Source: Fluviicola sp. (GTDB lineage Bacteria; Bacteroidota; Bacteroidia; Flavobacteriales_D; Crocinitomicaceae). From it: a stretch of DNA of 64,000 nt. How positions within the stretch are numbered: the first letter of the stretch is position 1; the number at the start of each line of letters is the position of its first letter. The position numbers and the translations under genes are program-made. The notes beneath the pieces were generated by a model. It was not told the origin of the DNA. It ran no database searches and saw only the letters and a program-made list of their open reading frames with translations. Of this stretch, positions 1-64,000 are shown piece by piece. Location of the stretch: positions 248,001 through 312,000 of the forward strand of contig NZ_JBCNJT010000004.1 in NCBI RefSeq assembly GCF_039596395.1. Direction: 5' to 3'.

Positions 1-1179
1 TTGATTGTTGTTGTGTCTGCAATGGGTAAGACAACCAACGCCATGGAAGAGATCGTAGAATCCCTTTGGAACAGGAATGAAAAACGTTACATGGAATTAA
101 TCGAAGACCGTTACCAGTTCCATCAACTGATCGTTGCGGAATTATTCCCGGAAAAACATTACTTCATTCATCAGCAGATGGAAGAATTGTTTGAATCCCT
201 TAAAAGCCGTTTTCACCTTCCGATTTCCGACAATTACAACTTTGAATACGATCAGATCGTTTCATTGGGAGAAGTTTTATCTACTATGATTGTAGAAGCT
301 TTCATGAAAGAAGAAGGTCATGTTACAGCGTGGGTCGATTGCAGAAAAATCATCCGTACGAATCACGAATACCGCGAAGGCGAAGTAGACTGGGCAAAAA
401 CAGAGGCGTTGGTAAAAGAACGTTTATTGCCTTTGTTCAAGGAAAAACGCATCGCAATCACACAAGGTTTTATCGGGCACACTTCGGAAGGGTTTACAAC
501 CACACTTGGAAGAGAAGGTTCTGACTTCACCGCCGGAATTTTGGCGTATTGCACAAATGCAAAAGGAGTTACGATCTGGAAAGATGTTCCGGGAATGCTG
601 AATGCAGATCCGAAATGGTTCGATGACACGATCAAACTTCAAAAGATTTCGTTCAAGGAAGCTATTGAACTTTCATACTACGGTGCAAGTGTTATCCACC
701 CGAAAACCATTAAGCCGCTTCAAAACAAAGGCATTCCTTTGTACGTGAAATCCTTTATCGATCCGAATGCAGAAGGAACGGTAATCCAGGAATCCATGGA
801 TTTCGATCATCTGGTTCCGTCTTTCATTTTCAAAATGGACCAGGTATTGATGTCTTTCACACCAAAAGATTTCTCCTTTATCGTAGAAGAGAACCTGGGA
901 GATATTTTCCAGCAACTGGCTTTCTACGGAGTAAGAATTAATCTGATGCAGAATTCAGCACTGAGCTTCTCCATCCTGTTCGACCGTTCCAAAACTGAAC
1001 CGATGAAACTGGTGGAAAAATTCAAAGATCAATATTCTATTCGCTACAACGAAGGACTGGAATTGGTGACGATCCGTCATTACGACCAGGCTACTATTGA
1101 CCGCGTCACCATCGATAAAGACATCCTACTGGAACAGCGAACACGACAAACCATTCGTATGGTCATGAAAAATAAGTAG
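1..1179 (+). CDS. lysC: Aspartate kinase, 5' end cut by window
   Basis: Phosphorylates aspartate, the first step towards lysine/diaminopimelate, threonine and methionine, in the cytoplasm. The visible 392 residues hold the kinase body (AMGKTTNAMEEI near the N-terminus, GHTSEGFTTTLGREGSDF around 160-176, and YGASVIHPKT around 228-237), followed by ACT-type regulatory sequence from about 285 to the end. The N-terminal strand with the K-x-GG-x-S nucleotide motif is missing, so the gene starts before base 1 and the TTG at base 1 is an internal codon; roughly 30-40 residues are lost. It has no homoserine dehydrogenase extension, so it is a monofunctional enzyme. Its stop codon lies inside a perfect 15-bp inverted repeat. 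dapD of the same pathway is at 33906 but is not linked in an operon. Confidence 0.93.
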   Translation: MIVVVSAMGKTTNAMEEIVESLWNRNEKRYMELIEDRYQFHQLIVAELFPEKHYFIHQQMEELFESLKSRFHLPISDNYNFEYDQIVSLGEVLSTMIVEAFMKEEGHVTAWVDCRKIIRTNHEYREGEVDWAKTEALVKERLLPLFKEKRIAITQGFIGHTSEGFTTTLGREGSDFTAGILAYCTNAKGVTIWKDVPGMLNADPKWFDDTIKLQKISFKEAIELSYYGASVIHPKTIKPLQNKGIPLYVKSFIDPNAEGTVIQESMDFDHLVPSFIFKMDQVLMSFTPKDFSFIVEENLGDIFQQLAFYGVRINLMQNSALSFSILFDRSKTEPMKLVEKFKDQYSIRYNEGLELVTIRHYDQATIDRVTIDKDILLEQRTRQTIRMVMKNK

Positions 1180-1210
1180 GGACGCGACGCATCGCGTCCC
1201 TACTTATTTT
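1173..1210 (+). terminator. Hairpin overlapping the lysC stop codon
   Basis: Perfect 15-bp inverted repeat (TAAGTAGGGACGCGA at 1173-1187, its complement at 1192-1206, 4-base loop), followed by TTTT. The lysC TAG stop is inside the left arm. A near-identical copy closes the next gene at 2081-2114. Likely an intrinsic terminator built from a dispersed palindrome. Confidence 0.75.
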
Positions 1211-1270
1211 TATTATCACATCGCCTCCCTACTTATTTTTATTGTCGCATTCGTCCTGCTTATTTTTGTA
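1189..1270 (+). repeat. Three degenerate tandem copies of the terminator right arm
   Basis: The right arm plus its T-tract is repeated in degenerate form: 1189-1215, 1217-1244 and 1245-1270 share the pattern ATCGC-TCCCTACTTATTTTTATT, decaying in the third copy. This suggests local tandem duplication of part of the palindromic element. Confidence 0.6.
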
Positions 1271-1279
1271 ACGAATCCC

Positions 1280-1287
1280 TAAGTTTG
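1280..1287 (+). promoter_or_regulatory. Candidate -7 element for the OmpA-like gene
   Basis: TAAGTTTG matches the Bacteroidota -7 consensus TAnnTTTG, 22 bases before the ATG at 1310. No well-spaced -33 TTG/TTTG is seen; the nearest TTTG (1265-1268) is only 11 bases upstream, so the promoter is tentative. Confidence 0.4.
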
Positions 1288-1309
1288 CATTATCAACTAT
1301 GAAAAACTT

Positions 1310-2083
1310 ATGAAAGGACTCTTACATTCACTTTTCATCCTTGCACCTATTTTGTCGTTCGCTCAAACGAAAGCACCGGTCGATTCCATGTCTTTTTACT
1401 TTGAGTTCAACAGCCATGTCATCAATTTTCAGTATCCGCACAATTCGGACACAAAAACAAAGCTCTCCAAACTCAAAGAGCCGTCGCTGGTTCTACGCGC
1501 TTATACCGATTCAACCGGTTCCAAAGAATACAATCTCAAACTGGCAGAAGCACGATTGGAAGCAACCAAACAATTCCTGGACAAAACCTATCCAAAGCAG
1601 TTTAGCATCCGTACAGAAGTTGCTATCGGTGAAGACCTTTCACAGCGGTCGGATTCAGATAAACGGCGGGTAGACATTATTGCTTCCCACTCTTCCAAAA
1701 CAAACAGCACCGAAATTGCCTCCAAAAAGAAACGGACCTTTGAACTTAATGTTCCCATTCAATTAAAGATCCAATTTGTTTACGGACGTGATGAGGTACT
1801 CAAAAGCTCTTATGAAGACATTCAATTCCTGATTGAAACGCTCCGGGAAGATCCGACGCTTTACGTAGTACTCGGCGGACACGTTTGCTGCGGAACAGAC
1901 AGCAAAAACCTTTCAGGAATGCGCGCAGACCGCATCAAACAAATCCTTGTAATGGAGGGAAACATTTCAGGAAGCAGGATTAATGCCGTTGGGTTCGGAA
2001 ACAAAAAACCGTTGTTTGTTGAAGATTCGGAAGAGCACCGCCAGGCGAACCGGCGTGTTGAAGCCACGTTTTATAAAAAATAA
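1310..2083 (+). CDS. Exported protein with two OmpA-like domains
   Basis: 257 residues with a cleavable signal peptide (hydrophobic 5-17, ending SFAQ). Two OmpA-type peptidoglycan-binding modules follow. The first, about 60-125, has TDSTGSKEYNLKLAEAR and ends in KRRVDI; the second, about 165-255, has GHVCCGTDS, MRADRIKQIL, GFGNKKP and RQANRRVEATF. The family binds diaminopimelate peptidoglycan through the Asp and Arg of these motifs. There is no obvious outer-membrane barrel, so a soluble periplasmic cell-wall binder is likely; I infer a role in envelope anchoring. The downstream gene on the opposite strand is convergent, separated by two hairpins. Confidence 0.8.
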   Translation: MKGLLHSLFILAPILSFAQTKAPVDSMSFYFEFNSHVINFQYPHNSDTKTKLSKLKEPSLVLRAYTDSTGSKEYNLKLAEARLEATKQFLDKTYPKQFSIRTEVAIGEDLSQRSDSDKRRVDIIASHSSKTNSTEIASKKKRTFELNVPIQLKIQFVYGRDEVLKSSYEDIQFLIETLREDPTLYVVLGGHVCCGTDSKNLSGMRADRIKQILVMEGNISGSRINAVGFGNKKPLFVEDSEEHRQANRRVEATFYKK

Positions 2084-2114
2084 GTAGGTACGCGATACAT
2101 CGCGTGCCTACTTA
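2081..2114 (+). terminator. Second copy of the stop-codon hairpin
   Basis: TAAGTAGGTACGCGA (2081-2095), 4-base loop, then TCGCGTGCCTACTTA (2100-2114), with one wobble pair. It is the same palindrome as at 1173-1206, and here its first three bases are the TAA stop of the OmpA-like gene, in a different frame from lysC. Confidence 0.7.
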
Positions 2115-2137
2115 TTTCCGCATACGGTGATAATAAA

Positions 2138-2170
2138 ACAAAAAAAGCCTCGAAGATCGAGGCTTTTTTT
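2138..2170. terminator. Bidirectional terminator
   Basis: GCCTCGA (2147-2153) pairs with TCGAGGC (2157-2163). An A-run lies on the left and a T-run on the right, so it can end transcription from both of the convergent genes around it. Confidence 0.85.
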
Positions 2171-2172
2171 GT

Positions 2173-2754
2173 TTATGAATTTCCCTTCAATGGTTTCACC
2201 GATTTAATCGATTTGGCCATCAGGTCGATAATGATCTTTTCAAATCCGTCATCACGGCTTCTGAATACATAGGTAATCCCATTGATTACTTTTTGTCCGT
2301 AAACATGATACGTTTTATGCTCTACTCCTACTGATTTGGAAGCGCCTTTCTTTCCGTCAACCTTCAGTTCGCGTTCGTATAAAATGAAATCGGGTTCATC
2401 CGTCAAGTACTTGATCTTATAAAAGTTCAGGCCGGCCAAACGCTTTTTCTCCGAAGAAACCATTTCACGGTCAGATCCCCAATCATCGATAATCATGTGA
2501 AAGTTCGGGCCCACCATCAATTCCCATTTGAAATCATCTTCTACGTGAATCACCTCAGGTTGTGTGGATGCACCGATATTCGCAGTTTCATCCGGTAGCA
2601 TGATCATAACCGGAATATCGTATGGCTTCATGGAAAACCCTTGAAATTCATACAATTCCTCATCAGTCAATTCTTTACTTTCTTCTGAATCACCGCAGCG
2701 AACTGCAAGAAATGAAAGGGTTAAAAGCAATAAAAAGAGTGGAAATTTTTTCAT
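2173..2754 (-). CDS. Predicted lipoprotein, unknown function
   Basis: 193 residues from the ATG at 2754. This start is preferred over an in-frame ATG 7 codons upstream because it places the signal peptide (MKKFPLFLLLLTLSFLAVRC) directly at the N-terminus with a lipobox Cys at 20. After the lipidated Cys comes an acidic linker (DSEESKELTDEEL), then a globular domain without motifs I recognise. It is probably an envelope lipoprotein. A good -33/-7 promoter lies at 2810-2843. Convergent with the OmpA-like gene and divergent from the B12 regulator. Confidence 0.7.
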   Translation of the reverse strand: MKKFPLFLLLLTLSFLAVRCGDSEESKELTDEELYEFQGFSMKPYDIPVMIMLPDETANIGASTQPEVIHVEDDFKWELMVGPNFHMIIDDWGSDREMVSSEKKRLAGLNFYKIKYLTDEPDFILYERELKVDGKKGASKSVGVEHKTYHVYGQKVINGITYVFRSRDDGFEKIIIDLMAKSIKSVKPLKGNS

Positions 2755-2809
2755 ACCTGTTTTATAATTATCCATCTGAATCAGACCTCAAACGGAGAAG
2801 TAATTAGGA

Positions 2810-2843
2810 CAAATATAGTTTTTTTATCAATTTTGACCCAAAA
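2810..2843 (-). promoter_or_regulatory. Bacteroidota promoter for the lipoprotein
   Basis: Read on the minus strand, TTTTG (2843-2839) is followed after 21 bases by TATATTTG (2817-2810), matching -33 TTTG and -7 TAnnTTTG. Confidence 0.65.
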
Positions 2844-2920
2844 TGATGGTTTCAATTAATAGCAGCTCACCGGTTTGCTTTTAACGATCCGGTTGACAAC
2901 ATATTGAAGGGGTAAAAGTT

Positions 2921-3790
2921 ATGGCAGGATACAAAATCCGGGACTTGGAAATTCTAACGGGAATTAAAGCACATACGATCCGGATGTGGGAAAAAAGATA
3001 TGGCCTGCTCACTCCTCAAAGAACCACCACCCATATACGGACTTATTCTGATGACGAACTGCTTTTACTCTTAAACATCTCTTTATTAAACAAAAAAGGA
3101 ATCAAGATCTCCAGGATTGCAGAAATGAGCACCCGCCAGATTTTTGACACCTCCAGATCGATACACGACTCAAGGGATGTTGATACGGCGATCGAAGAAT
3201 TCATTGTTTCCGTTTTGCAGCTGGACGAACACCTGTTCAATAAAACATTCCGCGAGCTGAACCAAAAAGCACCTTTATCCGATATTTTTTCAGAACACAT
3301 TATCCCATTTCTCAATCGGATCGGTATCATGTGGATGGTAGGAACTATTAATCCGGCACAGGAACATTTCATTTCCAACCTGATCCGGCAAAAAATCATA
3401 GCTGCCATCGATCAATTACCCATTCCCGATCCGAACGCAGAAAAAATCATTATTTACCTGCCGGAACACGAATGGCACGAAATCAGCCTGCTGGTTTATC
3501 ATTATCACCTCCGCTCAAAAGGCATCAACAGCATTTATCTCGGCCAGGCTTTACCCTATGATGCTTTGATTAAAACGGTGGAAACATTAAAACCCAAAGG
3601 AATTGCATCCAGCTGGCTTACAGCAATCGAACCTCAAAAAATACTGGATTATTTCATACAACTCGAAAGAGATCTCGGTCATTTAAAGATCATTGCCGGT
3701 GGTTATCAGATCGATCAGCTGGGATCCGCTCTTTCAAAAAATATCCGCCGGATTCACACACTTTCTGATTTAGAGCAGCTTATCCGGTAA
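2921..3790 (+). CDS. CarH/LitR-type B12-dependent light-sensing regulator
   Basis: 289 residues. A MerR-type winged helix is at about 3-70 (IRDLEILTGIKAHTIRMWEKRYGLL). A four-helix cobalamin-cap domain covers about 85-165 and a Rossmann B12-binding domain about 174-289. Residues W138, E148 and H149 have the spacing of Trp131, Glu141 and His142 that cover adenosylcobalamin in Thermus CarH. H186 in EWHEIS sits where the lower cobalt ligand His of the E-x-H-x-x-G loop lies; the usual Gly is Ser189. In the family the AdoCbl-bound tetramer represses carotenoid genes in the dark and light breaks it. The gene is followed by crtI and crtB in the same direction. The start has an AAGGGG sequence 9 bases upstream. 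Light sensing here is inferred from residues and context. Confidence 0.85.
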   Translation: MAGYKIRDLEILTGIKAHTIRMWEKRYGLLTPQRTTTHIRTYSDDELLLLLNISLLNKKGIKISRIAEMSTRQIFDTSRSIHDSRDVDTAIEEFIVSVLQLDEHLFNKTFRELNQKAPLSDIFSEHIIPFLNRIGIMWMVGTINPAQEHFISNLIRQKIIAAIDQLPIPDPNAEKIIIYLPEHEWHEISLLVYHYHLRSKGINSIYLGQALPYDALIKTVETLKPKGIASSWLTAIEPQKILDYFIQLERDLGHLKIIAGGYQIDQLGSALSKNIRRIHTLSDLEQLIR

Positions 3791-3821
3791 ACTTTCCGGC
3801 ACTATTCTTTCCGATTATTTC

Positions 3822-3859
3822 TTTTTGTTTAATCTTTTTATATATTTGTTAAACAAAAA
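3822..3859 (+). promoter_or_regulatory. Inverted repeat around the crtI -7 box; likely CarH operator
   Basis: TTTTTGTTTAA (3822-3832) and its exact complement TTAAACAAAAA (3849-3859) flank a 16-base spacer that ends in TATATTTG (3841-3848), a TAnnTTTG -7 element. The right arm also belongs to a 13-base odd palindrome TTTGTTAAACAAA (3845-3857). The nearest -33-like TTTG is only 13 bases upstream of the -7 box, shorter than usual. A repressor bound here would cover the promoter of crtI-crtB. Confidence 0.6.
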
Positions 3860-3913
3860 TGATTTTAGCCGATTGAGTCAATTTAAATTGTACATTCATT
3901 CCGGATAAGATTT

Positions 3914-5416
3914 ATGTCACATTTAAACGGCTCAATGTCAGGAAAAAAAATAGCTATTATCGGTTCAGGTATTTCCAGTTTATCCTGTGCGTCATTCCTG
4001 GCAAAGGAAGGACACGAAGTGCTTATCCTGGAACAGAACGACAGCATTGGCGGAAGAGCACGTCAGTTTAAAACGGATAACGGATTTACGTTCGACATGG
4101 GACCAAGCTGGTACTGGATGCCGGATATTTTCGAGAATTTCTACCGGCAATTCGGCTACACTACGTCAGACTTTTATGAACTCGTCCGGTTAAATCCGTC
4201 CTACCAGGTTATCTGGGGCAACAATGACATTGATCCCATTCCTGCTTCGATTCCTGAAATGGAAGAATACTTTGAGAAACTGGAACTGGGAAGCAGTATT
4301 AAACTGAGACAATTCCTGGCAGATGCCGAAAAGAAATACAACATCGGGATGAAGGATTTGGTGTACAAACCAAGTCTGAAACTGACCGAATTTGCCGATA
4401 CCCGTGTTTTGACCGGTTTATTCAAAATGCAGCTCTTCACATCCTTTGCTTCGTTCATCCGGAAATATTTCACGCATCCGAAAATCATTTCACTACTTGA
4501 ATTCCCGATCCTATTCCTGGGAGCAACCCCAAAAGATACGCCGGCCCTTTATTCATTAATGAATTACGCGGATATTCAACTGGGAACCTGGTACCCGATG
4601 GGTGGAATGTTCGAATTTGTGAAAGCATTCGAAAAAATTGCGCTGGAACAAGGAGTCACTTTTTCATTGAACACGCGCGTTCTCGGATTTAATACTTCAA
4701 ACGGGGAAATCCGGTCTGTTAATACTTCCCGGGGAGAAATTGCCTGTGATTATGTGATCTCCGGAGCGGATTATCAACACACCGAACAACTCCTGAAAAA
4801 TAAAGCCAATTACACGGACAGTTACTGGGAAAAGCGAATAATGGCTCCCTCCTGCCTCCTGTTCTACATCGGTTTGGATTGTAAAGTTCCGAATCTGCTT
4901 CACCACAACCTGTTTTTCGATGAGGATTTTGACGCACACGCTTCTGACATCTATAAAAATCCGAAGTGGCCGCGCAAACCGCTTTTCTATGCGAGTTGTC
5001 CTTCGAAAACAGATCCTTCCGTTGCGCCGGAAAACGGTGAAAACCTGTTTTTATTAATACCGATCGCACCAAATCTTACCGATTCGGAAAAACAACGCGA
5101 AGATTATTTCCAGATCCTGCGAAATCGATTAATCGAAAAAATAGGGTTTGATCTCAATCCACACATTGTTTACAAGCGTAGTTATTGCATCTCCGATTTT
5201 GTAACGGATTACAACGCCTTTAAAGGAAATGCTTATGGATTGGCAAATACATTGAAACAAACTGCTTTATTGAAACCCCGTATCAAGAACAAGCATTTAT
5301 CAAACCTGTTTTATACAGGGCAATTGACGGTTCCGGGACCTGGAGTTCCGCCATCTATCGTTTCGGGAGAAGTGGTCGCAAAACATGTGATCAAACAAAT
5401 TGAAAAACAATATTAA
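3914..5416 (+). CDS. crtI: Phytoene desaturase (carotenoid)
   Basis: 500-residue FAD amine-oxidase-fold enzyme that desaturates phytoene towards lycopene (or a related product) at the membrane. The N-terminal dinucleotide fold shows GSGISS at 17-22, the ribose-binding Glu at 40 and GGRA at 46-49. The C-terminal FAD motif is YTGQLTVPGPGVPPSIVSGE near 466-485, which carries the family's typical PGPGVP. It is 9 bases ahead of crtB and probably co-transcribed. No lycopene cyclase or hydroxylase gene is in the window, so the end product cannot be read from here. A second in-frame ATG 7 codons downstream is a possible alternative start. Confidence 0.93.
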   Translation: MSHLNGSMSGKKIAIIGSGISSLSCASFLAKEGHEVLILEQNDSIGGRARQFKTDNGFTFDMGPSWYWMPDIFENFYRQFGYTTSDFYELVRLNPSYQVIWGNNDIDPIPASIPEMEEYFEKLELGSSIKLRQFLADAEKKYNIGMKDLVYKPSLKLTEFADTRVLTGLFKMQLFTSFASFIRKYFTHPKIISLLEFPILFLGATPKDTPALYSLMNYADIQLGTWYPMGGMFEFVKAFEKIALEQGVTFSLNTRVLGFNTSNGEIRSVNTSRGEIACDYVISGADYQHTEQLLKNKANYTDSYWEKRIMAPSCLLFYIGLDCKVPNLLHHNLFFDEDFDAHASDIYKNPKWPRKPLFYASCPSKTDPSVAPENGENLFLLIPIAPNLTDSEKQREDYFQILRNRLIEKIGFDLNPHIVYKRSYCISDFVTDYNAFKGNAYGLANTLKQTALLKPRIKNKHLSNLFYTGQLTVPGPGVPPSIVSGEVVAKHVIKQIEKQY

Positions 5417-5425
5417 ACCACTGCT

Positions 5426-6262
5426 ATGAAACAATTATTCGACACACTTTCACTGGACATGAGCGCCATGACAACCAAAAGGTACAGTACGTCCTTTTCC
5501 CTGGGCATCCGATTTCTGAGCAGAGACCTGCAGGCACCTATCCATGCCATTTACGGATTTGTGCGTTTCGCAGATGAAATCGTAGACAGTTTTCACGAGT
5601 ATGAAAAGAAAGATTTGCTGAAGGAATTCAGAGCCGAAACTTACAAAGCGATTGAACGCGGCATTTCCCTGAACCCGATCCTGAACAGCTTTCAATGGGT
5701 GGTGAATACCTATAAAATTGACGAGGAATTGATTGAGATATTTTTGGATTCGATGGAAATGGACCTGGAAACCTCCCAATACGAGCGCACGGTATACGAG
5801 CGGTACATCTTAGGTTCTGCAGAAGTGGTAGGCTTGATGTGCCTCAAGGTTTTTGTAAGGGGAAGCCAGCTTGACTACGAAGAATTGCAGGAACCGGCCA
5901 TGAAATTGGGTGCTGCTTTCCAGAAGATCAATTTCCTGCGCGATCTGAATGCCGATTATTACCAGTTGGGCCGCTCATATTTCCCGGAAATGAATTTTGA
6001 TCATTTCGACCATGCCATGAAGCAGAAAATCGAAGAGGAAATCGAAATGGATTTCAAAGCAGGATATGAGGGCATTAAGAAATTGCCTAAAGACGCACGC
6101 TTTGGAGTTTATATGGCTTATCGTTACTATGTCAAGTTATTCCACAAGATCCGGCAAACAGATCCCCATATTATTTTGGGCGAACGCATCCGGATTCCCG
6201 ACAATAAAAAGTACCGTTTGCTATTTACTTCTTATCTTCGTCATAACCTGAATTTATTGTAG
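5426..6262 (+). CDS. crtB: Phytoene synthase
   Basis: 278 residues; condenses two geranylgeranyl diphosphates to phytoene. Both aspartate-rich metal/diphosphate motifs are present: D50-EIV-D54 and D173-LNA-D177, the second inside NFLRDLNADYYQLGRSYFP. The length is normal for bacterial CrtB. It starts 9 bases after the crtI stop, so both genes are likely one transcript driven from the promoter at 3841-3848. Confidence 0.93.
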   Translation: MKQLFDTLSLDMSAMTTKRYSTSFSLGIRFLSRDLQAPIHAIYGFVRFADEIVDSFHEYEKKDLLKEFRAETYKAIERGISLNPILNSFQWVVNTYKIDEELIEIFLDSMEMDLETSQYERTVYERYILGSAEVVGLMCLKVFVRGSQLDYEELQEPAMKLGAAFQKINFLRDLNADYYQLGRSYFPEMNFDHFDHAMKQKIEEEIEMDFKAGYEGIKKLPKDARFGVYMAYRYYVKLFHKIRQTDPHIILGERIRIPDNKKYRLLFTSYLRHNLNLL

Positions 6263-6340
6263 TTGTCAGAAAGAATAGCAAACGACACGGCAAGATTCAG
6301 GTAATTCAGTACAAACAAATAATAGAAGAAATACTTTCCC

Positions 6341-6745
6341 ATGAAGATCTTTCGCGTCGAACAATTCAATGCTGCACATCGCTTATTCAATCCGAACTGG
6401 GACGATGAAACCAATAACCGTGTTTTCGGGAAATGCAACAACCCCAATTTTCACGGACACAATTACAAACTGGAAGTGGAATTGGACGGTCCGATCAATC
6501 CCGACACCGGTTATGTAATGGACATGAAACAGCTTTCCGACATTATGAAGCTGGAAATCCTGGAGCGTTTCGACCACCGGAACCTGAACCTGGATTGTCC
6601 GGAATTCAAAGATTTGATCCCTTCTGCGGAAAACATCGCATTCGTTTGCTGGAATATTTTACGCGACAAACTTCCGGCAGGATTGAAATTAAAAGTGCGC
6701 CTGTGGGAAACTCCCCGCAATGGAGTCGAATACGATGGAAACTAA
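6341..6745 (+). CDS. 6-pyruvoyl-tetrahydropterin synthase family protein (copy 1)
   Basis: 134 residues of the QueD/PTPS fold, which acts on dihydroneopterin triphosphate. Zinc ligands H13, H38 and H40 and catalytic C32 are visible. The spacing C32-x5-H-G-H (KCNNPNFHGHNYK) is that of animal PTPS, not the C-x3-HGH of QueD; DHRNLNLD and the later SAENIA also match PTPS. The likely product is therefore 6-pyruvoyl-tetrahydropterin, with queuosine precursor formation as the alternative. It lies between crtB and a photolyase gene. A paralogue sits at 55561 next to folE. Pterins serve as photolyase antenna or redox cofactors; any such link here is inference. Confidence 0.85.
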   Translation: MKIFRVEQFNAAHRLFNPNWDDETNNRVFGKCNNPNFHGHNYKLEVELDGPINPDTGYVMDMKQLSDIMKLEILERFDHRNLNLDCPEFKDLIPSAENIAFVCWNILRDKLPAGLKLKVRLWETPRNGVEYDGN

Positions 6746-6807
6746 ATATTTAAAATGTAAGAAAAGGTTCTTGAATCTTTTATATTTTTGCGCACACATC
6801 AATTAGT

Positions 6808-7128
6808 ATGAGAGCTCTTTCGGCAATAGGTTTTGTAATCAGCATTGTAGGTTTGCTTTTGGTTTGTTACAACCAATTCGCGATCATTCCGTTCCTGACA
6901 GATTTGAACAGTAATGCCGATATCAAGGACAATGAATTTACCCAGGCATTGAGATTCAACTACGAAAACCAGTTGTTTTCCCTGAGCATGCTCAGCATCA
7001 TAATCGGTGTTTTTTCCGTACTATTCTGTTCGATCGTTTACCTGAAAAAACGCACGAGAATGACCCTGATCGGAACGATCGTAGGTGTTCTGGTGGCCGT
7101 TATGGGGATTATACATTCGTGGTATTAA
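6808..7128 (+). CDS. Small membrane protein, unknown
   Basis: 106 residues. Three hydrophobic stretches (about 5-24, 57-77 and 85-103) suggest three membrane spans, with a polar, acidic loop (NSNADIKDNEFTQ) between the first two. I do not recognise a family. It sits alone between the pterin synthase and the photolyase, with a TATTTTTG -7-like element at 6783-6790 just upstream and a strong hairpin 7 bases after its stop, so it is probably its own short transcript. Confidence 0.65.
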   Translation: MRALSAIGFVISIVGLLLVCYNQFAIIPFLTDLNSNADIKDNEFTQALRFNYENQLFSLSMLSIIIGVFSVLFCSIVYLKKRTRMTLIGTIVGVLVAVMGIIHSWY

Positions 7129-7135
7129 AACATAA

Positions 7136-7170
7136 GTGTAGGGGGCGAAAAAATTTTTCGCCCCCTGCAC
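7136..7170. terminator. Long GC/AT hairpin
   Basis: 17-bp arms (7136-7152 and 7154-7170) with one wobble pair: GTGTAGGGGGCGAAAAA and its complement. The hairpin separates the small membrane gene from the photolyase start at 7184. It belongs to the same type as the hairpins at 10866 and 15521 (AGGGG outer stem, AT-rich centre). Confidence 0.7.
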
Positions 7171-7183
7171 ATTTTATAGAATT

Positions 7184-8488
7184 ATGGAAAAACTGACCTT
7201 CTTCTGGCATCGGAGAGATCTGAGAATCCACGACAATGCCGGACTTTTCAAAGCATTAAAACAAGGAGAAAATGTTCAGCCTATTTTCATTTTTGATACC
7301 CAAATACTAAGCAAACTTCCGAAAAATGACCAGCGTGTTCTGTTTATTCATCAGCAGATTGAAACATTACAGGCAGCTTATCAAAAACTCGGGGCTTCCT
7401 TGTGGGTTTTCCGGGGAAATCCAACGCAATTAATTCCAGAACTGGTCAAAGAATATTCCGTTCAAAAAGTATTTTGCAACAGGGATTACGAACCCGATGC
7501 CATTAAACGCGACAAATCCGTTCACGAAGCGCTTCAAAAACTGGATTGTACCTTTTCAGGCTCGAAAGACCAGGTGATTTTTGAAAAAGATGAGGTGGTG
7601 AAGCCCGACGGAAATCCCTATCACGTTTTTACTCCCTACATGAAACGATGGAAGGAAAAACTGAACGATTTCTACCTGAGTACTTACCCGGTTGAAAAAT
7701 ATACTTCCAACCTGAACAAGGGAAAGAAATTTGCTCTTCCCAGCCTGGAAGAACTAGGGTTCAGTGAAATTCAAACACAGGAATTTCCTTCACTCACCAT
7801 TCCAACCAAAATCATCCGGAATTACCACGAAACCCGTGATATTCCTTCCATTGAGGGAACGTCGCGTCTAAGTCTGCACCTGCGTTTCGGGACGATCTCC
7901 ATTCGCGAATTGGCCAGGTACGCAAAAGCAACCAACGAAAAATACTTCAACGAATTGATCTGGCGGGATTTTTACCAGATGATCCTGTATTGGTATCCCA
8001 AAAGTATGGACCATGCTTTCAAATCCGAATACGACCGCATTGAATGGGAATTTGACGAAAAACAATTCCGGGCCTGGTGCGAAGGTAAAACCGGTTATCC
8101 GCTGGTTGATGCCGGAATGCGCGAACTGAATGAAACAGGTCATATGCACAACCGTATCCGGATGGTGGTGGCGAGTTTCCTTTGCAAGCATCTGATGCAT
8201 GACTGGCGATTGGGGGAACGCTATTTTGCGGAGAAATTACTGGATTTCGAATTAGCGAGCAATGTCGGTGGCTGGCAATGGGCCGCAGGTTCGGGAGTTG
8301 ATGCAGCTCCCTATTTCCGCATTTTCAACCCGACCAGTCAGCAGGAAAAATTCGATCCGAAGTTTGAATACATCAAAAAGTGGGTGCCGGAATTCGGAAC
8401 TGCTGATTACCCGGAACCAATTGTGGAACACAAATGGGCTCGCGAACGGGTATTAGAACGGTATAAAAAAGCGCTGAAAGCAAAATAA
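7184..8488 (+). CDS. phrB: Deoxyribodipyrimidine photolyase, class I
   Basis: 434 residues; light-driven FAD enzyme that splits cyclobutane pyrimidine dimers. The N-terminal antenna Rossmann domain (FFWHRRDLRIHDNAGL) is followed by the helical FAD domain with ELIWRDFYQMILYW, TGYPLVDAGMREL, HMHNRIRM, DWRLGERYFAEKLLDFE and the hallmark NVGGWQWAAGSGVDAAPYFRIFNP-type block (about 360-385). The tryptophans of the electron-transfer chain are present. The signature fits CPD photolyase better than cry-DASH. It lies 1.4 kb after crtB, in the same direction as the CarH-type regulator, consistent with a light-response neighbourhood; a hairpin separates it from the preceding gene. Confidence 0.9.
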   Translation: MEKLTFFWHRRDLRIHDNAGLFKALKQGENVQPIFIFDTQILSKLPKNDQRVLFIHQQIETLQAAYQKLGASLWVFRGNPTQLIPELVKEYSVQKVFCNRDYEPDAIKRDKSVHEALQKLDCTFSGSKDQVIFEKDEVVKPDGNPYHVFTPYMKRWKEKLNDFYLSTYPVEKYTSNLNKGKKFALPSLEELGFSEIQTQEFPSLTIPTKIIRNYHETRDIPSIEGTSRLSLHLRFGTISIRELARYAKATNEKYFNELIWRDFYQMILYWYPKSMDHAFKSEYDRIEWEFDEKQFRAWCEGKTGYPLVDAGMRELNETGHMHNRIRMVVASFLCKHLMHDWRLGERYFAEKLLDFELASNVGGWQWAAGSGVDAAPYFRIFNPTSQQEKFDPKFEYIKKWVPEFGTADYPEPIVEHKWARERVLERYKKALKAK

Positions 8489-8546
8489 CCTTTTTACTCT
8501 TGCCGTAAAGAGGTCATCGAAGAGCAGAATATTAAAACATGATATT

Positions 8547-8577
8547 ATGATTTCGTTATATCACGAAATCATTTTTT
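8547..8577. terminator. Terminator between convergent genes
   Basis: ATGATTTCGT (8547-8556) pairs with ACGAAATCAT (8563-8572) around a 6-base loop, followed by a T-run. It lies between phrB and the convergent gene ending at 8586. Confidence 0.8.
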
Positions 8578-8585
8578 GGGAGTTT

Positions 8586-9218
8586 TTATTGACGTCTCAG
8601 TTCACCGGATCGCCATTTCTGCAGGAAGGTTGCCCAGGCAAACGGGTTCAGCAAGTTGTTTACCGGAGATTGCCCCATTGTATATAAACGTGTATTGTTT
8701 TGGTTTACCACGTTCCCGAAAGAAAGAGAAGCATCACTCGGAACTAGGGAAGCAATTTGCGCCAGGGATTGTCCCGACAATTGTTTCTGAGCCCTCAGCA
8801 TCGCATCGTCATAAGGATTCATTTCTACAAACGCTTGTGCAAATGCTTCTTTGGATGGCCATGGATAGACAACTACCTCAGTTAACTGAATGGTATCAAC
8901 CATCATCATATGAATAATTGAATAACGGTTCTCGGTTAAAGTATCCGGAACAATGTAAGAAGAAGGTTTGTGACCGTAATACCGGAACATCACTGTATCT
9001 CCCGGCTGGACAACCAGGGAAAAGAACCCATAGACATCAGCAATCGTACCTCTATGAATGGTTTTGTTATAAACCCCGGCGTAAGGCATTTCCTGCAAGC
9101 TATCTGAAGAAACAACTACTCCCGACAATTGAATTAAACGCTCTTTATTTTGAGAATTCGCGTTCAGTGAAATGGCAAATACCATTCCGATAAGTCCGTA
9201 TTTCAACCAATTATTCAT
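8586..9218 (-). CDS. Exported carboxypeptidase-regulatory-like domain protein
   Basis: 210 residues from the ATG at 9218 (a start 9 codons upstream would bury the signal peptide). Signal peptide hydrophobic at 6-21, ending NANSQ. The segment about 25-110 (IQLSGVVVSSDSLQEMPYAGV, GFFSLVVQPGDTVMFRYYGHKP, then TIQLTEVVVYP) is the beta-sandwich found at the N-terminus of TonB-dependent receptors and in short stand-alone Bacteroidota proteins. No receptor barrel follows, so it is a free domain with an extra C-terminal part. Specific role unknown. Confidence 0.75.
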   Translation of the reverse strand: MNNWLKYGLIGMVFAISLNANSQNKERLIQLSGVVVSSDSLQEMPYAGVYNKTIHRGTIADVYGFFSLVVQPGDTVMFRYYGHKPSSYIVPDTLTENRYSIIHMMMVDTIQLTEVVVYPWPSKEAFAQAFVEMNPYDDAMLRAQKQLSGQSLAQIASLVPSDASLSFGNVVNQNNTRLYTMGQSPVNNLLNPFAWATFLQKWRSGELRRQ

Positions 9219-9324
9219 ACAGCAAGAATACGGAATTTTCGACAATCATCGAAGGCTTTGGAAGCGTTTAACATTAATTATCAGCTGAAAGTCGAAAAGT
9301 TAACAGAAACTTTAACTAAACCGA

Positions 9325-9354
9325 TTTGTTTGTAACCGAAAATAATTACTTTTG
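9325..9354 (+). promoter_or_regulatory. guaB promoter
   Basis: TTTG (9325-9328), 18-base spacer, TACTTTTG (9347-9354): a canonical Bacteroidota -33/-7 pair. Because the -7 box overlaps 9352, translation cannot begin at the upstream in-frame TTG there; this fixes the start at 9385. Confidence 0.75.
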
Positions 9355-9384
9355 CGAGAATTTATTTCAAAAGTAGGTTCAAAC

Positions 9385-10857
9385 ATGGCACTGTCCAATC
9401 TTAATTCAGTCAGAGAAGGTCTCACTTACGACGACGTACTCTTAGTCCCGGCATTTTCACAAGTTCTACCACGCGACGTTCAATTAAAAAGTAAAATTAC
9501 CCGTAACATCGAGGTCAATACTCCTATCGTTTCCGCTGCAATGGATACGGTTACGGAAGCAAGTCTGGCTATTGCACTTGCCCAGCACGGAGGAATCGGA
9601 GTGATCCACAAAAACATGAGCATTGCCGACCAGGCATTGGAAGTACGGAAAGTAAAGCGTTCCGAAAGCGGAATGATCCTGGATCCGGTGACTTTATCCG
9701 AGCACGCCCTTGTCAAAGATGCATTGGAATTAATGGCTGAGTATAAGATCGGCGGAATTCCGGTAGTGGATGAAAACAGAAAATTAAAAGGAATTATCAC
9801 TAACCGCGATTTGCGTTTTGAGAAAAACCATACTCGTCCGGTTAGAGAAATCATGACCACTGAAAACCTGATCACTACCAAAGACGGAACAAGTCTGGCA
9901 ACAGCAGAAGATATTTTACAGGAAAATAAAATCGAAAAATTACCGGTTGTTGATGCAAACAACACCCTGATCGGGTTGATCACTTACCGCGACATCATCA
10001 AAGTAAAAACACACCCGAATTCCTGCAAGGACCAATACGGAAGACTGCGTGTTGCTGCAGCTGTTGGAGTTACACACGATACCATCGAGCGTGTACAGGC
10101 TTTAGTTGAGGCCGGTGTAGATGCAATCGTTATCGATACTGCTCACGGACATACGGAAGGTGTGGTTGTGAAACTAAAAGAAGTCAAAGCGCAATACCCG
10201 CAGTTGGATGTGATCGTAGGGAATATTGCTACTGCAGCCGCTGCAAAATACCTGGTAGAAGCAGGTGCAGATGCTGTGAAAGTAGGAATCGGCCCGGGTT
10301 CTATTTGTACAACACGTGTGATCGCAGGAGTCGGAGTGCCGCAGTTGACAGCTGTCAATGATGTTGCTCTGGCATTGGAAGGAACAGGAGTTCCGGTAAT
10401 TGCCGACGGTGGTATCCGTTATACGGGAGATATCGTAAAAGCGATCGCTGCCGGAGCAGATGTAGTGATGATCGGTTCCATGTTTGCAGGAGTAGAAGAA
10501 TCTCCGGGTGAAACCATCATCTACGAAGGAAGAAAATTCAAATCTTACCGCGGAATGGGATCTTTGGAAGCGATGCAAAAAGGTTCGAAAGACCGTTATT
10601 TCCAGGATGCGGAAGACGATATCAAAAAACTGGTTCCGGAAGGAATTTCAGGACGCGTTCCATATAAAGGAAACTTATTCGAAGTGGTTTACCAGATCGT
10701 TGGTGGTTTGAGAGCCGGAATGGGTTACTGCGGAGCAGGTTCGATCGACAAATTAAAAGGAGCTGAATTCGTACGCATTACCTCAGCAGGAATGCGTGAA
10801 TCGCACCCGCACGATGTAACGATCACACGGGAAGCACCGAATTATAGTTTAAAATGA
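9385..10857 (+). CDS. guaB: IMP dehydrogenase
   Basis: 490 residues; oxidises IMP to XMP with NAD+, the committed step of GMP synthesis. The TIM barrel is interrupted by two CBS domains (about 95-205). The catalytic loop [15 protein letters not shown] places the catalytic Cys at 308, and the flap has the expected Arg-Tyr region after [10 protein letters not shown]. The start at the ATG of MALSNLNS is set by the promoter at 9325-9354 and by family length. Monocistronic: its own promoter ahead and a palindromic terminator right after. Confidence 0.96.
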
Positions 10858-10865
10858 TACATGGC

Positions 10866-10895
10866 AGGGGCGAATAATTATTCGCCCCTTTTTTT
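10866..10895 (+). terminator. Terminator of guaB
   Basis: Perfect 24-base palindrome AGGGGCGAATAA/TTATTCGCCCCT (10866-10889) followed by seven T. Same hairpin type as at 7136 and 15521. Confidence 0.85.
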
Positions 10896-10967
10896 ATACG
10901 CCACTGCCTAATCCTTAATTTTTTCTTAAATCATCCCGATTTTACTTTCAAACCAAAAACAATGTGT

Positions 10968-10975
10968 TATTTTTG
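10968..10975 (+). promoter_or_regulatory. Candidate -7 element of the parvulin gene
   Basis: TATTTTTG matches TAnnTTTG, 33 bases before the ATG at 11008; no clear -33 partner. Confidence 0.4.
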
Positions 10976-11007
10976 GCGTTCTTGGTTTGCATAAAGTATT
11001 ACAATAC

Positions 11008-12963
11008 ATGAAAAAACGACTAATATTAGCCTTAGGAATCCTGTTTTCCCTGAATACCACCGCTCAAACGGATAACGTTGTGATGGAAATTGACGGTAAA
11101 AAGGTCACCAAATCCGAATTCCTCCAGATTTACTTAAAGAATAATACCAATCCGAAATACGACAAACAATCGTTGGATGAGTACATGGAATTGTTCAAGA
11201 AATTCAAGTTGAAAGTTGCAGAAGCAGAAGCACTTGGATACGATACCATTCCGAAATTGAAAAAGGAATTGGCGGGTTACAGAAAACAATTGTCGCAGCC
11301 ATACCTGATTGATTCTACGAAGAACAGTGCTTTGGTAAAACAGGCATACGAGCGCATGAAAAATGAAGTTCATGCTTCTCATATTTTAGTGAAAGTAGCG
11401 GAAAATGCTTCTCCTGAAGATACGCTGGCGGCTTACAACCGCATCATGGCTATCAAAAAACGCATCGAGAACGGTGAAGATTTCGCCACTGTTGCAAAAG
11501 GAAAAAATGGTTCCGATGATCCATCCGCAGTAAGAAACGGCGGAGACCTGGGTTACTTCACTGCATTCCAGATGGTATACCAGTTTGAAGAAGCGGCTTA
11601 CAATACACCGGTTGGGAAAATTTCCAATCCTGTTCGCACCAAATTCGGTTACCACATCCTGAAAGTAATCGATATGCGCCCGGCGAGAGGAACCATGAAA
11701 GCAGCACACATCATGGTTGCAACCGGAAAAGAAGCAACTCCTGAAGAAATCGAAACAGCTCATAAAAAAGTAGATGAGATTTACGCGAAATTGCAAGCCG
11801 GAGAATCTTTTGAAAAATTGGCAAGCGAGTTTTCCGACGATGCACAAACAGCTGAAAAAGGCGGAGAATTGCCATTGTTCGGAACAGGAACAACCACACG
11901 CATGGTTCCTGAATTCGAAGAAGCAGCTTTCCAGCTGAAAGCAAACGGAGACGTTTCACAACCGGTACAAACAGCTTTCGGATACCACATCATCAAACGT
12001 TTGGAATTAACACCTCTGCGCAGCTTTGAAGAATTGAAAAAAGAGATCCAGGGCAAAGTCAATAAAGACGAGCGTGCCGTTGTAACTCAGCAATCATTCA
12101 TTGAAAAGCTGAAGAAAACATATGCTTTCAAGGATAATTACAGCAAAACAAGCAAGTGGTTCGTACAAAACATCGATACCAACTACTACAAAGGAACCTG
12201 GAATGCTGATGCTTTGAAATCAAACACAGCCATGTTTACTTTGGATAAAAAATCCTTCACTCAGAAAGATTTTGCCGCTTACCTGCAAAAGAACTTCAGA
12301 GCTTACAAGAGCATGGACGCAAATACCCTGGTGAAAAAGCAATACGCAGCTTGGCAAAACAGCGAAATCCTTGGTTACGAAGAAAGCAAATTAGACAGCA
12401 AATACCCAGACTTCAAAGCATTGATGCAGGAATACCACGACGGAATTTTGTTGTACGAAGTGATGTCCGATAAAGTTTGGAACAAAGCGATCAAAGATAC
12501 TTCCGGGTTGAAAACTTTCTTTGAAAGCAACAACGCGAACTACAAATGGGGAAAAAGATACAACGCCTATATTTACGAATGTTCGAATGAAGACATCGCG
12601 AAAAAAGTGGCTGCTATGCTGAAAAGCGATACGATTTCTTCCCGCACGGTAATCAATGCAATCAACAAGGATTCGGAATTGAACCTGCGTGTAAGAACTG
12701 GTAAATTTGAAGTAGAATCTACTCCGTATTTGAAAGGACACGAGTTGAAAAAAGGAGTCAATCCGGCTTATGTGGTTGACGGCAAGTATTACATTGTGAA
12801 AGTGGACGAGATCCTGGAGCCGATGCAGAAAACAATGGCAGAAGCGAAAGGAGCTGCAACTTCCGATTATCAAACCTATCTCGAAAAAGAATGGTTGACG
12901 GAAATTGCCAAAAAGCACCCGATAGTGATACACGAGCAAGTCCTTTACAGTTTAGGAAAATAA
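11008..12963 (+). CDS. Periplasmic peptidyl-prolyl isomerase with two parvulin domains
   Basis: 651 residues from the ATG at 11008, chosen because MKKRLILALGILFSLNTTAQ is a clean signal peptide. Two consecutive PpiC-type rotamase domains cover about 120-225 (HASHILVKV ... GDLGYFTAFQMV ... TKFGYHILKV) and about 230-335 (KAAHIMVATG ... GGELPLFGTG ... TAFGYHIIKRLE). They are preceded by a SurA/PpiD-like helical N-terminus and followed by a long C-terminal domain of unknown fold. The likely job is folding outer-membrane proteins in the periplasm. A second parvulin gene and a MoxR ATPase follow on the same strand, but a terminator at 12970 separates this gene from them. Confidence 0.88.
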   Translation: MKKRLILALGILFSLNTTAQTDNVVMEIDGKKVTKSEFLQIYLKNNTNPKYDKQSLDEYMELFKKFKLKVAEAEALGYDTIPKLKKELAGYRKQLSQPYLIDSTKNSALVKQAYERMKNEVHASHILVKVAENASPEDTLAAYNRIMAIKKRIENGEDFATVAKGKNGSDDPSAVRNGGDLGYFTAFQMVYQFEEAAYNTPVGKISNPVRTKFGYHILKVIDMRPARGTMKAAHIMVATGKEATPEEIETAHKKVDEIYAKLQAGESFEKLASEFSDDAQTAEKGGELPLFGTGTTTRMVPEFEEAAFQLKANGDVSQPVQTAFGYHIIKRLELTPLRSFEELKKEIQGKVNKDERAVVTQQSFIEKLKKTYAFKDNYSKTSKWFVQNIDTNYYKGTWNADALKSNTAMFTLDKKSFTQKDFAAYLQKNFRAYKSMDANTLVKKQYAAWQNSEILGYEESKLDSKYPDFKALMQEYHDGILLYEVMSDKVWNKAIKDTSGLKTFFESNNANYKWGKRYNAYIYECSNEDIAKKVAAMLKSDTISSRTVINAINKDSELNLRVRTGKFEVESTPYLKGHELKKGVNPAYVVDGKYYIVKVDEILEPMQKTMAEAKGAATSDYQTYLEKEWLTEIAKKHPIVIHEQVLYSLGK

Positions 12964-12969
12964 GAAAAG

Positions 12970-12999
12970 AAAGCCGGCAAAGCCGGTTTTTCTTTTTGC
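12970..12999 (+). terminator. Terminator after the first parvulin gene
   Basis: AAAGCCGGC (12970-12978), AAA loop, GCCGGTTTT (12982-12990) with one wobble pair, then a T-rich run. Confidence 0.85.
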
Positions 13000-13103
13000 A
13001 AAAAACAGTTTATTCTTAAAATAATGTAATTTGCTTTGCGTTATTGATTGAATCTCAAAAAAGAACACGAAATTAGCAACTCATTTTGCTTGATAAAAAG
13101 AAC

Positions 13104-14483
13104 ATGAAATACAGCATAATCCTTAGTTTATTCTTCATACTGGCATTTACCAAATCCTTTGCCCAACCTAAAATCATCGATAAAGTAGTTGCTCAGGTGG
13201 GTGATAACATTGTGCTTTTTTCAGAAATCGAGGGACAAAAACAATCCATGAAGCAAAATGGTATTCCGGATGCAGACATCAATGACTGCGCTATCCTGGA
13301 ACAAATGCTGTATAACTTCCTGCTGGTAAACCAGGCCGAATTGGATTCTATCCAGATCAGCGACGAACAGGTGGATGCAGAAATGGAAAACAAGCTTCGC
13401 ATGATTGAAAGTCAGATGAAGAATGTGAAAGATGAAAAAGGGAATCCGATTACCATTGAATCTTTTTATGGCAAAACCAAACTCCAGATCAAAGAAGAAT
13501 TCAGAACCATCATTAAGAAAAGAATGCAGGGACAGGAAGTAGAACGAGGCATTACTTCTGCCATTGATGTTTCCCCGCTTGACGTTGAGAACTTTTTCAA
13601 GTCGATCCCCAAAGACAGTTTGCCGTATATCAACTCGCAGCTTTCTTTCCAGCAGATAGCCATTTTCCCGGCCATTACAAAAAACGATAAGGACATTGCC
13701 TACAAGCAACTTTCAGATATCCGGAAACAAGTCGTTAGCGGTAAAACCAGTTTTTGTTCCGCTGCAGCGTTTTATTCCGAAGACCCGGGAAGTGCTAAAA
13801 TCTGCGGACGGATCGAAGGTACACGCGGTCAGATGGCACGCCCGTTTGAAGCAACGGCTTACAGCTTAAAAGTAGGAGAAATCAGTGAAGTGTTTGAAAC
13901 AGAATTCGGATATCACTTCATGCAGCTGATCGAACGAAAGGGTGATGATTACGTAGTAAATCACATCCTGATAGCTCCTAAATTCAGCCTGGACAACCTG
14001 GATGCTTCCAGCAAGCGCATTGAGAAATGCTACAGCGAACTGAAAGAAAATAAAATAACCTGGGAAGACGCTGTTAAGATCTATTCGAACGATGCAAACA
14101 CGAAGGAAAACAAAGGATTCATCACCAACCCGATTACCGGGGAGATCAAATGGAGTGTTGAACAAGTGAACCAGGTTGACCCGATGATGTTCCAATTGAC
14201 AGACGGACTGGAAATCAACCAGATTACCGCTCCGCTTTTGTACTACGATTTCAACGAGCGCAAGGAAGCAATCCGCATTGTACGCGTAGCTGAACGTACC
14301 AAGCCGCACGTGGGTAACCTAACGGATGATTACAACTTATTCCGCATGATGGCATTGGAACAAAAGAAGCAAAAAGCTATCGAAACCTGGACGAAATCTA
14401 AAATTTCAACCGCATATATCCGCATTGATGATTCTTTCAAAGATTGTCAGTTTCAAAATCAATGGGTTCCTAAAGCACCTTAA
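13104..14483 (+). CDS. SurA-like peptidyl-prolyl isomerase
   Basis: 459 residues from the ATG at 13104, so that the signal peptide (ILSLFFILAFTKSFAQ) begins at the N-terminus. A SurA N-terminal chaperone segment follows (IIDKVVAQVGDNIVLFSEIEGQ, about 23-45). One clear parvulin domain at about 175-275 ends TEFGYHFMQLIE; a second, weaker parvulin-like segment lies at about 285-385 (VNHILIAPKF). It acts as a periplasmic chaperone for outer-membrane proteins. 18 bases separate it from the MoxR gene, so the two are probably co-transcribed. Confidence 0.85.
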   Translation: MKYSIILSLFFILAFTKSFAQPKIIDKVVAQVGDNIVLFSEIEGQKQSMKQNGIPDADINDCAILEQMLYNFLLVNQAELDSIQISDEQVDAEMENKLRMIESQMKNVKDEKGNPITIESFYGKTKLQIKEEFRTIIKKRMQGQEVERGITSAIDVSPLDVENFFKSIPKDSLPYINSQLSFQQIAIFPAITKNDKDIAYKQLSDIRKQVVSGKTSFCSAAAFYSEDPGSAKICGRIEGTRGQMARPFEATAYSLKVGEISEVFETEFGYHFMQLIERKGDDYVVNHILIAPKFSLDNLDASSKRIEKCYSELKENKITWEDAVKIYSNDANTKENKGFITNPITGEIKWSVEQVNQVDPMMFQLTDGLEINQITAPLLYYDFNERKEAIRIVRVAERTKPHVGNLTDDYNLFRMMALEQKKQKAIETWTKSKISTAYIRIDDSFKDCQFQNQWVPKAP

Positions 14484-14501
14484 AGAAAAAACGATAAAAC
14501 T

Positions 14502-15461
14502 ATGTCAGACGTAGCTGCTATTGAACAACTGGTAAAAGACTATAAAGCACTTAAGAACGAAATCCACCAGGTCATTGTCGGCCAGGAAGAAGTAGTTGAT
14601 CAGGTATTGATCTCCATTTTTTCCCGCGGGCATTGTTTGCTTGTAGGGGTTCCCGGATTGGCAAAAACCCTTTTGGTAAATACGATTGCCGACACGCTTG
14701 GTTTGTCTTTCAACCGTGTTCAGTTTACTCCCGATCTAATGCCATCGGACATTGTAGGTTCTGAAATCCTGGACGAAAGCCGCCAGTTCAAATTCATCAA
14801 AGGGCCTTTGTTCAATAACATCATTTTGGCCGATGAGATTAACCGTACGCCTCCGAAAACGCAATCCGCACTTTTGGAAGCCATGCAGGAGCGAAGAGTA
14901 ACTGCTGCGGGAACAACGTATTCATTGCCGCATCCGTTCTTCGTATTGGCAACACAAAACCCTATTGAACAGGAAGGAACTTATCCGTTGCCGGAAGCTC
15001 AGCTGGACCGTTTCATGTTCAATATCTGGGTAGATTATCCGACGTTCGTAGAAGAATTGGCGATAGTAAAAAGCACGACTTCCGATACAAAAATACAATT
15101 GAAACAAATCGTTTCAGGTGAAAAGATCGCGGAATACCAGGAATTGATCCGTCGTATTCCGGTTCCTGACAACGTATTGGAATATGCCGTGAAACTGGTC
15201 GCAAAAACACGTAAAGACAACCCGATGGCCCCGCAACTGACGAAAGATTTTATTTCGTGGGGAGCAGGTCCGAGAGCATCTCAATACTTAATTGTAGGAG
15301 CAAAATGCCACGCAGCACTGCACGGGCGTTTTTCACCGGATATCGACGACGTAAAAGCTGTTGCTTTACCGATTTTGAGACACCGTATCGTAAGAAATTA
15401 CCGCGCGGAAGCAGAAGGGTTCTCCAACGACCGATTGATTTCGGAATTGATGAAGAGCTAA
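14502..15461 (+). CDS. MoxR-family AAA+ ATPase
   Basis: 319 residues. Walker A GVPGLAKT is at 49-56 and Walker B IILADE at 107-112. The MoxR-specific helix insert and sensor region follow (RRVTAAGTTYSLPHPFFVLATQNPIEQEGTYPLPEAQLDRFMF), with arginine-containing lid at the end. MoxR ATPases are chaperone-like and usually sit next to DUF58 and von Willebrand A genes in Bacteroidota. Here none follows: transcription ends at a hairpin and the next gene is convergent. Its neighbour is instead a SurA-like chaperone, suggesting an envelope-assembly role by context only. Confidence 0.92.
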   Translation: MSDVAAIEQLVKDYKALKNEIHQVIVGQEEVVDQVLISIFSRGHCLLVGVPGLAKTLLVNTIADTLGLSFNRVQFTPDLMPSDIVGSEILDESRQFKFIKGPLFNNIILADEINRTPPKTQSALLEAMQERRVTAAGTTYSLPHPFFVLATQNPIEQEGTYPLPEAQLDRFMFNIWVDYPTFVEELAIVKSTTSDTKIQLKQIVSGEKIAEYQELIRRIPVPDNVLEYAVKLVAKTRKDNPMAPQLTKDFISWGAGPRASQYLIVGAKCHAALHGRFSPDIDDVKAVALPILRHRIVRNYRAEAEGFSNDRLISELMKS

Positions 15462-15520
15462 CAATAACCGGCGGTTTGACACAGACAAACGTCAGTACTT
15501 TCGTAAAAACATTTGAATAA

Positions 15521-15560
15521 AAAACGTAGGGGTGGAAAAATTTTCCACCCCTCGTTTTTT
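15521..15560. terminator. Terminator between moxR and the convergent lipoprotein
   Basis: Stem AGGGGTGGAAAA (15528-15539) / TTTTCCACCCCT (15541-15552), extended outward by ACG/CGT and A/T runs. Third member of the AGGGG hairpin family. Confidence 0.85.
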
Positions 15561-15578
15561 TGGATATATCTATAGGCG

Positions 15579-16433
15579 TTACACCACGATCGTATATGTC
15601 TGACCGTTGATCAGGATGGTAAATGTTCCGTCACAAGATCCCGAACCGTAATCAATCGTACGAACCGATTTTCCGGTTGGTGTGATCTCCAATGTTCCTT
15701 TTGTAATGTAAGGACATCCTACTTTCACATGCAATGGGCTGGTAATGTTCGCTACGTAACCGTCTCCGTTTACTACTTCTGCTGTAGCCGTTCCGGTCAC
15801 GTCCCATTCATCGTCGTAAATATTCAAAATCGTATTGTACCCGTTCGTAAAAGTTCGCACCTGGGAAGAAACATACGTTGCAATTTCTCCGGTAGTTAAG
15901 GTTACAACACCGTCTACGTTCACATTGTAATAAGGCTGCCCCAATCCGTTTGGCCCCATATTCTCAACCGTCATCAATCCTTCTACCTTGTTGTTATTGA
16001 CATAGTAATTAACCGGCGTATAGCGGATAATTGTTCCCTGGTTGTAATACGGTCCGTTGTAAGCAATGATCAACTTACCACGACGTTGTTTCTGATCCAG
16101 GCAGGTACAGTTGTTGGATCCCCAATCAATGGTAATTGTATCCTGAGAACCTACCGTATCAATCGTGATGATCACATTACAGTCTGCTTTCTCTGTTTCG
16201 GAAACTTCGTGAGTGTCCTGGTAACGGATAATTGGCTTCCCGATCCCGTAAACGAAAACACCTCCTTTGTATGCCTGGTCGGACATGTTCGCCATTTCGG
16301 CATAAGCATTTTCTGCGATTGCGTTTGTTGTCGGAGCGCTGCTTTGGTCATACTCCCAGCCAACCTTTTTTTTACATGATGCAACTTGTGCAAGAGTCGC
16401 TAAAGCGAGGCTAAAAATTAATAGTCGTTTCAT
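15579..16433 (-). CDS. Predicted lipoprotein, unknown function
   Basis: 284 residues. Signal peptide ends in the lipobox QVASC with the lipidated Cys at 20, followed by KKK. The mature part is rich in beta-prone Thr, Val, Tyr and Asn and contains paired Cys (CTCLDQ near 110, CPYI and SCDG near the end). The segments TIDWGSNNC and TIDYGSGSC, about 140 residues apart, look like two copies of one beta repeat. I do not recognise the family. Convergent with moxR; 241 bases of upstream sequence hold its promoter, which I could not assign. Confidence 0.72.
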   Translation of the reverse strand: MKRLLIFSLALATLAQVASCKKKVGWEYDQSSAPTTNAIAENAYAEMANMSDQAYKGGVFVYGIGKPIIRYQDTHEVSETEKADCNVIITIDTVGSQDTITIDWGSNNCTCLDQKQRRGKLIIAYNGPYYNQGTIIRYTPVNYYVNNNKVEGLMTVENMGPNGLGQPYYNVNVDGVVTLTTGEIATYVSSQVRTFTNGYNTILNIYDDEWDVTGTATAEVVNGDGYVANITSPLHVKVGCPYITKGTLEITPTGKSVRTIDYGSGSCDGTFTILINGQTYTIVV

Positions 16434-16662
16434 TTTGATGTAGTTTTAGAGATACGAATATCGTTGATAACAAATAACATACCAAACGTTTTTGATATAA
16501 ATGAGCAAATATCACTTTTAACCGATTATTTAGCAAAAAGTTACACAGTCTGTTATTTTTTACCGAGCAAAATCAAGCCCTTTAAACCTTTTTAATTCGT
16601 TGTTCACATTCCGGTATTAATAGTTTCAACGAAGGAAATCAAAATCAGAATTCAGCTTCCCA

Positions 16663-16670
16663 TATCTTTG
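16663..16670 (+). promoter_or_regulatory. -7 element; probably leaderless transcript
   Basis: TATCTTTG ends only four bases before the ATG at 16675. With transcription starting about 5-7 bases after the box, the mRNA would begin at or very near the start codon. Confidence 0.5.
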
Positions 16671-16674
16671 TTCT

Positions 16675-17550
16675 ATGAAAGATCTCAAATCTTTACAAGC
16701 ACTGATTGCGCTCATGGATGATCCTGATGAGCAAGTATATGCGCATGTAAGAGATCGTTTGCTGGAGATCGGCCCGGAAGCAGTTCAGCTACTCGAATCT
16801 TCCTGGGAAGAAAAAGATTACGGATTGCTCTTTCAATCCAGGATCGAAACTTTGATCCACGAGATCCAGTTTGAAGAATGCAAACGGCAGATGCTTTCCT
16901 GGTACCGCAGTTCGACCAAAGATTTGCTGAAAGGCTCCATCATCGTTGCAAAATACCAATATCCGGGTTTAGACGAGAAACACATTTACGAATTCATCGA
17001 ACGCGTACGCAGGGATTGCTGGCTGGAGTTAAATCCGAATATGACCGCTTTCGAATCAATCCGGATTATCAATAAAGTACTTTTCGGACAATACGGATTT
17101 TCCGGAAATTCCAAGAATTATAATTCTCCGCTCAATTCCTTCCTGAACACGGTGATTGAAACCAAGAAAGGAAACCCGCTAAGTCTGAGCATTCTGTACA
17201 GTATTATTGCACAGGAACTCAAATTACCGATTTACGGGGTAAACCTGCCGAACCATTTCATCCTGGCGTATATGGATAACAACGGCGTGAACCAGTTTAT
17301 TTCCAATGGCAACGAATACGGTGTTTTGTTCTACATCAATGCATTTTCCAAAGGAAGCATGCTGCAAAAAGACGATATCGTACAGTTTTTGTCGAGTATC
17401 CAGGTAGCTCCGCAGGCGAGCCATTTCCAGCCCTGCTCCAATTCGGATATTATCCGCAGAATGCTGACCAACCTCATTTCTTCCTTCCAGCAGGTAGGAA
17501 ACCTGGAAAAGGTGAATGAATTGATCGAGTTGAGAAGTTTGCTGGATTAA
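16675..17550 (+). CDS. SirB1-type transglutaminase-like protein
   Basis: 291 residues. The N-terminal 60-70 residues (ALIALMDDPDEQVYAHVRDRLLEIG) look like a HEAT-type helical pair. They are followed by the Transglut_core2/SirB1 domain with FGQYGFSGNSKNYNSPLNSFLNTVIETKKGNPLSLSILYSIIAQ (about 140-185), LPIYGVNLPNHFIL and a C-terminal helical tail. The family lacks the usual transglutaminase catalytic Cys at this position and its biochemical role is not settled. No signal peptide, so cytoplasmic. Single gene, likely leaderless. Confidence 0.82.
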   Translation: MKDLKSLQALIALMDDPDEQVYAHVRDRLLEIGPEAVQLLESSWEEKDYGLLFQSRIETLIHEIQFEECKRQMLSWYRSSTKDLLKGSIIVAKYQYPGLDEKHIYEFIERVRRDCWLELNPNMTAFESIRIINKVLFGQYGFSGNSKNYNSPLNSFLNTVIETKKGNPLSLSILYSIIAQELKLPIYGVNLPNHFILAYMDNNGVNQFISNGNEYGVLFYINAFSKGSMLQKDDIVQFLSSIQVAPQASHFQPCSNSDIIRRMLTNLISSFQQVGNLEKVNELIELRSLLD

Positions 17551-17620
17551 TCTTCTGCATATTCTTTTGATCTTTTCTTCCGGGTTAGAAATCTGGAAGA
17601 CAATCATTAATTTAGAAGGA

Positions 17621-18100
17621 ATGAAAAAGATACCAACTTTATATGAGTGGGCGGGCGATATCAAAACCTTTGAAACGCTCTTCAGCCAATTTTACGCGAA
17701 AGTTCTGAAAGATGATCTGCTTGGCGAAGTATTTAAAGACATGTCACCGGAACACGTGAAGCATGTCTCCAATTTTGTGGCAGAAGTTTTCGGCGGAGAA
17801 AAATTCTATACACAGGAGAACAACGGAAGTCATGCTAAAATGATCGGTAAACACATCGGCAAAATGCTCAACGAGGAAAAACGGCAACGCTGGGTACATC
17901 TTTTACTGCAAACGGCTGATGAAGTCGGGCTTAAAAGCGATCCTGAATTCCGGTCAGCCTTTGTCGGTTACATTGAATGGGGCACGCGCCTGGCTGTAAT
18001 CAATTCCGCATTGACAGAAAACCCGGTGGACACAAACGAACCGATGCCAAAATGGGGCTGGGGAGAAACCGGCGGCCCTTATCTTCCGGATACAGAATAA
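17621..18100 (+). CDS. Truncated haemoglobin, group II type
   Basis: 159 residues from the ATG at 17621; an upstream TTG would add residues with no family match. The 2-on-2 globin fold shows FYAKV with the B10 Tyr at 25, VFGGEKFYT, the proximal His at 78 in MIGKHIG and the G8 Trp at 91 in RQRWVHLLLQTADE. These are the hallmarks of group II truncated globins, which bind O2 or NO and often serve in detoxification or redox chemistry. The C-terminal tail (KWGWGETGGPYLP) is typical of the longer subgroup. AGAAGG sits almost directly before the ATG. No partner gene is evident. Confidence 0.88.
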   Translation: MKKIPTLYEWAGDIKTFETLFSQFYAKVLKDDLLGEVFKDMSPEHVKHVSNFVAEVFGGEKFYTQENNGSHAKMIGKHIGKMLNEEKRQRWVHLLLQTADEVGLKSDPEFRSAFVGYIEWGTRLAVINSALTENPVDTNEPMPKWGWGETGGPYLPDTE

Positions 18101-18171
18101 AGCTTTTCCAGACCAAATAATTTGTATCTTGTTTCCCGCCACATTCACAAACCGCAGATAAATAATATACC

Positions 18172-20244
18172 ATGACAAAATATCCCCTCATACTCATGAC
18201 ACTTCTTGGAACAACTCCTTTTATCCAGGCACAGCAAGACAATTATTTATGGCTGGAAGAAGTAGACGGTGCAAAAGCACTGGACTTTGTAGCTGCTCAG
18301 AACAAAGCTACGCTCGACAAACTAAGCAAAGAGAAGGATTACCAGTTCATCTACGACAAGAGCCTGGAAATTTCCAATTCTCCCGAGCGGATCGTTTACC
18401 CGGGAATTCGTGGGAAATACGTTTACAATTTCTGGAAAGACCAGGAACACGAGCGTGGAATCTGGAGGAGATGTTTGCTGACGGATTATACCAACGGAAA
18501 CATTCAATGGGAAATTCTTCTGGACATCGATGAATTATCGCGAAAAGACAATATCAAATGGGTTTACAAAGGATCCACGGCCTTTCACGGTTCTGAAAAC
18601 CGCTTTTTGGTCCAGCTTTCCAACGGGGGCGGTGATGCGGTAGTTATCAAAGAATTTGATGCTGCAAAAAAAGAATTCATCGCAGACGGGTTCCAAATCA
18701 ATGAAGCAAAAGGCGGAGCGAGTTACATCGATGAAAATACGCTGTGTGTTTCAACCGATTTCGGAGAGGGAACCATGACCACTTCCGGTTATCCGAACCA
18801 GGTAAAAATCTGGAAACGCGGCACGTTGCTTCAGGATGCACAACTTATCTATGAAGGACAAGCATCGGATGTGGGTACCTGGGGCGGAACATTGCGGGAT
18901 GGCGAAAAAACGTATACTTTCATATCTAGAGCTCCTACATTCTTCACTTCCCAAAAGTTGATCTGGATCGACAATAAAATTGTTGCATTGGATATTCCGG
19001 AAGACTGTAATATCAGTGGTTTACTGAACGATCAGCTGATCATTCAATTGAAATCCGACTGGAAGGTCAATTCCAAAACCTATCCAAACGGAGCGCTTTT
19101 AAGCATGAATTTCAGCCAGTTATTGAAGGGAACGAAAGAAGTTCAACTGATGCTCCAGCCGGATCAATTTTCCAGTATTTCGGAAGTATCGACCACTAAG
19201 AACAAAGTACTAGTGAACCTGTTGACCAATGTGACGAGCCAATTGTATATCTATTCGTTCAACAATGGAAAATGGGCCCATGAAAAGGTGAAAGCCCCGG
19301 ATTTCGGAACAATCACCATTATTACGACCAATGAATCTTCGGACCAGTACTTTTTCCAGTACGAAAATTTCATTACTCCGACGACCTTGTATGTGGCAGA
19401 TGCTTCCACCAACACTTTTAAAGCAGACAAGTCCCTTCCATCTTACTTTGATGCAAGTAAATACGAAGTAAAGCAGTTCAAAGCAAAATCAAAAGACGGA
19501 ACGATGGTTCCATACTTCGTGGTAGCTGCCAAAAACCTGAAAATGGATGAAAGCAACCCTACATTGATTCTTGCCTACGGAGGATTTGAAGTTTCTTACC
19601 AGCCGTTCTACATGTCGAAATACGGAAATGCCTGGCTGGACAAAGGCGGAGTGTTTGTATTGGCCAATATTCGCGGTGGCGGGGAATTCGGTCCGAAATG
19701 GCACCAGGACGGCATCAAGGAAAAACGCCAAAATGTATTTGATGATTTATTTGCTGTCTCGGAAGATCTGATTGCGAAGAAAATCACCTCTCCACAACAC
19801 CTGGGAGTTATGGGAGGAAGTAACGGCGGTTTGCTGGTTGGAGTTGCCTTCACACAGCGCCCGGATTTATACAACGCCATCGTTTGCCAGGTTCCGTTGC
19901 TGGATATGCAGCGTTTCAATAAATTACTGGCCGGAGCAAGCTGGATGGGCGAATACGGAAACCCGGATATTCCGGAAGAATGGGCTTACATTCAAAAATA
20001 TTCTCCGTACCAGAACTTAAAGGCCGGAATGAATTACCCGGAAGTCTTCTTCACCACTTCTACCCGTGACGACCGCGTTCACCCGGGACATGCGCGTAAA
20101 ATGGTGGCCAAAATGAATGAATTGGGATACAAAACGTATTATTACGAAAATACGGAAGGCGGACACGCCGGTTCATCTACCAATGAGCAAACCGCAAAGT
20201 CCAATGCATTGGTGTTTTCTTATTTATTAATGAAATTGAAATGA
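18172..20244 (+). CDS. Prolyl oligopeptidase family serine peptidase (S9A)
   Basis: 690 residues with signal peptide (LILMTLLGTTPFIQAQ). The N-terminal seven-bladed propeller (about 25-430) is followed by the alpha/beta-hydrolase domain. The nucleophile is S550 in GGSNGG, the acid Asp is in DDRVHPGH (633-634) and the His is H665 in EGGHAG, a complete triad. The family cleaves after proline in short peptides. Here it is predicted to be exported to the periplasm. The next gene starts 7 bases after its stop, so the two may be co-transcribed. Confidence 0.93.
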   Translation: MTKYPLILMTLLGTTPFIQAQQDNYLWLEEVDGAKALDFVAAQNKATLDKLSKEKDYQFIYDKSLEISNSPERIVYPGIRGKYVYNFWKDQEHERGIWRRCLLTDYTNGNIQWEILLDIDELSRKDNIKWVYKGSTAFHGSENRFLVQLSNGGGDAVVIKEFDAAKKEFIADGFQINEAKGGASYIDENTLCVSTDFGEGTMTTSGYPNQVKIWKRGTLLQDAQLIYEGQASDVGTWGGTLRDGEKTYTFISRAPTFFTSQKLIWIDNKIVALDIPEDCNISGLLNDQLIIQLKSDWKVNSKTYPNGALLSMNFSQLLKGTKEVQLMLQPDQFSSISEVSTTKNKVLVNLLTNVTSQLYIYSFNNGKWAHEKVKAPDFGTITIITTNESSDQYFFQYENFITPTTLYVADASTNTFKADKSLPSYFDASKYEVKQFKAKSKDGTMVPYFVVAAKNLKMDESNPTLILAYGGFEVSYQPFYMSKYGNAWLDKGGVFVLANIRGGGEFGPKWHQDGIKEKRQNVFDDLFAVSEDLIAKKITSPQHLGVMGGSNGGLLVGVAFTQRPDLYNAIVCQVPLLDMQRFNKLLAGASWMGEYGNPDIPEEWAYIQKYSPYQNLKAGMNYPEVFFTTSTRDDRVHPGHARKMVAKMNELGYKTYYYENTEGGHAGSSTNEQTAKSNALVFSYLLMKLK

Positions 20245-20250
20245 TTGAAA

Positions 20251-20652
20251 ATGGGGCTTTTTAACTTCCTCAAGCCGAAATCCCGTCCGTTCCTTAACGA
20301 AGCAAATTTTCGCAATAGCCGGGATACGCAAAAACACATGACTCCAAAAACACTTGAACAGTTGAGAAAAATTGGCGTAAATGAGGTTAGTGAATTGAAA
20401 TTAGAGTACTTTTTTTACACAAATACAGCAGATAAAGCCGAACTATTGGCCGCTGAAATTGCAAAACTGGGTTACGATGTTCAATTTGGCGTTTCAGCGA
20501 GTGACAAAAAACTTTTCATAATAACAGGTTGGACGAATAAAATGAAAATGTCCGATGAGGTGGTAACAAATTGGACAGTGCAAATGTGTGATTTAGGCTA
20601 CCAATTTGATTGTGAATTTGACGGCTGGGGAACAACACCTGACCAGATATAG
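20251..20652 (+). CDS. RraB-like protein (RNase E inhibitor fold)
   Basis: 133 residues. The region about 30-130 matches the RraB pattern: a short helix-strand domain with AELLAAEIAKLGYDVQFG and the C-terminal YQFDCEFDGWGT. In proteobacteria RraB binds RNase E. Bacteroidota use the fold in many unlinked proteins, so an RNase role is not certain here. The ATG at 20251 is preferred to the in-frame TTG directly after the peptidase stop. Confidence 0.7.
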   Translation: MGLFNFLKPKSRPFLNEANFRNSRDTQKHMTPKTLEQLRKIGVNEVSELKLEYFFYTNTADKAELLAAEIAKLGYDVQFGVSASDKKLFIITGWTNKMKMSDEVVTNWTVQMCDLGYQFDCEFDGWGTTPDQI

Positions 20653-20755
20653 GCTTTTTCAATTCTTAATTTATCCAAAATCTTAACAGTTTCTGGCAAT
20701 TCATTTTCGGCAAAAAACAGCATGAAGCTGTAACTTAAGAATTCACCAAAAAGGA

Positions 20756-21109
20756 ATGATTATGATGACCTGGAGGCAATTACGGAATTATTTGAAAGGG
20801 AAAGTCTTTTTAATCGGCTTGACCTTCGTAGATAAAGATGGGAAAGTAATCGAGCGTTACCAAACACACGGAAGGGTTGCTAAATTGACCATTGACGGAT
20901 TTTTCAAAATCATCCGGGATGACGACAGCATTTTCCGGATTCCTTATTTGAAGGAAACGATCCGGAAAGCAAAATTTGGAGCATACCGGGAAAAATCGAC
21001 CGGTGAAACCGTTGAAAACCCGGATTTTATTATGACTTGGAAAGTAAAAACTTCAGATCATACCGATTTGGAGGAAATCAAAAAGCATGGATATTTGCCT
21101 GTCCCTTAA
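20756..21109 (+). CDS. Conserved hypothetical protein
   Basis: About 117 residues. AAGGA (20751-20755) lies too close to the first ATG but 6-9 bases before in-frame ATGs at 20762 and 20765, which are likely the real starts. The end of the protein (AYREKSTGETVENPDFIMTWKV) carries a block, STGE-V-NPDF-W, that I associate with a widely distributed small protein family of unknown function. Mixed alpha/beta, no signal peptide, cytoplasmic. No functional call is possible. Confidence 0.6.
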   Translation: MIMMTWRQLRNYLKGKVFLIGLTFVDKDGKVIERYQTHGRVAKLTIDGFFKIIRDDDSIFRIPYLKETIRKAKFGAYREKSTGETVENPDFIMTWKVKTSDHTDLEEIKKHGYLPVP

Positions 21110-21272
21110 TTTCAGCCGGAAATAAGAATGAGTTGCGACGAGTGATCCGGAGCTTGTCTATAACTATTATTCGTGCACTTGTAATGTTGCAATGCATACT
21201 TATTTGTATATTAAACTCTCCGGAGCATTAAACACGCTGGAGCACAAACCAGGTTTGTAATTGTGAAATATC

Positions 21273-22046
21273 ATGAGTTTAACGAATGAAATCAGTTTTA
21301 TTTCCGTGGAAAACCAAAATCAGGATTTTCCCAGGCATTTTCACGAAACATTTTGTATTTCACTGATTCGAAGCGGTATTGAAAAACTGGAACTTGAAAA
21401 TCAATTCCTCTACAGCCAGGAAAACTGTATTTCAATCACCAATCCGTTTGAAGTACACTCAAACCCGCTGGCAGACAACGACACCAACGTCAGTTTCGAT
21501 ACCCTGTATGTTTCGCCCGAACTAATGGCACACATGCTGAAGGGAAAACACATCGAATTCCTGGACAGACAGATCAGAAACAACGACCTCAATCAGACCT
21601 TTATCCAGCTTTTGAACAGCCTGAAATCAGGCGCTAATCATTCCTCCGAATATGCACTAACGGATTTTATCCATCGGCTTCAGCCACACGCTTACAATTC
21701 CCGGAATGAAAAAACATCCGGTTTCCGCTCCGATTATCTTTCGGAATTGATTCACTACATTGAAGATCATATCGAGGACAAATTCTACCTGGAAGAATTG
21801 GCCAAAATGATGCACCTGAACAAATTTGGTTTTTCAAAAAAATTCAAAGCCCTTACCGGCATGTCACCGATGAGTTATGTCCTGATGAAAAAGGTCTTTT
21901 CCGCAAAATCAGAAATTCGTCCGGACAGTGACCTGACAGATATTGCCTACGCATATAATTTTACGGACATGGCGCATTTTTCCCACAGTTTCAAAAAGTA
22001 TGTCGGACTTTCTCCAAAACTTTACCGGGACAGAATCGAAAGATAA
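21273..22046 (+). CDS. AraC-family transcriptional regulator
   Basis: 257 residues. An N-terminal cupin-like sensor (FPRHFHETFCISLIRSGIEKLE, NPFEVHSNPLADND) is followed by the double helix-turn-helix at about 165-257: FYLEELAKMMHLNKFGFSKKFKALTGMSP and LTDIAYAYNFTDMAHFSHSFKKYVGLSPK. The architecture is that of metabolite-sensing activators. The next gene, an S41 peptidase in the same direction 66 bases on, has its own -7 box and may be a target; that is a guess from position. Confidence 0.88.
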   Translation: MSLTNEISFISVENQNQDFPRHFHETFCISLIRSGIEKLELENQFLYSQENCISITNPFEVHSNPLADNDTNVSFDTLYVSPELMAHMLKGKHIEFLDRQIRNNDLNQTFIQLLNSLKSGANHSSEYALTDFIHRLQPHAYNSRNEKTSGFRSDYLSELIHYIEDHIEDKFYLEELAKMMHLNKFGFSKKFKALTGMSPMSYVLMKKVFSAKSEIRPDSDLTDIAYAYNFTDMAHFSHSFKKYVGLSPKLYRDRIER

Positions 22047-22084
22047 CTGCCAATATTTTACAAGTAAAGTATTTCTGCTTCCTC

Positions 22085-22092
22085 TAAATTTG
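22085..22092 (+). promoter_or_regulatory. -7 element of the S41 peptidase
   Basis: TAAATTTG fits TAnnTTTG, 20 bases before the ATG; no good -33, as might be expected if an activator such as the adjacent AraC protein is needed. Confidence 0.45.
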
Positions 22093-22112
22093 ACAGTATC
22101 ATTTAGAAACAC

Positions 22113-23558
22113 ATGAAGCACTTAGTTCTCGCAATCTTGATCTGTTTATTCCCGTTTTTTCAATCGGAAGCACAATCATTCAGCAAGCATCAGTTCCAAA
22201 AAGACTTTGACATCCTTCAACGCATTTACGAAAAAGCCAATGCCGGACTATATAAATACCATTCCAAACGGGAAACAGACAGTATCTTTCAGGCAAACCG
22301 CAAACGGATCCGAAACGGTATTTCTTACCGTGAATTTTACAAGCTGGTCTGGGAAGTCATCGATTTTACCGGTAGCTGTCACAACGACCTGTTTTATCCC
22401 GACACCTTGAAAAATGCATTGCGGCAACAACGGATATTCTTCCCTCTGCCGCTTAAATACATCCGTAACAAACTTTATACGAATCTTGCCTGGGAGAATA
22501 TGCCTGCCGGCAGCGAAATCCTTGCTATCAACCATACCGATGCCACCAGTTTCGCAACCGAAGTCTCCCGCTTTTTAAGCACTGATGGTTACAATACAAC
22601 CGGAAAATACGCTTTCCTGGAAACGAATGCCTTGTTTTTTAATGTTTATCTTGCCTACGGGCCGCAGCAGTCTTTTACAATCAGTTATAAAGACAGTTCC
22701 GGCATTACTCAAAAAACACTGGAGGCCGTTGATTACAAAACCGCAATCGGAAATTACAGGCAACGATTTATCCCGGATTATGAAAAAAACGTTCCTGACT
22801 ATTCCTTTCGACTCCTTGATCAGACGGGTTTGCTAACGGTAAGCACCTTTGCATTGGGAGGCACGAAAAGCGATGGACATCAGAAATATGCGCGATTTCT
22901 TGATTCGGTTTTTACCGACCTGAAACAAAAAAATATCCGGAATCTGATTGTGGATATCCGGGAAAACGGTGGCGGAAATGATCCAAACGACCTCTTGCTG
23001 TATTCTTATCTGACCCACCGGAATTTCAGGGAGAATAAGTCTGCGCATACGCTTTTCAATAAGGTGCCGCTGAAAAAGTACTATTTGGAAGAAGAAAAAA
23101 ACGAGATCAAAGAACTCGAAGAAACATTGAAAGAAGAACATTCCGTTTTAAAAGACGGTAAATATTATCAAAACGAAACATTTAACCCGGTCTGGACTCC
23201 AAAACCAAATGCCTTTTCGGGAAATATATATCTGCTGATCAGTCCGTTCGTTGCGTCTGCAGGCTCCCTGTTTGCCAGTATGGTTAAAAGCGATGAAGGA
23301 CCGGTCGTTATCGGTCAGGAAGCTTTGGGTGGATACTACGGACACACAGGGCACATCCCCGTTACCTACCGGCTTCCAAATACGGGACTACGATTGTCCT
23401 TTTCAATTGTGGACCTGGAACAGGATGTACAAAAATTGCCTGATCAAAGATACGGAGATGGTATAAAACCCGACTACCAGGTGGAACAGACAATTGACGA
23501 TTACCTGGGAGATAAGGATACAATTTTGGAATTTGCAAAAAAACTCCTGATGCACTAA
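22113..23558 (+). CDS. S41 family (C-terminal processing-like) peptidase
   Basis: 481 residues with signal peptide (LVLAILICLFPFFQSEAQ). A helical N-terminal region and a PDZ-like strand set precede the S41 core: NLIVDIRENGGGNDPNDLLLYSYL (about 272-295) and SPFVASAGSLFASMV with the putative nucleophile S382, then GQEALGGYYGHTG. The canonical general-base Lys four residues after Ser is not present; this is the tricorn-like subgroup common in Bacteroidota, which uses a different base. Substrate unknown. The AraC regulator upstream may control it. Confidence 0.85.
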   Translation: MKHLVLAILICLFPFFQSEAQSFSKHQFQKDFDILQRIYEKANAGLYKYHSKRETDSIFQANRKRIRNGISYREFYKLVWEVIDFTGSCHNDLFYPDTLKNALRQQRIFFPLPLKYIRNKLYTNLAWENMPAGSEILAINHTDATSFATEVSRFLSTDGYNTTGKYAFLETNALFFNVYLAYGPQQSFTISYKDSSGITQKTLEAVDYKTAIGNYRQRFIPDYEKNVPDYSFRLLDQTGLLTVSTFALGGTKSDGHQKYARFLDSVFTDLKQKNIRNLIVDIRENGGGNDPNDLLLYSYLTHRNFRENKSAHTLFNKVPLKKYYLEEEKNEIKELEETLKEEHSVLKDGKYYQNETFNPVWTPKPNAFSGNIYLLISPFVASAGSLFASMVKSDEGPVVIGQEALGGYYGHTGHIPVTYRLPNTGLRLSFSIVDLEQDVQKLPDQRYGDGIKPDYQVEQTIDDYLGDKDTILEFAKKLLMH

Positions 23559-23654
23559 TTCTCAAATGAGTGAGAACGACCTTCAAAAACGGTCTGGATC
23601 AACCAGATCCTGAACTGCAAAAAGAAAAAGTTTGACCGAGGAATGAGTAGTCAA

Positions 23655-26600
23655 TTAATTCGTATCAAAACCAATCTCCAACTGCATTTCTTTCATTTCT
23701 GAGAGCATTCTGGCAGACGGATTGATCCGAAGACGTTTCGAAGGCATACTCACCGTCAGATTGTCCAAATGATCGATTACCGTGAATTTCACCGAGCAGT
23801 TTCCTTCATCGCTTTCGCGGAACATGGTTTCCAGCTTGTTGAGCATCATCTGGTCCAATAGTTTGATCGGAACTGTGATATTGATGGTTGCCGATTTGTT
23901 CCCCATCATATCCTGTAATTGCTCAATAGAAGTAATACTGAACTCGATCGGTTTCATTTTCGTGATCTTATCCGGGTACGGGCCCTCCTGGACACGGCCT
24001 TTGATGGCAACGAACAAATCTTTCGTCAACAGGTGTTTGAATTTCAGGTAAGTATCCCCGAAAATGTATTGCTTGTGCGAATTCGTATAATCTTCAATGA
24101 TGATCAGTCCGAACGGTTTACCGGTCTTCGTAGTTAAGTGCTGCGCATCCGTGATGATTGCAGGAATGGTGAAATCGCGGCCCAAATGATTTTTCACATT
24201 CTGGAGCAATTCTACATTTCCGTTACAGAATGCTTCGATTTCCACCCTGAAATCATCCAGCGGATGGCCGGAAATAAAGATCCCGACTACTTCACGCTCG
24301 CGGTTCAGTTTGTACAGCAAGCTCCATTCTTCCGAATTCGGGATCGTTGGTTCGGGCATCTTCACATCTGCTGATTCACCGAACATGGAAACCTGTGCGG
24401 AATTTTCATTATCCTGCAAACTGTTCCCGTATTTCAGAGCATTCTCAATGAAGGTTTTCCCCGATCCGTCCAAAGCAAAATACTGTGCCCGGTGCGCTCC
24501 TTTGAAGGAATCAAAACATCCCGCATAAGCCATGCTTTCCAACGCTTTCTTATTTACCAGACGCAGGTTCAGTCGCTTGGTCATATCAAAGATGGAAGTG
24601 AAAAATCCGTTGTTGCGTTCTTCGATAATATTTTCAACCGGCCCGCTTCCCAATCCTTTGATACCTCCCAATCCAAAACGCACGGCTCCGGCTTGGTTTA
24701 CGGTAAATTCATAGGAAGATTCGTTCACGTCCGGCCCCAATACTTCGATTCCCATGCGCCGGCATTCTTCCATGAAGAAACTCACCTGCGTAATGTCATT
24801 CAGGTTATTGGAAAGTACCGCAGCCATAAATTCAGCCGGATAATTTGCTTTCAGGTAAGCTGTCTGGTAAGCAATCCAGGCGTAACATGTGGAGTGAGAC
24901 TTGTTGAAGGCGTAGGATGCAAATGCTTCCCAATCTTTCCAGATCTTTTCCAGGATGTTCGGATCGTGGCCCCGCTCCTGCCCCTGCGCAACGAATTGCG
25001 GCTTCATTTTATCCAGGATGTAACGCTGCTTCTTACCCATTGCCTTACGCAGAACGTCGGCATCACCTTTGGAGAAACCAGCCAATTTCTGCGACAGAAG
25101 CATTACCTGCTCCTGGTAAACGGTAATTCCATAAGTTTCTTTCAGGTATTCTTCACAGGCATCCAAATCGTATTTGATTTCCTGTTCCCCGTTCTTACGC
25201 TTAATGAAATCCGGGATGTATTCCAACGGGCCCGGACGATACAACGCGTTCATGGCAATCAAATCGGCAAACACCGACGGGCGCAATTCACGCATGTATT
25301 TCTGCATCCCGGGACTTTCATACTGGAAGATACCCACGGTTTCACCCCGCTGGAACAATTCGTATGTTTTTTCGTCGTCAATCGGGAAATGATCCGGATC
25401 GAGATCGATACCATGCCGTTTTTTGACATTCCGGACCGCATCCTTGATCAAGGTCAAAGTCTTCAGTCCCAGGAAGTCCATTTTCAGCAAACCGGCTTCT
25501 TCCGCAACGGAGTTATCAAACTGCGTACACCACATGCCGGTATCTTTGGCAAGTGCTACCGGAACGAAATTCGTAATATCATCCGGTGTAATGATCACAC
25601 CGCAGGCGTGGATCCCGGTATTCCGAACGGAACCTTCAATGCGTTGCGCCTGTTTCAGAACTTGTGCGCGCAGGTCATTTCCCCGCGCAAGTGCCCGCAA
25701 TTCCTGTACGTTTGCCAGATCCAGCGGACTATTTGCCAACTTTTCAGCCAGTTTCGGTTCTTCCCAATTGAAAATCGCATCCAGTGAGAAGTTATCCGGA
25801 ATCAGTTTCGCCAATCCGTTCGTTTCGATCAGAGGCAAATCCAATACACGGCCTGCATCCCGGATGGAAGATTTCGCAGCCATTGTACCATAAGTAATGA
25901 TCTGCGCCACCTGGTTGGCTCCATATTTTTCAATTACCCAATCAATTACGCGTCCACGGCCTTCATCATCGAAGTCAATATCGATATCGGGCATGGAAAC
26001 ACGATCGGGGTTCAGGAAACGCTCAAATAGGAGATCGTACGCAATCGGGTCGACATTGGTAATTCCGGTACAATAAGCAACCGCTGATCCGGCTGCCGAA
26101 CCACGGCCCGGCCCAACGGAAACGCCCATATCACGCGCTGCCTTACAGAAATCCTGTACAATCAAAAAGTATCCCGGATAACCGGTTCTTTCAACAGTCG
26201 CCAATTCGAAATCCAATCGTTCGCGGATTTCAGGTGTAATTTCCGGGTAACGTTTTGCCGCTCCTTCGTAAGTTAAATGACGCAGGTACGCGTTTTCTCC
26301 ACGTTTTCCTCCGTCGACCTCATCTTCCGGGTGTTTGAATTCATCCGGGATATCAAATGCAGGAAGAAGTACTTCCCGCGCCAATGGATAATGTTCGACT
26401 TTCCCCAGGATTTCCGCAACACTTTCAATCGCTTCCGGAAGATCCAGGAACAATTCCTTCATTTCGTCAGCGGATTTGAAGTAATATTCTTCATTCTCCA
26501 GCCCGAAACGGAAATTCCGTCCTTTTCCTTTTGGTGTCGTTACTTGTTCACCGTCTCTCACACACAAAAGGATATCGTGTGTATTGGCATCTTCGCGCGT

Positions 26601-28040
26601 GGCGTAAAAGGTATTATTGGTCGCAACAACTTTTACTTCATGCTTTTGAGCCAGCTTGATTAATGAAGCATTTACGCGGTTTTCATCTTCCTGACCGTGA
26701 CGCATAATTTCCACGTACAAATCATCCTTGAAGATATTCTTCCACCAGATCAATGCTTCTTCGGCCTGCTTCTCACCCACGTTCAACAACAAACTCGGGA
26801 TTTCTCCACTCAGTCCTCCCGTAAGCACGATGAGGTCTTCGTGGTATTGTTCTATAGCCATTTTGTCGATCCGCGGAACGTAGTACATTCCTTCGGTGTG
26901 GGCCATGGAAGCCAGCTTGATGAGGTTGTGGTAACCGTTCTTGTTCTTTGCAATGAAAACAACCAATGATCCGTTGTCTTTCACCGTTTTATCCTTGCGG
27001 TCGCGGCACACATACATTTCACATCCGATAATCGGAAGCAAAGGTTGTTTGGTATATGTTTGACCGTTTTCTTCCGCCTGCTGGCGTTCCGCTTCAATTT
27101 CCTTATTGATCCCGGCAATTGCTTTCTCGAAATGGAAAGCGGCCATCATGTTTCCGATATCCGTCAGGGCAACGGCCGGCATGTTGTGTTTGATTGCCTG
27201 TTTCACCAATCCTTTCACATCCATCGTGGATTGGAGAATGGTAAACTGCGTATGATTGTGCAAGTGTACGAAAGGAACATCTCTCAATCGTTCCCTTGCT
27301 TCCGTCACATCGACTGAAACGGAATCGTCGCTTGTCTGCTTTTTGAGTTTGGCGCTTTCTTCCTTAAGATTCAGGTGAGTAAGCCCGATCGGCTGGATGA
27401 AATCCGGGTTCGCAATCTTGAAACGATCGAAAAACTCCAGTTCGACCTTTAATTCTTCTTTGGTAAAGACTTCTCTGCGGACCAATTCGAAGAAACAACG
27501 CGTAGTTGCTTCCACATCGGCAGTTGCGTTGTGTGCTTCACCGAAAGGAACGCTGAACAGGTAATTGTGTAGCTCCGTCAGTGTCGGTAACTTGAATTTT
27601 CCTCCGCGACCTCCGGGAATCTTACACAATTCAGCTGTTACCTCGGTACAGGTATCCAGAACGGGAAGAGCATGCATATTGGTTTCCACCTGCATCCGCA
27701 GGAATTCCGCCCCCATAATGTTCAGGTCGAAGCCAATATTCTGTCCGACCACGAACTGCGCTTTCCCCAGAGCTTCATTGAATTCTGCGATAACATCTTC
27801 CAAAGCTTCCCCTTGCTCTGTTGCCAATTCGGTGGAAATTCCGTGAATACGTTCTGCATCGTAAGGAATATCGAATCCGTCAGGGCGGATCAGGAAGTCT
27901 TTTGCTTCGATCAGATTCCCCAACTCATCATGCAATTGCCAGGCAATCTGGATCGCTCTCGGCCAATTGTCCAAATCGGTCAAAGGAGCATTCCAATCAC
28001 GGGGTAAACCTGTTGTTTCGGTATCGAAAATTAAAAACAT
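23655..28040 (-). CDS. dnaE: DNA polymerase III alpha subunit with fused 3'-5' exonuclease
   Basis: 1461 residues, the main replicative polymerase. An N-terminal DnaQ-type exonuclease (1-190) has all DEDDh residues: D6 and E8 in FDTETTG, D105 in NIGFDLN, H170 and D175 in HNATADVE. The PHP domain starts near 257 (HLHNHTQF), but its usual TDHGN is TDIGN with I295 in place of a metal-binding His. The palm has PDIDIDF with D685 and D687. Tandem HhH, OB fold (TGKPFGLIIIEDYTN) and tail follow. Exonuclease fusion is known in Bacteroidota, so proofreading is built in while PHP chemistry is probably lost. Long open frames on the opposite strand are shadows. Confidence 0.97.
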   Translation of the reverse strand: MFLIFDTETTGLPRDWNAPLTDLDNWPRAIQIAWQLHDELGNLIEAKDFLIRPDGFDIPYDAERIHGISTELATEQGEALEDVIAEFNEALGKAQFVVGQNIGFDLNIMGAEFLRMQVETNMHALPVLDTCTEVTAELCKIPGGRGGKFKLPTLTELHNYLFSVPFGEAHNATADVEATTRCFFELVRREVFTKEELKVELEFFDRFKIANPDFIQPIGLTHLNLKEESAKLKKQTSDDSVSVDVTEARERLRDVPFVHLHNHTQFTILQSTMDVKGLVKQAIKHNMPAVALTDIGNMMAAFHFEKAIAGINKEIEAERQQAEENGQTYTKQPLLPIIGCEMYVCRDRKDKTVKDNGSLVVFIAKNKNGYHNLIKLASMAHTEGMYYVPRIDKMAIEQYHEDLIVLTGGLSGEIPSLLLNVGEKQAEEALIWWKNIFKDDLYVEIMRHGQEDENRVNASLIKLAQKHEVKVVATNNTFYATREDANTHDILLCVRDGEQVTTPKGKGRNFRFGLENEEYYFKSADEMKELFLDLPEAIESVAEILGKVEHYPLAREVLLPAFDIPDEFKHPEDEVDGGKRGENAYLRHLTYEGAAKRYPEITPEIRERLDFELATVERTGYPGYFLIVQDFCKAARDMGVSVGPGRGSAAGSAVAYCTGITNVDPIAYDLLFERFLNPDRVSMPDIDIDFDDEGRGRVIDWVIEKYGANQVAQIITYGTMAAKSSIRDAGRVLDLPLIETNGLAKLIPDNFSLDAIFNWEEPKLAEKLANSPLDLANVQELRALARGNDLRAQVLKQAQRIEGSVRNTGIHACGVIITPDDITNFVPVALAKDTGMWCTQFDNSVAEEAGLLKMDFLGLKTLTLIKDAVRNVKKRHGIDLDPDHFPIDDEKTYELFQRGETVGIFQYESPGMQKYMRELRPSVFADLIAMNALYRPGPLEYIPDFIKRKNGEQEIKYDLDACEEYLKETYGITVYQEQVMLLSQKLAGFSKGDADVLRKAMGKKQRYILDKMKPQFVAQGQERGHDPNILEKIWKDWEAFASYAFNKSHSTCYAWIAYQTAYLKANYPAEFMAAVLSNNLNDITQVSFFMEECRRMGIEVLGPDVNESSYEFTVNQAGAVRFGLGGIKGLGSGPVENIIEERNNGFFTSIFDMTKRLNLRLVNKKALESMAYAGCFDSFKGAHRAQYFALDGSGKTFIENALKYGNSLQDNENSAQVSMFGESADVKMPEPTIPNSEEWSLLYKLNREREVVGIFISGHPLDDFRVEIEAFCNGNVELLQNVKNHLGRDFTIPAIITDAQHLTTKTGKPFGLIIIEDYTNSHKQYIFGDTYLKFKHLLTKDLFVAIKGRVQEGPYPDKITKMKPIEFSITSIEQLQDMMGNKSATINITVPIKLLDQMMLNKLETMFRESDEGNCSVKFTVIDHLDNLTVSMPSKRLRINPSARMLSEMKEMQLEIGFDTN

Positions 28041-28181
28041 GTGAGTCTTTGTTTGGGGACAATAAAGATAGTCAAAAGAAAGGGACGAATCAAAACCGGG
28101 AAGGCCGCTTGTTAATAACTCACAGCTATTTTTAGCAAGTTTTAAAAATCAGGTGAATTTCAGCGCGTGGAACCGGGTGAA

Positions 28182-30329
28182 CTACTTCTTTCTTTCGATT
28201 TTCTTCCGGTAATCGTGCAGCTTGCCATTAACAGCATTAACGAGTTTTGAATTCTTCAGAACTGCATCCCTGTTGCGCATTTGATTCGTTTTCACATGAT
28301 CTTCGATTTTTTTATGACGAATCAGTTCCATCCGGGAATTCCATGGAATGACCTTTGTGGATTTACGCATGGCCCAGGCAAAATAATTAAACGTTTCCAC
28401 CAGGCTTTTTACCAGCGATTGGTTTTCGGTATTCCAGCAAATGGTTTCGGTAACAGTTTCAGAAGATTCCAGGCAGAATTGTTTGACATCCGCTCCCGTA
28501 AACACATTGGCACGTCTGAGCAACATAAAATTCTTTTTGTTTTTCTCAAAGGCTGCATCTCTCTTTTTAACCAGTTTCACCAGGTACAGGTAATCCTTGC
28601 AAACAGAATCTGCCATGTCCAGGACATCCCGGTCAACACTATTGGCCAGCACTTCTTTTTCCGCAGCAATTTTCTTCCGCAGTTCCCGGATGTAGAATTT
28701 GTAGCTATCCAATTGGTTGATAACCCGCATTTCACCATCCATGTAATAGTTATTTACCAGGGGAACAGCTACTTTTTGCTGCTCTCTTAAATTCAGCCAA
28801 AGCACTCCCAGATTCAATTTAAAACGCGTTTGGATCGAACGGATCTCGGTGGTCAGTGAATCGCAATAAGATTTACCGGCAGCTATTTTTTGCCGGACTT
28901 TCTCAAGTTGTTCATCCTTCATTTTCTTTACCGGCCCCGCTTCCCTGTAGTTGTTGTTGAACTTGTTCAAAAAATTCGTTTCGGATCTGTGCAAGCTCTT
29001 CGACTTGAAACCCAGCGCACGCACCTGGTTTCTTTTGGTCGCTGTCCGGTTCACCAACTTGTTCAACTCCGCCAAATCGGTACGATTTTCTTTTAAAAGC
29101 ACGTATTTCTTGGCAGTGTTCTTCCTGATCTGGAAAGTCGCTTCAATCCGGGCATCCTGCTGCGCTTTTTTGTAATACCCTCTCGCTTTCAACAAATAAG
29201 CCTCGGTGGAATCCATCAAATGTACCCTGGTCAAAGAATCTGTTTCTTTCAGGACTTCACCGAACAAATATCCTCCCATGGTCAGGTTGTAATTTCCCGG
29301 CAAAAAATGATTGTCCGGATTGCTGCGGAGGCTTGCTGAATAATTCCTTGCTTCCCTTACCAGCTCGTCGGATGCTTCATAATCATCGCAATCCAGGCAA
29401 AATGTCCCGTAACGGGTAGTGTCCATTGCTAAATACTCAGGAATGTTATAGGATTTAGTATCTGCAACAAAATCCGCCACATTGAAAGTCTTTTGCGAGA
29501 AAGCCCAGACCGGGTTATTCGGGAAGTGGGTCACCGCAAACTTTTCCGGGTTTGCCAGGTAGAATTCCGAATTCGCAACACCGTTGAATTTCTGCTTCAT
29601 TTTAAAAGGAAACCAATTCAGTATCCGGATGAATATGCGCGGGAAGAAGCGGATAACATGTATTTTTTGAGAACTGTAAACGGTTTCTTTCGGCAAATTG
29701 CAAAGCTTATTCCTTTTAATTTTCGAACCGAATTTTACCTCGACTTCTTTCGTACGCCCTGATAATTTTTCAATTTTCCGGATTCGCCATTTTGCCAAAC
29801 GTTTGTAATCCCAACTCACATTTCCGGAACACCAGGTTGGGTCATACAAATACCAGACACGATCCAGTTTCACCGCACTCCAGGCGTGATTGTCAAAATA
29901 AAGCGCATCGTTCACATCAAAATTCACTTCTTTCGCATACCCGGTAACGGTTACATTTTGCAAACCGGCGTAAATGCACAGCGAATCCATCAGATTGGTG
30001 TAATCCGTGCAGATTCCCCTCCTTCTTTTCAATGTCTGTTTCAACGAACGGTTGGACGAAAAAGCTCTTCCGGAATTATACCGCCGGTAATCGTATTTCA
30101 GATTGTTGACCACCCAGGAAAGAATGGCGTCGAATTTTTCTTTATCGCCCGTTTTCCCGGAAGTAATTGCAGCGGAAAGCACCTTCGCATCCAGTGTCAG
30201 CCCTCTTTTAAGAACTATTTTTTCAAACCGGATCGGCTTCAGGGAATCCTGCGCGTATGAAGGAACACTCCAAAATAAGAGCAGCACCATACTCAATTGC
30301 AGCAAATGTTGATTGGCCAGCCGGTTCAT
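28182..30329 (-). CDS. Exported transglutaminase-like protein
   Basis: 715 residues with signal peptide (LSMVLLLFWSVPSYAQ). The transglutaminase core lies at about 60-170 with C107 (RRRGICTDYTNL), H148 (DNHAWSAVKL) and D163 (WYLYDPTW), a complete Cys-His-Asp set similar to the kyphoscoliosis-peptidase group. The remaining 500 residues are Lys/Arg-rich and helical, with likely coiled coil at about 400-560. Peptide cleavage or cross-linking in the periplasm is plausible; substrate unknown. The 151-base gap to dnaE shows no terminator. Confidence 0.8.
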   Translation of the reverse strand: MNRLANQHLLQLSMVLLLFWSVPSYAQDSLKPIRFEKIVLKRGLTLDAKVLSAAITSGKTGDKEKFDAILSWVVNNLKYDYRRYNSGRAFSSNRSLKQTLKRRRGICTDYTNLMDSLCIYAGLQNVTVTGYAKEVNFDVNDALYFDNHAWSAVKLDRVWYLYDPTWCSGNVSWDYKRLAKWRIRKIEKLSGRTKEVEVKFGSKIKRNKLCNLPKETVYSSQKIHVIRFFPRIFIRILNWFPFKMKQKFNGVANSEFYLANPEKFAVTHFPNNPVWAFSQKTFNVADFVADTKSYNIPEYLAMDTTRYGTFCLDCDDYEASDELVREARNYSASLRSNPDNHFLPGNYNLTMGGYLFGEVLKETDSLTRVHLMDSTEAYLLKARGYYKKAQQDARIEATFQIRKNTAKKYVLLKENRTDLAELNKLVNRTATKRNQVRALGFKSKSLHRSETNFLNKFNNNYREAGPVKKMKDEQLEKVRQKIAAGKSYCDSLTTEIRSIQTRFKLNLGVLWLNLREQQKVAVPLVNNYYMDGEMRVINQLDSYKFYIRELRKKIAAEKEVLANSVDRDVLDMADSVCKDYLYLVKLVKKRDAAFEKNKKNFMLLRRANVFTGADVKQFCLESSETVTETICWNTENQSLVKSLVETFNYFAWAMRKSTKVIPWNSRMELIRHKKIEDHVKTNQMRNRDAVLKNSKLVNAVNGKLHDYRKKIERKK

Positions 30330-30381
30330 TCGATTAAATCTCTATACAATAATGCCTTTTCCGGAAGATGTTACAAAACAA

Positions 30382-30417
30382 AAAAGGTAAACAAAATTAG
30401 TTCTTTGTTTACCTTTT
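30382..30417. terminator. Strong bidirectional terminator
   Basis: Perfect 14-bp stem AAAAGGTAAACAAA (30382-30395) / TTTGTTTACCTTTT (30404-30417) with an 8-base loop, between the DUF1573 gene ending at 30441 and the start of the transglutaminase-like gene. Confidence 0.85.
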
Positions 30418-30440
30418 CAGAAATCGGGTGGATTGGAATT

Positions 30441-30881
30441 TTAGTTCGTCGAAACGGCTTCCGTTTTAGTTTCAGGCACTTTCGCAGTAAGCACATTTCC
30501 TTTGATGCGTACTACTTTCACCGACTCATTCACTGCATTGGATGTGATCGTAACGGATTTATTGATCGGACCTGCAGTAGCGGTGTTGTAATGCACCTTG
30601 ATCTCACCGGTTGCTCCCGGCTGGATCGGTTCTGTAGGCCATTGAGGCACGGTACACGAACAGGAACCTTTCACATTTTCGAGGATCAACGGAGCATTTC
30701 CCGTGTTTTTGAATACAAAGACGCAATCGCCGTTTGCTCCGTTCTCAATCGTTCCATAATCGTGCGATTCTTTCTCGAATTGAATTTGCGGCCCTGTCAA
30801 AACTTGTGGCTGAGCCGATGCTTGTTTTACACCCAGTGTAAAAACAAAACTTAAGATTAAAAGAAGTGTATTTGCTTTCAT
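30441..30881 (-). CDS. DUF1573 periplasmic protein (copy 1)
   Basis: 146 residues. Signal peptide ends in ASAQ. The body is a single Ig-like DUF1573 domain: FEKESHDYGTI, FKNTGNAPLILENVKGSCSCTVPQWP, PINKSVTITSNAVNESVKVVRIKGNV. The C-S-C pair is conserved in all three neighbouring copies. The family is abundant in Bacteroidota and function is unclear, perhaps structural or adhesion-like in the envelope. It is closest to copy 3 (31488) and separated from copy 2 by 215 bases with an inverted repeat. Confidence 0.85.
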   Translation of the reverse strand: MKANTLLLILSFVFTLGVKQASAQPQVLTGPQIQFEKESHDYGTIENGANGDCVFVFKNTGNAPLILENVKGSCSCTVPQWPTEPIQPGATGEIKVHYNTATAGPINKSVTITSNAVNESVKVVRIKGNVLTAKVPETKTEAVSTN

Positions 30882-30981
30882 TGTGTAGCATTTAAATATG
30901 AAGCAATCTACGGAATAGCAACGAAGTGGAAGTCAGGTTTAACAGGGCTTTAACTCAAGTCTTAAATTGTTGTTAATACAG

Positions 30982-31088
30982 AATGAGAGCGGGATAGATA
31001 ATGAGAATGATGAAAAGAAGTGAAACGGCCTGAAAGCAGTTTTCTAGAGTTGTAAAAGATGGTTTAAATCCTCTTTACCGCTCTCATT
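30982..31088. repeat. Long-loop inverted repeat in the DUF1573 spacer
   Basis: AATGAGAGCGG (30982-30992) and its exact complement CCGCTCTCATT (31078-31088), 85 bases apart, span most of the gap between two DUF1573 genes. The inner sequence repeats words such as GAATGA and AATGAGA. No gene is visible inside. Confidence 0.5.
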
Positions 31089-31096
31089 TTCACTCT

Positions 31097-31471
31097 CTAT
31101 TCTCCCTCCGGAATAACGAAGACTTTGAAGCGGACCTTTTCGGTTCCTTTTTTGGTATTGGTCGAAAGGATGATTGAACGATCCTGTTCGTAGTATTTTC
31201 CCTTTGTCTCAAAAGTCACGTGCATCACTGCCGATTTTCCGGGAGGAATCGGTTCTGGAAGTATTGCTTTGGTGCAAGGACAGGAAACTTTGTAATCGGA
31301 AATGATCAGGGGCGCATCACCGGTATTGGTAATAACGTAATCGTGTGAAATGACCGGCCCTTCTTTTGTTTTGGGGAAAGTAAACACGGCCTTATCAACA
31401 GAAAATTCCGCTTTCTGACCGATGCAAAAAGCGGAATTCAATAGCAGAAATGCGATAGTTAAAACACGCAT
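31097..31471 (-). CDS. DUF1573-like periplasmic protein (copy 2)
   Basis: 124 residues from the ATG at 31471; this start gives a clean signal peptide (LTIAFLLLNSAFCIGQ) and a 16-base gap to the upstream gene instead of an overlap. A diverged DUF1573 domain keeps ISHDYVITNTGDAPLIISDYKVSCPCTKAILPEPIPPGKSA. Its C-P-C replaces C-S-C or C-G-C of the other copies. It is probably co-transcribed with copy 3, immediately upstream. Confidence 0.8.
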   Translation of the reverse strand: MRVLTIAFLLLNSAFCIGQKAEFSVDKAVFTFPKTKEGPVISHDYVITNTGDAPLIISDYKVSCPCTKAILPEPIPPGKSAVMHVTFETKGKYYEQDRSIILSTNTKKGTEKVRFKVFVIPEGE

Positions 31472-31487
31472 TTGATGTTCATTTTTT

Positions 31488-31940
31488 TTAGTGAGCAGAT
31501 GGAGCTCCACCATCGTTTACAGGACTTGTTCCTTCCGGTTGCGGAGCAACGTTTCCTTTGATACGGATTACTTTTGTAGGCTCATTTACAGCATTGGAAG
31601 TGATTGTTACGTTCTTGTTGATAGCACCCGGACGTTTTGTATCGTACTTCACTGTAATTACTCCTTTTGCTCCCGGAGCAATCGGTTCTTTCGGCCACTC
31701 AGGAACCGTACAACCACATGATCCTTTTGCGTTTGAAATAATCAAAGGCGCGTTCCCTGTATTTGTAAAAGAAAATGTACAAGTTCCATTAGCTCCGTAT
31801 TTGATATTTCCGTAATCATGCGTTTCTTTCGCAAATTCAATCTTAGCCCCGCTTTGACTCTGAATTTCCTGAGCTACAGCAGTGTTTGCACTGATCACAG
31901 CTACAAAAGCTAACATCATTGTAAATAATACTCTTTTCAT
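31488..31940 (-). CDS. DUF1573 periplasmic protein (copy 3)
   Basis: 150 residues, signal peptide ending in AVAQ, one DUF1573 domain (FAKETHDYGNI, FTNTGNAPLIISNAKGSCGCTVPEWP, INKNVTITSNAVNEPTKVIRIKGNV) and a short Pro/Gly-rich tail. Very similar to copy 1 over the whole domain, indicating local duplication. First gene of a likely two-gene unit with copy 2. Confidence 0.85.
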   Translation of the reverse strand: MKRVLFTMMLAFVAVISANTAVAQEIQSQSGAKIEFAKETHDYGNIKYGANGTCTFSFTNTGNAPLIISNAKGSCGCTVPEWPKEPIAPGAKGVITVKYDTKRPGAINKNVTITSNAVNEPTKVIRIKGNVAPQPEGTSPVNDGGAPSAH

Positions 31941-32031
31941 TTTGTTTCTTATTAGTTGTTGTAAATATAGATTATAAAGTCTTACTCCAAATTTTCTTTA
32001 ACACATAGTTAACGAAATTCCATTCAAAAAC

Positions 32032-32580
32032 CTAATTTGCTTTGGAAACGTATTCGTCAAAGGTCAAATCAATGTACTTTAAACGGTCTTCGATCTGCTT
32101 TCGTTGCTCGGGTTTCATATCCGGACTTTCCTTCAGCAATAGTTCGTAATACTTTTTAACCTTGTCCTTCTGTCTCGGAACAACAAATACATCGTAAGCA
32201 CCGGCAAGACTTTCCAATACCATCGGCCGGTTTTTGTACACCGGGTACATGGCAATCAAAGAATCCGCGATAACTACCGAACGCTGGTGCAAACCGGAAG
32301 AAGCAAAAATAATGTGTGCTTTATCCATGTATCTTGGAGCTTCGGGTGATTTGGGAAAACGATGCGCTACCGACAAACATTTCTCTGCATACAGAACTGC
32401 TGTTTCCTGACTGTACTGCATTCCGCTTCTTTTCAGCGAATCTTCAAATAATTTCACTTCCTTCACGGCAGAAGCCAAATCGCCTTTCCGGGTTCCGGTT
32501 TTCTTTTCAACAGTTTTTTCGGGGCCGGAAGAACAAGCCATCATCAAACTTCCGACAGCAATTGCATAGAATACCTTCAT
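32032..32580 (-). CDS. Predicted lipoprotein with TPR-like helices
   Basis: 182 residues. Lipobox SLMMAC with lipidated Cys at 16, followed by a charged linker and a helical body: ETAVLYAEKCLSVAHRFPKSPEAPRYMDKAHIIF and LLLKESPDMKPEQRKQIEDRLKY resemble degenerate TPR units. Its ATG overlaps the deformylase stop by one base (TAATG), so translation is coupled to def. Function unknown; an envelope assembly role is possible. Confidence 0.75.
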   Translation of the reverse strand: MKVFYAIAVGSLMMACSSGPEKTVEKKTGTRKGDLASAVKEVKLFEDSLKRSGMQYSQETAVLYAEKCLSVAHRFPKSPEAPRYMDKAHIIFASSGLHQRSVVIADSLIAMYPVYKNRPMVLESLAGAYDVFVVPRQKDKVKKYYELLLKESPDMKPEQRKQIEDRLKYIDLTFDEYVSKAN

Positions 32581-33176
32581 TATTTTCCTTTTTTGAATGT
32601 CGGGAACTTCATTTTATAGGCTACAGAGATCAATCCCTGGGAAATATTCTGCAGTCGTTTGCTCAGCAATCTTCTTTTCAATACCGAAAGATGGTCTGTA
32701 AACAATACTCCTTCGATGTGGTCGTATTCGTGCTGAATGATCCGTGCTTTATAGCCATCAAACCACTCATCGTGGAATTGCCAGTTCTCGTCGTAATAAG
32801 TCATGCGGATCTTTTCCTTGCGGTAAACCTCTTCGCGGATTTTCGGGATACTCAAACATCCTTCATGGAATCCCCATGCTTCACCGGCTTCTTCTTCAAT
32901 AATCGGATTGATGAAAACGCGTTTGAAACCTTCCATTCCTTCTGCTTTCGGATCTTCTTCTTCATCCTCATCTGTTTCCGCAAACGGACTTCCGTCTACC
33001 ACAAACAAACGAATGGAGCGATTGATCTGAGGCGCAGCAAGACCAACTCCGGATGCTTCATACATCGTTTCAAACATGTCTTCGATCAGTTTATTCAATT
33101 CCGGATAATCCTGGTCGATTTCCACCGCTTCCTTTTTCAGGATCGGGTCACCGTATGCAACAATTGGCAATATCAT
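32580..33176 (-). CDS. def: Peptide deformylase
   Basis: 198 residues from MILPIVAYGD; the in-frame extension upstream has no family match. Removes the formyl group from nascent proteins. Motif I is GVGLAAPQ (43-50), motif II EGCLS (105-109, metal-ligand C107), motif III QHEYDH (148-153, metal ligands H149 and H153, catalytic E150). An acidic insert (DEDEEEDPKAE, about 70-80) is typical of Bacteroidota forms. Stop and start overlap with the downstream lipoprotein; promoter at 33325-33352. Confidence 0.96.
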   Translation of the reverse strand: MILPIVAYGDPILKKEAVEIDQDYPELNKLIEDMFETMYEASGVGLAAPQINRSIRLFVVDGSPFAETDEDEEEDPKAEGMEGFKRVFINPIIEEEAGEAWGFHEGCLSIPKIREEVYRKEKIRMTYYDENWQFHDEWFDGYKARIIQHEYDHIEGVLFTDHLSVLKRRLLSKRLQNISQGLISVAYKMKFPTFKKGK

Positions 33177-33238
33177 TCTTTTCTCTTTTTTACTCTCATT
33201 ATACAGATCAAGGTACCAATCCTTGTCTTTTCGAACTA

Positions 33239-33320
33239 TTTCAGCGCGTTCAAAAGTGGAAATGTTCAATCGTTCAATGGAACCCTTTTGAACATTTAAA
33301 CTCTTTGAACCATTTAAACA
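33239..33320. repeat. GTTCAAA/TTTAAA word-repeat leader of def
   Basis: The stretch just upstream of def consists of variants of GTTCAA(A) and TTTAAA in both orientations (CGTTCAAAAG, GTTCAATCGTTCAATGGAACC, TTTTGAACATTTAAACTCTTTGAACCATTTAAAC). It would be transcribed as the def leader. The same word fills spacers at 54359 and 60296. Confidence 0.55.
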
Positions 33321-33324
33321 TCTG

Positions 33325-33352
33325 CAAAGTTAGGAAATAGACTCTTTCAAAA
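33325..33352 (-). promoter_or_regulatory. Promoter of def
   Basis: On the minus strand TTTTG (33352-33348), 15-base spacer, TAACTTTG (33332-33325). The -7 box is perfect; the spacer is on the short side. The transcript would carry a leader of about 145 bases containing the word repeat. Confidence 0.55.
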
Positions 33353-33361
33353 TACTTTTCC

Positions 33362-33802
33362 TTATTTTACGCGGGTTTCAAGGTAATCCTGGAGGATAAT
33401 CGTGGCACTTACCGTATCAATCAATCCTTTTTGCTCCCGGTCTTTTTTCTTCAATCCGCTTTGTGCAATCACTGCCGAAGCCATTTTTGAAGTGAACCGT
33501 TCGTCCAGCAAACTCACTAACACCCCCGGAAAATTCTTCTGAACCGCTTCTTTCAATAAACGTACATTTTGGGTAATGTGTGAGTCGGAAGCATCTAATC
33601 TTTTTGGTTCACCGATTACAATCTCCACCACTTTCTCTTTCGCAACAAGCTGCTTCAGTTCATCCATCAGGGTTTTGCTGTCAATTGTTTTTAAACCGAA
33701 TGCAAATAATTGCATGTCATCGGAAAGCGCCAGACCGGTTCTTTTCAGGCCGAAATCGATTGCGAGGATTTTAGACAAGTATTGAGAATTATAAGTTACC
33801 AT
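33362..33802 (-). CDS. ruvX: RuvX/YqgF family Holliday-junction resolvase-like protein
   Basis: 146 residues from the ATG at 33802; a TTG 8 codons later is an alternative start and an upstream ATG would add residues foreign to the family. RNase H-like fold: ILAIDFGLKRTGLALSD with the first catalytic Asp, GEPKRLDASDS, LLDERFTSKMA with the catalytic Glu, and the final Asp in GLIDTVSATIILQDYL. The family processes the 5' end of pre-16S rRNA and/or Holliday junctions. It lies 185 bases upstream of def on the same strand, but def has its own promoter. Confidence 0.9.
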   Translation of the reverse strand: MVTYNSQYLSKILAIDFGLKRTGLALSDDMQLFAFGLKTIDSKTLMDELKQLVAKEKVVEIVIGEPKRLDASDSHITQNVRLLKEAVQKNFPGVLVSLLDERFTSKMASAVIAQSGLKKKDREQKGLIDTVSATIILQDYLETRVK

Positions 33803-33881
33803 GCAAAAATACTGCTTTATTCGTGATGAATTCCTAATCGGAAACAGGACGCGCAGCATTCGTTTTCCTTCCTATTATTTT

Positions 33882-33889
33882 TACTTTTG
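33882..33889 (+). promoter_or_regulatory. -7 element of dapD
   Basis: TACTTTTG, perfect TAnnTTTG match, 16 bases before the dapD ATG; -33 not convincing. Confidence 0.5.
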
Positions 33890-33905
33890 CTGAAAAACCA
33901 AAAAT

Positions 33906-34715
33906 ATGCGTTCCATTATTGAAGCTGCCTGGGAAAATCGGGCATTGTTAGACCAGGCCGAAACCCGCCAGGCAATTGAACACGTTATCGAAGATATCGA
34001 CAAAGGAATACTGCGTGTTGCAGAGCCGAAGGAAGATGGTTCCTGGCAAGTGAACGAATGGGTAAAGAAAGCGGTTGTGATGTATTTCCCGATTCGCAAA
34101 ATGGAAACCATTGAAGTGGGCCCGTTCGAATTCCACGATAAAATGGCTTTGAAAAAGAACTATGCCGAATTGGGAGTTCGCGTGGTTCCGCATGCCATTG
34201 CGCGCTACGGAGCATTTGTTGCACCGGGAGTTATTATGATGCCTTCTTACGTAAACATCGGAGCTTATGTAGATTCCGGAACGATGGTTGACACTTGGGC
34301 AACGGTTGGATCCTGTGCACAGATCGGGAAGAATGTACATTTGAGCGGTGGTGTAGGTATCGGAGGCGTATTGGAACCTTTACAGGCTGCGCCGGTGATT
34401 ATCGAAGACGATGCTTTTATCGGATCGCGCTGTATCGTGGTAGAAGGAGTGCGCGTTGGAAAGGAAGCTGTTTTGGGTGCAAACGTTTGTTTGACCATGT
34501 CTACGAAAATCATTGATGTAACAGGACCGGAGCCGGTTGAACTGAAAGGATATGTTCCCGAGCGTTCGGTAGTGATCCCCGGATCTTACACCAAATCATT
34601 CCCTGCAGGAGATTTCCAGGTGCCTTGTGCTTTGATCATTGGCAAGCGCAAAGCATCTACAGATTTGAAAACTTCGTTGAACGATGCGCTGAGAGAGCAC
34701 AACGTAGCTGTTTAA
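33906..34715 (+). CDS. dapD: Tetrahydrodipicolinate N-succinyltransferase
   Basis: 269 residues; transfers succinyl from succinyl-CoA to tetrahydrodipicolinate in the lysine/diaminopimelate pathway. The N-terminal helical domain (IIEAAWENRALLD) precedes a left-handed parallel beta-helix made of hexapeptide repeats (GAFVAPGVIMMPSYVNIGAYVDSGTMV; ATVGSCAQIGKNVHLSGGVGIGGVLEP; DAFIGSRCIVVEGVRVGKEAVLGANV). Length and the C-terminal KSFPAGDFQVPCALIIGKRK match the family. Shows that the organism uses the succinylase branch. Single gene divergent from ruvX. Confidence 0.96.
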   Translation: MRSIIEAAWENRALLDQAETRQAIEHVIEDIDKGILRVAEPKEDGSWQVNEWVKKAVVMYFPIRKMETIEVGPFEFHDKMALKKNYAELGVRVVPHAIARYGAFVAPGVIMMPSYVNIGAYVDSGTMVDTWATVGSCAQIGKNVHLSGGVGIGGVLEPLQAAPVIIEDDAFIGSRCIVVEGVRVGKEAVLGANVCLTMSTKIIDVTGPEPVELKGYVPERSVVIPGSYTKSFPAGDFQVPCALIIGKRKASTDLKTSLNDALREHNVAV

Positions 34716-34749
34716 AACAGTTCTCAAAACATGGATTTATGAACCTTTC

Positions 34750-34785
34750 ATTCAGGAAATGTCAAACTTGTTGCATTTCCTGAAT
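34750..34785 (+). promoter_or_regulatory. Inverted repeat over a promoter (copy 1)
   Basis: ATTCAGGAAATG (34750-34761) and its exact complement CATTTCCTGAAT (34774-34785) enclose a 12-base loop ending in TTG (34771-34773). That TTG stands 18 bases before TATTTTTC (34792-34799), a -7 variant, so the palindrome overlaps the -33 region. It is repeated, with one changed base, before the paralogous gene. Confidence 0.6.
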
Positions 34786-34828
34786 CTTTACTATTTTTCA
34801 ACCTGAATAAATTACAACCATATAAATC

Positions 34829-35122
34829 ATGAAAACCATCCTTTTAATGATAATCCTGGCCGCATTTGCATGCGCATCCTGTGATAAAAACTACACCTGT
34901 AGTTGTGTGGAAACGGTTCACCAACCTGAATTTACCTATGGAACATACCATCAGGATGAATCCAGAACAAACTACTGGGTTGGTTTTTCTATTATCAAAA
35001 ACACCAAAGAGCATGCTCAGAAGCTATGTGAAAGCAGAAACACGGCCGATATCTATCAGTCTGCTTATTATGCGGAAGGTTGTCCACCAGTAGTCTCAAT
35101 AACAAACTGCTTTATCAGGTAA
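34829..35122 (+). CDS. Small Cys-containing lipoprotein (tandem copy 1)
   Basis: 97 residues. Lipobox CASC with Cys at 18. The mature part begins DKNYTCSCVETVHQPEFTYG, shares this block with the next gene, and has further Cys near 66, 84 and 93. It lacks the Ser/Thr-rich stretch of copy 2. I do not recognise a family; it is likely an outer-membrane-tethered small protein with disulfides. Gene, start region and upstream palindrome are all duplicated at 35205-35573, so the pair arose by tandem duplication of a whole transcription unit. Confidence 0.75.
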   Translation: MKTILLMIILAAFACASCDKNYTCSCVETVHQPEFTYGTYHQDESRTNYWVGFSIIKNTKEHAQKLCESRNTADIYQSAYYAEGCPPVVSITNCFIR

Positions 35123-35204
35123 GCTCCGGAAATAACTTTGAAATGGTTGTTGGTCGCAAATTCGTTTAAAAAAACACTCGAATTCATCAATTTGTTAAAC
35201 TTTT

Positions 35205-35240
35205 ATTCAGGAAATATCAAACTTGTTGCATTTCCTGAAT
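35205..35240 (+). promoter_or_regulatory. Inverted repeat over a promoter (copy 2)
   Basis: ATTCAGGAAATA (35205-35216), the same 12-base loop as copy 1, then CATTTCCTGAAT (35229-35240). TTG at 35226-35228 and TATTTTCG at 35247-35254 are again 18 bases apart. The palindrome and spacing are kept although the flanks have diverged. Confidence 0.6.
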
Positions 35241-35279
35241 CTTTATTATTTTCGACCCGAATTTATAATCATTTGAATC

Positions 35280-35573
35280 ATGAAAACAATCTTTTCATTG
35301 GCTATCTTAGCTACTTTGGCGTTAACATCTTGTAAGAAAGAGTACACATGTGCTTGTACTGTAACTGTACACCAACCGGAATTCTCTTACCAGGGACAAG
35401 TTTATCAGGAAGAAAATACAACAACGTCTTCCAGTTCAACTACAATCAAAGACAAAAAAGACGATGCTAAAAGCACATGCGAAGCAGGAAGCGCGAAAAC
35501 ATCTACGCCTTCTCCTTATGCTCAAGCAGGTGCTGAGCCAACAACTACAACTACTACTTGTGCTATCAAGTAA
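35280..35573 (+). CDS. Small Cys-containing lipoprotein (tandem copy 2)
   Basis: 97 residues. Lipobox LTSC with Cys at 18, then KKEYTCACTVTVHQPEFSYQ, parallel to copy 1. The middle is Thr/Ser-rich (NTTTSSSSTTIKDKK) and the end is TTTTTTCAIK. The Cys pattern C-x-C near the N-terminus plus two later Cys is shared with copy 1, the rest is divergent. Small size and low-complexity sequence suggest a surface or periplasmic tether; unknown function. Ends in a strong terminator. Confidence 0.75.
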   Translation: MKTIFSLAILATLALTSCKKEYTCACTVTVHQPEFSYQGQVYQEENTTTSSSSTTIKDKKDDAKSTCEAGSAKTSTPSPYAQAGAEPTTTTTTCAIK

Positions 35574-35595
35574 GCTGTAAAAAACATTTTAACAT

Positions 35596-35631
35596 AAAAA
35601 CCCGTCCTGGCCAAGCCGAGACGGGTTTTTT
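35596..35631. terminator. Bidirectional terminator
   Basis: AAAAACCCGTC (35596-35606) pairs with GACGGGTTTTT (35620-35630) around a 13-base loop, between convergent genes. Confidence 0.88.
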
Positions 35632-35691
35632 ATTTGTGGATCAATTATAAAAAAGGGACATGTATGGACACGATGATGCCTCGCGTTCCTT

Positions 35692-36663
35692 CTATGGTTT
35701 TTCTTCTTCTTTCTTTTCCTGTGCCTTTTTCTCCTCTTCGAGTTTCTTCTTCTCTTCTTCCAGTCTTTGTTTTTCCAACTCCAATTTCTCCTGTTCCAGC
35801 TTCAATCTTTCTTTTTCAAGCCGGATACGTTCTTCTTCCAATTTCTTGCCTTCTTCTTCCGTATTGGAATTACCGGTCTTTTTTTCCAGTTCTTCTTTCT
35901 TTTTCTCAGCATCTTCTGCTTTTCTTTTTGCGTCTTCTGCTCGCTTTCTCAGGTTATCTCCCGCTCCATCCGGATTCAGGTTATCCATTCCCGGAATTTT
36001 TGGCACCTTGAATCCGAAACGGGAAGAAACACCCGTTGAAACCAGCGGCCCGCCAATACCTAATTCAAAGTTCATTCCCACAAACTTGGAGAAGTAGTAG
36101 CGGAATCCCCAACAAGTTCTCATCGAGATCGGGAAAGTCGGGAAACCACTCCAGAAACCGGTTTTGTCTTCTGTTTTAACTCCATTAACGAATGTTGTGC
36201 GGTATTTCGCATTGCTTCCGATACCGATTCCGCCATACATATCCAGGCGCTTTTTCTTGATCGGGAAATGGAAATTAAAGCGGGCCTGAATGCGCACCCG
36301 GCTCATTTTGCGTTCATAAGAGTTCGTGTACGAAATCCCATCAACGATTGAATCCAAACGGTCATAACTTACACTGCTTCCGCTGTAAATCGCGTCGACA
36401 CCCATTCCAAACCAGTTGTTCAACATAAATTCAGTGCGTAATCCTGTCGGGCCGGACCCGCGACTGTCGATATTCGAAACATTCTCGTCGTCTTTTACCG
36501 CACCCAGGATTGAGCTTTTTAACCCCGGAAATAAATTGGTGTAATTCGGGAAACCGTAGTAGGGATCGTTGATCAGGTTCCATTTGGTATTCGCTTGTCC
36601 GGTTGCATGAAACACAAGCATAATGGACAGAATACTTCCCGCAAAAGCAGAAATTCTTTTCAT
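35692..36663 (-). CDS. Outer-membrane barrel-like protein with Glu/Lys coiled-coil tail
   Basis: 323 residues from the ATG at 36663, which begins the signal peptide (RISAFAGSILSIMLVFHATGQ). Residues about 25-230 alternate polar and hydrophobic and carry repeated aromatic-ended strands (RIQARFNFHFPI, MNFELGIGGPLV, SRFGFKVP), as in 8-10 stranded outer-membrane barrels. The last ~90 residues are almost only Glu, Lys, Arg, Leu and Gln (KLEEERIRLEKERLKLEQEK) and should form a long charged coiled coil. Such tails can reach peptidoglycan or partner proteins in the periplasm. Specific role unknown. A hairpin with T-run lies in or just before its leader. Confidence 0.75.
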   Translation of the reverse strand: MKRISAFAGSILSIMLVFHATGQANTKWNLINDPYYGFPNYTNLFPGLKSSILGAVKDDENVSNIDSRGSGPTGLRTEFMLNNWFGMGVDAIYSGSSVSYDRLDSIVDGISYTNSYERKMSRVRIQARFNFHFPIKKKRLDMYGGIGIGSNAKYRTTFVNGVKTEDKTGFWSGFPTFPISMRTCWGFRYYFSKFVGMNFELGIGGPLVSTGVSSRFGFKVPKIPGMDNLNPDGAGDNLRKRAEDAKRKAEDAEKKKEELEKKTGNSNTEEEGKKLEEERIRLEKERLKLEQEKLELEKQRLEEEKKKLEEEKKAQEKKEEEKP

Positions 36664-36695
36664 AAATTGTAGCGTTTGGTTTTTATTATTCTCGC

Positions 36696-36726
36696 AAAAA
36701 AACCTTCCCTTTTTCAAAGGAAGGTT
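36696..36726 (-). terminator. Terminator-like hairpin just upstream of the barrel gene
   Basis: AACCTTCC (36726-36719 on the minus strand) pairs with GGAAGGTT (36708-36701), then a T-run. It sits about 35 bases before the ATG at 36663, so it either ends upstream transcription or acts as an attenuator in the leader. Confidence 0.6.
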
Positions 36727-36892
36727 GATTTACGCGTTTTCGTTTTCACGGAGCGAAATTAAACTTATAGTTCATCTGCCTTGCATAAGTGAGACCTCAA
36801 TTCGTAAAATACCTGTTTGAATGAGCCATTGACAGTATTAATTATGCTTGCATATTTCCCTTGAAAACCCCGTAAAACCAATAATTGGGAAC

Positions 36893-36923
36893 AAAAAAAT
36901 CCCCTCTTGAATGAAGGGGATTT
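36893..36923 (-). terminator. Terminator of the mitochondrial-type aconitase
   Basis: Minus strand AAATCCCCT (36923-36915) / AGGGGATTT (36905-36897) with a 9-base loop and following T-run (36899-36893). Confidence 0.82.
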
Positions 36924-37009
36924 CATAAGTTTTTCAGAATGAATTTCTTAGCTGTTTTACAACTTCCCGATCCACTCACTGCAAACCGGGATTTGTTATT
37001 CAAGCTATT

Positions 37010-39283
37010 TTAATTTGACTTTTCCTGCAACTTGATAAGATTCAATGCCGAACCTGCTTTAAACCAATCAATCTGTTGTTCGTTGTATGTATGGTTCAAT
37101 TTAATCTCTTCTTTCGAACCGTCTGCATGAACGATTTCCAGGGTTAATTGTTTTCCCGGAGCGAAATCAACCAGGTCAATGAAGTTGAACGTATCGTCTT
37201 CCAGGATCTTGTTATAATCTGCTTCGTTTGCGAAAGTCAATCCCAGCATTCCCTGTTTCTTCAGGTTTGTTTCGTGGATGCGCGCAAAGGATTTTACAAT
37301 GACTGCCTTCACTCCCAAATGACGTGGTTCCATGGCAGCGTGCTCACGGGAAGACCCTTCTCCGTAATTGTGATCTCCCACAACAATGGAAGGAACTCCT
37401 GCATTTTTATATGCCCGGGCAACCGCAGGAACTTCACCGGTAGAACCTGTCAATTGGTTCACCACTTCGTTTGCTTTATGATTAAACGCATTTTCAGCAC
37501 CGATCAGCATGTTATTGGAAATGTTGTCCAAATGTCCGCGGTAACGCAGCCATGGGCCTGCCATTGAAATGTGGTCGGTAGTACATTTCCCGAATGCTTT
37601 GATCAATAATTTAGCATTGTGGATATTTTGTCCGTCCCAGGCAGGGAATGATTCCAATAGTTGCAAACGCGTAGAATCCGGTTTTACAATTACTTCTACG
37701 TTCGAACCGTCTTCTGCCGGAGACTGGTATCCCGGATCTTCCACATCGAATCCTTTGGTAGGAAGTTCGTCACCGTGAGGCGGAAGTAGTTTCACTTCTT
37801 CGCCCTTGTCATTGGTTAAGGTATCCGTTAGTGGATTGAATCCTAAATTTCCGGAGATTGCTATCGCAGCAACCATTTCCGGCGATGTTACGAATGCGTG
37901 CGTATTCGGGTTACCGTCTGCTCTCTTGGAGAAATTCCGGTTGAAAGAGTGCACGATCGTGTTCTTTTCCTGTTTATCCGCTCCTTCACGGTCCCACTGA
38001 CCGATACAAGGTCCGCAGGCATTGGTAAAGATTTTCGTTCCCATTTTTTCGAAGGTCGCAATGATGCCATCGCGCTCAATGGTGTAACGAACCTGTTCCG
38101 ATCCCGGGTTGATCCCGAATTCTGCTTTCGGAGTGATTCCGTGCTTCACAGCCTGCTCCACGATGGAAGCTGCCCGCGACATATCTTCGTAGGAAGAGTT
38201 GGTACAAGAACCGATTAGCCCCCACTCTACTTTCATCGGCCAGCCGTTTGCTTCCGCTTCTTCTTTCATTTTGGAAACTGGTGTACCGCGGTCCGGCGTG
38301 AATGGCCCGTTGATATGCGGTTCTAAAGTATCTAAGTCAATTTCGATCAATTCGTCAAAATAGGTTGCCGGATCTGCATACACTTCCGGGTCTCCTGTTA
38401 AATGTTCTGCAATCTGATCTGCCAAAGCAACTACTTCTGCTCTTCCGGTTGCATTCAGGTAGCGGCGCATGGCATCGTCGTACCCGAAAGTAGAAGTCGT
38501 AGCACCGATTTCGGCACCCATGTTACAGATCGTTCCTTTTCCGGTAGCAGAAAGCGAGATCGCTCCGTCACCGAAATATTCCACCACTGCCCCAGTTCCA
38601 CCTTTTACCGTAAGAATTTGTGCCACTTTCAGGATCACGTCTTTCGCGGAAGTCCATCCGTTCAGTTTACCTGTTAATTTCACCCCGATCAGTTTCGGGA
38701 ATTTCAACTCCCACGGCATTCCGGCCATGACATCCACCGCATCGGCACCACCGACACCAATGGCGATCATTCCAAGTCCGCCTCCGTTTACCGTGTGCGA
38801 ATCCGTCCCGATCATCATTCCTCCCGGGAAAGCATAGTTCTCCAGCATCACCTGGTGAATAATCCCGGCACCCGGTTTCCAGAAACCAATTCCGTATTTA
38901 TTGGAGATAGACGACAAGAAGTTAAATACTTCGCTGCTTTCGTTCAATGAGCGCTGCAAATCGGCATCAGCACCTACTTTTGCCTGGATGAGGTGGTCGC
39001 AATGTACGGTTGAAGGAACCGCTACTTTCTTTTTACCTGCCTGCATGAATTGCAATAAGGCCATTTGGGCCGTTGCATCCTGCATGGTTACGCGATCCGG
39101 CGCAAAGTCCACGTAAGATTTTCCTCTTTCGTAAGTTTGTGAAGCTGCACCATCCCAAAGGTGTGCGTATAATATCTTTTCTGTCAAAGTCAAAGGGCGA
39201 CCAACAACTTTTCTTGCAGCAGCTACGCGTTCAGGATATGCAGCGTAGACTTTTTGGATCATGTCTAAATCGAAAACAGCCAT
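37010..39283 (-). CDS. Aconitate hydratase, mitochondrial-type
   Basis: 757 residues; interconverts citrate and isocitrate in the TCA cycle with a 4Fe-4S cluster. The cluster Cys residues are in [11 protein letters not shown] and ACGPCIGQW; substrate-loop motifs [23 protein letters not shown] and the C-terminal swivel [25 protein letters not shown] are all present. Length and sequence fit the mitochondrial aconitase branch rather than the longer IRP-like AcnA. A second aconitase of the unrelated AcnB family lies 2.4 kb away at 41696, also on the minus strand. Confidence 0.95.
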
Positions 39284-39789
39284 TTTTAGTTTGTTTTTGT
39301 ATACCTCTAAATTTAAGCATTAAAAAAATAACGCGTATCACCTGGAATCTATAAATGCATAGAATTTGTCTATGGGTGGGAAGATTGAGGTTTTTATTGC
39401 GCGCAGATCTCGCGGATTATGTGGATTCATGGGACCGCAGAGAAGAGCCAGCTGTAGCTGGTGAAGACGGAGTGTCGTCTGGAAGACGCAACACGGATGT
39501 AGGAGTACGCGAAGATTTATACTGGTTTTGCTCCGAGACTTTGAGGTTATTTGTGTTTCAAGGTGTTGATTGGTTGTTTCGCTCCACTCTCTGTTTTATC
39601 GCACGCAGATTTCGCAGACTACGCAGACTCATAGAACGCAGAAAGAAGGAGGGCACAGAAGCATGAAGATCGAACTGACGGTTCATCGGTCTACTTTGAA
39701 TACTTCTTCTTAACGCTTACTTTTCCGAATAGTATTACCTTAGAATGTAAATACGGAAGCATAAATCCGAACCGGAAAATAAATAGACG
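39284..39789. other. Non-coding region with degenerate direct repeats
   Basis: 506 bases. An Arg-rich open frame crosses it, but it runs through repeats and has no start signal, so I do not call a gene. It holds two diverged copies of a ~55-base repeat (next entry) and a small palindrome CCAGCTGTAGCTGG (39447-39460). Confidence 0.65.
39391..39648 (+). repeat. Two copies of a CGCAGATTTCGCAGA-type repeat
   Basis: Copy A at 39391-39445 (GCGCGCAGATCTCGCGGATT...) and copy B at 39591-39648 (GCACGCAGATTTCGCAGACT...) align over about 55 bases, both ending in CATxGxACCGCAGA/CATAGAACGCAGA followed by AAG. The internal word CGCAGAtT recurs. This looks like a dispersed Bacteroidota intergenic repeat. 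Confidence 0.6.
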
Positions 39790-40149
39790 ATGGCTTATAG
39801 CGAAGAAACATTGGAAAGGATACGCAGAGTGTTGTTATCCAAAGAAGTGGATTTCGAGGAAAAGAAAATGTTCATGGGAGTTTGTATCATGGTAGACGAT
39901 AAAATGTGCTGCGGTACACATATTTCAAAAAATAGTCAGGAAGATTTGCTTTTTTGCAGAATCAGTGATGAAGACTATTTGAAAGCGGTGGAACGAGACG
40001 ATGTTTTCCCTATGAAAATGGGCGAACGTGTCATGAAAAACTACATTTATGTGATGGAACATGGATTTGAACATTCAAAAGACCTGGATTATTGGATCCA
40101 ACAGTGTTTGAATTACAAGCCAACAGCAAAATCAAGCAAGAAGAAGTGA
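39790..40149 (+). CDS. TfoX N-terminal domain protein
   Basis: 119 residues. The fold signature of TfoX/Sxy N-terminal domains is clear: EKKMFMGVCIMVDDKMCCGTH near 24-44 and the later KMGERVMKNYIYV. The C-terminal DNA-competence half of TfoX is absent, as in most stand-alone members outside gamma-proteobacteria; these are small cytoplasmic proteins of unsettled role. It ends in a Lys-rich tail. The lipoprotein gene starts 20 bases after its stop. Confidence 0.82.
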   Translation: MAYSEETLERIRRVLLSKEVDFEEKKMFMGVCIMVDDKMCCGTHISKNSQEDLLFCRISDEDYLKAVERDDVFPMKMGERVMKNYIYVMEHGFEHSKDLDYWIQQCLNYKPTAKSSKKK

Positions 40150-40169
40150 AAAGCAAATCTATCGCATCA

Positions 40170-40565
40170 ATGAAACAACTCATAACCATCACGTCATTAC
40201 TCATCCTTGCCATCAGCTTACCGGGCTGTAAACGGAAACTGTTTGATTACCGCAACAAGTACATCGGAAATTACCAACTCACGTATGATTTCCATTACTG
40301 GGAAATGGGCGGCATCACAAAGGACACTTCTGTTGTTTACAAGGGAAAAGTGAAATACGGAGAAAAAGGAAGTGTGAAAATCGACTGGTACGACGGTAGC
40401 GAATACATATTTGATGTTTCCAAAAAAGGGGCTATTTCCAAATGCAATCAATCTATTGGAACGATGGAGAGGAAACATTTCGAACTAAGCTTCACCGATG
40501 ATGTTTGCGGCACCGGACCGATGGGGTCTAATTATACAGTAACGCTGAGTGGGAATAAGGAGTAA
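40170..40565 (+). CDS. Predicted lipoprotein, unknown function
   Basis: 131 residues from the ATG at 40170, chosen because the lipobox SLPGC then falls at Cys 20 of a normal signal peptide. The mature part is a small beta-rich domain (GNYQLTYDFHYWEMGG, VVYKGKVKYGEKGSVKIDWYDGSEYIFDV) that resembles lipocalin-like or single-sheet lipoproteins of Bacteroidota. Probably co-transcribed with the TfoX-N gene. Confidence 0.72.
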   Translation: MKQLITITSLLILAISLPGCKRKLFDYRNKYIGNYQLTYDFHYWEMGGITKDTSVVYKGKVKYGEKGSVKIDWYDGSEYIFDVSKKGAISKCNQSIGTMERKHFELSFTDDVCGTGPMGSNYTVTLSGNKE

Positions 40566-40600
40566 TATTTATATCCACTTAATTTTCATCCATTACATCC

Positions 40601-40987
40601 ATGAAAATCCAACTTGCAATACAAAAAATTGACTGGACACTTAGCAGGCACTATCATTTTACCGATTGGGAATTTGGTGGCGGGCTAGATAAAACAGGAT
40701 TAAAAGCTCCCCGACCGGAAAAAACAGAATGGCTGACTGAATTATTTAAATACAAACTTAACCGACTGAAAGATTTTCTGTCTAGTAATCCAACCCCTCA
40801 GCATTTAGAAGACTTCATTCTGCAAGAAGTAATCAATATAAATACAACTCTTTTTCTCAGACAAGAATTCGCATTATTTGTCGGTAAGTACAATGAAATA
40901 CCTTATTACCTGTTAAATTGCAATTCAGTTTTCAATTATTACTATCAAAACATAGATACCTTTATTTTTGAAGATGGCGTTATCTGA
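40601..40987 (+). CDS. Hypothetical protein
   Basis: 128 residues, rich in aromatic and charged residues, without signal peptide or membrane span; no domain recognised. The local base composition is more AT-rich than neighbouring genes (long AAT/TAT runs near the end), which may point to recent arrival or weak selection. Only 8 bases separate it from the next gene, so the two probably share a transcript. Confidence 0.6.
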   Translation: MKIQLAIQKIDWTLSRHYHFTDWEFGGGLDKTGLKAPRPEKTEWLTELFKYKLNRLKDFLSSNPTPQHLEDFILQEVININTTLFLRQEFALFVGKYNEIPYYLLNCNSVFNYYYQNIDTFIFEDGVI

Positions 40988-40995
40988 CTTTTAAT

Positions 40996-41625
40996 ATGAA
41001 TTTCTTCCGCAAACATTGGTATGACCTGGGAGGTGCTTTAGCTCTGATCGTTGGTATTGGCTTGTACATCAACCGGTATTCATTGACAGGTTACCAGTGG
41101 CTAATGTGGTGCAGCCTCATTTCGCTCTTCTTGCATCAATTGGAGGAATACCGGATTGTTAGGACTTTTCCGGGAATGATCAATAAAGTCATGTACAACA
41201 GTGTATTGCCTGATCGTTATCCTCTGAACACCAATACTGCTTTGTACGTGAATGTATTTGTTGGCTGGATTGTTTACTTATTGGCAGCAATTCTGGCTGA
41301 GAAAGCAATCTGGCTGGGCATTGCAACGCTGTTGGTCTCAGCGGGAAACATCATCGCCCATACGATTGTTTTTAATTGGAAGGGAAAAACGGTTTACAAT
41401 GCAGGCTTAGCCACCAGTTGGTTGTTTTTTGCTCCTTGCCTGTTCTTCTTTTTTAAAATTGTTCAGGCCAATCATTTGATTACACTCACCGACTTAGTGA
41501 TCGGCATTCCGCTGGGTATTGTTTTAAACGTTGTTGGTATTCTGAAAATGATTACCTGGTTTGCAGACAAAAATACGCCTTACGTTTTCGAACAGCGGAA
41601 TTTGCTGCAAAGGGACAGGAAGTGA
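40996..41625 (+). CDS. HXXEE-domain membrane protein
   Basis: 209 residues with about five to six membrane spans. The defining motif H47-QL-E50-E51 (FLHQLEEYR) is in the second span, with later polar intramembrane residues NIIAHTIVFN. The HXXEE family is named for this motif; its activity is unknown, though the buried His/Glu cluster suggests metal binding or an intramembrane enzyme. Convergent with acnB across a hairpin. Confidence 0.8.
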   Translation: MNFFRKHWYDLGGALALIVGIGLYINRYSLTGYQWLMWCSLISLFLHQLEEYRIVRTFPGMINKVMYNSVLPDRYPLNTNTALYVNVFVGWIVYLLAAILAEKAIWLGIATLLVSAGNIIAHTIVFNWKGKTVYNAGLATSWLFFAPCLFFFFKIVQANHLITLTDLVIGIPLGIVLNVVGILKMITWFADKNTPYVFEQRNLLQRDRK

Positions 41626-41673
41626 AAAAGCCCCGCACTTTCCCGAAAATTCGGGACTCAGTGGACGGGGCTT
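41625..41673. terminator. Two-tier hairpin terminator
   Basis: Outer stem AAGCCCCG (41628-41635) / CGGGGCTT (41666-41673), inner stem TCCCGAA/TTCGGGA. The A-run on the left makes it a clear terminator for acnB on the minus strand. Confidence 0.82.
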
Positions 41674-41695
41674 CCAATTATTATTTATTCTTTTC

Positions 41696-44467
41696 TTAAT
41701 TCGCCAACAGCTTGTGAGATGGAGCAAACTTCGTTAAGTTAATTCCCTCAACAGCCTTTTTGTATTCTTCGATGGATGGCGTTCTACCCAAGATTGTAGA
41801 AAGCACTACAACCGGCGTGGATGAAAGCAACGATTCTCCTTTTTTACCTTCGGAGTCTTCTACTACACGGCCCTGGAACAAACGCGTGGATGTTGCCATT
41901 ACCGTATCTCCTTTTTCAGCTTTTTCCTGGTTACCCATACACAGGTTACATCCCGGACGCTCCAGGTATAACATGTTTTCGTATTTCGTACGTGCTTCGC
42001 CTTTTGGAGCGTTGTCGTTGAACTCGAATCCGGAGTATTTCTGCAATACTTCCCAGTCGCCTTCTGCTTTCAATTCGTCTACGATATTGTATGTCGGAGG
42101 AGCAACAACCAACGGAGCTTTGAATTCCACTTTCCCGTTTTGTGCTTCTACGTTTTTCAGCATTTGCGCCAGGATTTTCATATCGCCCTTGTGTACCATG
42201 CACGAACCGATGAATCCAAGATCTACTTTTTTATCTCCGCCATAGAATGACAACGGACGAATCGTATCATGTGTGTATCGTTTGGAAACGTCTGCGTTGT
42301 TTACATCCGGGTCAGCAATCATCGGCTCTGCGATCTGGTCCAGATCAACCACTACTTCTGCGTAATATTTCGCATTGGCATCCGGTGTCAAAGCCGGTAC
42401 TTCTCCTGATTTGATCTCTGCAATACGCTTATCGGCTCTGTTGATCAAGCCCTGAAGTACTTGTCTTGCATTGTCCATTCCTTTGTCGATCATGATCTGG
42501 ATACGGCTTTTCGCAATTTCCAGTGATTCGATCAACGTATCGTCTTCCGAAATACAGATCGAAGCTTTCGCTTTCATTTCTGCCGTCCAGTCTGTAAACG
42601 TAAATGCCTGGTCAGCAGTCAGTGTCCCGATGTGAACTTCAATAACGCGTCCCTGGAATACATTCTCGCCACCGAATTGGTGAAGCATCTGGGCTTGCGT
42701 TGCGTGAACCACATCGCGGAAATCCATGTATTCTTCCATGGTTCCTTTGAAGGTTACTTTCACGGATTCCGGGATCGGCATGGAAGCTTCACCGGTAGCA
42801 AGCGCCAAAGCAACCGTACCTGAGTCGGCACCGAACGCAACTCCTTTCGACATACGTGTGTGTGAATCACCACCTATGATGATCGCCCACTCGTCTACCG
42901 TAATATCGTTCAATACTTTGTGGATTACATCCGTCATGGAATGGTAAACACCTTTCGGGTCGCGAGCGGTAATCAAACCGAAATCGTTCATGAACTTCAT
43001 CAGTTTCGGGATGTTTGCCTGCGCTTTTTTGTCCCAAACAGAAGCCGTGTGACATCCTGACTGGTAAGCACCGTCCACAATCGGGGAAATAACCGTTGCA
43101 GCCATGGATTCCAATTCCTGTGCAGTCATCAAACCGGTTGTATCCTGCGAACCTACGATGTTTACTTCTACACGTACGTCAGAACCTGCGTGCAATACTT
43201 TCCCCGGGGAAATCCCTACTGCATTTTTGTTGAAGATCTTCTCAACTGCCGTCAATCCTTGTCCTTCCACGGAAACTTCTTTGGACGGAGCGAAAACTAC
43301 CGGAGCTTCTATTTCAAGGATCTTCGCTGCCAATGTCTGTAGTTTCTTACCGAAAACGATCGCGTAAGATCCTCCGGCTCTGATGAACTCCATTTTCTGT
43401 GGCGTAAATGCCTTTGAAATATCAATCAGTTCCTGGTCGCCGTGGTATAATTTCTTGGTTTTTGTATTAATGGTCAAAACCGTTCCCGTAGCTACGGAAT
43501 ACACCTGCTCCAAAACCGGCTCGTCGTTCTCATTGCGGATAACGTTTCCTTCCGCGTCTGTTTTCTTCACCCAGTTTTTCAAATCCAACCCGATACCTCC
43601 GGTTACATCCACTGTGGTTAAGAAAATCGGGGAGATCCCGTTTGTTCCTCCCACGATCGGAGCGAAATTCACGAACGGCACATACGGACTAGCTTGTTTA
43701 CCTGTCCACAATGCTACGTTGTTCACCCCCGACATACGGGAAGAACCAACACCCATTGTTCCTTTTTCAGCGATCAGCATCACGCTTGCATCCGGGTGCT
43801 GGGTTTGAAGCATTTTAATCTGGTCCTGCGCTTCCGGAGTGATCATGCATTTCCCGTGCAATTCACGGTCTGAACGCGAGTGAGCCTGGTTACCCGGAGA
43901 AAGTAAATCGGTAGAAATATCTCCTTCACCGGCGATGAACGTTACAACTTTAATTTCTTCGGCAACTTCCGGAAGTTTTGTGAAGAACTCAGCTCTTGTA
44001 TAACTTTCCAAAATTTCCAATGCAATGGCATTTCCTTCCTTGAACGCTTCTTTCAAACGGTCGATATCTGCATCATACAGGAAAACCTGCGTTTTCAGAA
44101 CATCCGCAGCCTGTTTCGCGATAGCAGGGTCATTTCCAAGTGCCAGATCAAGCAACACTTCGATGGAAGGACCACCTTTCATGTGTGACAACAATTCAAA
44201 CCCAAAAACCGGCGTAATTTCATTCACCGTTGCTTCTCCAAGGATGATTTCCTTTAAAAATTCCGCTTTTACACCGGCAGCACTCGTAGTTCCCGGCAAG
44301 GTGTTGTAAATAAAAAACTTCAGTGAATCTTCGCGATACGCATTATTGACATCTTTGATCTGAGCAATAATCTCGCTTAATAATTCAGCACCATCGATCG
44401 GTTTCGGGTGAAGCCCCTGCGCTTTTCTCTCTTCAATTTCCTGAAGGTATTCTTGATAGGTATTCAT
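41696..44467 (-). CDS. acnB: Aconitate hydratase B (possible 2-methylisocitrate dehydratase)
   Basis: 923 residues from MNTYQEYLQEIEERKAQGLHPKPID; the in-frame extension upstream is not family-like. AcnB enzymes isomerise citrate/isocitrate and also hydrate 2-methyl-cis-aconitate. N-terminal HEAT-like domain (1-160), swivel domain (about 165-365) and the three cluster domains follow. The cluster Cys are in GSCMVHKGD and RPGCNLCMGNQ. Its domain order is permuted relative to the mitochondrial-type enzyme at 37010. No prp (methylcitrate) genes are in the window, so a TCA role is the default reading. Confidence 0.95.
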   Translation of the reverse strand: MNTYQEYLQEIEERKAQGLHPKPIDGAELLSEIIAQIKDVNNAYREDSLKFFIYNTLPGTTSAAGVKAEFLKEIILGEATVNEITPVFGFELLSHMKGGPSIEVLLDLALGNDPAIAKQAADVLKTQVFLYDADIDRLKEAFKEGNAIALEILESYTRAEFFTKLPEVAEEIKVVTFIAGEGDISTDLLSPGNQAHSRSDRELHGKCMITPEAQDQIKMLQTQHPDASVMLIAEKGTMGVGSSRMSGVNNVALWTGKQASPYVPFVNFAPIVGGTNGISPIFLTTVDVTGGIGLDLKNWVKKTDAEGNVIRNENDEPVLEQVYSVATGTVLTINTKTKKLYHGDQELIDISKAFTPQKMEFIRAGGSYAIVFGKKLQTLAAKILEIEAPVVFAPSKEVSVEGQGLTAVEKIFNKNAVGISPGKVLHAGSDVRVEVNIVGSQDTTGLMTAQELESMAATVISPIVDGAYQSGCHTASVWDKKAQANIPKLMKFMNDFGLITARDPKGVYHSMTDVIHKVLNDITVDEWAIIIGGDSHTRMSKGVAFGADSGTVALALATGEASMPIPESVKVTFKGTMEEYMDFRDVVHATQAQMLHQFGGENVFQGRVIEVHIGTLTADQAFTFTDWTAEMKAKASICISEDDTLIESLEIAKSRIQIMIDKGMDNARQVLQGLINRADKRIAEIKSGEVPALTPDANAKYYAEVVVDLDQIAEPMIADPDVNNADVSKRYTHDTIRPLSFYGGDKKVDLGFIGSCMVHKGDMKILAQMLKNVEAQNGKVEFKAPLVVAPPTYNIVDELKAEGDWEVLQKYSGFEFNDNAPKGEARTKYENMLYLERPGCNLCMGNQEKAEKGDTVMATSTRLFQGRVVEDSEGKKGESLLSSTPVVVLSTILGRTPSIEEYKKAVEGINLTKFAPSHKLLAN

Positions 44468-44725
44468 AAAAGGAATTCTAGCTTTTGAAAGTTGTTGTTT
44501 TTTTCGAGTTGTTCGACGCGCGAATTTAGTCAAAAGCAATGGAACCTGAAACACAAAGAAAGCGGGAAGCTATCATTCCTAATTAATTCAGATTGGTTCT
44601 AAATTAATTGCGAATAGCTAATTTCGAATTGCGGATTGCAAAATGGGAGCATTCAACTAATGGTATTTTCCTTTCCGCAAAGCCTGGATTAAGAGCAAAA
44701 ACGAGCAACATTCTTAAAATCATGC

Positions 44726-44754
44726 TTGTTATAAAGATTTTATTCCTACCTTTG
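44726..44754 (+). promoter_or_regulatory. Promoter of the rpsF-rpsR-rplI operon
   Basis: TTG (44726-44728), 18-base spacer, TACCTTTG (44747-44754): a textbook Bacteroidota promoter. Confidence 0.8.
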
Positions 44755-44758
44755 CACC

Positions 44759-44779
44759 CCGCTAAGTGTGTCTTGGCGG
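44759..44779 (+). promoter_or_regulatory. Leader hairpin at the 5' end of the S6 operon mRNA
   Basis: CCGCTAAG pairs with CTTGGCGG (8 bp with one wobble, loop TGTGT), starting at or within a base or two of the predicted transcription start. Autoregulation of S6/S18 operons by binding of the S6:S18 complex to a leader stem containing a CCG element is known in bacteria. This hairpin is a candidate. Confidence 0.5.
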
Positions 44780-44811
44780 TAATTTAGTATAAATAACAAA
44801 TAAGTTTAATT

Positions 44812-45159
44812 ATGAATTCTTACGAAACTGTTTTCATTCTTACTCCCGTTTTGTCTGAAGACCAGGCAAAGGAAGCAGTGCAAAAGTACGAAAGCGATTT
44901 GGCTGCCATGGGTGGTAAATTAACGCATTCTGAGAGCTGGGGCCTTAAAAAATTGGCTTACCCGATCCAAAAGAAATCAACTGGTTTCTATTTCTTATTC
45001 CAATTCGATGCTGAAGGTTCAGTAATCGCTGAGTTGGAATTGGCTATGAAACGTGACGAGCGCATCATGCGATTCTTAACTGTGAAAATGGATAAGGACC
45101 ATGTTGCTTACGCTGAGAAACGTCGCAAAAAAATGAGCGGAGCTCCGGTTGAAGCTTAA
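44812..45159 (+). CDS. rpsF: 30S ribosomal protein S6
   Basis: 115 residues. The ferredoxin-like S6 fold is evident: [20 protein letters not shown] at the start, [23 protein letters not shown] in the middle and [19 protein letters not shown]. It binds S18 on the 30S platform. First gene of rpsF-rpsR-rplI; 27 bases precede rpsR. The 57-base leader with hairpin suggests autogenous control. Confidence 0.98.
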
Positions 45160-45186
45160 TTATTAATCCCATTAAATTTTAAGGAC

Positions 45187-45450
45187 ATGTCACAAAACGA
45201 TATTCGCTATTTGACTCCGATCAACATCGAGATCAAAAAAGATAAATACTGCCGTTTCAAAAAAAGCGGAATTAAATTCATCGATTTCAAAGACGCTAAC
45301 TTCTTGTTGCGTTTGGTGAACGAGCAGGGAAAAATTCTTCCTCGCCGTATTACCGGAACTTCTGCTAAATACCAGAAGAGAGTTAATAAAGCTATCAAAC
45401 GTGCTCGTCACCTGGCTATCTTGCCTTACGTTGGCGATATGTTGAAATAG
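45187..45450 (+). CDS. rpsR: 30S ribosomal protein S18
   Basis: 87 residues with the S18 core [61 protein letters not shown], a single basic domain that binds S6 and 16S rRNA. There is no zinc-binding Cys cluster: only one Cys in the YCRF position, so it is the zinc-free form. Second gene in the operon. Confidence 0.98.
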
Positions 45451-45481
45451 TCTTACCGTTTAATTTTAAAGACAAGAAATC

Positions 45482-45928
45482 ATGGAAGTAATTCTTAAGA
45501 AAAATATCGATAAATTAGGTTACAAGGACGAAGTTGTAACTGTGAAGCCAGGTTACGGACGTAACTTCCTGATCCCTCAGGGTTACGCTTCTTTGGCTAC
45601 TCCTTCTGCGAAAAAAGCGCACGAGGATATGATGAAGCAACGCTCTCACAAAGAGTCTAAAATTGTTGCTGAGGCAGAAGCAATTGCAGCTAAATTGTCT
45701 GAAGTTACTGTGAAAATCAGCACGAAAGTGGGTGAAAACGGTAAGATCTTCGGTTCAGTTAACACGGTTCAATTGTCTGAAGCATTGAAAGCTGCAGGAT
45801 TTGACATCGACCGTAAAGCTTTGAAAATTAAAGACGAGCCAATCAAAGAAGTTGGAACGTTCGAAGCTGAAGCAAACTTACACAAAGGTGTGAAGCCTGT
45901 ATTCAAATTTGAAGTTGTAGGAGAATAA
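45482..45928 (+). CDS. rplI: 50S ribosomal protein L9
   Basis: 148 residues: N-terminal RNA-binding domain (MEVILKKNIDKLGYKDEVVTVKPGYGRNFLIPQGYA), long connecting helix (about 40-75) and C-terminal domain (VGENGKIFGSVNTVQLSEALKAAGFDIDRKAL). Last gene of the operon, followed by a strong terminator. Confidence 0.98.
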   Translation: MEVILKKNIDKLGYKDEVVTVKPGYGRNFLIPQGYASLATPSAKKAHEDMMKQRSHKESKIVAEAEAIAAKLSEVTVKISTKVGENGKIFGSVNTVQLSEALKAAGFDIDRKALKIKDEPIKEVGTFEAEANLHKGVKPVFKFEVVGE

Positions 45929-45951
45929 TCTTTTTCCGACTCCATATTTAG

Positions 45952-45987
45952 AAATCCCGTTGGTCATTGATTAGCGGGATTTTTTTG
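45952..45987 (+). terminator. Terminator of the ribosomal operon
   Basis: AAATCCCG (45952-45959) pairs with CGGGATTT (45975-45982), then a T-run to 45987. Confidence 0.88.
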
Positions 45988-45996
45988 TTCATATAG

Positions 45997-46125
45997 ACCA
46001 CGAGGTACACAAAGAGCACCAGGTTACTTTTATACCGCTCCCATGGAAGACCACAAAGCAATATTCGGGAAGAACTATTCATTTGTTATAACATTACCTC
46101 GTGTGCTTCGTGCTCCTCGTGGTTA
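45997..46125. repeat. Imperfect inverted repeat of CCACGAGG type
   Basis: ACCACGAGGTACACAAAG... (45997-46026) is matched in inverse orientation by TTACCTCGTGTGCTTCGTGCTCCTCGTGGTTA-type sequence (46094-46125), with about 67 bases between. Each arm itself repeats the words CACGAGG and GCAC-AAG. No gene is inside; it fills the gap between rplI and the peroxiredoxin. Confidence 0.6.
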
Positions 46126-46171
46126 ATTTTCGTGTTAATTTTCGCATCTTTGTTTTACTAATTACAAAGTC

Positions 46172-46642
46172 ATGGCAATAGCAGTAGGAGACAAATGCCC
46201 CGCATTTACATTAAAGGATCAGAACGACCAATCTTTCGATATTCAATCGGTTCTCGGAAAAAAAATCATTGTGCTTTATTTCTACCCGAAGGACGGAACC
46301 CCGGGATGTACCGCCGAAGCCTGCTCCTTTCGCGACAGCTACGAAGATTTCAAGGACCTGGGCTGTGAAGTAATCGGGATTTCGAGTGATACCGCTAAAA
46401 GACACGCGAAATTCGCTGAAAAGAACCGCCTGAGCTTTATCTTGCTTGCCGACACCGGTAAAACTGTTCGGAAGCTGTTTGATGTCCCTACGAATCTCTT
46501 CGGGCTGATCCCGGGAAGGGTCACATATATCATCGACAAAAAAGGAATTGTGCGCTACATTTACAATTCACTGACGAATGCCGCCGGACACATCGAAGAA
46601 TCTATTAATGCCGTAAAATCCATCCTTCATGAAGAAGCTTAA
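46172..46642 (+). CDS. bcp: Thioredoxin-dependent peroxiredoxin, Bcp/PrxQ type
   Basis: 156 residues; reduces hydroperoxides in the cytoplasm. Peroxidatic Cys 46 in TPGCTAEA and resolving Cys 51, the five-residue spacing of atypical 2-Cys PrxQ; conserved FYPKDGTPGCT block and the later Arg. Its last 14 bases overlap the next gene, which starts inside it in another frame, so the two are translationally linked. Confidence 0.95.
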   Translation: MAIAVGDKCPAFTLKDQNDQSFDIQSVLGKKIIVLYFYPKDGTPGCTAEACSFRDSYEDFKDLGCEVIGISSDTAKRHAKFAEKNRLSFILLADTGKTVRKLFDVPTNLFGLIPGRVTYIIDKKGIVRYIYNSLTNAAGHIEESINAVKSILHEEA

Positions 46643-47144
46643 TTTCCTGTTCTTAACTGCTTTTTGCGCAGGTTTGTTGATGACTTCGTGTTCACGCGAA
46701 GAAGAGAAAACGTGCTCCGAACCACAGATTGAACCCGGAACTGAAAAAAGTGTGGCAGGTGATTTCGACCAGGCATTGGCAACGGAACTGCAAGCTGACG
46801 ATTACGGGATGAAGCATTACGTGATGGCTTTCCTGAAGAAAGGGCCGAACCAAAATCAAAGCCCCGAAGAAGTGCAGCGTTTGCAGCGTGCTCACATGGC
46901 CAATATCGGGAAACTGGCAGAACAACGCAAACTGGTTGTAGCCGGCCCGTTCATGGACGACACCGACCTGCGCGGAATCTACATTTTCGACGTGGAAACC
47001 GTTGAAGAAGCAGAAGCATTGACGAAAACAGATCCTGCAATCCAGGCCGGGCGACTGGTGATGGAAATGCATCCGTGGTATGGTTCTGCCGCCCTGATCA
47101 AATCTGCCGAGATCCATAAAACGATTTCGAAGAAGGAGATTTAA
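46629..47144 (+). CDS. YCII-domain lipoprotein
   Basis: 171 residues. Signal peptide with lipobox LMTSC (Cys 21), charged linker, then a YCII domain (about 60-160): MKHYVMAFLKKGPNQNQSPEEVQRLQRAHMANIGKLAEQRKLVVAGPFMDDTDLRGIYIFDVETVEEAEALTKTDPAI carries the domain's conserved His and Asp/Gly pattern. YCII proteins are ferredoxin-like and mostly cytoplasmic; a lipid-anchored form is less usual. It overlaps bcp by 14 bases. Confidence 0.8.
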   Translation: MKKLNFLFLTAFCAGLLMTSCSREEEKTCSEPQIEPGTEKSVAGDFDQALATELQADDYGMKHYVMAFLKKGPNQNQSPEEVQRLQRAHMANIGKLAEQRKLVVAGPFMDDTDLRGIYIFDVETVEEAEALTKTDPAIQAGRLVMEMHPWYGSAALIKSAEIHKTISKKEI

Positions 47145-47152
47145 GACCCGAT

Positions 47153-48205
47153 TTACTTTTTCAATAACGAATCTATCAGGCTTTCAACTTCGTCTATTTT
47201 AACTCCTTTTTGAATGAGCTTGTCCTGTTTGTCAAAAATGAGGATTGTCGGGTATTGGGAAATCGCATAATTGGTACTCATGCAAAAGTGGCTGTCGTGA
47301 AACAAAATCAGTCCTTTGTATTTCTGTTCATTTTGTTTTATCCAGGAAAACACCAATTGGGGATCTGATTCCGAAGTAACTCCTACAAACAAAACAGGTT
47401 CATTCAAATACTTTTTTTGGTTCAGTGCTGCCAATTGCTTCATTTGAGGTTTACAGGGCCCGCACCAGGTAGCCCAGAAAATAACAACTTTCAAATTATC
47501 TTCCAGAACGGCAGGATCAATGGATGAGGTTTTACTTTGAAAAACAAGTTTACCCGGATCACTTTGAATGCAATTCCCCAATTCATTTGCTTTCTGCATG
47601 CGCTTCAACTCTTTCGCAAATGAATCGTCGGCTTTATCCAGCAAAGTTTGCCAAAGAACTCTGTTACGGTTATTCAGATGCGTGGTGAAACTTTCTTCAG
47701 ACGAAGTAGTGAGGATGCTGTGAATGTGATAACCGGTCAGTTCACTTTTGGGATACTTTTTTGAAAAATCGGCCAGATTTTCTACAAAAGCATTCACCAG
47801 CACACTTGTATCTTTTTCCGACCGGGCAATCCGTGTTAAAAACTGTTCATAATCATTCAAGTAGTGATTCCCTGAAAAGTGAATAAGTCGTTGCTGATGA
47901 TTCCCGTTTTTCAATGTTCCGATATTTACCAGGTAATTATTCAAAGCTCCCGGTTTAACCGGAACAACTGCATTGATCTGGCTATTCTTCCAAAGTACAG
48001 AAGCCACCAGCACCTGCTGTTTCACGTCTTCCGGACACTTAAATTTCAATACTTCCCCTTTGTCAAAACGCGTTTTAAACAGCGTGTCTTTCGTAGTCAG
48101 ATTCACCAAATAAAATTTGAATTCACGCTTTTTTCCGGCATCGCTGCAGGAATGGAAAGACCATATTGTTATCAAACAAGTGAGTAGAATAGCACAAAAC
48201 TTCAT
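47153..48205 (-). CDS. TlpA-like thioredoxin-fold lipoprotein
   Basis: 350 residues. Lipobox FHSC with Cys 20. An N-terminal ~200-residue domain (DUF4369-like, as in many Bacteroidota TlpA proteins) precedes a thioredoxin domain with FWATWCGPCKPQMKQL at about 243-258, the full C-x-x-C pair. It is a predicted periplasm-facing disulfide reductase, perhaps for cytochrome maturation or cysteine quality control. Convergent with the YCII gene (8 bases between stops). The Cys-rich lipoprotein lies just upstream on the same strand and could be a substrate by position. Confidence 0.85.
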   Translation of the reverse strand: MKFCAILLTCLITIWSFHSCSDAGKKREFKFYLVNLTTKDTLFKTRFDKGEVLKFKCPEDVKQQVLVASVLWKNSQINAVVPVKPGALNNYLVNIGTLKNGNHQQRLIHFSGNHYLNDYEQFLTRIARSEKDTSVLVNAFVENLADFSKKYPKSELTGYHIHSILTTSSEESFTTHLNNRNRVLWQTLLDKADDSFAKELKRMQKANELGNCIQSDPGKLVFQSKTSSIDPAVLEDNLKVVIFWATWCGPCKPQMKQLAALNQKKYLNEPVLFVGVTSESDPQLVFSWIKQNEQKYKGLILFHDSHFCMSTNYAISQYPTILIFDKQDKLIQKGVKIDEVESLIDSLLKK

Positions 48206-48258
48206 ACCAGTTAATTTTTGGAAAGGCGCATAATGGATTTATACGCCTTTTAAATGGG

Positions 48259-48825
48259 TTATTCTCTTCCGCAAGCATCAACCAACGGACGCAATTCCGG
48301 ATTAATTGTATGAACCTGCTCCTGAGACAATCCTGCTAATCCATCAAAAAATTCCTGAGCAATGGGAATCAAACCCGGATCATTATTCTTTATCGCTTGA
48401 ATCAAGGCTTCCAGTTTTAAAGACAAGCCTTCAAAACCAACATGGGATTTAAGTATCAAGCAAACATTTTCAAGGTTTACGAGATTCACATCATCAAAAT
48501 AAGTTCCTTCGGAAATGACCAATCCACCGGCCCCGGCTCCTCCGCATGTACAGGAGGTCATACTGCCAAATATTCCAAAAGGGCCAACCTTGATTCTAAC
48601 ACAACTTGCAAGACAAACACCGTGCTTGATTGGGCATGTCACTCCACAACTTCCCCAAAAACCACTGATAAAACAACTACATGTATTTGCTTTCTCAATG
48701 GGTGTTTCAGGCTTCGTTTTTTCGGTTTTAACCGCAGGGTTTATTTTTTCCTTGGCGCATGAGAAAACAATAAGAGCCGCTAATGGTATTGATAGAAATA
48801 CCGTTACAAAAATCAACTTTTTCAT
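48259..48825 (-). CDS. Cysteine-rich lipoprotein, unknown
   Basis: 188 residues from the ATG at 48825; an in-frame start 48 codons upstream would bury the signal peptide. Lipobox Cys is at 23 (LIVFSC). After a Lys/Glu/Thr/Pro-rich linker, about 45 residues hold eight Cys (NTCSCFISGFWGSCGVTC, HGVCLASC, TSCTCGGAGAGG), then a helical domain with two more Cys (NVCLIL and the near-terminal DACGRE). The Cys/Gly knot looks disulfide- or metal-rich. I know no matching family. The TlpA-like gene follows 53 bases downstream. Confidence 0.65.
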   Translation of the reverse strand: MKKLIFVTVFLSIPLAALIVFSCAKEKINPAVKTEKTKPETPIEKANTCSCFISGFWGSCGVTCPIKHGVCLASCVRIKVGPFGIFGSMTSCTCGGAGAGGLVISEGTYFDDVNLVNLENVCLILKSHVGFEGLSLKLEALIQAIKNNDPGLIPIAQEFFDGLAGLSQEQVHTINPELRPLVDACGRE

Positions 48826-49043
48826 TTTTCTGATTTTAAATTGAAGTCTCTTTATACAGCAGAGATTTGCTAACTGACTTAATCGTGAATAATGGCCATC
48901 TATGTGAATAAGCACAATGATAACCATAAAAAATGAATTGGTTACACTTTCGTAACTAAAAAGTTTCAAACCCGGGATTTAAAACCCCTAATGCTAACAA
49001 TATCACACAAATTTGCGTAATTGGTTCTATTGCGGAGTCGTCC

Positions 49044-49553
49044 TTAAAACCTCGAAACCTTGTGCATCGCCAGTGGATTCAATGCAGAATCTACGTGAGT
49101 GCTTGTATTGAACAATTCGTCTACTTTCTTGATGCGGTAAGCAAAGATGTCTTCCAGTTGTTTGCGGATGAACAGCCAATGAAAAAACTTGCCGATGAAA
49201 CCGAATGGCATACGATAGGAAATCAGATCGGTCATTTCCACACCTCCTTCCACTTCCTTGAAATGGTGTTCGTGGTGCCACATGGCATACGGGCCTCTCC
49301 GCTGTTCGTCTATGAAATAAAGTTCTTCTTTGATGGTTTTGATCTCACTGATCCAGGTCAGCGGAATTCCCAAAATGGGGCGAATGGTGTAACGAATAAT
49401 CAATCCTTCGTACATGTTTTCCGGAACCGGAGTGTGAACCCTGAAATCGACGTAATCAGGTGTAATGACATGCAGATTACCCGGCGCGGAAAAATATTTC
49501 CAACAGGTTTGAAGATCGGTATTGATGAATTGTGTTCTTTTTAGCTGATACAT
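49044..49553 (-). CDS. SRPBCC/START-like protein
   Basis: 169 residues from the ATG at 49553. The helix-grip fold of polyketide cyclase/START proteins is suggested by FINTDLQTCWKYFSAPGNLHVITPDYVDFRV at the start, GPYAMWHHEHHFKEVEGGVEMTDLISYRMPFG in the middle and the long C-terminal helix (FIRKQLEDIFAYRIKKVDELF). Members bind hydrophobic ligands in a deep cavity; ligand unknown. Cytoplasmic. Downstream of the two-component genes on the same strand. Confidence 0.82.
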   Translation of the reverse strand: MYQLKRTQFINTDLQTCWKYFSAPGNLHVITPDYVDFRVHTPVPENMYEGLIIRYTIRPILGIPLTWISEIKTIKEELYFIDEQRRGPYAMWHHEHHFKEVEGGVEMTDLISYRMPFGFIGKFFHWLFIRKQLEDIFAYRIKKVDELFNTSTHVDSALNPLAMHKVSRF

Positions 49554-49601
49554 CCCGTTGAATTTTGCTTTCAACTAAATGTAGAAAAGTCCCTGCTGGT
49601 T

Positions 49602-50336
49602 TCAAAAAAGATTCACACGCTTTAACAATTCGGAACGATGGGCCTCACTCACCGGAATTTCCTTCCCGTCAATCAGCAGCAGTGATTTGGGATTAATCTG
49701 CGAGATCTGGCTGATGTTGACCATGTAAGTGCGATGTACCCGCAGGAATTCCTGTACCGGCAATTTCGCTTCCACGTGTTTCAAGCTGTAACTTACCACG
49801 AACTTCGCATCTTTGGTGTGAAGAATCGAGTAATTGTCACAAGCCTCCGCATAGGTGATATCGGAATAGGCCAGTTTTACCAGCTTTTGCTTGTCTTTGA
49901 TGAAGAAATGCGTATTCGCCAAAACAGAGTTCGTAAAATCCACCTGCATATTGCTGGTTCGCACCTGGTAAGCATGCCAGGCCAGTTCAATTTGAGTTAC
50001 CAGGTCGATTTTCTTGAACGGTTTCATGACAAATCCGCTTGGGTTCGTCAGTTTCACCCGTTCCAGCGTCTGCGAATCGGTATTGGAAGTCACGAACAGG
50101 AAAGGCTTGCCAATTTGCTGGTTCACAAAATGCGCCAGGTCCACACCATCCGGACCATTGCTCAGGTTGATATCCAGTAGGATTAAATCCGGTTTGAGAT
50201 GTACCATTTGTGTTTTCGCTTCATCGAAACTGTCGGCTATTCCCAGGCTTTCATAACCTTCGTCCTTCAAACACTGCTCCAGGAATGCTGCAATGATCGG
50301 TTCGTCCTCTACAATAAAAATCCTCGGCTTCGTCAT
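49602..50336 (-). CDS. LytTR-family response regulator
   Basis: 244 residues. Receiver domain 1-120: acidic pair E10/D11 in IVEDEP, phospho-acceptor D55 in LILLDINLSNGPDG, and K near 105 in FVMKPFKK. A LytTR DNA-binding domain follows at about 140-244 (LVKLAYSDITYAEACDNYSILHTKD, FLRVHRTYMVNISQI). It binds direct repeats as a dimer. Its start overlaps the kinase stop by 4 bases, so the pair is co-translated. Confidence 0.93.
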   Translation of the reverse strand: MTKPRIFIVEDEPIIAAFLEQCLKDEGYESLGIADSFDEAKTQMVHLKPDLILLDINLSNGPDGVDLAHFVNQQIGKPFLFVTSNTDSQTLERVKLTNPSGFVMKPFKKIDLVTQIELAWHAYQVRTSNMQVDFTNSVLANTHFFIKDKQKLVKLAYSDITYAEACDNYSILHTKDAKFVVSYSLKHVEAKLPVQEFLRVHRTYMVNISQISQINPKSLLLIDGKEIPVSEAHRSELLKRVNLF

Positions 50337-52075
50337 GACAATACGTTGTATTTCGTTATTACTAATTCTGTTTTCAAGCCTCTTTCGCTGCTGGTTTCGT
50401 TGATTGTTGCCTGTAATTTCCGCGCCATGGAACGGATGAGTTTCGCACCGAAATGCGTTCCTTCCGTGATATTCGATTTCCCGTTGCCATTATCCGCAAC
50501 AACCAGGAAGAGTTTCTTGTCGCGCAATTTCAAGGACAGGCCGATCTGTGGGTTTTCCTGTTTATCGAATGCATACTTGCAGGAATTCATCACCAATTCC
50601 GCCACGATCAAACCGATGGGCAATGCTGTTTCGATGTCCAGGCTCAGGTTGTCACACTCCGAATTCAGGAAAATTTCTTTATTCACCTCTTTCTTGAAAT
50701 GCGTAACCAGGTCGTTTACCAATTCTGCCAAATAAGGCCCGATCTGCACCGCACGGATATTTTCAGACTGGTACAATTTCTGGTGGATCATGGAAATGGC
50801 ATTGATCCGGTTCATGCTCGCATCAATGAGTTTAATCGATTCCGGATCTTTCAATTCCCGCGACTGTAAGTCCAAAATTGCGGAAATGATCTGCAGGTTG
50901 TTCTTTACCCGGTGATGCACTTCGCCCATCATGAATTCCTTTTGTTCCAGGTTGGCCTGTGTCATGATGTACTTTTGCTCCAGCAGTACATTGATCCGTT
51001 TTTTATTCCGGAACAGGAAAAACAACAGCACGGACACCAGCAACACAATAAAAATAATAATCAGTAAAATGACCATCTGCCACCAATGCTGTTCTTCTTC
51101 GGCCCGTTGTTTCAGCTTCAGGTCCTTGACCTCAAAACGCGCCTGCATTTCTGCCAGGGCGTCGCTTTTTTCCTGCGTAAAGATCGTGTCGCTCAAAACG
51201 GTATACTCATTCAGGCTTTCGTAAGCTTTTTGGTATTCTCCCAAACCGGAATAAATCCGCGACAAAGTTTCATGAACAAATACTTCCCGTTCCTTTGCCC
51301 CTGTTGCCTTTGACAATTCCAGGCTTTTGAGCGCGTATTCCTCGGCTTTTTGATAATCTTTCAGATCAAGGTAGCAGTTCGCTGTTCCGTTATAGGCAGA
51401 AATCAGGTTGAAATCGCTGCGGTAGGTTTTGAAATTTGCCGCAGACTTTTCGAAATAAGCAATGGCCTTGTGCAAATCTCCTTCGTCGTAATAGATCTTG
51501 GCCAGTGAATTATAAGCTGCCCCCAAACCTTCCGGGTAGTTTTTCCGGTTGTAGATCCCAATGGCTTCCAGGAAATTCTTTTTCGCTGCTTTGGGTTTGT
51601 TCTGATAAGTAAAAGTGATTCCCTGGTTCACCAATGCATCCGCCAGATCAATTTCAAAGCCGTTCTTTTTACAGAGTTCAATGGCTTTCCGGTAATAGAA
51701 ATCGGCATTCTCATATTGGTACTGGGAAAAATAACACACACCAAGCTGGGAATAGCAATAGGACAAATTCTCCTCGTTCTTTTCCAGTTTGAATAAACGG
51801 ATGGCTTTGTGAAAATAAGAAGTGGCAACGGCAGAATTCCCCTTGATGTCATTGGCAACAGCCAGATTCATGTACGCAAAGGCCTCTCCGGACTGATAAT
51901 CAGATTCTTTTGACAGTTTCAATGCCCGGGTGCTGACGGCGATGGATTTTTCCACGTCATTGGCATACAATTCTTCTGCTTTGAAATTAAGCGAATCTAT
52001 CCTCTCCGTATTCTTTTGGGCAAAAATACAGTTGGCCGTTAAGCCAATACTCAGGAGGAGGAGACTTCGGAACAT
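50333..52075 (-). CDS. TPR-containing HisKA_2 histidine kinase
   Basis: 580 residues from the ATG at 52075, set by the signal peptide (FRSLLLLSIGLTANCIFAQ). About seven TPR repeats fill 25-310 in the periplasm; a single span lies at about 332-355. The kinase core has GEVHHRVKNNLQIISAILDLQ (phospho-His at 387 or 388) and an HATPase with VAELVMNSCKYAF and DNGNGKS. This is the HisKA_2 type, not the His_kinase/LytS type that usually serves LytTR regulators. Overlaps the regulator gene downstream by 4 bases. Confidence 0.92.
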   Translation of the reverse strand: MFRSLLLLSIGLTANCIFAQKNTERIDSLNFKAEELYANDVEKSIAVSTRALKLSKESDYQSGEAFAYMNLAVANDIKGNSAVATSYFHKAIRLFKLEKNEENLSYCYSQLGVCYFSQYQYENADFYYRKAIELCKKNGFEIDLADALVNQGITFTYQNKPKAAKKNFLEAIGIYNRKNYPEGLGAAYNSLAKIYYDEGDLHKAIAYFEKSAANFKTYRSDFNLISAYNGTANCYLDLKDYQKAEEYALKSLELSKATGAKEREVFVHETLSRIYSGLGEYQKAYESLNEYTVLSDTIFTQEKSDALAEMQARFEVKDLKLKQRAEEEQHWWQMVILLIIIFIVLLVSVLLFFLFRNKKRINVLLEQKYIMTQANLEQKEFMMGEVHHRVKNNLQIISAILDLQSRELKDPESIKLIDASMNRINAISMIHQKLYQSENIRAVQIGPYLAELVNDLVTHFKKEVNKEIFLNSECDNLSLDIETALPIGLIVAELVMNSCKYAFDKQENPQIGLSLKLRDKKLFLVVADNGNGKSNITEGTHFGAKLIRSMARKLQATINETSSERGLKTELVITKYNVLS

Positions 52076-52290
52076 CTTCACACCAAATTTAACATCATTT
52101 ACTCGAAAATATCCGGTAAACACCCTTTTTTTTTGAGTACTCACCACCCGTTCCCGACTTTCGCAGCGCAAAACTGTGTATGAAGAATCAATGAACCATT
52201 CCCCTTATTTCCCCGGGCAATTTGCTTCTGTTGCAAGCTGCCATACCAGTAAGAAAACAAATTAACCATCAAATCAACCTGTAATCGAAG

Positions 52291-52737
52291 ATGATGTTTA
52301 CAGAAACAATAACGTTTAAACATTGGGTGTTCGAAGTCCCGAGTAAATTAACCCGGAAAATCTATTCGAACACCCTGTGTGGTTACTCGGAATACCACGT
52401 ACAGGAGTTCCGTTCCTTTTTCAAGTATTACGACGAGATCTTTACTCCCGAAATCAAAGACCTGCTGCATAAACTCGGCATTGATTACAAAAAAGACACC
52501 TTTCTGAAGCTGGTTCAGGATAAAGGCAAACAATCCTACATCGTTACCTACCAGTTTTTGGGAAGTATGGAAGTAAATTCTCCCGGGCGCATGCAGGAAC
52601 CTTTTATTTTAGACGAGTTGGAATATGAGCCCGTTTCCGGACAAACCAGTATTGCTTTCTACCAGGTCGAAGAAACGATGATCGGGAAAGAGATTATTTA
52701 TGCGGAACTTCTTTTTATTATCCCGGATAATATCTGA
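52291..52737 (+). CDS. Hypothetical protein
   Basis: 148 residues, no signal peptide or membrane span, rich in Phe/Tyr/Glu: YSNTLCGYSEYHVQEFRSFFKYYDEIF and MQEPFILDELEYEPVSGQTSIAFYQVEETM. Mixed alpha/beta. No family recognised. It stands between divergent transcripts with no close partner. Confidence 0.62.
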   Translation: MMFTETITFKHWVFEVPSKLTRKIYSNTLCGYSEYHVQEFRSFFKYYDEIFTPEIKDLLHKLGIDYKKDTFLKLVQDKGKQSYIVTYQFLGSMEVNSPGRMQEPFILDELEYEPVSGQTSIAFYQVEETMIGKEIIYAELLFIIPDNI

Positions 52738-52785
52738 TCCGGCGATTTAAAGCAGGCCCGAACCGCCGGATTTGCGGAAAAATTC

Positions 52786-53769
52786 CTATTCCTTCACGAT
52801 TTTATACCTGTGATCGCTGATCTGCAGAAAATACAATCCTGCTCCATAACCGGAAAGATCTACCTGGAACTGTTTTTTGTTTAAGATTTGTACATCTGCT
52901 GAAACCGATCTTCCCGAAGCGTCAAACACTCCTGCAAAATCATTTGCGGAAGCATTCACGGTCAGTAACCCTTTTGCCGGATTCGGGTAGAGTGTTACTT
53001 CGTCATTTTCACACGTCAGGCTTGCAACGGAGAGCATTTCTTCTGTTCCGTCTACATCTGTTAAAAGCAAGCGGTAATAACTTGTTCCGCTGAGCGGATT
53101 ATCAACCCGGTACGAATAATCGGTCCGTGTCTGGGAACTGAATTGTGCCTTCACTTGTGCTTCTTCCTTCCAGGAAAGGCCATCGGCTGAACTTTCAATG
53201 GTAAAATGATCCGTGCGGGATTCGCTTTCGGTAGTCCAGTTTAAAAGCCCGGAACCGCCAGAACAATTTGCTGTAAATGAACTAAGTTCCACCGGAAGGG
53301 CAGAAACAAGAACAAGCTGGACATTATCTACAAGCAGGTTACATGTTTCGGTGGTTGTACCGGTAAAAGTAAGCGTGTGCACAGTGGCTGTCGGTACAAA
53401 ATCCACAAATTCGGTAACCAGGGAAAAAGCCGTTCCGTTTCTCGAAATATTTTTGGAAGCTGCCCCTCCGCTAATTGTTACGGTCATGCTTTGAACAGTT
53501 GGGCCACAACTGGTTCTGCGGGAACACAGGAAAGTAACGCGGTATAAAGCTCCGACCGTTAACCCGGTGATGGTCTGGCAAAGGCCGGCCACGGCATCAA
53601 CTTCTGCTACTACATTTGTATTGGACGAACCTCCGTAAACGGATTCGGCATTTGTTTCAGGGTTACATCCCCAGGAAGCTGTTCCCGAATTGAAGTTTCC
53701 GTTGGCAATAGATTGGGCATACACCTGACAAGACAAGATGCCGCTTAACGCAAGAATAATAAATTTCAT
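52786..53769 (-). CDS. Secreted protein with T9SS type A sorting domain
   Basis: 327 residues. Signal peptide (IILALSGILSCQVYAQ), then a carbohydrate-binding-like jelly roll (IANGNFNSGTASWGC; TFLCSRRTSCG; LLVDNVQLV, about 20-155), a fibronectin-like stretch (LPVELSSFTANCSGGSGLLNWTTESES) and the C-terminal type IX sorting signal VTLYPNPAKGLLTVNA ... GAGLYFLQISDHRYKIVKE. So it is exported through the outer membrane and probably attached to the surface. Ligand unknown. Confidence 0.85.
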   Translation of the reverse strand: MKFIILALSGILSCQVYAQSIANGNFNSGTASWGCNPETNAESVYGGSSNTNVVAEVDAVAGLCQTITGLTVGALYRVTFLCSRRTSCGPTVQSMTVTISGGAASKNISRNGTAFSLVTEFVDFVPTATVHTLTFTGTTTETCNLLVDNVQLVLVSALPVELSSFTANCSGGSGLLNWTTESESRTDHFTIESSADGLSWKEEAQVKAQFSSQTRTDYSYRVDNPLSGTSYYRLLLTDVDGTEEMLSVASLTCENDEVTLYPNPAKGLLTVNASANDFAGVFDASGRSVSADVQILNKKQFQVDLSGYGAGLYFLQISDHRYKIVKE

Positions 53770-53923
53770 TGTAGTTTTTCTTCAGGCTGCAAAACTAGCT
53801 ATTTAGCCAGACTTCCGGCGTTTGGAAACTGTTACTTTTATGCTAAAAAAAACCGAACAGGCTCCTTTTTTAAAAAATGAACTGCTTTTTTGCTTCCCGT
53901 TAGAATTCCTGACAAGAAGCGGA

Positions 53924-54307
53924 TTAAAGTTCCACCAACTCGATCGGTAATCCGTCCGGGTCTTCGAAAAAAGTAAAGCGTTTCCCGGTGAATTCATCGA
54001 TGCGCACCGGTTCGCAGATCACGCCTTTCAGGAGTAATTCGGTGACACAATTGTCCACATGGTCAACCGAAAAAGCCAAATGCCTTAATCCGAGGGCTTC
54101 GGGACGCGAAATTCTTTTCGGTGGATCCGGGAATGAAAACAGTTCCACGCAGTAAACTCCGTTCAGGATAAGGTCCAGTTTATACGATTTCCGGTCTTCG
54201 CGGTAATTTTCCGCCAGGATTTCGAAACCAAGTACTTCCGTGTAAAACCGTTTGGACCTCTCGTAGTCCGAACAAATAATGGCAATGTGATGAATGGATT
54301 TAAGCAC
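53924..54307 (-). CDS. VOC-superfamily (glyoxalase-like) metalloprotein
   Basis: 127 residues forming two beta-alpha-beta-beta-beta modules: HHIAIICSDYERSKRFYTEVLGFEIL and LRHLAFSVDHVDNCVTELL, ending in FFEDPDGLPIELVEL. The metal-binding residues of the lactoylglutathione-lyase pattern (H at 7, E at 55 region, H near 75, E near 124) are in place. Resembles the YaeR/SMU1112c subgroup of unknown substrate. Cytoplasmic. Single gene. Confidence 0.88.
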   Translation of the reverse strand: MLKSIHHIAIICSDYERSKRFYTEVLGFEILAENYREDRKSYKLDLILNGVYCVELFSFPDPPKRISRPEALGLRHLAFSVDHVDNCVTELLLKGVICEPVRIDEFTGKRFTFFEDPDGLPIELVEL

Positions 54308-54358
54308 TGCTAAAAGATCTGTTTTAAAGTTCCAAAATACAATTATTAAGGCAGAAAA

Positions 54359-54403
54359 TGGTTCAAATGGTTCAAATGGTTCAAATGGTTCAAATGGTTC
54401 AAG
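54359..54403. repeat. Five tandem copies of TGGTTCAAA
   Basis: Exact 9-base tandem repeat, five units (last base of the fifth changed to G), between hldD and the VOC gene. Same word as the spacers at 33239 and 60296. Confidence 0.85.
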
Positions 54404-54444
54404 AAATTTATTTTGAATTTTGAATCCGGAAAATTTCTTCCTGA

Positions 54445-55410
54445 TCAGATGTATTTCCCTTCCATCAAATAGTTCTTCACGTAATCCTCGATTCCTTCCT
54501 CCAGTGAATGAAAGGGAACATCATATCCCTGGCCGATCAGTTTCTGCATATTTGCTTCGGTGAAATACTGGTATTTATCGCGGATATCTTCCGGAGTGTC
54601 GATAAAAGAGATATTCGGTTCTTTGCCCAATGCTCTGAACGTATTTTCTGCCAAATCCAGGAAAGTACGTGCTTTTCCGGAACCTAAATTGTAGATCCCC
54701 GACTTCGCGGTTCCTTTCATCAAAAACTCGATCACCGAAACCAAATCCTTCACGTATACGAAATCGCGCATCTGGCCGCCATCCGTATAATTGGGGTTGT
54801 GCGAACGGAACAATTTCATGGAGCCGTGTGCTTTCACCTGGTTAAACGTATGGAAAATCACCGAAGCCATACGCGCCTTGTGGTATTCGTTGGGCCCGTA
54901 AACATTGAAGAATTTCAATCCGTACCAATGCGGCGGTGTTTCTGTTTGCTCCAGCGCCCACATATCAAACCATTGTTTCGACCAGCCGTAAGGATTCAAA
55001 GGCTGCAACAGCGGCATTTTCGATTCGTCGTCGTCGTAGCCCAATTCTCCCAAACCGTAAGTCGCTGCCGAACTTGCATATACCAACGGAATTTGATACT
55101 TCACACAATGGTTCCAAACCATTTTGGAATAGTCCACATTCAATTCGTCAAAAATGGCTTTGTCAAATTCAGTCGTATCCGTACGCGCACCGATGTGCAA
55201 CACGCAAGTTACCTCATCACCGAACTCCTGCATCCACTGATCGAAATCAGCACGCTGAACCATGGCAACAAACAGTTTTCCATCGAGATTGGCCGCTTTT
55301 TCCGTTTTGGAGAAATCGTCCACCAGGATCAAATTATTAATTCCCTTGCTATTCAGGGTCCCAACGATGCAACTTCCGATAAATCCTGCTGCTCCTGTAA
55401 TGACGATCAT
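54445..55410 (-). CDS. hldD: ADP-L-glycero-D-manno-heptose 6-epimerase
   Basis: 321 residues; epimerises ADP-D-glycero-D-manno-heptose for the lipopolysaccharide inner core. SDR fold: GAAGFIGS at 6-13 (NADP), ASSAATYG around 112-119 with the catalytic Ser/Thr region, YGWSK near 141-145 with catalytic Tyr and Lys, and FFNVYGPNEYHK, the family's substrate loop. Implies heptose-containing LPS core. A single gene; no waa cluster is linked. Confidence 0.93.
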   Translation of the reverse strand: MIVITGAAGFIGSCIVGTLNSKGINNLILVDDFSKTEKAANLDGKLFVAMVQRADFDQWMQEFGDEVTCVLHIGARTDTTEFDKAIFDELNVDYSKMVWNHCVKYQIPLVYASSAATYGLGELGYDDDESKMPLLQPLNPYGWSKQWFDMWALEQTETPPHWYGLKFFNVYGPNEYHKARMASVIFHTFNQVKAHGSMKLFRSHNPNYTDGGQMRDFVYVKDLVSVIEFLMKGTAKSGIYNLGSGKARTFLDLAENTFRALGKEPNISFIDTPEDIRDKYQYFTEANMQKLIGQGYDVPFHSLEEGIEDYVKNYLMEGKYI

Positions 55411-55429
55411 CTTCCTTAATTTTAAACAA

Positions 55430-55500
55430 AATTATCAATTATCAGCGGTTTAATTATCAAGAATGAAGTTTTTCCTCCTGATAATTAATAATTGATAATT
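55430..55500. repeat. AATTATCA inverted repeat
   Basis: AATTATCAATTATCAG (55430-55445) is mirrored by CTGATAATTaataATTGATAATT (55478-55500). An intergenic word repeat between hldD and the pterin synthase. Confidence 0.6.
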
Positions 55501-55534
55501 CTCCCCGGATGTTTAACTTCTCACATCAATCCGC

Positions 55535-55542
55535 TATCTTTG
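55535..55542 (+). promoter_or_regulatory. -7 element fixing the second pterin synthase start
   Basis: TATCTTTG lies 18 bases before a TTG codon at 55561. Any start upstream of 55550 would precede the transcript. Confidence 0.55.
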
Positions 55543-55560
55543 TACCCTATTTTTCAAGAC

Positions 55561-55992
55561 TTGGAAACAGTATACATAACACGACGAGAACATTTCAATG
55601 CTGCGCACAAATTGTGGCGCGAAGAATGGTCTGATGAAAAAAATGAAGAAGTATTCGGAAAGTGCAGCAACAAAAACTGGCATGGACACAACTTCGAACT
55701 ATTTGTAACGGTAAAAGGCGAACCCAACCCGGAAACAGGTTTCGTGATCAATCTCAAAGACCTGAGTGTAATCATCAAGGAATTGGTGATCGAGCAACTG
55801 GACCATAAAAACCTGAACCTCGATGTGCCTTTCCTGGCAGGAAAACTCGCTTCCACGGAAAACCTGGCTATTGAAATCTGGAAAATCATCGATTCCCCGA
55901 TCAGAGAAGCCGGCGGCCAGCTTTGCAAAATCAAACTCGTAGAAACCGAGAACAATTTCGTAGAATACTTCGGCGGGAAAGAACCCTTTTAA
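55561..55992 (+). CDS. 6-pyruvoyl-tetrahydropterin synthase family protein (copy 2)
   Basis: 143 residues from a TTG start at 55561 (M-E-T-V-Y...), preferred because the -7 box at 55535 excludes the upstream in-frame TTG at 55492 and because homologues begin here. Zinc ligands H16, H41, H43; catalytic C35 in KCSNKNWHGHNF, spacing C-x5-HGH as in animal PTPS; LDHKNLNLDVPFL and STENLAIEIWKII closely echo the eukaryotic enzyme. Directly upstream of folE (104-base gap), which supplies its substrate dihydroneopterin triphosphate. A tetrahydropterin pathway is therefore likely; QueD activity is the alternative. Confidence 0.85.
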   Translation: METVYITRREHFNAAHKLWREEWSDEKNEEVFGKCSNKNWHGHNFELFVTVKGEPNPETGFVINLKDLSVIIKELVIEQLDHKNLNLDVPFLAGKLASTENLAIEIWKIIDSPIREAGGQLCKIKLVETENNFVEYFGGKEPF

Positions 55993-55999
55993 CTAATTA

Positions 56000-56090
56000 A
56001 AATGTAAAAAGTTAAATGTAAAATGTGGTCCTTATCCATCTTCATTTCACACTTATCTCCTTTTTACATTTCACATATTACATTTCACAT
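56000..56090. repeat. AAATGTAAA inverted word repeat
   Basis: AAATGTAAAAA (56000-56010) and its exact complement TTTTTACATTT (56061-56071), with extra copies AAATGTAAAATGTG and TTTCACATATTACATTTCACAT. Fills the PTPS-folE gap. Confidence 0.6.
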
Positions 56091-56096
56091 AGACTC

Positions 56097-56687
56097 ATGA
56101 GCGAATTTCATTACAACGACGACACAACTGAAAACATTTCCGGCATTTACAGAACCATTCTTTCTCAAATCGGGGAAGACCCGCAGCGTGAAGGCTTATT
56201 GAAAACTCCCGAACGCGTAGCAAAAGCTTTGCAATTCCTGACACAGGGCTACGATATCAAACCGGAAGAAATTCTCAAAAGCGCTTTGTTCCACGAAGAA
56301 TATTCCGAAATGGTGATCGTGAAAGACATCGAGGTATATTCCATGTGCGAACACCACATGCTGCCTTTCTTCGGGAAAGCACACATTGCCTATATCCCCA
56401 ACGGAACAATTGTAGGCCTGAGCAAAATTCCGCGCGTAGTGGATGCGTTCAGCCGCAGGTTGCAGGTACAGGAGCGCTTGACGATCGAAATCCGCGATTG
56501 TATCCAGGAAACTCTGAAACCGAAAGGGGTAGCTGTTGTTTTGGAATGCCAGCACATGTGTATGCAGATGCGTGGCGTACAGAAACAAAATTCCGTAACA
56601 ACTTCCAGCGCATTTACAGGATTATTCCTGAGTAACGATTCTACCCGAAAAGAGTTTATTAATTTAGTGCAGGCAAAATTGCATTAA
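56097..56687 (+). CDS. folE: GTP cyclohydrolase I
   Basis: 196 residues from the ATG of MSEFHYND; the upstream in-frame ATG lies in repeat DNA. Converts GTP to dihydroneopterin triphosphate for folate and other pterins. Motifs: [22 protein letters not shown] (zinc Cys and catalytic His), [22 protein letters not shown], and the second zinc Cys in [12 protein letters not shown]. Paired with PTPS copy 2. Confidence 0.96.
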
Positions 56688-56721
56688 ATCAAAGAGATAA
56701 CACTAAAACTCACTACACTGC

Positions 56722-58389
56722 ATGATCAAAAAAACCACCTTTTTAATTGCTTTGCTGGCTTCATTTTTTGCCGGTGCAATAGCTTATGGTTCGGAAGGAT
56801 TGAAATTTTCGCTGGAAAAAACCATTGTGGTGGTCCAGGCCGGCGGAACTTACCAAACCACGAATTATTTCGAAGGTTCCAACGAAACGGGCACCGACCA
56901 AACATTCTATTTTTCGATCAGTGAAACGGAAAGCCTGCTGTCAAAACAAGGAACGTTCACCATCAACGGCAGGCCCCAAAAAATCAAGTTTGAGTCCAAT
57001 CTCACGGTTTCTACCATCAACTGGAGCTCTGTTTTCAACGGACTGAGAACATACAGCTTCTCCATTCCCCCGAATTGCCTGTTCAAGTTTGAATATCAAA
57101 CCTCAGCTACCGAACTCATGTTCCTGACGGATATCTACAAAGACGGGATCAATGATGCTGATGATTTCTTCTACGAAATCACACTTCCGGATAATATGGA
57201 GGCTTCGTTCCGGCATCGGGCAGAAAAGAAGTCCGGGCATTTTGTGATTGCCAGCCAGGATTTTCTTCCGGATGAAGAACGTATCTACTTTTTGGTGCAC
57301 CCGAAAGGCGCGGAACCCAATGCGTATTTCAACGAATGGTTTGAGCAGAAAATCGAAGATCACGGCTCCATCAATCCCGGTTATCTTCCGGAAAATATTA
57401 TGACGCTTTCCAAAAAAGGAAAATCATTGGAACTTGCGCAGGCTTGTTACGAGTACGTACAGGAAAACATCGTTTACCTGGATATCGAAAACGGGTTGAA
57501 CGCACTCATTCCCCGGAAAGCCAATCAAACCATCATCAACAAATACGGCGACTGCAAGGACATGGCCATGCTTTTGCACCAGATGCTTCAGTTTTTCGGT
57601 TTTGAATCGTACCTGACCGTTTCAAAAACATCCATCAAAAAAGATGTTTACGATTTTCCTTCCATTGCCATGGCTAACCACATGATTGTTTCGCTGGTTT
57701 GGGAAAACCGAATCATTTACCTCGACGGTACGGAAAAACAATGCCTGTTCGGAGATCCGAGCCTTCAGATCCTGGGAACGGAAGCTTTCCTGCTCCAAAA
57801 GAAAACAGACGCATATCAAAACGTTCCGGGTACTTTGCTGTTCCAGCCGAACCTGTCTTTCGATTACGAGTTCTACCTCAATGCTTCCAATCAGCCGGCA
57901 TACCGGTTGAAAATGAACTTCCGGGAAAAATTCGCGCTGATCTTTGCACACCTATACAAATACACCGACAATTCCTCCACGATGAAAAAGGTTGTCGATT
58001 ACCTGATCCCGTATGCACACCAGATCGACAGTTCGTTTACCGACAAACACCAGACTTCGATCTATGTTTCGAGTACACTTCCGGCTTCTTACTACAATGT
58101 GGTGAATGACAACCAGTACATCGATCTGAAGTGCCTGCCCGAAATGACGAAACTGATGCACGTGGTTTACAACGGCGACAGTGCGCGTTTCGATGCGGAT
58201 TTTCACTTCTCATTCAATCACCTGAAATTCAAACCGGGTTTTGATACCGGGAAAGGCATTGATCTGGAAACAGCAACTACACAAACGAAATTCCACATGC
58301 ACCTCACGAAGGAAAATTCCGGAAGCAAAGGCGCATTGGTCAATTATTGGAAAACTTATATTCTTAAACCTGCAACATATCAACCATGA
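56722..58389 (+). CDS. Exported transglutaminase-domain protein
   Basis: 555 residues with signal peptide (FLIALLASFFAGAIAYG). An N-terminal beta-rich domain (DUF3857-like, about 25-230) leads to a transglutaminase core with C278 in YGDCKDMAMLLHQML, H320 in ANHMIVS and D335 in YLDGT, a complete triad. The remainder is beta-rich. Probably periplasmic. Its stop overlaps the next gene's start by 4 bases (ATGA), so the two are made together. Confidence 0.85.
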   Translation: MIKKTTFLIALLASFFAGAIAYGSEGLKFSLEKTIVVVQAGGTYQTTNYFEGSNETGTDQTFYFSISETESLLSKQGTFTINGRPQKIKFESNLTVSTINWSSVFNGLRTYSFSIPPNCLFKFEYQTSATELMFLTDIYKDGINDADDFFYEITLPDNMEASFRHRAEKKSGHFVIASQDFLPDEERIYFLVHPKGAEPNAYFNEWFEQKIEDHGSINPGYLPENIMTLSKKGKSLELAQACYEYVQENIVYLDIENGLNALIPRKANQTIINKYGDCKDMAMLLHQMLQFFGFESYLTVSKTSIKKDVYDFPSIAMANHMIVSLVWENRIIYLDGTEKQCLFGDPSLQILGTEAFLLQKKTDAYQNVPGTLLFQPNLSFDYEFYLNASNQPAYRLKMNFREKFALIFAHLYKYTDNSSTMKKVVDYLIPYAHQIDSSFTDKHQTSIYVSSTLPASYYNVVNDNQYIDLKCLPEMTKLMHVVYNGDSARFDADFHFSFNHLKFKPGFDTGKGIDLETATTQTKFHMHLTKENSGSKGALVNYWKTYILKPATYQP

Positions 58390-60290
58390 AGCACATTCTT
58401 TTAGCCACTTTATTGCTACTGGCATTTAACAACCTGAGCTTTGCCGGGGACAAATACGTCTGGCCCGAATTTTCAAATCCGGCTATCCCCGATTCCCTGA
58501 AATCCGAGGACGCGATTTATTTTGAAAACCGCATTACGGTCGACTTTATGATGGATTACGAAACGTCTGTCGTTTACTTCAAGCGCATCAAACTGCTTTC
58601 CAAAAAAGGGGTCGAAGATTTCATCAATCACGATTTGTTCCAGTTCAACAACGGGCGAATTACCCTCAAGAAAGCCCGCATCATCAAAGCCGATAATTCG
58701 ATCAAGGAATTGACCGATGAGAACATCAAGGAAACATTCATCGACAACAAGAACAAGTACGAGTCCGAATACTACAAGCGCATCCAGTTCATTTTCCCGA
58801 ACCTGGAAGTCGGCGATGTCATTGACGTCGTGTACCAGATCGATTACAAAAGCTACAGCCTTTCGCATTGCATTTACCTGGAAGACGACCTGTATTCCTT
58901 AAACTCGCGTCTTTCCCTGCGCAACTTCAGTAATTACGAACTCACGGTTTATCCATCCAAAAACCTGAGTAATTACGTGGTGAAGGACAAAGGCACATCC
59001 CCTACTTTTTACTGGAATATCCAGGGCGTGAAAAAGAATTCCCAAAATGAATTTTCCGCGCACCCGGCTAATGCTTCCAAAGTGGCTTATACGCTTTGGC
59101 TTCCGAACGAAACCTTCACGTATGAACTCATTCATTCGGGAGATTACGACCGTTACCACGTCAATACCGGGTTTAAGGATTTTACCGTTACCCTGAATGC
59201 CGAAGCAATTTTGGACAAGAATCTGGGGCCGCTTGAAAACCTGAACCGGATCATTCACTTTTTTGAAACGGATTTTGCCTGGAACGAAGATGAGAATATG
59301 CCCGAAAGCATCAAGGCAGTTGATTCGTACAAAAAAAGAATCATGGACCAGAAGATCTTTTTCCGCCTGATCCAGCAATACCTGGAAGAAAGCAAGCTGA
59401 AATACCATGTCGGATTTACGAGAGGACTGAACGAAGGCGTCTTTGAGCACGGGTTTGTGGCGCTTTACCAATTGGATTACCGGTACCTGGTGATCGAAAA
59501 CCTCGGAGGAGACGAACATTTCCTGTTTGGTCCGACCGGCAAAAGCCGCTTCTATTACCTGGATGAAATTCCTGCTCCGTGCGAAGGGAACCAATCCATC
59601 TTATTTACCAGCGAGGAAAAAGGAAAAGTATCAACCAGCGCCGTGCTGCTTCCGCAAAGTGATTTAAACAACAACAAGCACACGGCAACCATTGTGTTAA
59701 AAACCAATCACCTTTCGGACAGCACGATCAGTATCAACCGCAGGGATTCGTTCAGCGGACAGCATTCGGTACTGTTCCGGAATCCGGCTACCGCGCGTTT
59801 CTTTAAAAACATGAATGTTTGCGACACGATCTTGAAACCAAGCGAAGTGAAATACGTGTATCCGTATCCTGTGAACTTCAAACAGGAAGACACCGTGAGT
59901 ACTTATTTTTCAAACTTCGATGACAACCTGTATTCCTTCAATGCCGAAAAACTGATCCCGAATTTCATTTTCTTCCAGGGAGAAAAATTAGAGCCCCTGG
60001 CAGATTACAGCATCATTCCGTTCAGCAAACAACAAAAATATTCCATCTACATCGAATCTCCCAACCCGATCAAAATAGCCGACAAAGTAACGACGGTGGT
60101 GAAATCGAATTCCGTTGGAACGGTGAAAACAGAGATCGTTCAAACCGATCCCAATAAGATCAAGATCAACTATGAGATCAAACTGGAAAAACGCATCCTT
60201 TCCAATGAAACCGAAAGCGGCGAGTACCAGGACCTGGTAAAGGAATGGGCAAACATCGTGATCAAGAAATGGATTATTATGGAAGGATAA
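58386..60290 (+). CDS. DUF3857 protein with degenerate transglutaminase core
   Basis: 634 residues, signal peptide (ILLATLLLLAFNNLSFAG). DUF3857 occupies about 45-235 (VVYFKRIKLLSKKGVEDFINHDLFQFNNGRITLKKARIIKADNS). The following region has the shape of the transglutaminase domain, but the catalytic GDCKD is MDQKIFF, so no nucleophile Cys is present at that position; EHGFVALYQLDYRYLVIEN may be the remnant of the His/Asp part. A likely pseudoenzyme or binding partner of the upstream active homologue, with which it overlaps by 4 bases. Confidence 0.8.
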   Translation: MKHILLATLLLLAFNNLSFAGDKYVWPEFSNPAIPDSLKSEDAIYFENRITVDFMMDYETSVVYFKRIKLLSKKGVEDFINHDLFQFNNGRITLKKARIIKADNSIKELTDENIKETFIDNKNKYESEYYKRIQFIFPNLEVGDVIDVVYQIDYKSYSLSHCIYLEDDLYSLNSRLSLRNFSNYELTVYPSKNLSNYVVKDKGTSPTFYWNIQGVKKNSQNEFSAHPANASKVAYTLWLPNETFTYELIHSGDYDRYHVNTGFKDFTVTLNAEAILDKNLGPLENLNRIIHFFETDFAWNEDENMPESIKAVDSYKKRIMDQKIFFRLIQQYLEESKLKYHVGFTRGLNEGVFEHGFVALYQLDYRYLVIENLGGDEHFLFGPTGKSRFYYLDEIPAPCEGNQSILFTSEEKGKVSTSAVLLPQSDLNNNKHTATIVLKTNHLSDSTISINRRDSFSGQHSVLFRNPATARFFKNMNVCDTILKPSEVKYVYPYPVNFKQEDTVSTYFSNFDDNLYSFNAEKLIPNFIFFQGEKLEPLADYSIIPFSKQQKYSIYIESPNPIKIADKVTTVVKSNSVGTVKTEIVQTDPNKIKINYEIKLEKRILSNETESGEYQDLVKEWANIVIKKWIIMEG

Positions 60291-60295
60291 AACAA

Positions 60296-60405
60296 AGTTC
60301 AACAAGTTCCAAAGTTTAAAGCGTTGAAACTTTTTGAACTTTTGTACTTGAACCTTTTGAACCTTTTGAACTTTTGAACCTTTTGACCCATTCAACCTTT
60401 TTTAT
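60296..60405. repeat. TTTTGAACC word repeat
   Basis: Starts with AAGTTCAACAAGTTCC and continues with reiterated ACTTTTTGAACTTTTG and AACCTTTTGAACC units. The first half is complementary to the second, so it can fold; it may serve as terminator of the DUF3857 pair. Confidence 0.6.
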
Positions 60406-60434
60406 TAAATTTAAACTTTCTAATACCAACAAAA

Positions 60435-61166
60435 ATGAATCAAATCATAGACGATTACAGCTTTGATACAGCTGAAAAACAAGCAGCAGCAAGACAATTC
60501 TTCGCAAAGGTTTACGGATTTATGTTCTTCGCATTGATCGTATCGGGTGCTATTGCTTACCAATACGGAACTGTTGAATTCATCGGGAAATACTTCATTA
60601 CTGCAACTCCGCAGGGTGGCGCTAAATTATCCCCGCTTTTCTATGTCGTAGTCTTTTCACCGATAGGTGTTGCTTTACTGATGCAAACGATGATTAATCG
60701 CTTATCCTTCCCTTTATTATTCGGATTATTTGCGCTTTACAGCATCCTGATCGGGTTTTCGCTTTCGACCATTTTCGTGGTATACTCCATGGCATCGATT
60801 GCAGTAACTTTCGGGGTTACCGCAGGAACTTTTGCAGTGATGGCAATTATGGGATATACAACGAAAGTCGACCTGACTAAAATGGGCTCTCTTTTGTCCA
60901 TGGCTTTCATCGGGATGTTTATCGCTTCCATCGTTAACTTCTTTTTGAAAAGTGACAGTTTCGGATACCTGATCTCCATCATCGGCGTAATTGTGTTCAC
61001 CGGTTTAACAGCCTATCACATGCAGCAGTTAAAGAAGTATGCACATGACTCCGAACTTTCAGCCGACAACAAAAACAAATTGGCCCTGTTGGGAGGATTT
61101 ACCCTTTACGTTTTATTCGTGAATTTATTCCTTTCATTGCTTCGTTTATTCGGAAGCAGAGACTGA
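60435..61166 (+). CDS. Bax inhibitor-1/YccA family membrane protein
   Basis: 243 residues with seven hydrophobic spans. Family landmarks: FFAKVYGFMFFALIVSGAIAY, GVTAGTFAVMAIMGYTTKVDLTKMGSLLSMAFIGM and the C-terminal span ending LNLFLSLLRLFGSRD-type (FVNLFLSLLRLFGSRD). Bacterial members are proton/calcium-leak channels or FtsH-associated proteins. The terminal ...RLFG is strongly conserved. Monocistronic, terminated by the hairpin at 61193. Confidence 0.92.
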   Translation: MNQIIDDYSFDTAEKQAAARQFFAKVYGFMFFALIVSGAIAYQYGTVEFIGKYFITATPQGGAKLSPLFYVVVFSPIGVALLMQTMINRLSFPLLFGLFALYSILIGFSLSTIFVVYSMASIAVTFGVTAGTFAVMAIMGYTTKVDLTKMGSLLSMAFIGMFIASIVNFFLKSDSFGYLISIIGVIVFTGLTAYHMQQLKKYAHDSELSADNKNKLALLGGFTLYVLFVNLFLSLLRLFGSRD

Positions 61167-61192
61167 TTTTAAGCATAACATTCTTTAAGTTA

Positions 61193-61227
61193 AAACCTGC
61201 TAAATTTGAAATATAGCAGGTTTTTTT
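61193..61227 (+). terminator. Terminator with embedded -7 box
   Basis: AAACCTGCTA (61193-61202) / TAGCAGGTTT (61214-61223) and T-run. Its loop region contains TAAATTTG (61201-61208), a perfect -7 element for the next gene, so the hairpin and promoter share DNA. Confidence 0.75.
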
Positions 61228-61256
61228 GTGCCTAACTTTAGGGAAAATTCAAATCG

Positions 61257-61967
61257 ATGATACCTTTTGGACCTGCGATGCTCATTGGATTAGTCTTCAT
61301 GGGAATTGGACTATTAGTGAGCTGGCGCTTAAGAAGCAAATTCCAGGAATTCAGCAAGATTCCCTCTCAAAGTCGTTTAAGTGGTCGCGAAGTGGCTGAA
61401 CGCATGCTGCGCGATTACAACATTTACGACGTGCGGGTAACCTGTGTTCCCGGGCAATTAACCGACCATTATAATCCAGCGGATAAGACCGTGAATCTTT
61501 CGGAAGAAGTTTATCACGGAACAAATGCCGCTTCTGCCGCTATTGCAGCACACGAGTGCGGACATGCCGTTCAGCATGCCAAAGCTTATGCTCCATTGCA
61601 ATGGCGTTCCAAACTCGTTCCGCTTCAGCATGCTTCCGGGTTGTTCCTGAACGTCCTGATGATGCTCACTTTCATTGGTGGCGCGGTGTTGTTTGAGTCC
61701 TTCCCGATCAAATGGGTGCTTTGGGCAATCGTGATCGCTTACGGTTGTATTGCGCTGTTCAGTTTGGTAACACTTCCCGTAGAATTCGATGCTTCGAGAA
61801 GAGCGCTCAACTGGATTGAACGTTCCGGAACAGCCACAAAAGTGGAGTACGAACGTTCCAAAACAGCCCTGAACCTGGCAGCTTCGACCTACGTGGTTGC
61901 TGCTCTGGGAGCCATTGTAACTATGTTTTACTATGTTTTGAGATTAATTGGAACAAACAACGATTAA
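61257..61967 (+). CDS. Membrane zinc metallopeptidase (YugP-like)
   Basis: 236 residues; spans at about 5-22, 125-147, 150-172 and 210-230. The zinc motif is H99-E100-C-G-H103 inside AAHECGHAVQHAKAY, preceded by the membrane-associated SGREVAERMLRDYNIYDVRV domain. Family: zinc_peptidase_2 (YugP), membrane proteases of unknown substrate. Promoter inside the upstream terminator loop. Confidence 0.9.
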   Translation: MIPFGPAMLIGLVFMGIGLLVSWRLRSKFQEFSKIPSQSRLSGREVAERMLRDYNIYDVRVTCVPGQLTDHYNPADKTVNLSEEVYHGTNAASAAIAAHECGHAVQHAKAYAPLQWRSKLVPLQHASGLFLNVLMMLTFIGGAVLFESFPIKWVLWAIVIAYGCIALFSLVTLPVEFDASRRALNWIERSGTATKVEYERSKTALNLAASTYVVAALGAIVTMFYYVLRLIGTNND

Positions 61968-62001
61968 TTTGCTTCCTTTTTCAAACAAAATCTTAAATTT
62001 G
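61968..62001 (+). promoter_or_regulatory. Promoter of the small His-rich gene
   Basis: TTTG (61968-61971), 22-base spacer, TAAATTTG (61994-62001), 16 bases before the ATG at 62018. Confidence 0.65.
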
Positions 62002-62017
62002 GAAAAAAATTGAAGTT

Positions 62018-62158
62018 ATGTCAGAACACCATTCAGAACATCATTCGGATCACCACGATAAGAATGACACTTTCTTCGAAAGTTCAACTGTAGGAATTGG
62101 GTTTGTGTACACTGTGATCCTTTTAGCAATTATCGGGTCTATTTACGCATTCGGATAG
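62018..62158 (+). CDS. 46-residue His-rich single-span membrane protein
   Basis: Too short for many gene callers but well supported: its own promoter with perfect -7 box, ATG start, and a terminator two bases after the stop region. The N-terminal 16 residues are mostly His, Ser, Glu and Asp (MSEHHSEHHSDHHDKND), then a hydrophobic span of about 20 residues (VGIGFVYTVILLAIIGSIYAF). The HH-x-x-HH-x-x-HH pattern suggests metal binding. No family known to me. It lies next to a zinc metallopeptidase. Confidence 0.75.
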   Translation: MSEHHSEHHSDHHDKNDTFFESSTVGIGFVYTVILLAIIGSIYAFG

Positions 62159-62161
62159 TAT

Positions 62162-62195
62162 AAGGAGTTCGCCGCGGCGGGCTCCTATTTTTTTT
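62162..62195 (+). terminator. Terminator of the small His-rich gene
   Basis: GGAG (62164-62167) / CTCC (62182-62185) closing an inner CGCCGCGGCG palindrome, followed by TATTTTTTTT. Unusually GC-rich for the window. Confidence 0.75.
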
Positions 62196-62215
62196 CATTT
62201 CACTGAATTTCAGCT

Positions 62216-63748
62216 ATGCCATTCAATTCAATTTTTGCATGGGTAATCAGGAAGCGCTTGCACCAGATCGAGCTTTTCAGAAAATATCCGGAGGATGTTC
62301 AGCACGAACTCTTCGAAAAATTGATTGAGCAGGGAACTCAAACCGCCTACGGCAAACACTACCATTTTCATCAAATCCAGTCTTATTCCGATTTTAAGGA
62401 ACTCGTTCCCCTGAATAATTACGAATCCCTGAAACCGTGGATCGAACGCCTGATGGAAGGCGAACAGCATTTGCTTTGGTCACAGGACACGAAATGGTTC
62501 GCAAAAAGTTCCGGCACCACTTCCGAAAGGAGCAAATTCATTCCCGTAACCCGGGAATCGCTGGAAGACTGCCATTACAAAGGCGGAAAGGATTTACTGG
62601 CACTGTATTACGAGAATTTCCCCAACAGAAAGCTTTACAAGGGGAAACACCTCATTGTCGGTGGAAGCGCTCAAGTTCTTCCCGTAGCAGATGATGCTTA
62701 CCAGGGCGATCTTTCTGCCATCATCCTGAAAAACCTGCCGTGGTGGGCGGAAATCCGCAGAACTCCTTCCAAAGAAATTGCCCTGATGACGGAATGGGAG
62801 GAAAAGATCGAACTCATGGCAAGAAGTACGATCGAAGAAGATGTGTACATCATTGCCGGTGTTCCGAGCTGGACGATGGTACTGGCGCGAAAAATACTGG
62901 AGATTACCGGGAAATCAAACCTGCGGGAAGTGTGGCCGAACCTCGAATTGTTCATGCACGGAGGCGTGAGTTTTGAACCTTACCGGCAGGCATTCCGGGA
63001 ATTGATTCCTTTCGACGACATGCATTACGTGGAAACCTACAACGCTTCCGAAGGATTTTTCGGGATCCAGGATGTAGACGGCTCCAACGAATTGCTGCTC
63101 ATGCTCGATTACGGCATTTATTATGAATTCATCCCGATGCATGCTTTTGAAGACACCGATTCCAAAATCATTTGCAAACTGGATGAGGTAGAACTGGGCG
63201 AAGAATATGCACTGGTTATTTCCACCAACGCAGGCCTTTGGAGATACATTGTCGGGGATACGATCCGTTTTACATCCAAAACGCCCTACCGTTTCAAACT
63301 TTCTGGTAGAACGAAACACTTCATCAATTCCGTGGGTGAAGAAGTCATTGTCAACAATACCGATCATGCCATTACGGAAGCTTCTTCCAAAACAAACGCC
63401 ATCATCCGCGAATACACGGTAGCACCCATCTACATGGACGGTAAAACGCAGGCAAAGCACGAATGGCTCATCGAATTCGACCGCGAGCCCAATGACATCA
63501 ATCGTTTCATGTTTCTGCTGGACGAGTCTTTGCGCGCCGTCAACTCCGATTACGACGCCAAACGTACCAAAAACATGGCTTTGGGAAAACCTTTGCTTCA
63601 CATACTAAAATCGGGCAGCTTTGATGCCTGGTTGCAAAAAAAAGGTAAATTAGGTGGACAACACAAAGTGCCCCGCCTGATGAATTCACGCGAAATCGTG
63701 GAACAAATCTTGCAGGAAGCCGAGTTCGAAACCATTCAATATGTTTAG
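62216..63748 (+). CDS. GH3-family protein (acyl-adenylate-forming fold)
   Basis: 510 residues. GH3 enzymes belong to the ANL superfamily and in plants join hormones such as jasmonate or auxin to amino acids. The nucleotide motif SSGTTSERSKFIPVT is at about 99-113; VETYNASEGFFGIQD and the Asp-containing YTIGDTIRF-like motif (RYIVGDTIRFTSK) follow; the C-terminal domain has INSVGEEVIVNNTDHAI. All parts needed for adenylation are visible, so catalysis is plausible; the bacterial substrate is unknown. The next gene starts 8 bases before its stop. Confidence 0.9.
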   Translation: MPFNSIFAWVIRKRLHQIELFRKYPEDVQHELFEKLIEQGTQTAYGKHYHFHQIQSYSDFKELVPLNNYESLKPWIERLMEGEQHLLWSQDTKWFAKSSGTTSERSKFIPVTRESLEDCHYKGGKDLLALYYENFPNRKLYKGKHLIVGGSAQVLPVADDAYQGDLSAIILKNLPWWAEIRRTPSKEIALMTEWEEKIELMARSTIEEDVYIIAGVPSWTMVLARKILEITGKSNLREVWPNLELFMHGGVSFEPYRQAFRELIPFDDMHYVETYNASEGFFGIQDVDGSNELLLMLDYGIYYEFIPMHAFEDTDSKIICKLDEVELGEEYALVISTNAGLWRYIVGDTIRFTSKTPYRFKLSGRTKHFINSVGEEVIVNNTDHAITEASSKTNAIIREYTVAPIYMDGKTQAKHEWLIEFDREPNDINRFMFLLDESLRAVNSDYDAKRTKNMALGKPLLHILKSGSFDAWLQKKGKLGGQHKVPRLMNSREIVEQILQEAEFETIQYV

Positions 63749-64000
63749 ATTTTGGGTCACATGCTTTCTCACCGCTCTTCCCTGTTTGGGGTTTAGCCAG
63801 CAATCGTGGAAAGAACTCTGGCACCTCGAACTGGATTCCACCGCCATCTGGGACATTGACCCGATCCATCAAAGCATTATTTACCAGAATCAAAACATCC
63901 AGAAGCGCGATGCAAAAGGACAGATCATGCTCCAGGAAAGCATCAAATCATTGGGAAACATCCAAAAAATCGATGCACAAAATCCTTTGAAGATCGCTTT
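63741..64000 (+). CDS. Exported protein, 3' end cut by window
   Basis: ATG at 63741, overlapping the GH3 gene by 8 bases in another frame, open to base 64000 (86 codons and two bases seen). The first 20 residues (FWVTCFLTALPCLGFSQ) form a signal peptide. The mature start (SWKELWHLELDSTAIWDIDPIHQSIIYQNQN...GQIMLQESIKSLGNIQKID) has the rhythm of a beta-propeller blade; family not assignable from the fragment. Coupling to GH3 suggests a shared transcript. Confidence 0.7.
   Translation, partial: MFRFWVTCFLTALPCLGFSQQSWKELWHLELDSTAIWDIDPIHQSIIYQNQNIQKRDAKGQIMLQESIKSLGNIQKIDAQNPLKIA

Follow-up and report, generated by a model that had tools for sequence, protein, structure and literature searches.

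Why should a perfect inverted repeat lie across the promoter of a carotenoid gene in a Fluviicola genome, and which protein, if any, would read it there? In the 64,000-nucleotide stretch of DNA analysed here (the window, to which all positions refer), the repeat has a MerR/B12-binding gene (2921-3790) on one side and crtI on the other, with crtB, a PTPS homologue and a photolyase gene further on:

2921-3790, plus strand: CarH-like MerR-family regulator, the proposed reader of the operator (Pfam, similarity to TtCarH, PDB fold ranks, ligand residues)
3822-3859, no strand assigned: full inverted repeat, arms at 3822-3832 and 3849-3859
3826-3855, no strand assigned: putative operator core TGTTTAA-N16-TTAAACA (fixed gap in relatives and co-occurrence with the regulator)
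3841-3848, plus strand: predicted -7 box TATATTTG, primary-sigma type (sequence; TAnnTTTG consensus of Flavobacterium psychrophilum)
3853, plus strand: predicted transcription start of crtI (from the position of the -7 box)
3935-5416, plus strand: crtI, phytoene desaturase (NCBIfam CrtID, 699 bits against a cut-off of 640)
5426-6262, plus strand: crtB-like phytoene synthase, next after crtI (Pfam SQS_PSY)
6341-6745, plus strand: 6-pyruvoyl tetrahydropterin synthase (PTPS) homologue (Pfam PTPS; order kept in relatives)
7184-8488, plus strand: photolyase/cryptochrome homologue (Pfam; order kept in relatives)

The reading that we favour, with a probability of roughly three in four, is that the repeat is the dark-state repressor operator of the CarH-like regulator encoded at 2921-3790, and that it marks a B12-based light regulon in related Bacteroidota. 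For crtI, the start at 3935 was preferred over 3914, its ATG being common to relatives. The PTPS homologue is possibly co-transcribed with the crt genes and the photolyase/cryptochrome homologue is a possible member of the same gene group. In two relatives an idi-like gene separates crtB and PTPS; the corresponding gap in the window (6262-6341) is 78 bp. Divergent from the regulator lies a lipoprotein-like gene (2173-2775) with no Pfam match, kept in the genus's other regulator-bearing genomes at 53-96% identity.

The two 11-nt arms, TTTTTGTTTAA (3822-3832) and TTAAACAAAAA (3849-3859), are 100% complementary across a spacing of 16 nt and TATATTTG abuts the right arm, so that the perfect repeat with a -7 box ending its spacer, as put forward in the preliminary description, is present as claimed. 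The nested 13-base palindrome noted in the same place is likewise present, as TTTGTTAAACAAA (3845-3857), of odd length around one central base. As a separate element it did not hold up, the bases before the arm being variable at 87 oriented sites (defined below); considered as a second site it was rejected, for it occurs at one place in the genome and is explained by the -7 box, whose TTTG joins directly onto the right arm. TTTGTTWAACAAA occurs at a single place in the whole 4.64-Mb genome. Among 5000 first-order Markov surrogates made for the 144-bp region, 16 contained a perfect 11-bp repeat with a spacer of 3-30. Across the window, perfect 11-bp repeats with a spacer of 3-40 are found at 13 places, 3822-3859 included (34 overlapping pairs), and it is therefore conservation, rather than rarity, that carries the argument. 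Conservation upstream of crtI in close relatives was also the comparison on which the repeat had been staked, and six genomes of the genus bear it out: the block TTTTGTTTAATCTTTTTnTATATTTGTTAAACA is near-invariant among them, within an intergenic region that has otherwise diverged. As the outermost arm bases differ among those six, the conserved core consists of 7-bp arms, fewer than all 11. The spacer carries a weak symmetric TTT...AAA, and a tetramer seated on inner degenerate half-sites would be speculation.

In Flavobacterium psychrophilum the TAnnTTTG box stands at -12 to -5 (PMC9723704), which would place the crtI start near 3853, with the repeat spanning about -31 to +7 and some 80 nt of leader ahead of the gene. 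How such boxes lie relative to the operator was counted at 87 distinct sites, each given its orientation by a gene that starts no more than 150 bp away, the window's 30-mer being represented by an identical one. An exact TAnnTTTG read towards the gene abuts the right arm at 11 of the 87 sites, stands 23 bp downstream at 10, overlaps the left arm at 14 and ends 11 bp short of the right arm at 5; read away from the gene, the corresponding counts are 2, 1, 6 and 0. The TTG of a -33 element usually stands at a spacing of about 17-23 bp. None was found at that spacing before crtI, the nearest TTTG (3824-3827) standing 13 bp from the box and belonging to the left operator arm. A MerR-type promoter with altered -33 geometry, as had been proposed, is thus not borne out, for the TTTG in question is operator sequence and -7 boxes are variously placed relative to the operator elsewhere. 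Since operator and promoter meet in several registers, occlusion fits better than distortion of the promoter spacer. A second conserved patch, roughly RATTnnAAdTGTAnATTCATT, lies in the crtI leader at about 3880-3901 in the six genomes of the genus in which an ECF sigma gene is missing from this locus.

The 16-bp gap is itself a conserved property. At 29 loci picked by the regulator protein alone (best by E-value, motif ignored, own genome excluded), pairs of TGTTTAA and TTAAACA stand exactly 16 apart in 26 sites at 21 of the loci; any other gap between 0 and 80 occurs at most twice, and direct pairs of the same 7-mer show no comparable peak (maximum 5, at gap 57). Among 80 named regulator loci, the best 80 of at least 588, the exact pair is found at gap 16 in 30 loci, at gap 17 in 5 and at each remaining gap between 4 and 30 in no more than one locus, and the symmetric gap-16 pair recurs across many families. 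No gap-16 site at 13/14 or better was found in 34 of these 80 loci, a set that includes ten of the twelve closest; those ten also have no crt or ECF gene beside the regulator within the 3.5 kb examined.

Site and regulator travel together across genomes. The exact core is present in 138 of the 199 genomes of the order, and a reversed-pattern control in 9 (a control count made by eye). Taking a match at E up to 1e-20 as presence, the regulator was found in 164 of the 199; the exact site occurs in 135 of these 164 versus 3 of the 35 genomes without it (Fisher p=8e-17, a value that overstates the evidence, the genomes being kin). The exact site is absent from 29 of the 164 regulator-bearing genomes, and the three genomes with a site and no regulator match are 83, 62 and 83% complete. 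Within the window's genus the correspondence is complete (exact core in 10/10 genomes with the regulator and 0/4 without), and across the phylum the core was counted by eye in 44 of the class's 70 genomes and in 6 of the 223 that belong to other classes, with a reversed control of 9 in each, also by eye. In three genomes the regulator's start codon itself follows a site at a distance of 1-3 bp.

The protein encoded at 2921-3790 matches Pfam MerR_1 at 49.6 bits (cut-off 21.6) and B12-binding_2 above its cut-off, while its match to B12-binding, at 20.5 bits, falls below the cut-off of 32.1. Its sequence matches TtCarH at 3e-20, and a structure model (pLDDT 88, pTM 0.71) retrieves TtCarH chains as PDB ranks 1-12, followed by B12-domain structures, with a query TM of 0.48-0.61 over those twelve ranks and an rmsd that is large over two domains. 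By domain content and fold it thus has the four-helix plus Rossmann B12-binding module known from CarH. Against the NCBIfam CarH equivalog NF052513 it scores 95.1 bits, far under the cut-off of 400, and judged by sequence it is a distant relative outside that model. The key cobalamin-binding residues of CarH are W131, E141, H142 and H177 (PMC11796333). Thirty regulator sequences, the window's included, were compared residue by residue: the recognition motif RxWE(K/Q)RY is present in all 30, and in the Wx9EH motif (W138, E148 and H149 in the window protein) the W is kept in 29 and the E and H in 30. Of the cobalamin motif D/ExHx2G/P...SxT/V...GG, the D/E and the lower-ligand His are present in all 30, its Gly position after the His is Ser in the window protein (Ser in 16 of the 30, Gly in 14), and the GG is found in the window protein and in 19 of the 30. 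Many CarH proteins, though not all, have a His after the Trp (TtCarH His132); at this position the window protein has Met, and only 1 of the 30 has His. The genome also encodes a cob(I)alamin adenosyltransferase (PF01923), which bears indirectly on the use of adenosylcobalamin. The regulator is classed as CarH-like with its key cobalamin-binding residues kept, and it is a candidate for cofactor binding and a response to light.

Gene order varies around this constant pair. Relatives commonly show the regulator, one or two sites, an ECF sigma gene, crtI and crtB, often with PTPS and photolyase genes; in six genomes of the genus crtI comes directly after the regulator gene and the ECF gene is missing, and in two further genomes crtI likewise comes directly after a site. 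Four genomes have the site before ECF-crtI and the regulator on a different contig. Among the 80 named loci, an ECF gene is present in 43 (26 with an exact site) and absent from 37 (4 with one). No close homologue of this sigma factor was found in the window's genome, the best match reaching 33% identity; ECF identity is usually 57-63% in genomes of the genus and family with the '62-ish' ECF genes. The window's Fluviicola lineage has, from its gene content, lost the ECF sigma gene and kept the site, and its light circuit is most likely a shortened one. Tandem operators, 34 or 35 bp apart from start to start, precede the ECF sigma gene at seven loci, where cooperative binding is possible.

What the preliminary description had suggested, a conserved operator at crtI that overlaps the -7 box, is upheld, and the predicted reader at 2921 is most likely the protein that reads it; that assignment rests on the fixed gap, the co-occurrence, the adjoining sites, the TnnACA half-site and the kept recognition motif. 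In the dark, the cobalamin-loaded regulator would bind the repeat symmetrically and, covering about -31 to +7 and with it the -7 box and the start, would exclude RNA polymerase from crtI-crtB. Light would break the Co-C bond of the cofactor, dismantle the complex and free the promoter. With the ECF sigma intermediate gone from the window's lineage, the regulator would control crtI directly. What weighs against this reading are the regulator-bearing genomes and loci that lack a site, the rhodopsin regions below 12/14 (described below), the single exact site in the window's genome, sites elsewhere before TonB-like or unnamed genes, the low NCBIfam CarH score, the Ser in the His motif and the missing His132.

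Other readings must be set against this one. The regulator might read the site as an activator, in the manner described for LitR at litS in Streptomyces, its light form promoting transcription, and there is some encouragement for this in the many relatives where the target, an ECF sigma gene, neighbours the regulator, as in LitR-LitS (PMC12705666), and in the want of a proper -33 element at crtI. An operator over the -7 box and predicted start, or elsewhere in other promoters, nevertheless suits a blocker, and in three other groups CarH represses in the dark (PMC9304148); we consider activation unlikely. Rather less likely still is that the site is read as direct repeats, its inverted symmetry being incidental or the product of two overlapping registers: degenerate direct repeats are conceivable here, and an apparent palindrome in Myxococcus is now thought to be read in that manner (PMC9304148), but the peak of inverted pairs at gap 16 (26 sites, against a direct maximum of 5 at gap 57) and the recurrence of the symmetric pair over many families speak against it.

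A different regulator that travels with gene 2921, such as the ECF sigma or an unnoticed repressor, could also be the reader, for co-occurrence cannot separate the regulator from a companion and 29 of the 164 regulator-bearing genomes show no exact site. We give this a slightly lower chance again, given that the window's genome keeps the site without an ECF orthologue, that sites adjoin the regulator gene, in three genomes within 1-3 bp of it, and that the half-site fits CarH. Finally, the repeat folds as RNA at -7.4 kcal/mol (z -2.5), a value equalled or bettered by 4 of 200 shuffles, and might in principle weakly terminate transcription of the regulator gene or form a structure in the crtI leader. 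Its stem consists almost wholly of A-U pairs, its loop measures 14 bases and no T-run follows, the left arm would lie outside the crtI transcript if the start is the predicted 3853, and four genomes have the site before ECF-crtI with the regulator on another contig; the hairpin, a modest fold that misfits both the predicted start and the siting elsewhere, was rejected as very improbable.

The dark-state repressor operator that we prefer has clear precedents and clear departures from them. CarH of Thermus thermophilus and Bacillus megaterium likewise joins a MerR-type domain to a B12-binding module and has the W, E, H and lower-ligand His, and CarH operators share the TnnACA half-site (here in TAAACA arms) and a position over promoter elements (PMC9304148). 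Characterised CarH operators are tandem 11-bp direct repeats of the form nnnnTnnACAn (PMC9304148), three or four of them in T. thermophilus and B. megaterium, whereas here there are two inverted half-sites across a 16-bp gap, and the operator is, on its sequence, most likely an inverted fixed-gap design unlike those repeats. His132 of TtCarH, the upper ligand after light, is missing in 29 of the 30 sequences compared. CarA/CarH of Myxococcus and Cystobacter similarly repress a crt promoter in the dark, and some Myxococcus operators contain inverted repeats (PMC9304148); these, unlike the present site, are thought to be read as direct repeats, and the fixed N16 pair is absent. The LitR-LitS system of Streptomyces also places a B12-based MerR-type regulator beside an ECF sigma that drives crt (PMC12705666), but there LitR is described as a positive regulator of litS, and the window's lineage has no such sigma. 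Within the Bacteroidota, crt genes of Chryseobacterium lacus are up in light (PMC7064467); that paper, in its available text, calls the mechanism unknown, offers a hypothetical protein as candidate and describes no operator (PMC7064467). MliR of Bizionia (PMC9478572) is a possible relative. Among the papers searched, few of them from subscription journals, none described the N16 site or a B12-type regulator of rhodopsin in its title or the opening of its abstract. If the reading is true, a CarH-like protein reads DNA in a second, symmetric geometry.

On a wider regulon, the window's genome and its relatives give different pictures. A scan of this genome with TTGTTTAA-N16-TTAAACAA at up to 3 mismatches returned 100 places versus 115 for the reversed control, so beyond the one exact site no regulon was detectable; within the window every other site has at least 2 mismatches, and gene 2921 has none ahead of it. 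The genome scan that had been proposed thus yields a single exact site here, and in relatives many sites, though not all, precede light-related genes. In the window's family, three genomes that share a genus have 7, 10 and 8 sites, of which 22 of 25 were read; here, as in other families, loci were chosen by the site itself. These sites precede a rhodopsin and blh-like gene (two sites), crtI, an SRPBCC-TspO-photolyase operon, an SDR operon ending in a photolyase-like gene, PTPS-folE, a TetR-ABC1 pair, SOUL and fasciclin genes, or lie between the regulator and meaB; for one of them, at locus L147, there is no gene start nearby. In other families the site stands before rhodopsin, fasciclin, PTPS-folE, SOUL, SDR, the regulator itself or ECF-crtI, though TonB-like and unnamed genes also follow some of the sites there, and others have no gene nearby. 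Pfam, run on nine proteins, supports the names SDR, TetR_C_23, rhodopsin, SOUL, sigma-70, MeaB, ECF-type sigma and fasciclin, while the SRPBCC-like protein matched no model. Sequence reading, or similarity to the proteins run, is the source of the names blh, TspO, folE, ABC1, SRPBCC and DUF2256 and of most labels given to fasciclins and photolyases.

Flavobacterial rhodopsin is light-induced, and rhodopsin genes can be gathered without regard to the site. By Pfam model there were 98 matches in 93 of the 199 genomes, of which 90 upstream regions were used and 8 matches excluded (seven fragments or contig-edge genes, plus that of G162). At gap 16, 51 of the 90 regions reach 12/14, 37 reach 13/14 and 14 are exact, leaving 39 below 12/14; other gaps from 8 to 24 give 1-7, 0-1 and 0 regions at the same three levels, save gap 17, which is also raised (11, 6 and 3) and, with its five exact pairs among the 80 named loci, is perhaps a minor operator form. 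AT-richness was discarded as the cause of these sites, other gaps being far rarer in the same 90 regions. Genomes without a regulator match contribute only 4 of the 90 regions (1 site at 13/14, 3 none), and those with the regulator contribute 36 with a site at 13/14 and 50 without.

Taken jointly, these observations tilt us, with less assurance than for the operator at crtI, towards a single inverted TAAACA N16 operator that drives a B12 light regulon in a large part of one Bacteroidota class. A two-fold symmetric CarH-like oligomer without a bis-His photoproduct would probably be the binder, turning on carotenoids, photolyases, pterin synthesis and rhodopsin pumps either directly or via an ECF sigma that some lineages, the window's included, would have dropped. 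A site shared by carotenoid, DNA-repair and rhodopsin genes could explain their being switched on by light in related bacteria. A 30-bp operator of fixed spacing makes the regulon predictable from sequence and testable by gel shift, and a possible use lies in green-light gene switches for a group in which standard promoters fail.

Several further neighbours of the site deserve mention. At two loci the regulator and a divergent meaB, which encodes a GTPase of a B12 enzyme, have the site between them, and this may connect it with cobalamin handling. Genes for secreted fasciclin-like proteins recur beside the site at twelve loci; Pfam was run on that of L106 only. One family of the order has sites before large secreted or TonB-like genes at five loci. 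In G051, one of the two further genomes with crtI directly after a site, a primary-type sigma-70 gene has a site (L109:4896-4925) 227 bp upstream of it, which may be chance.
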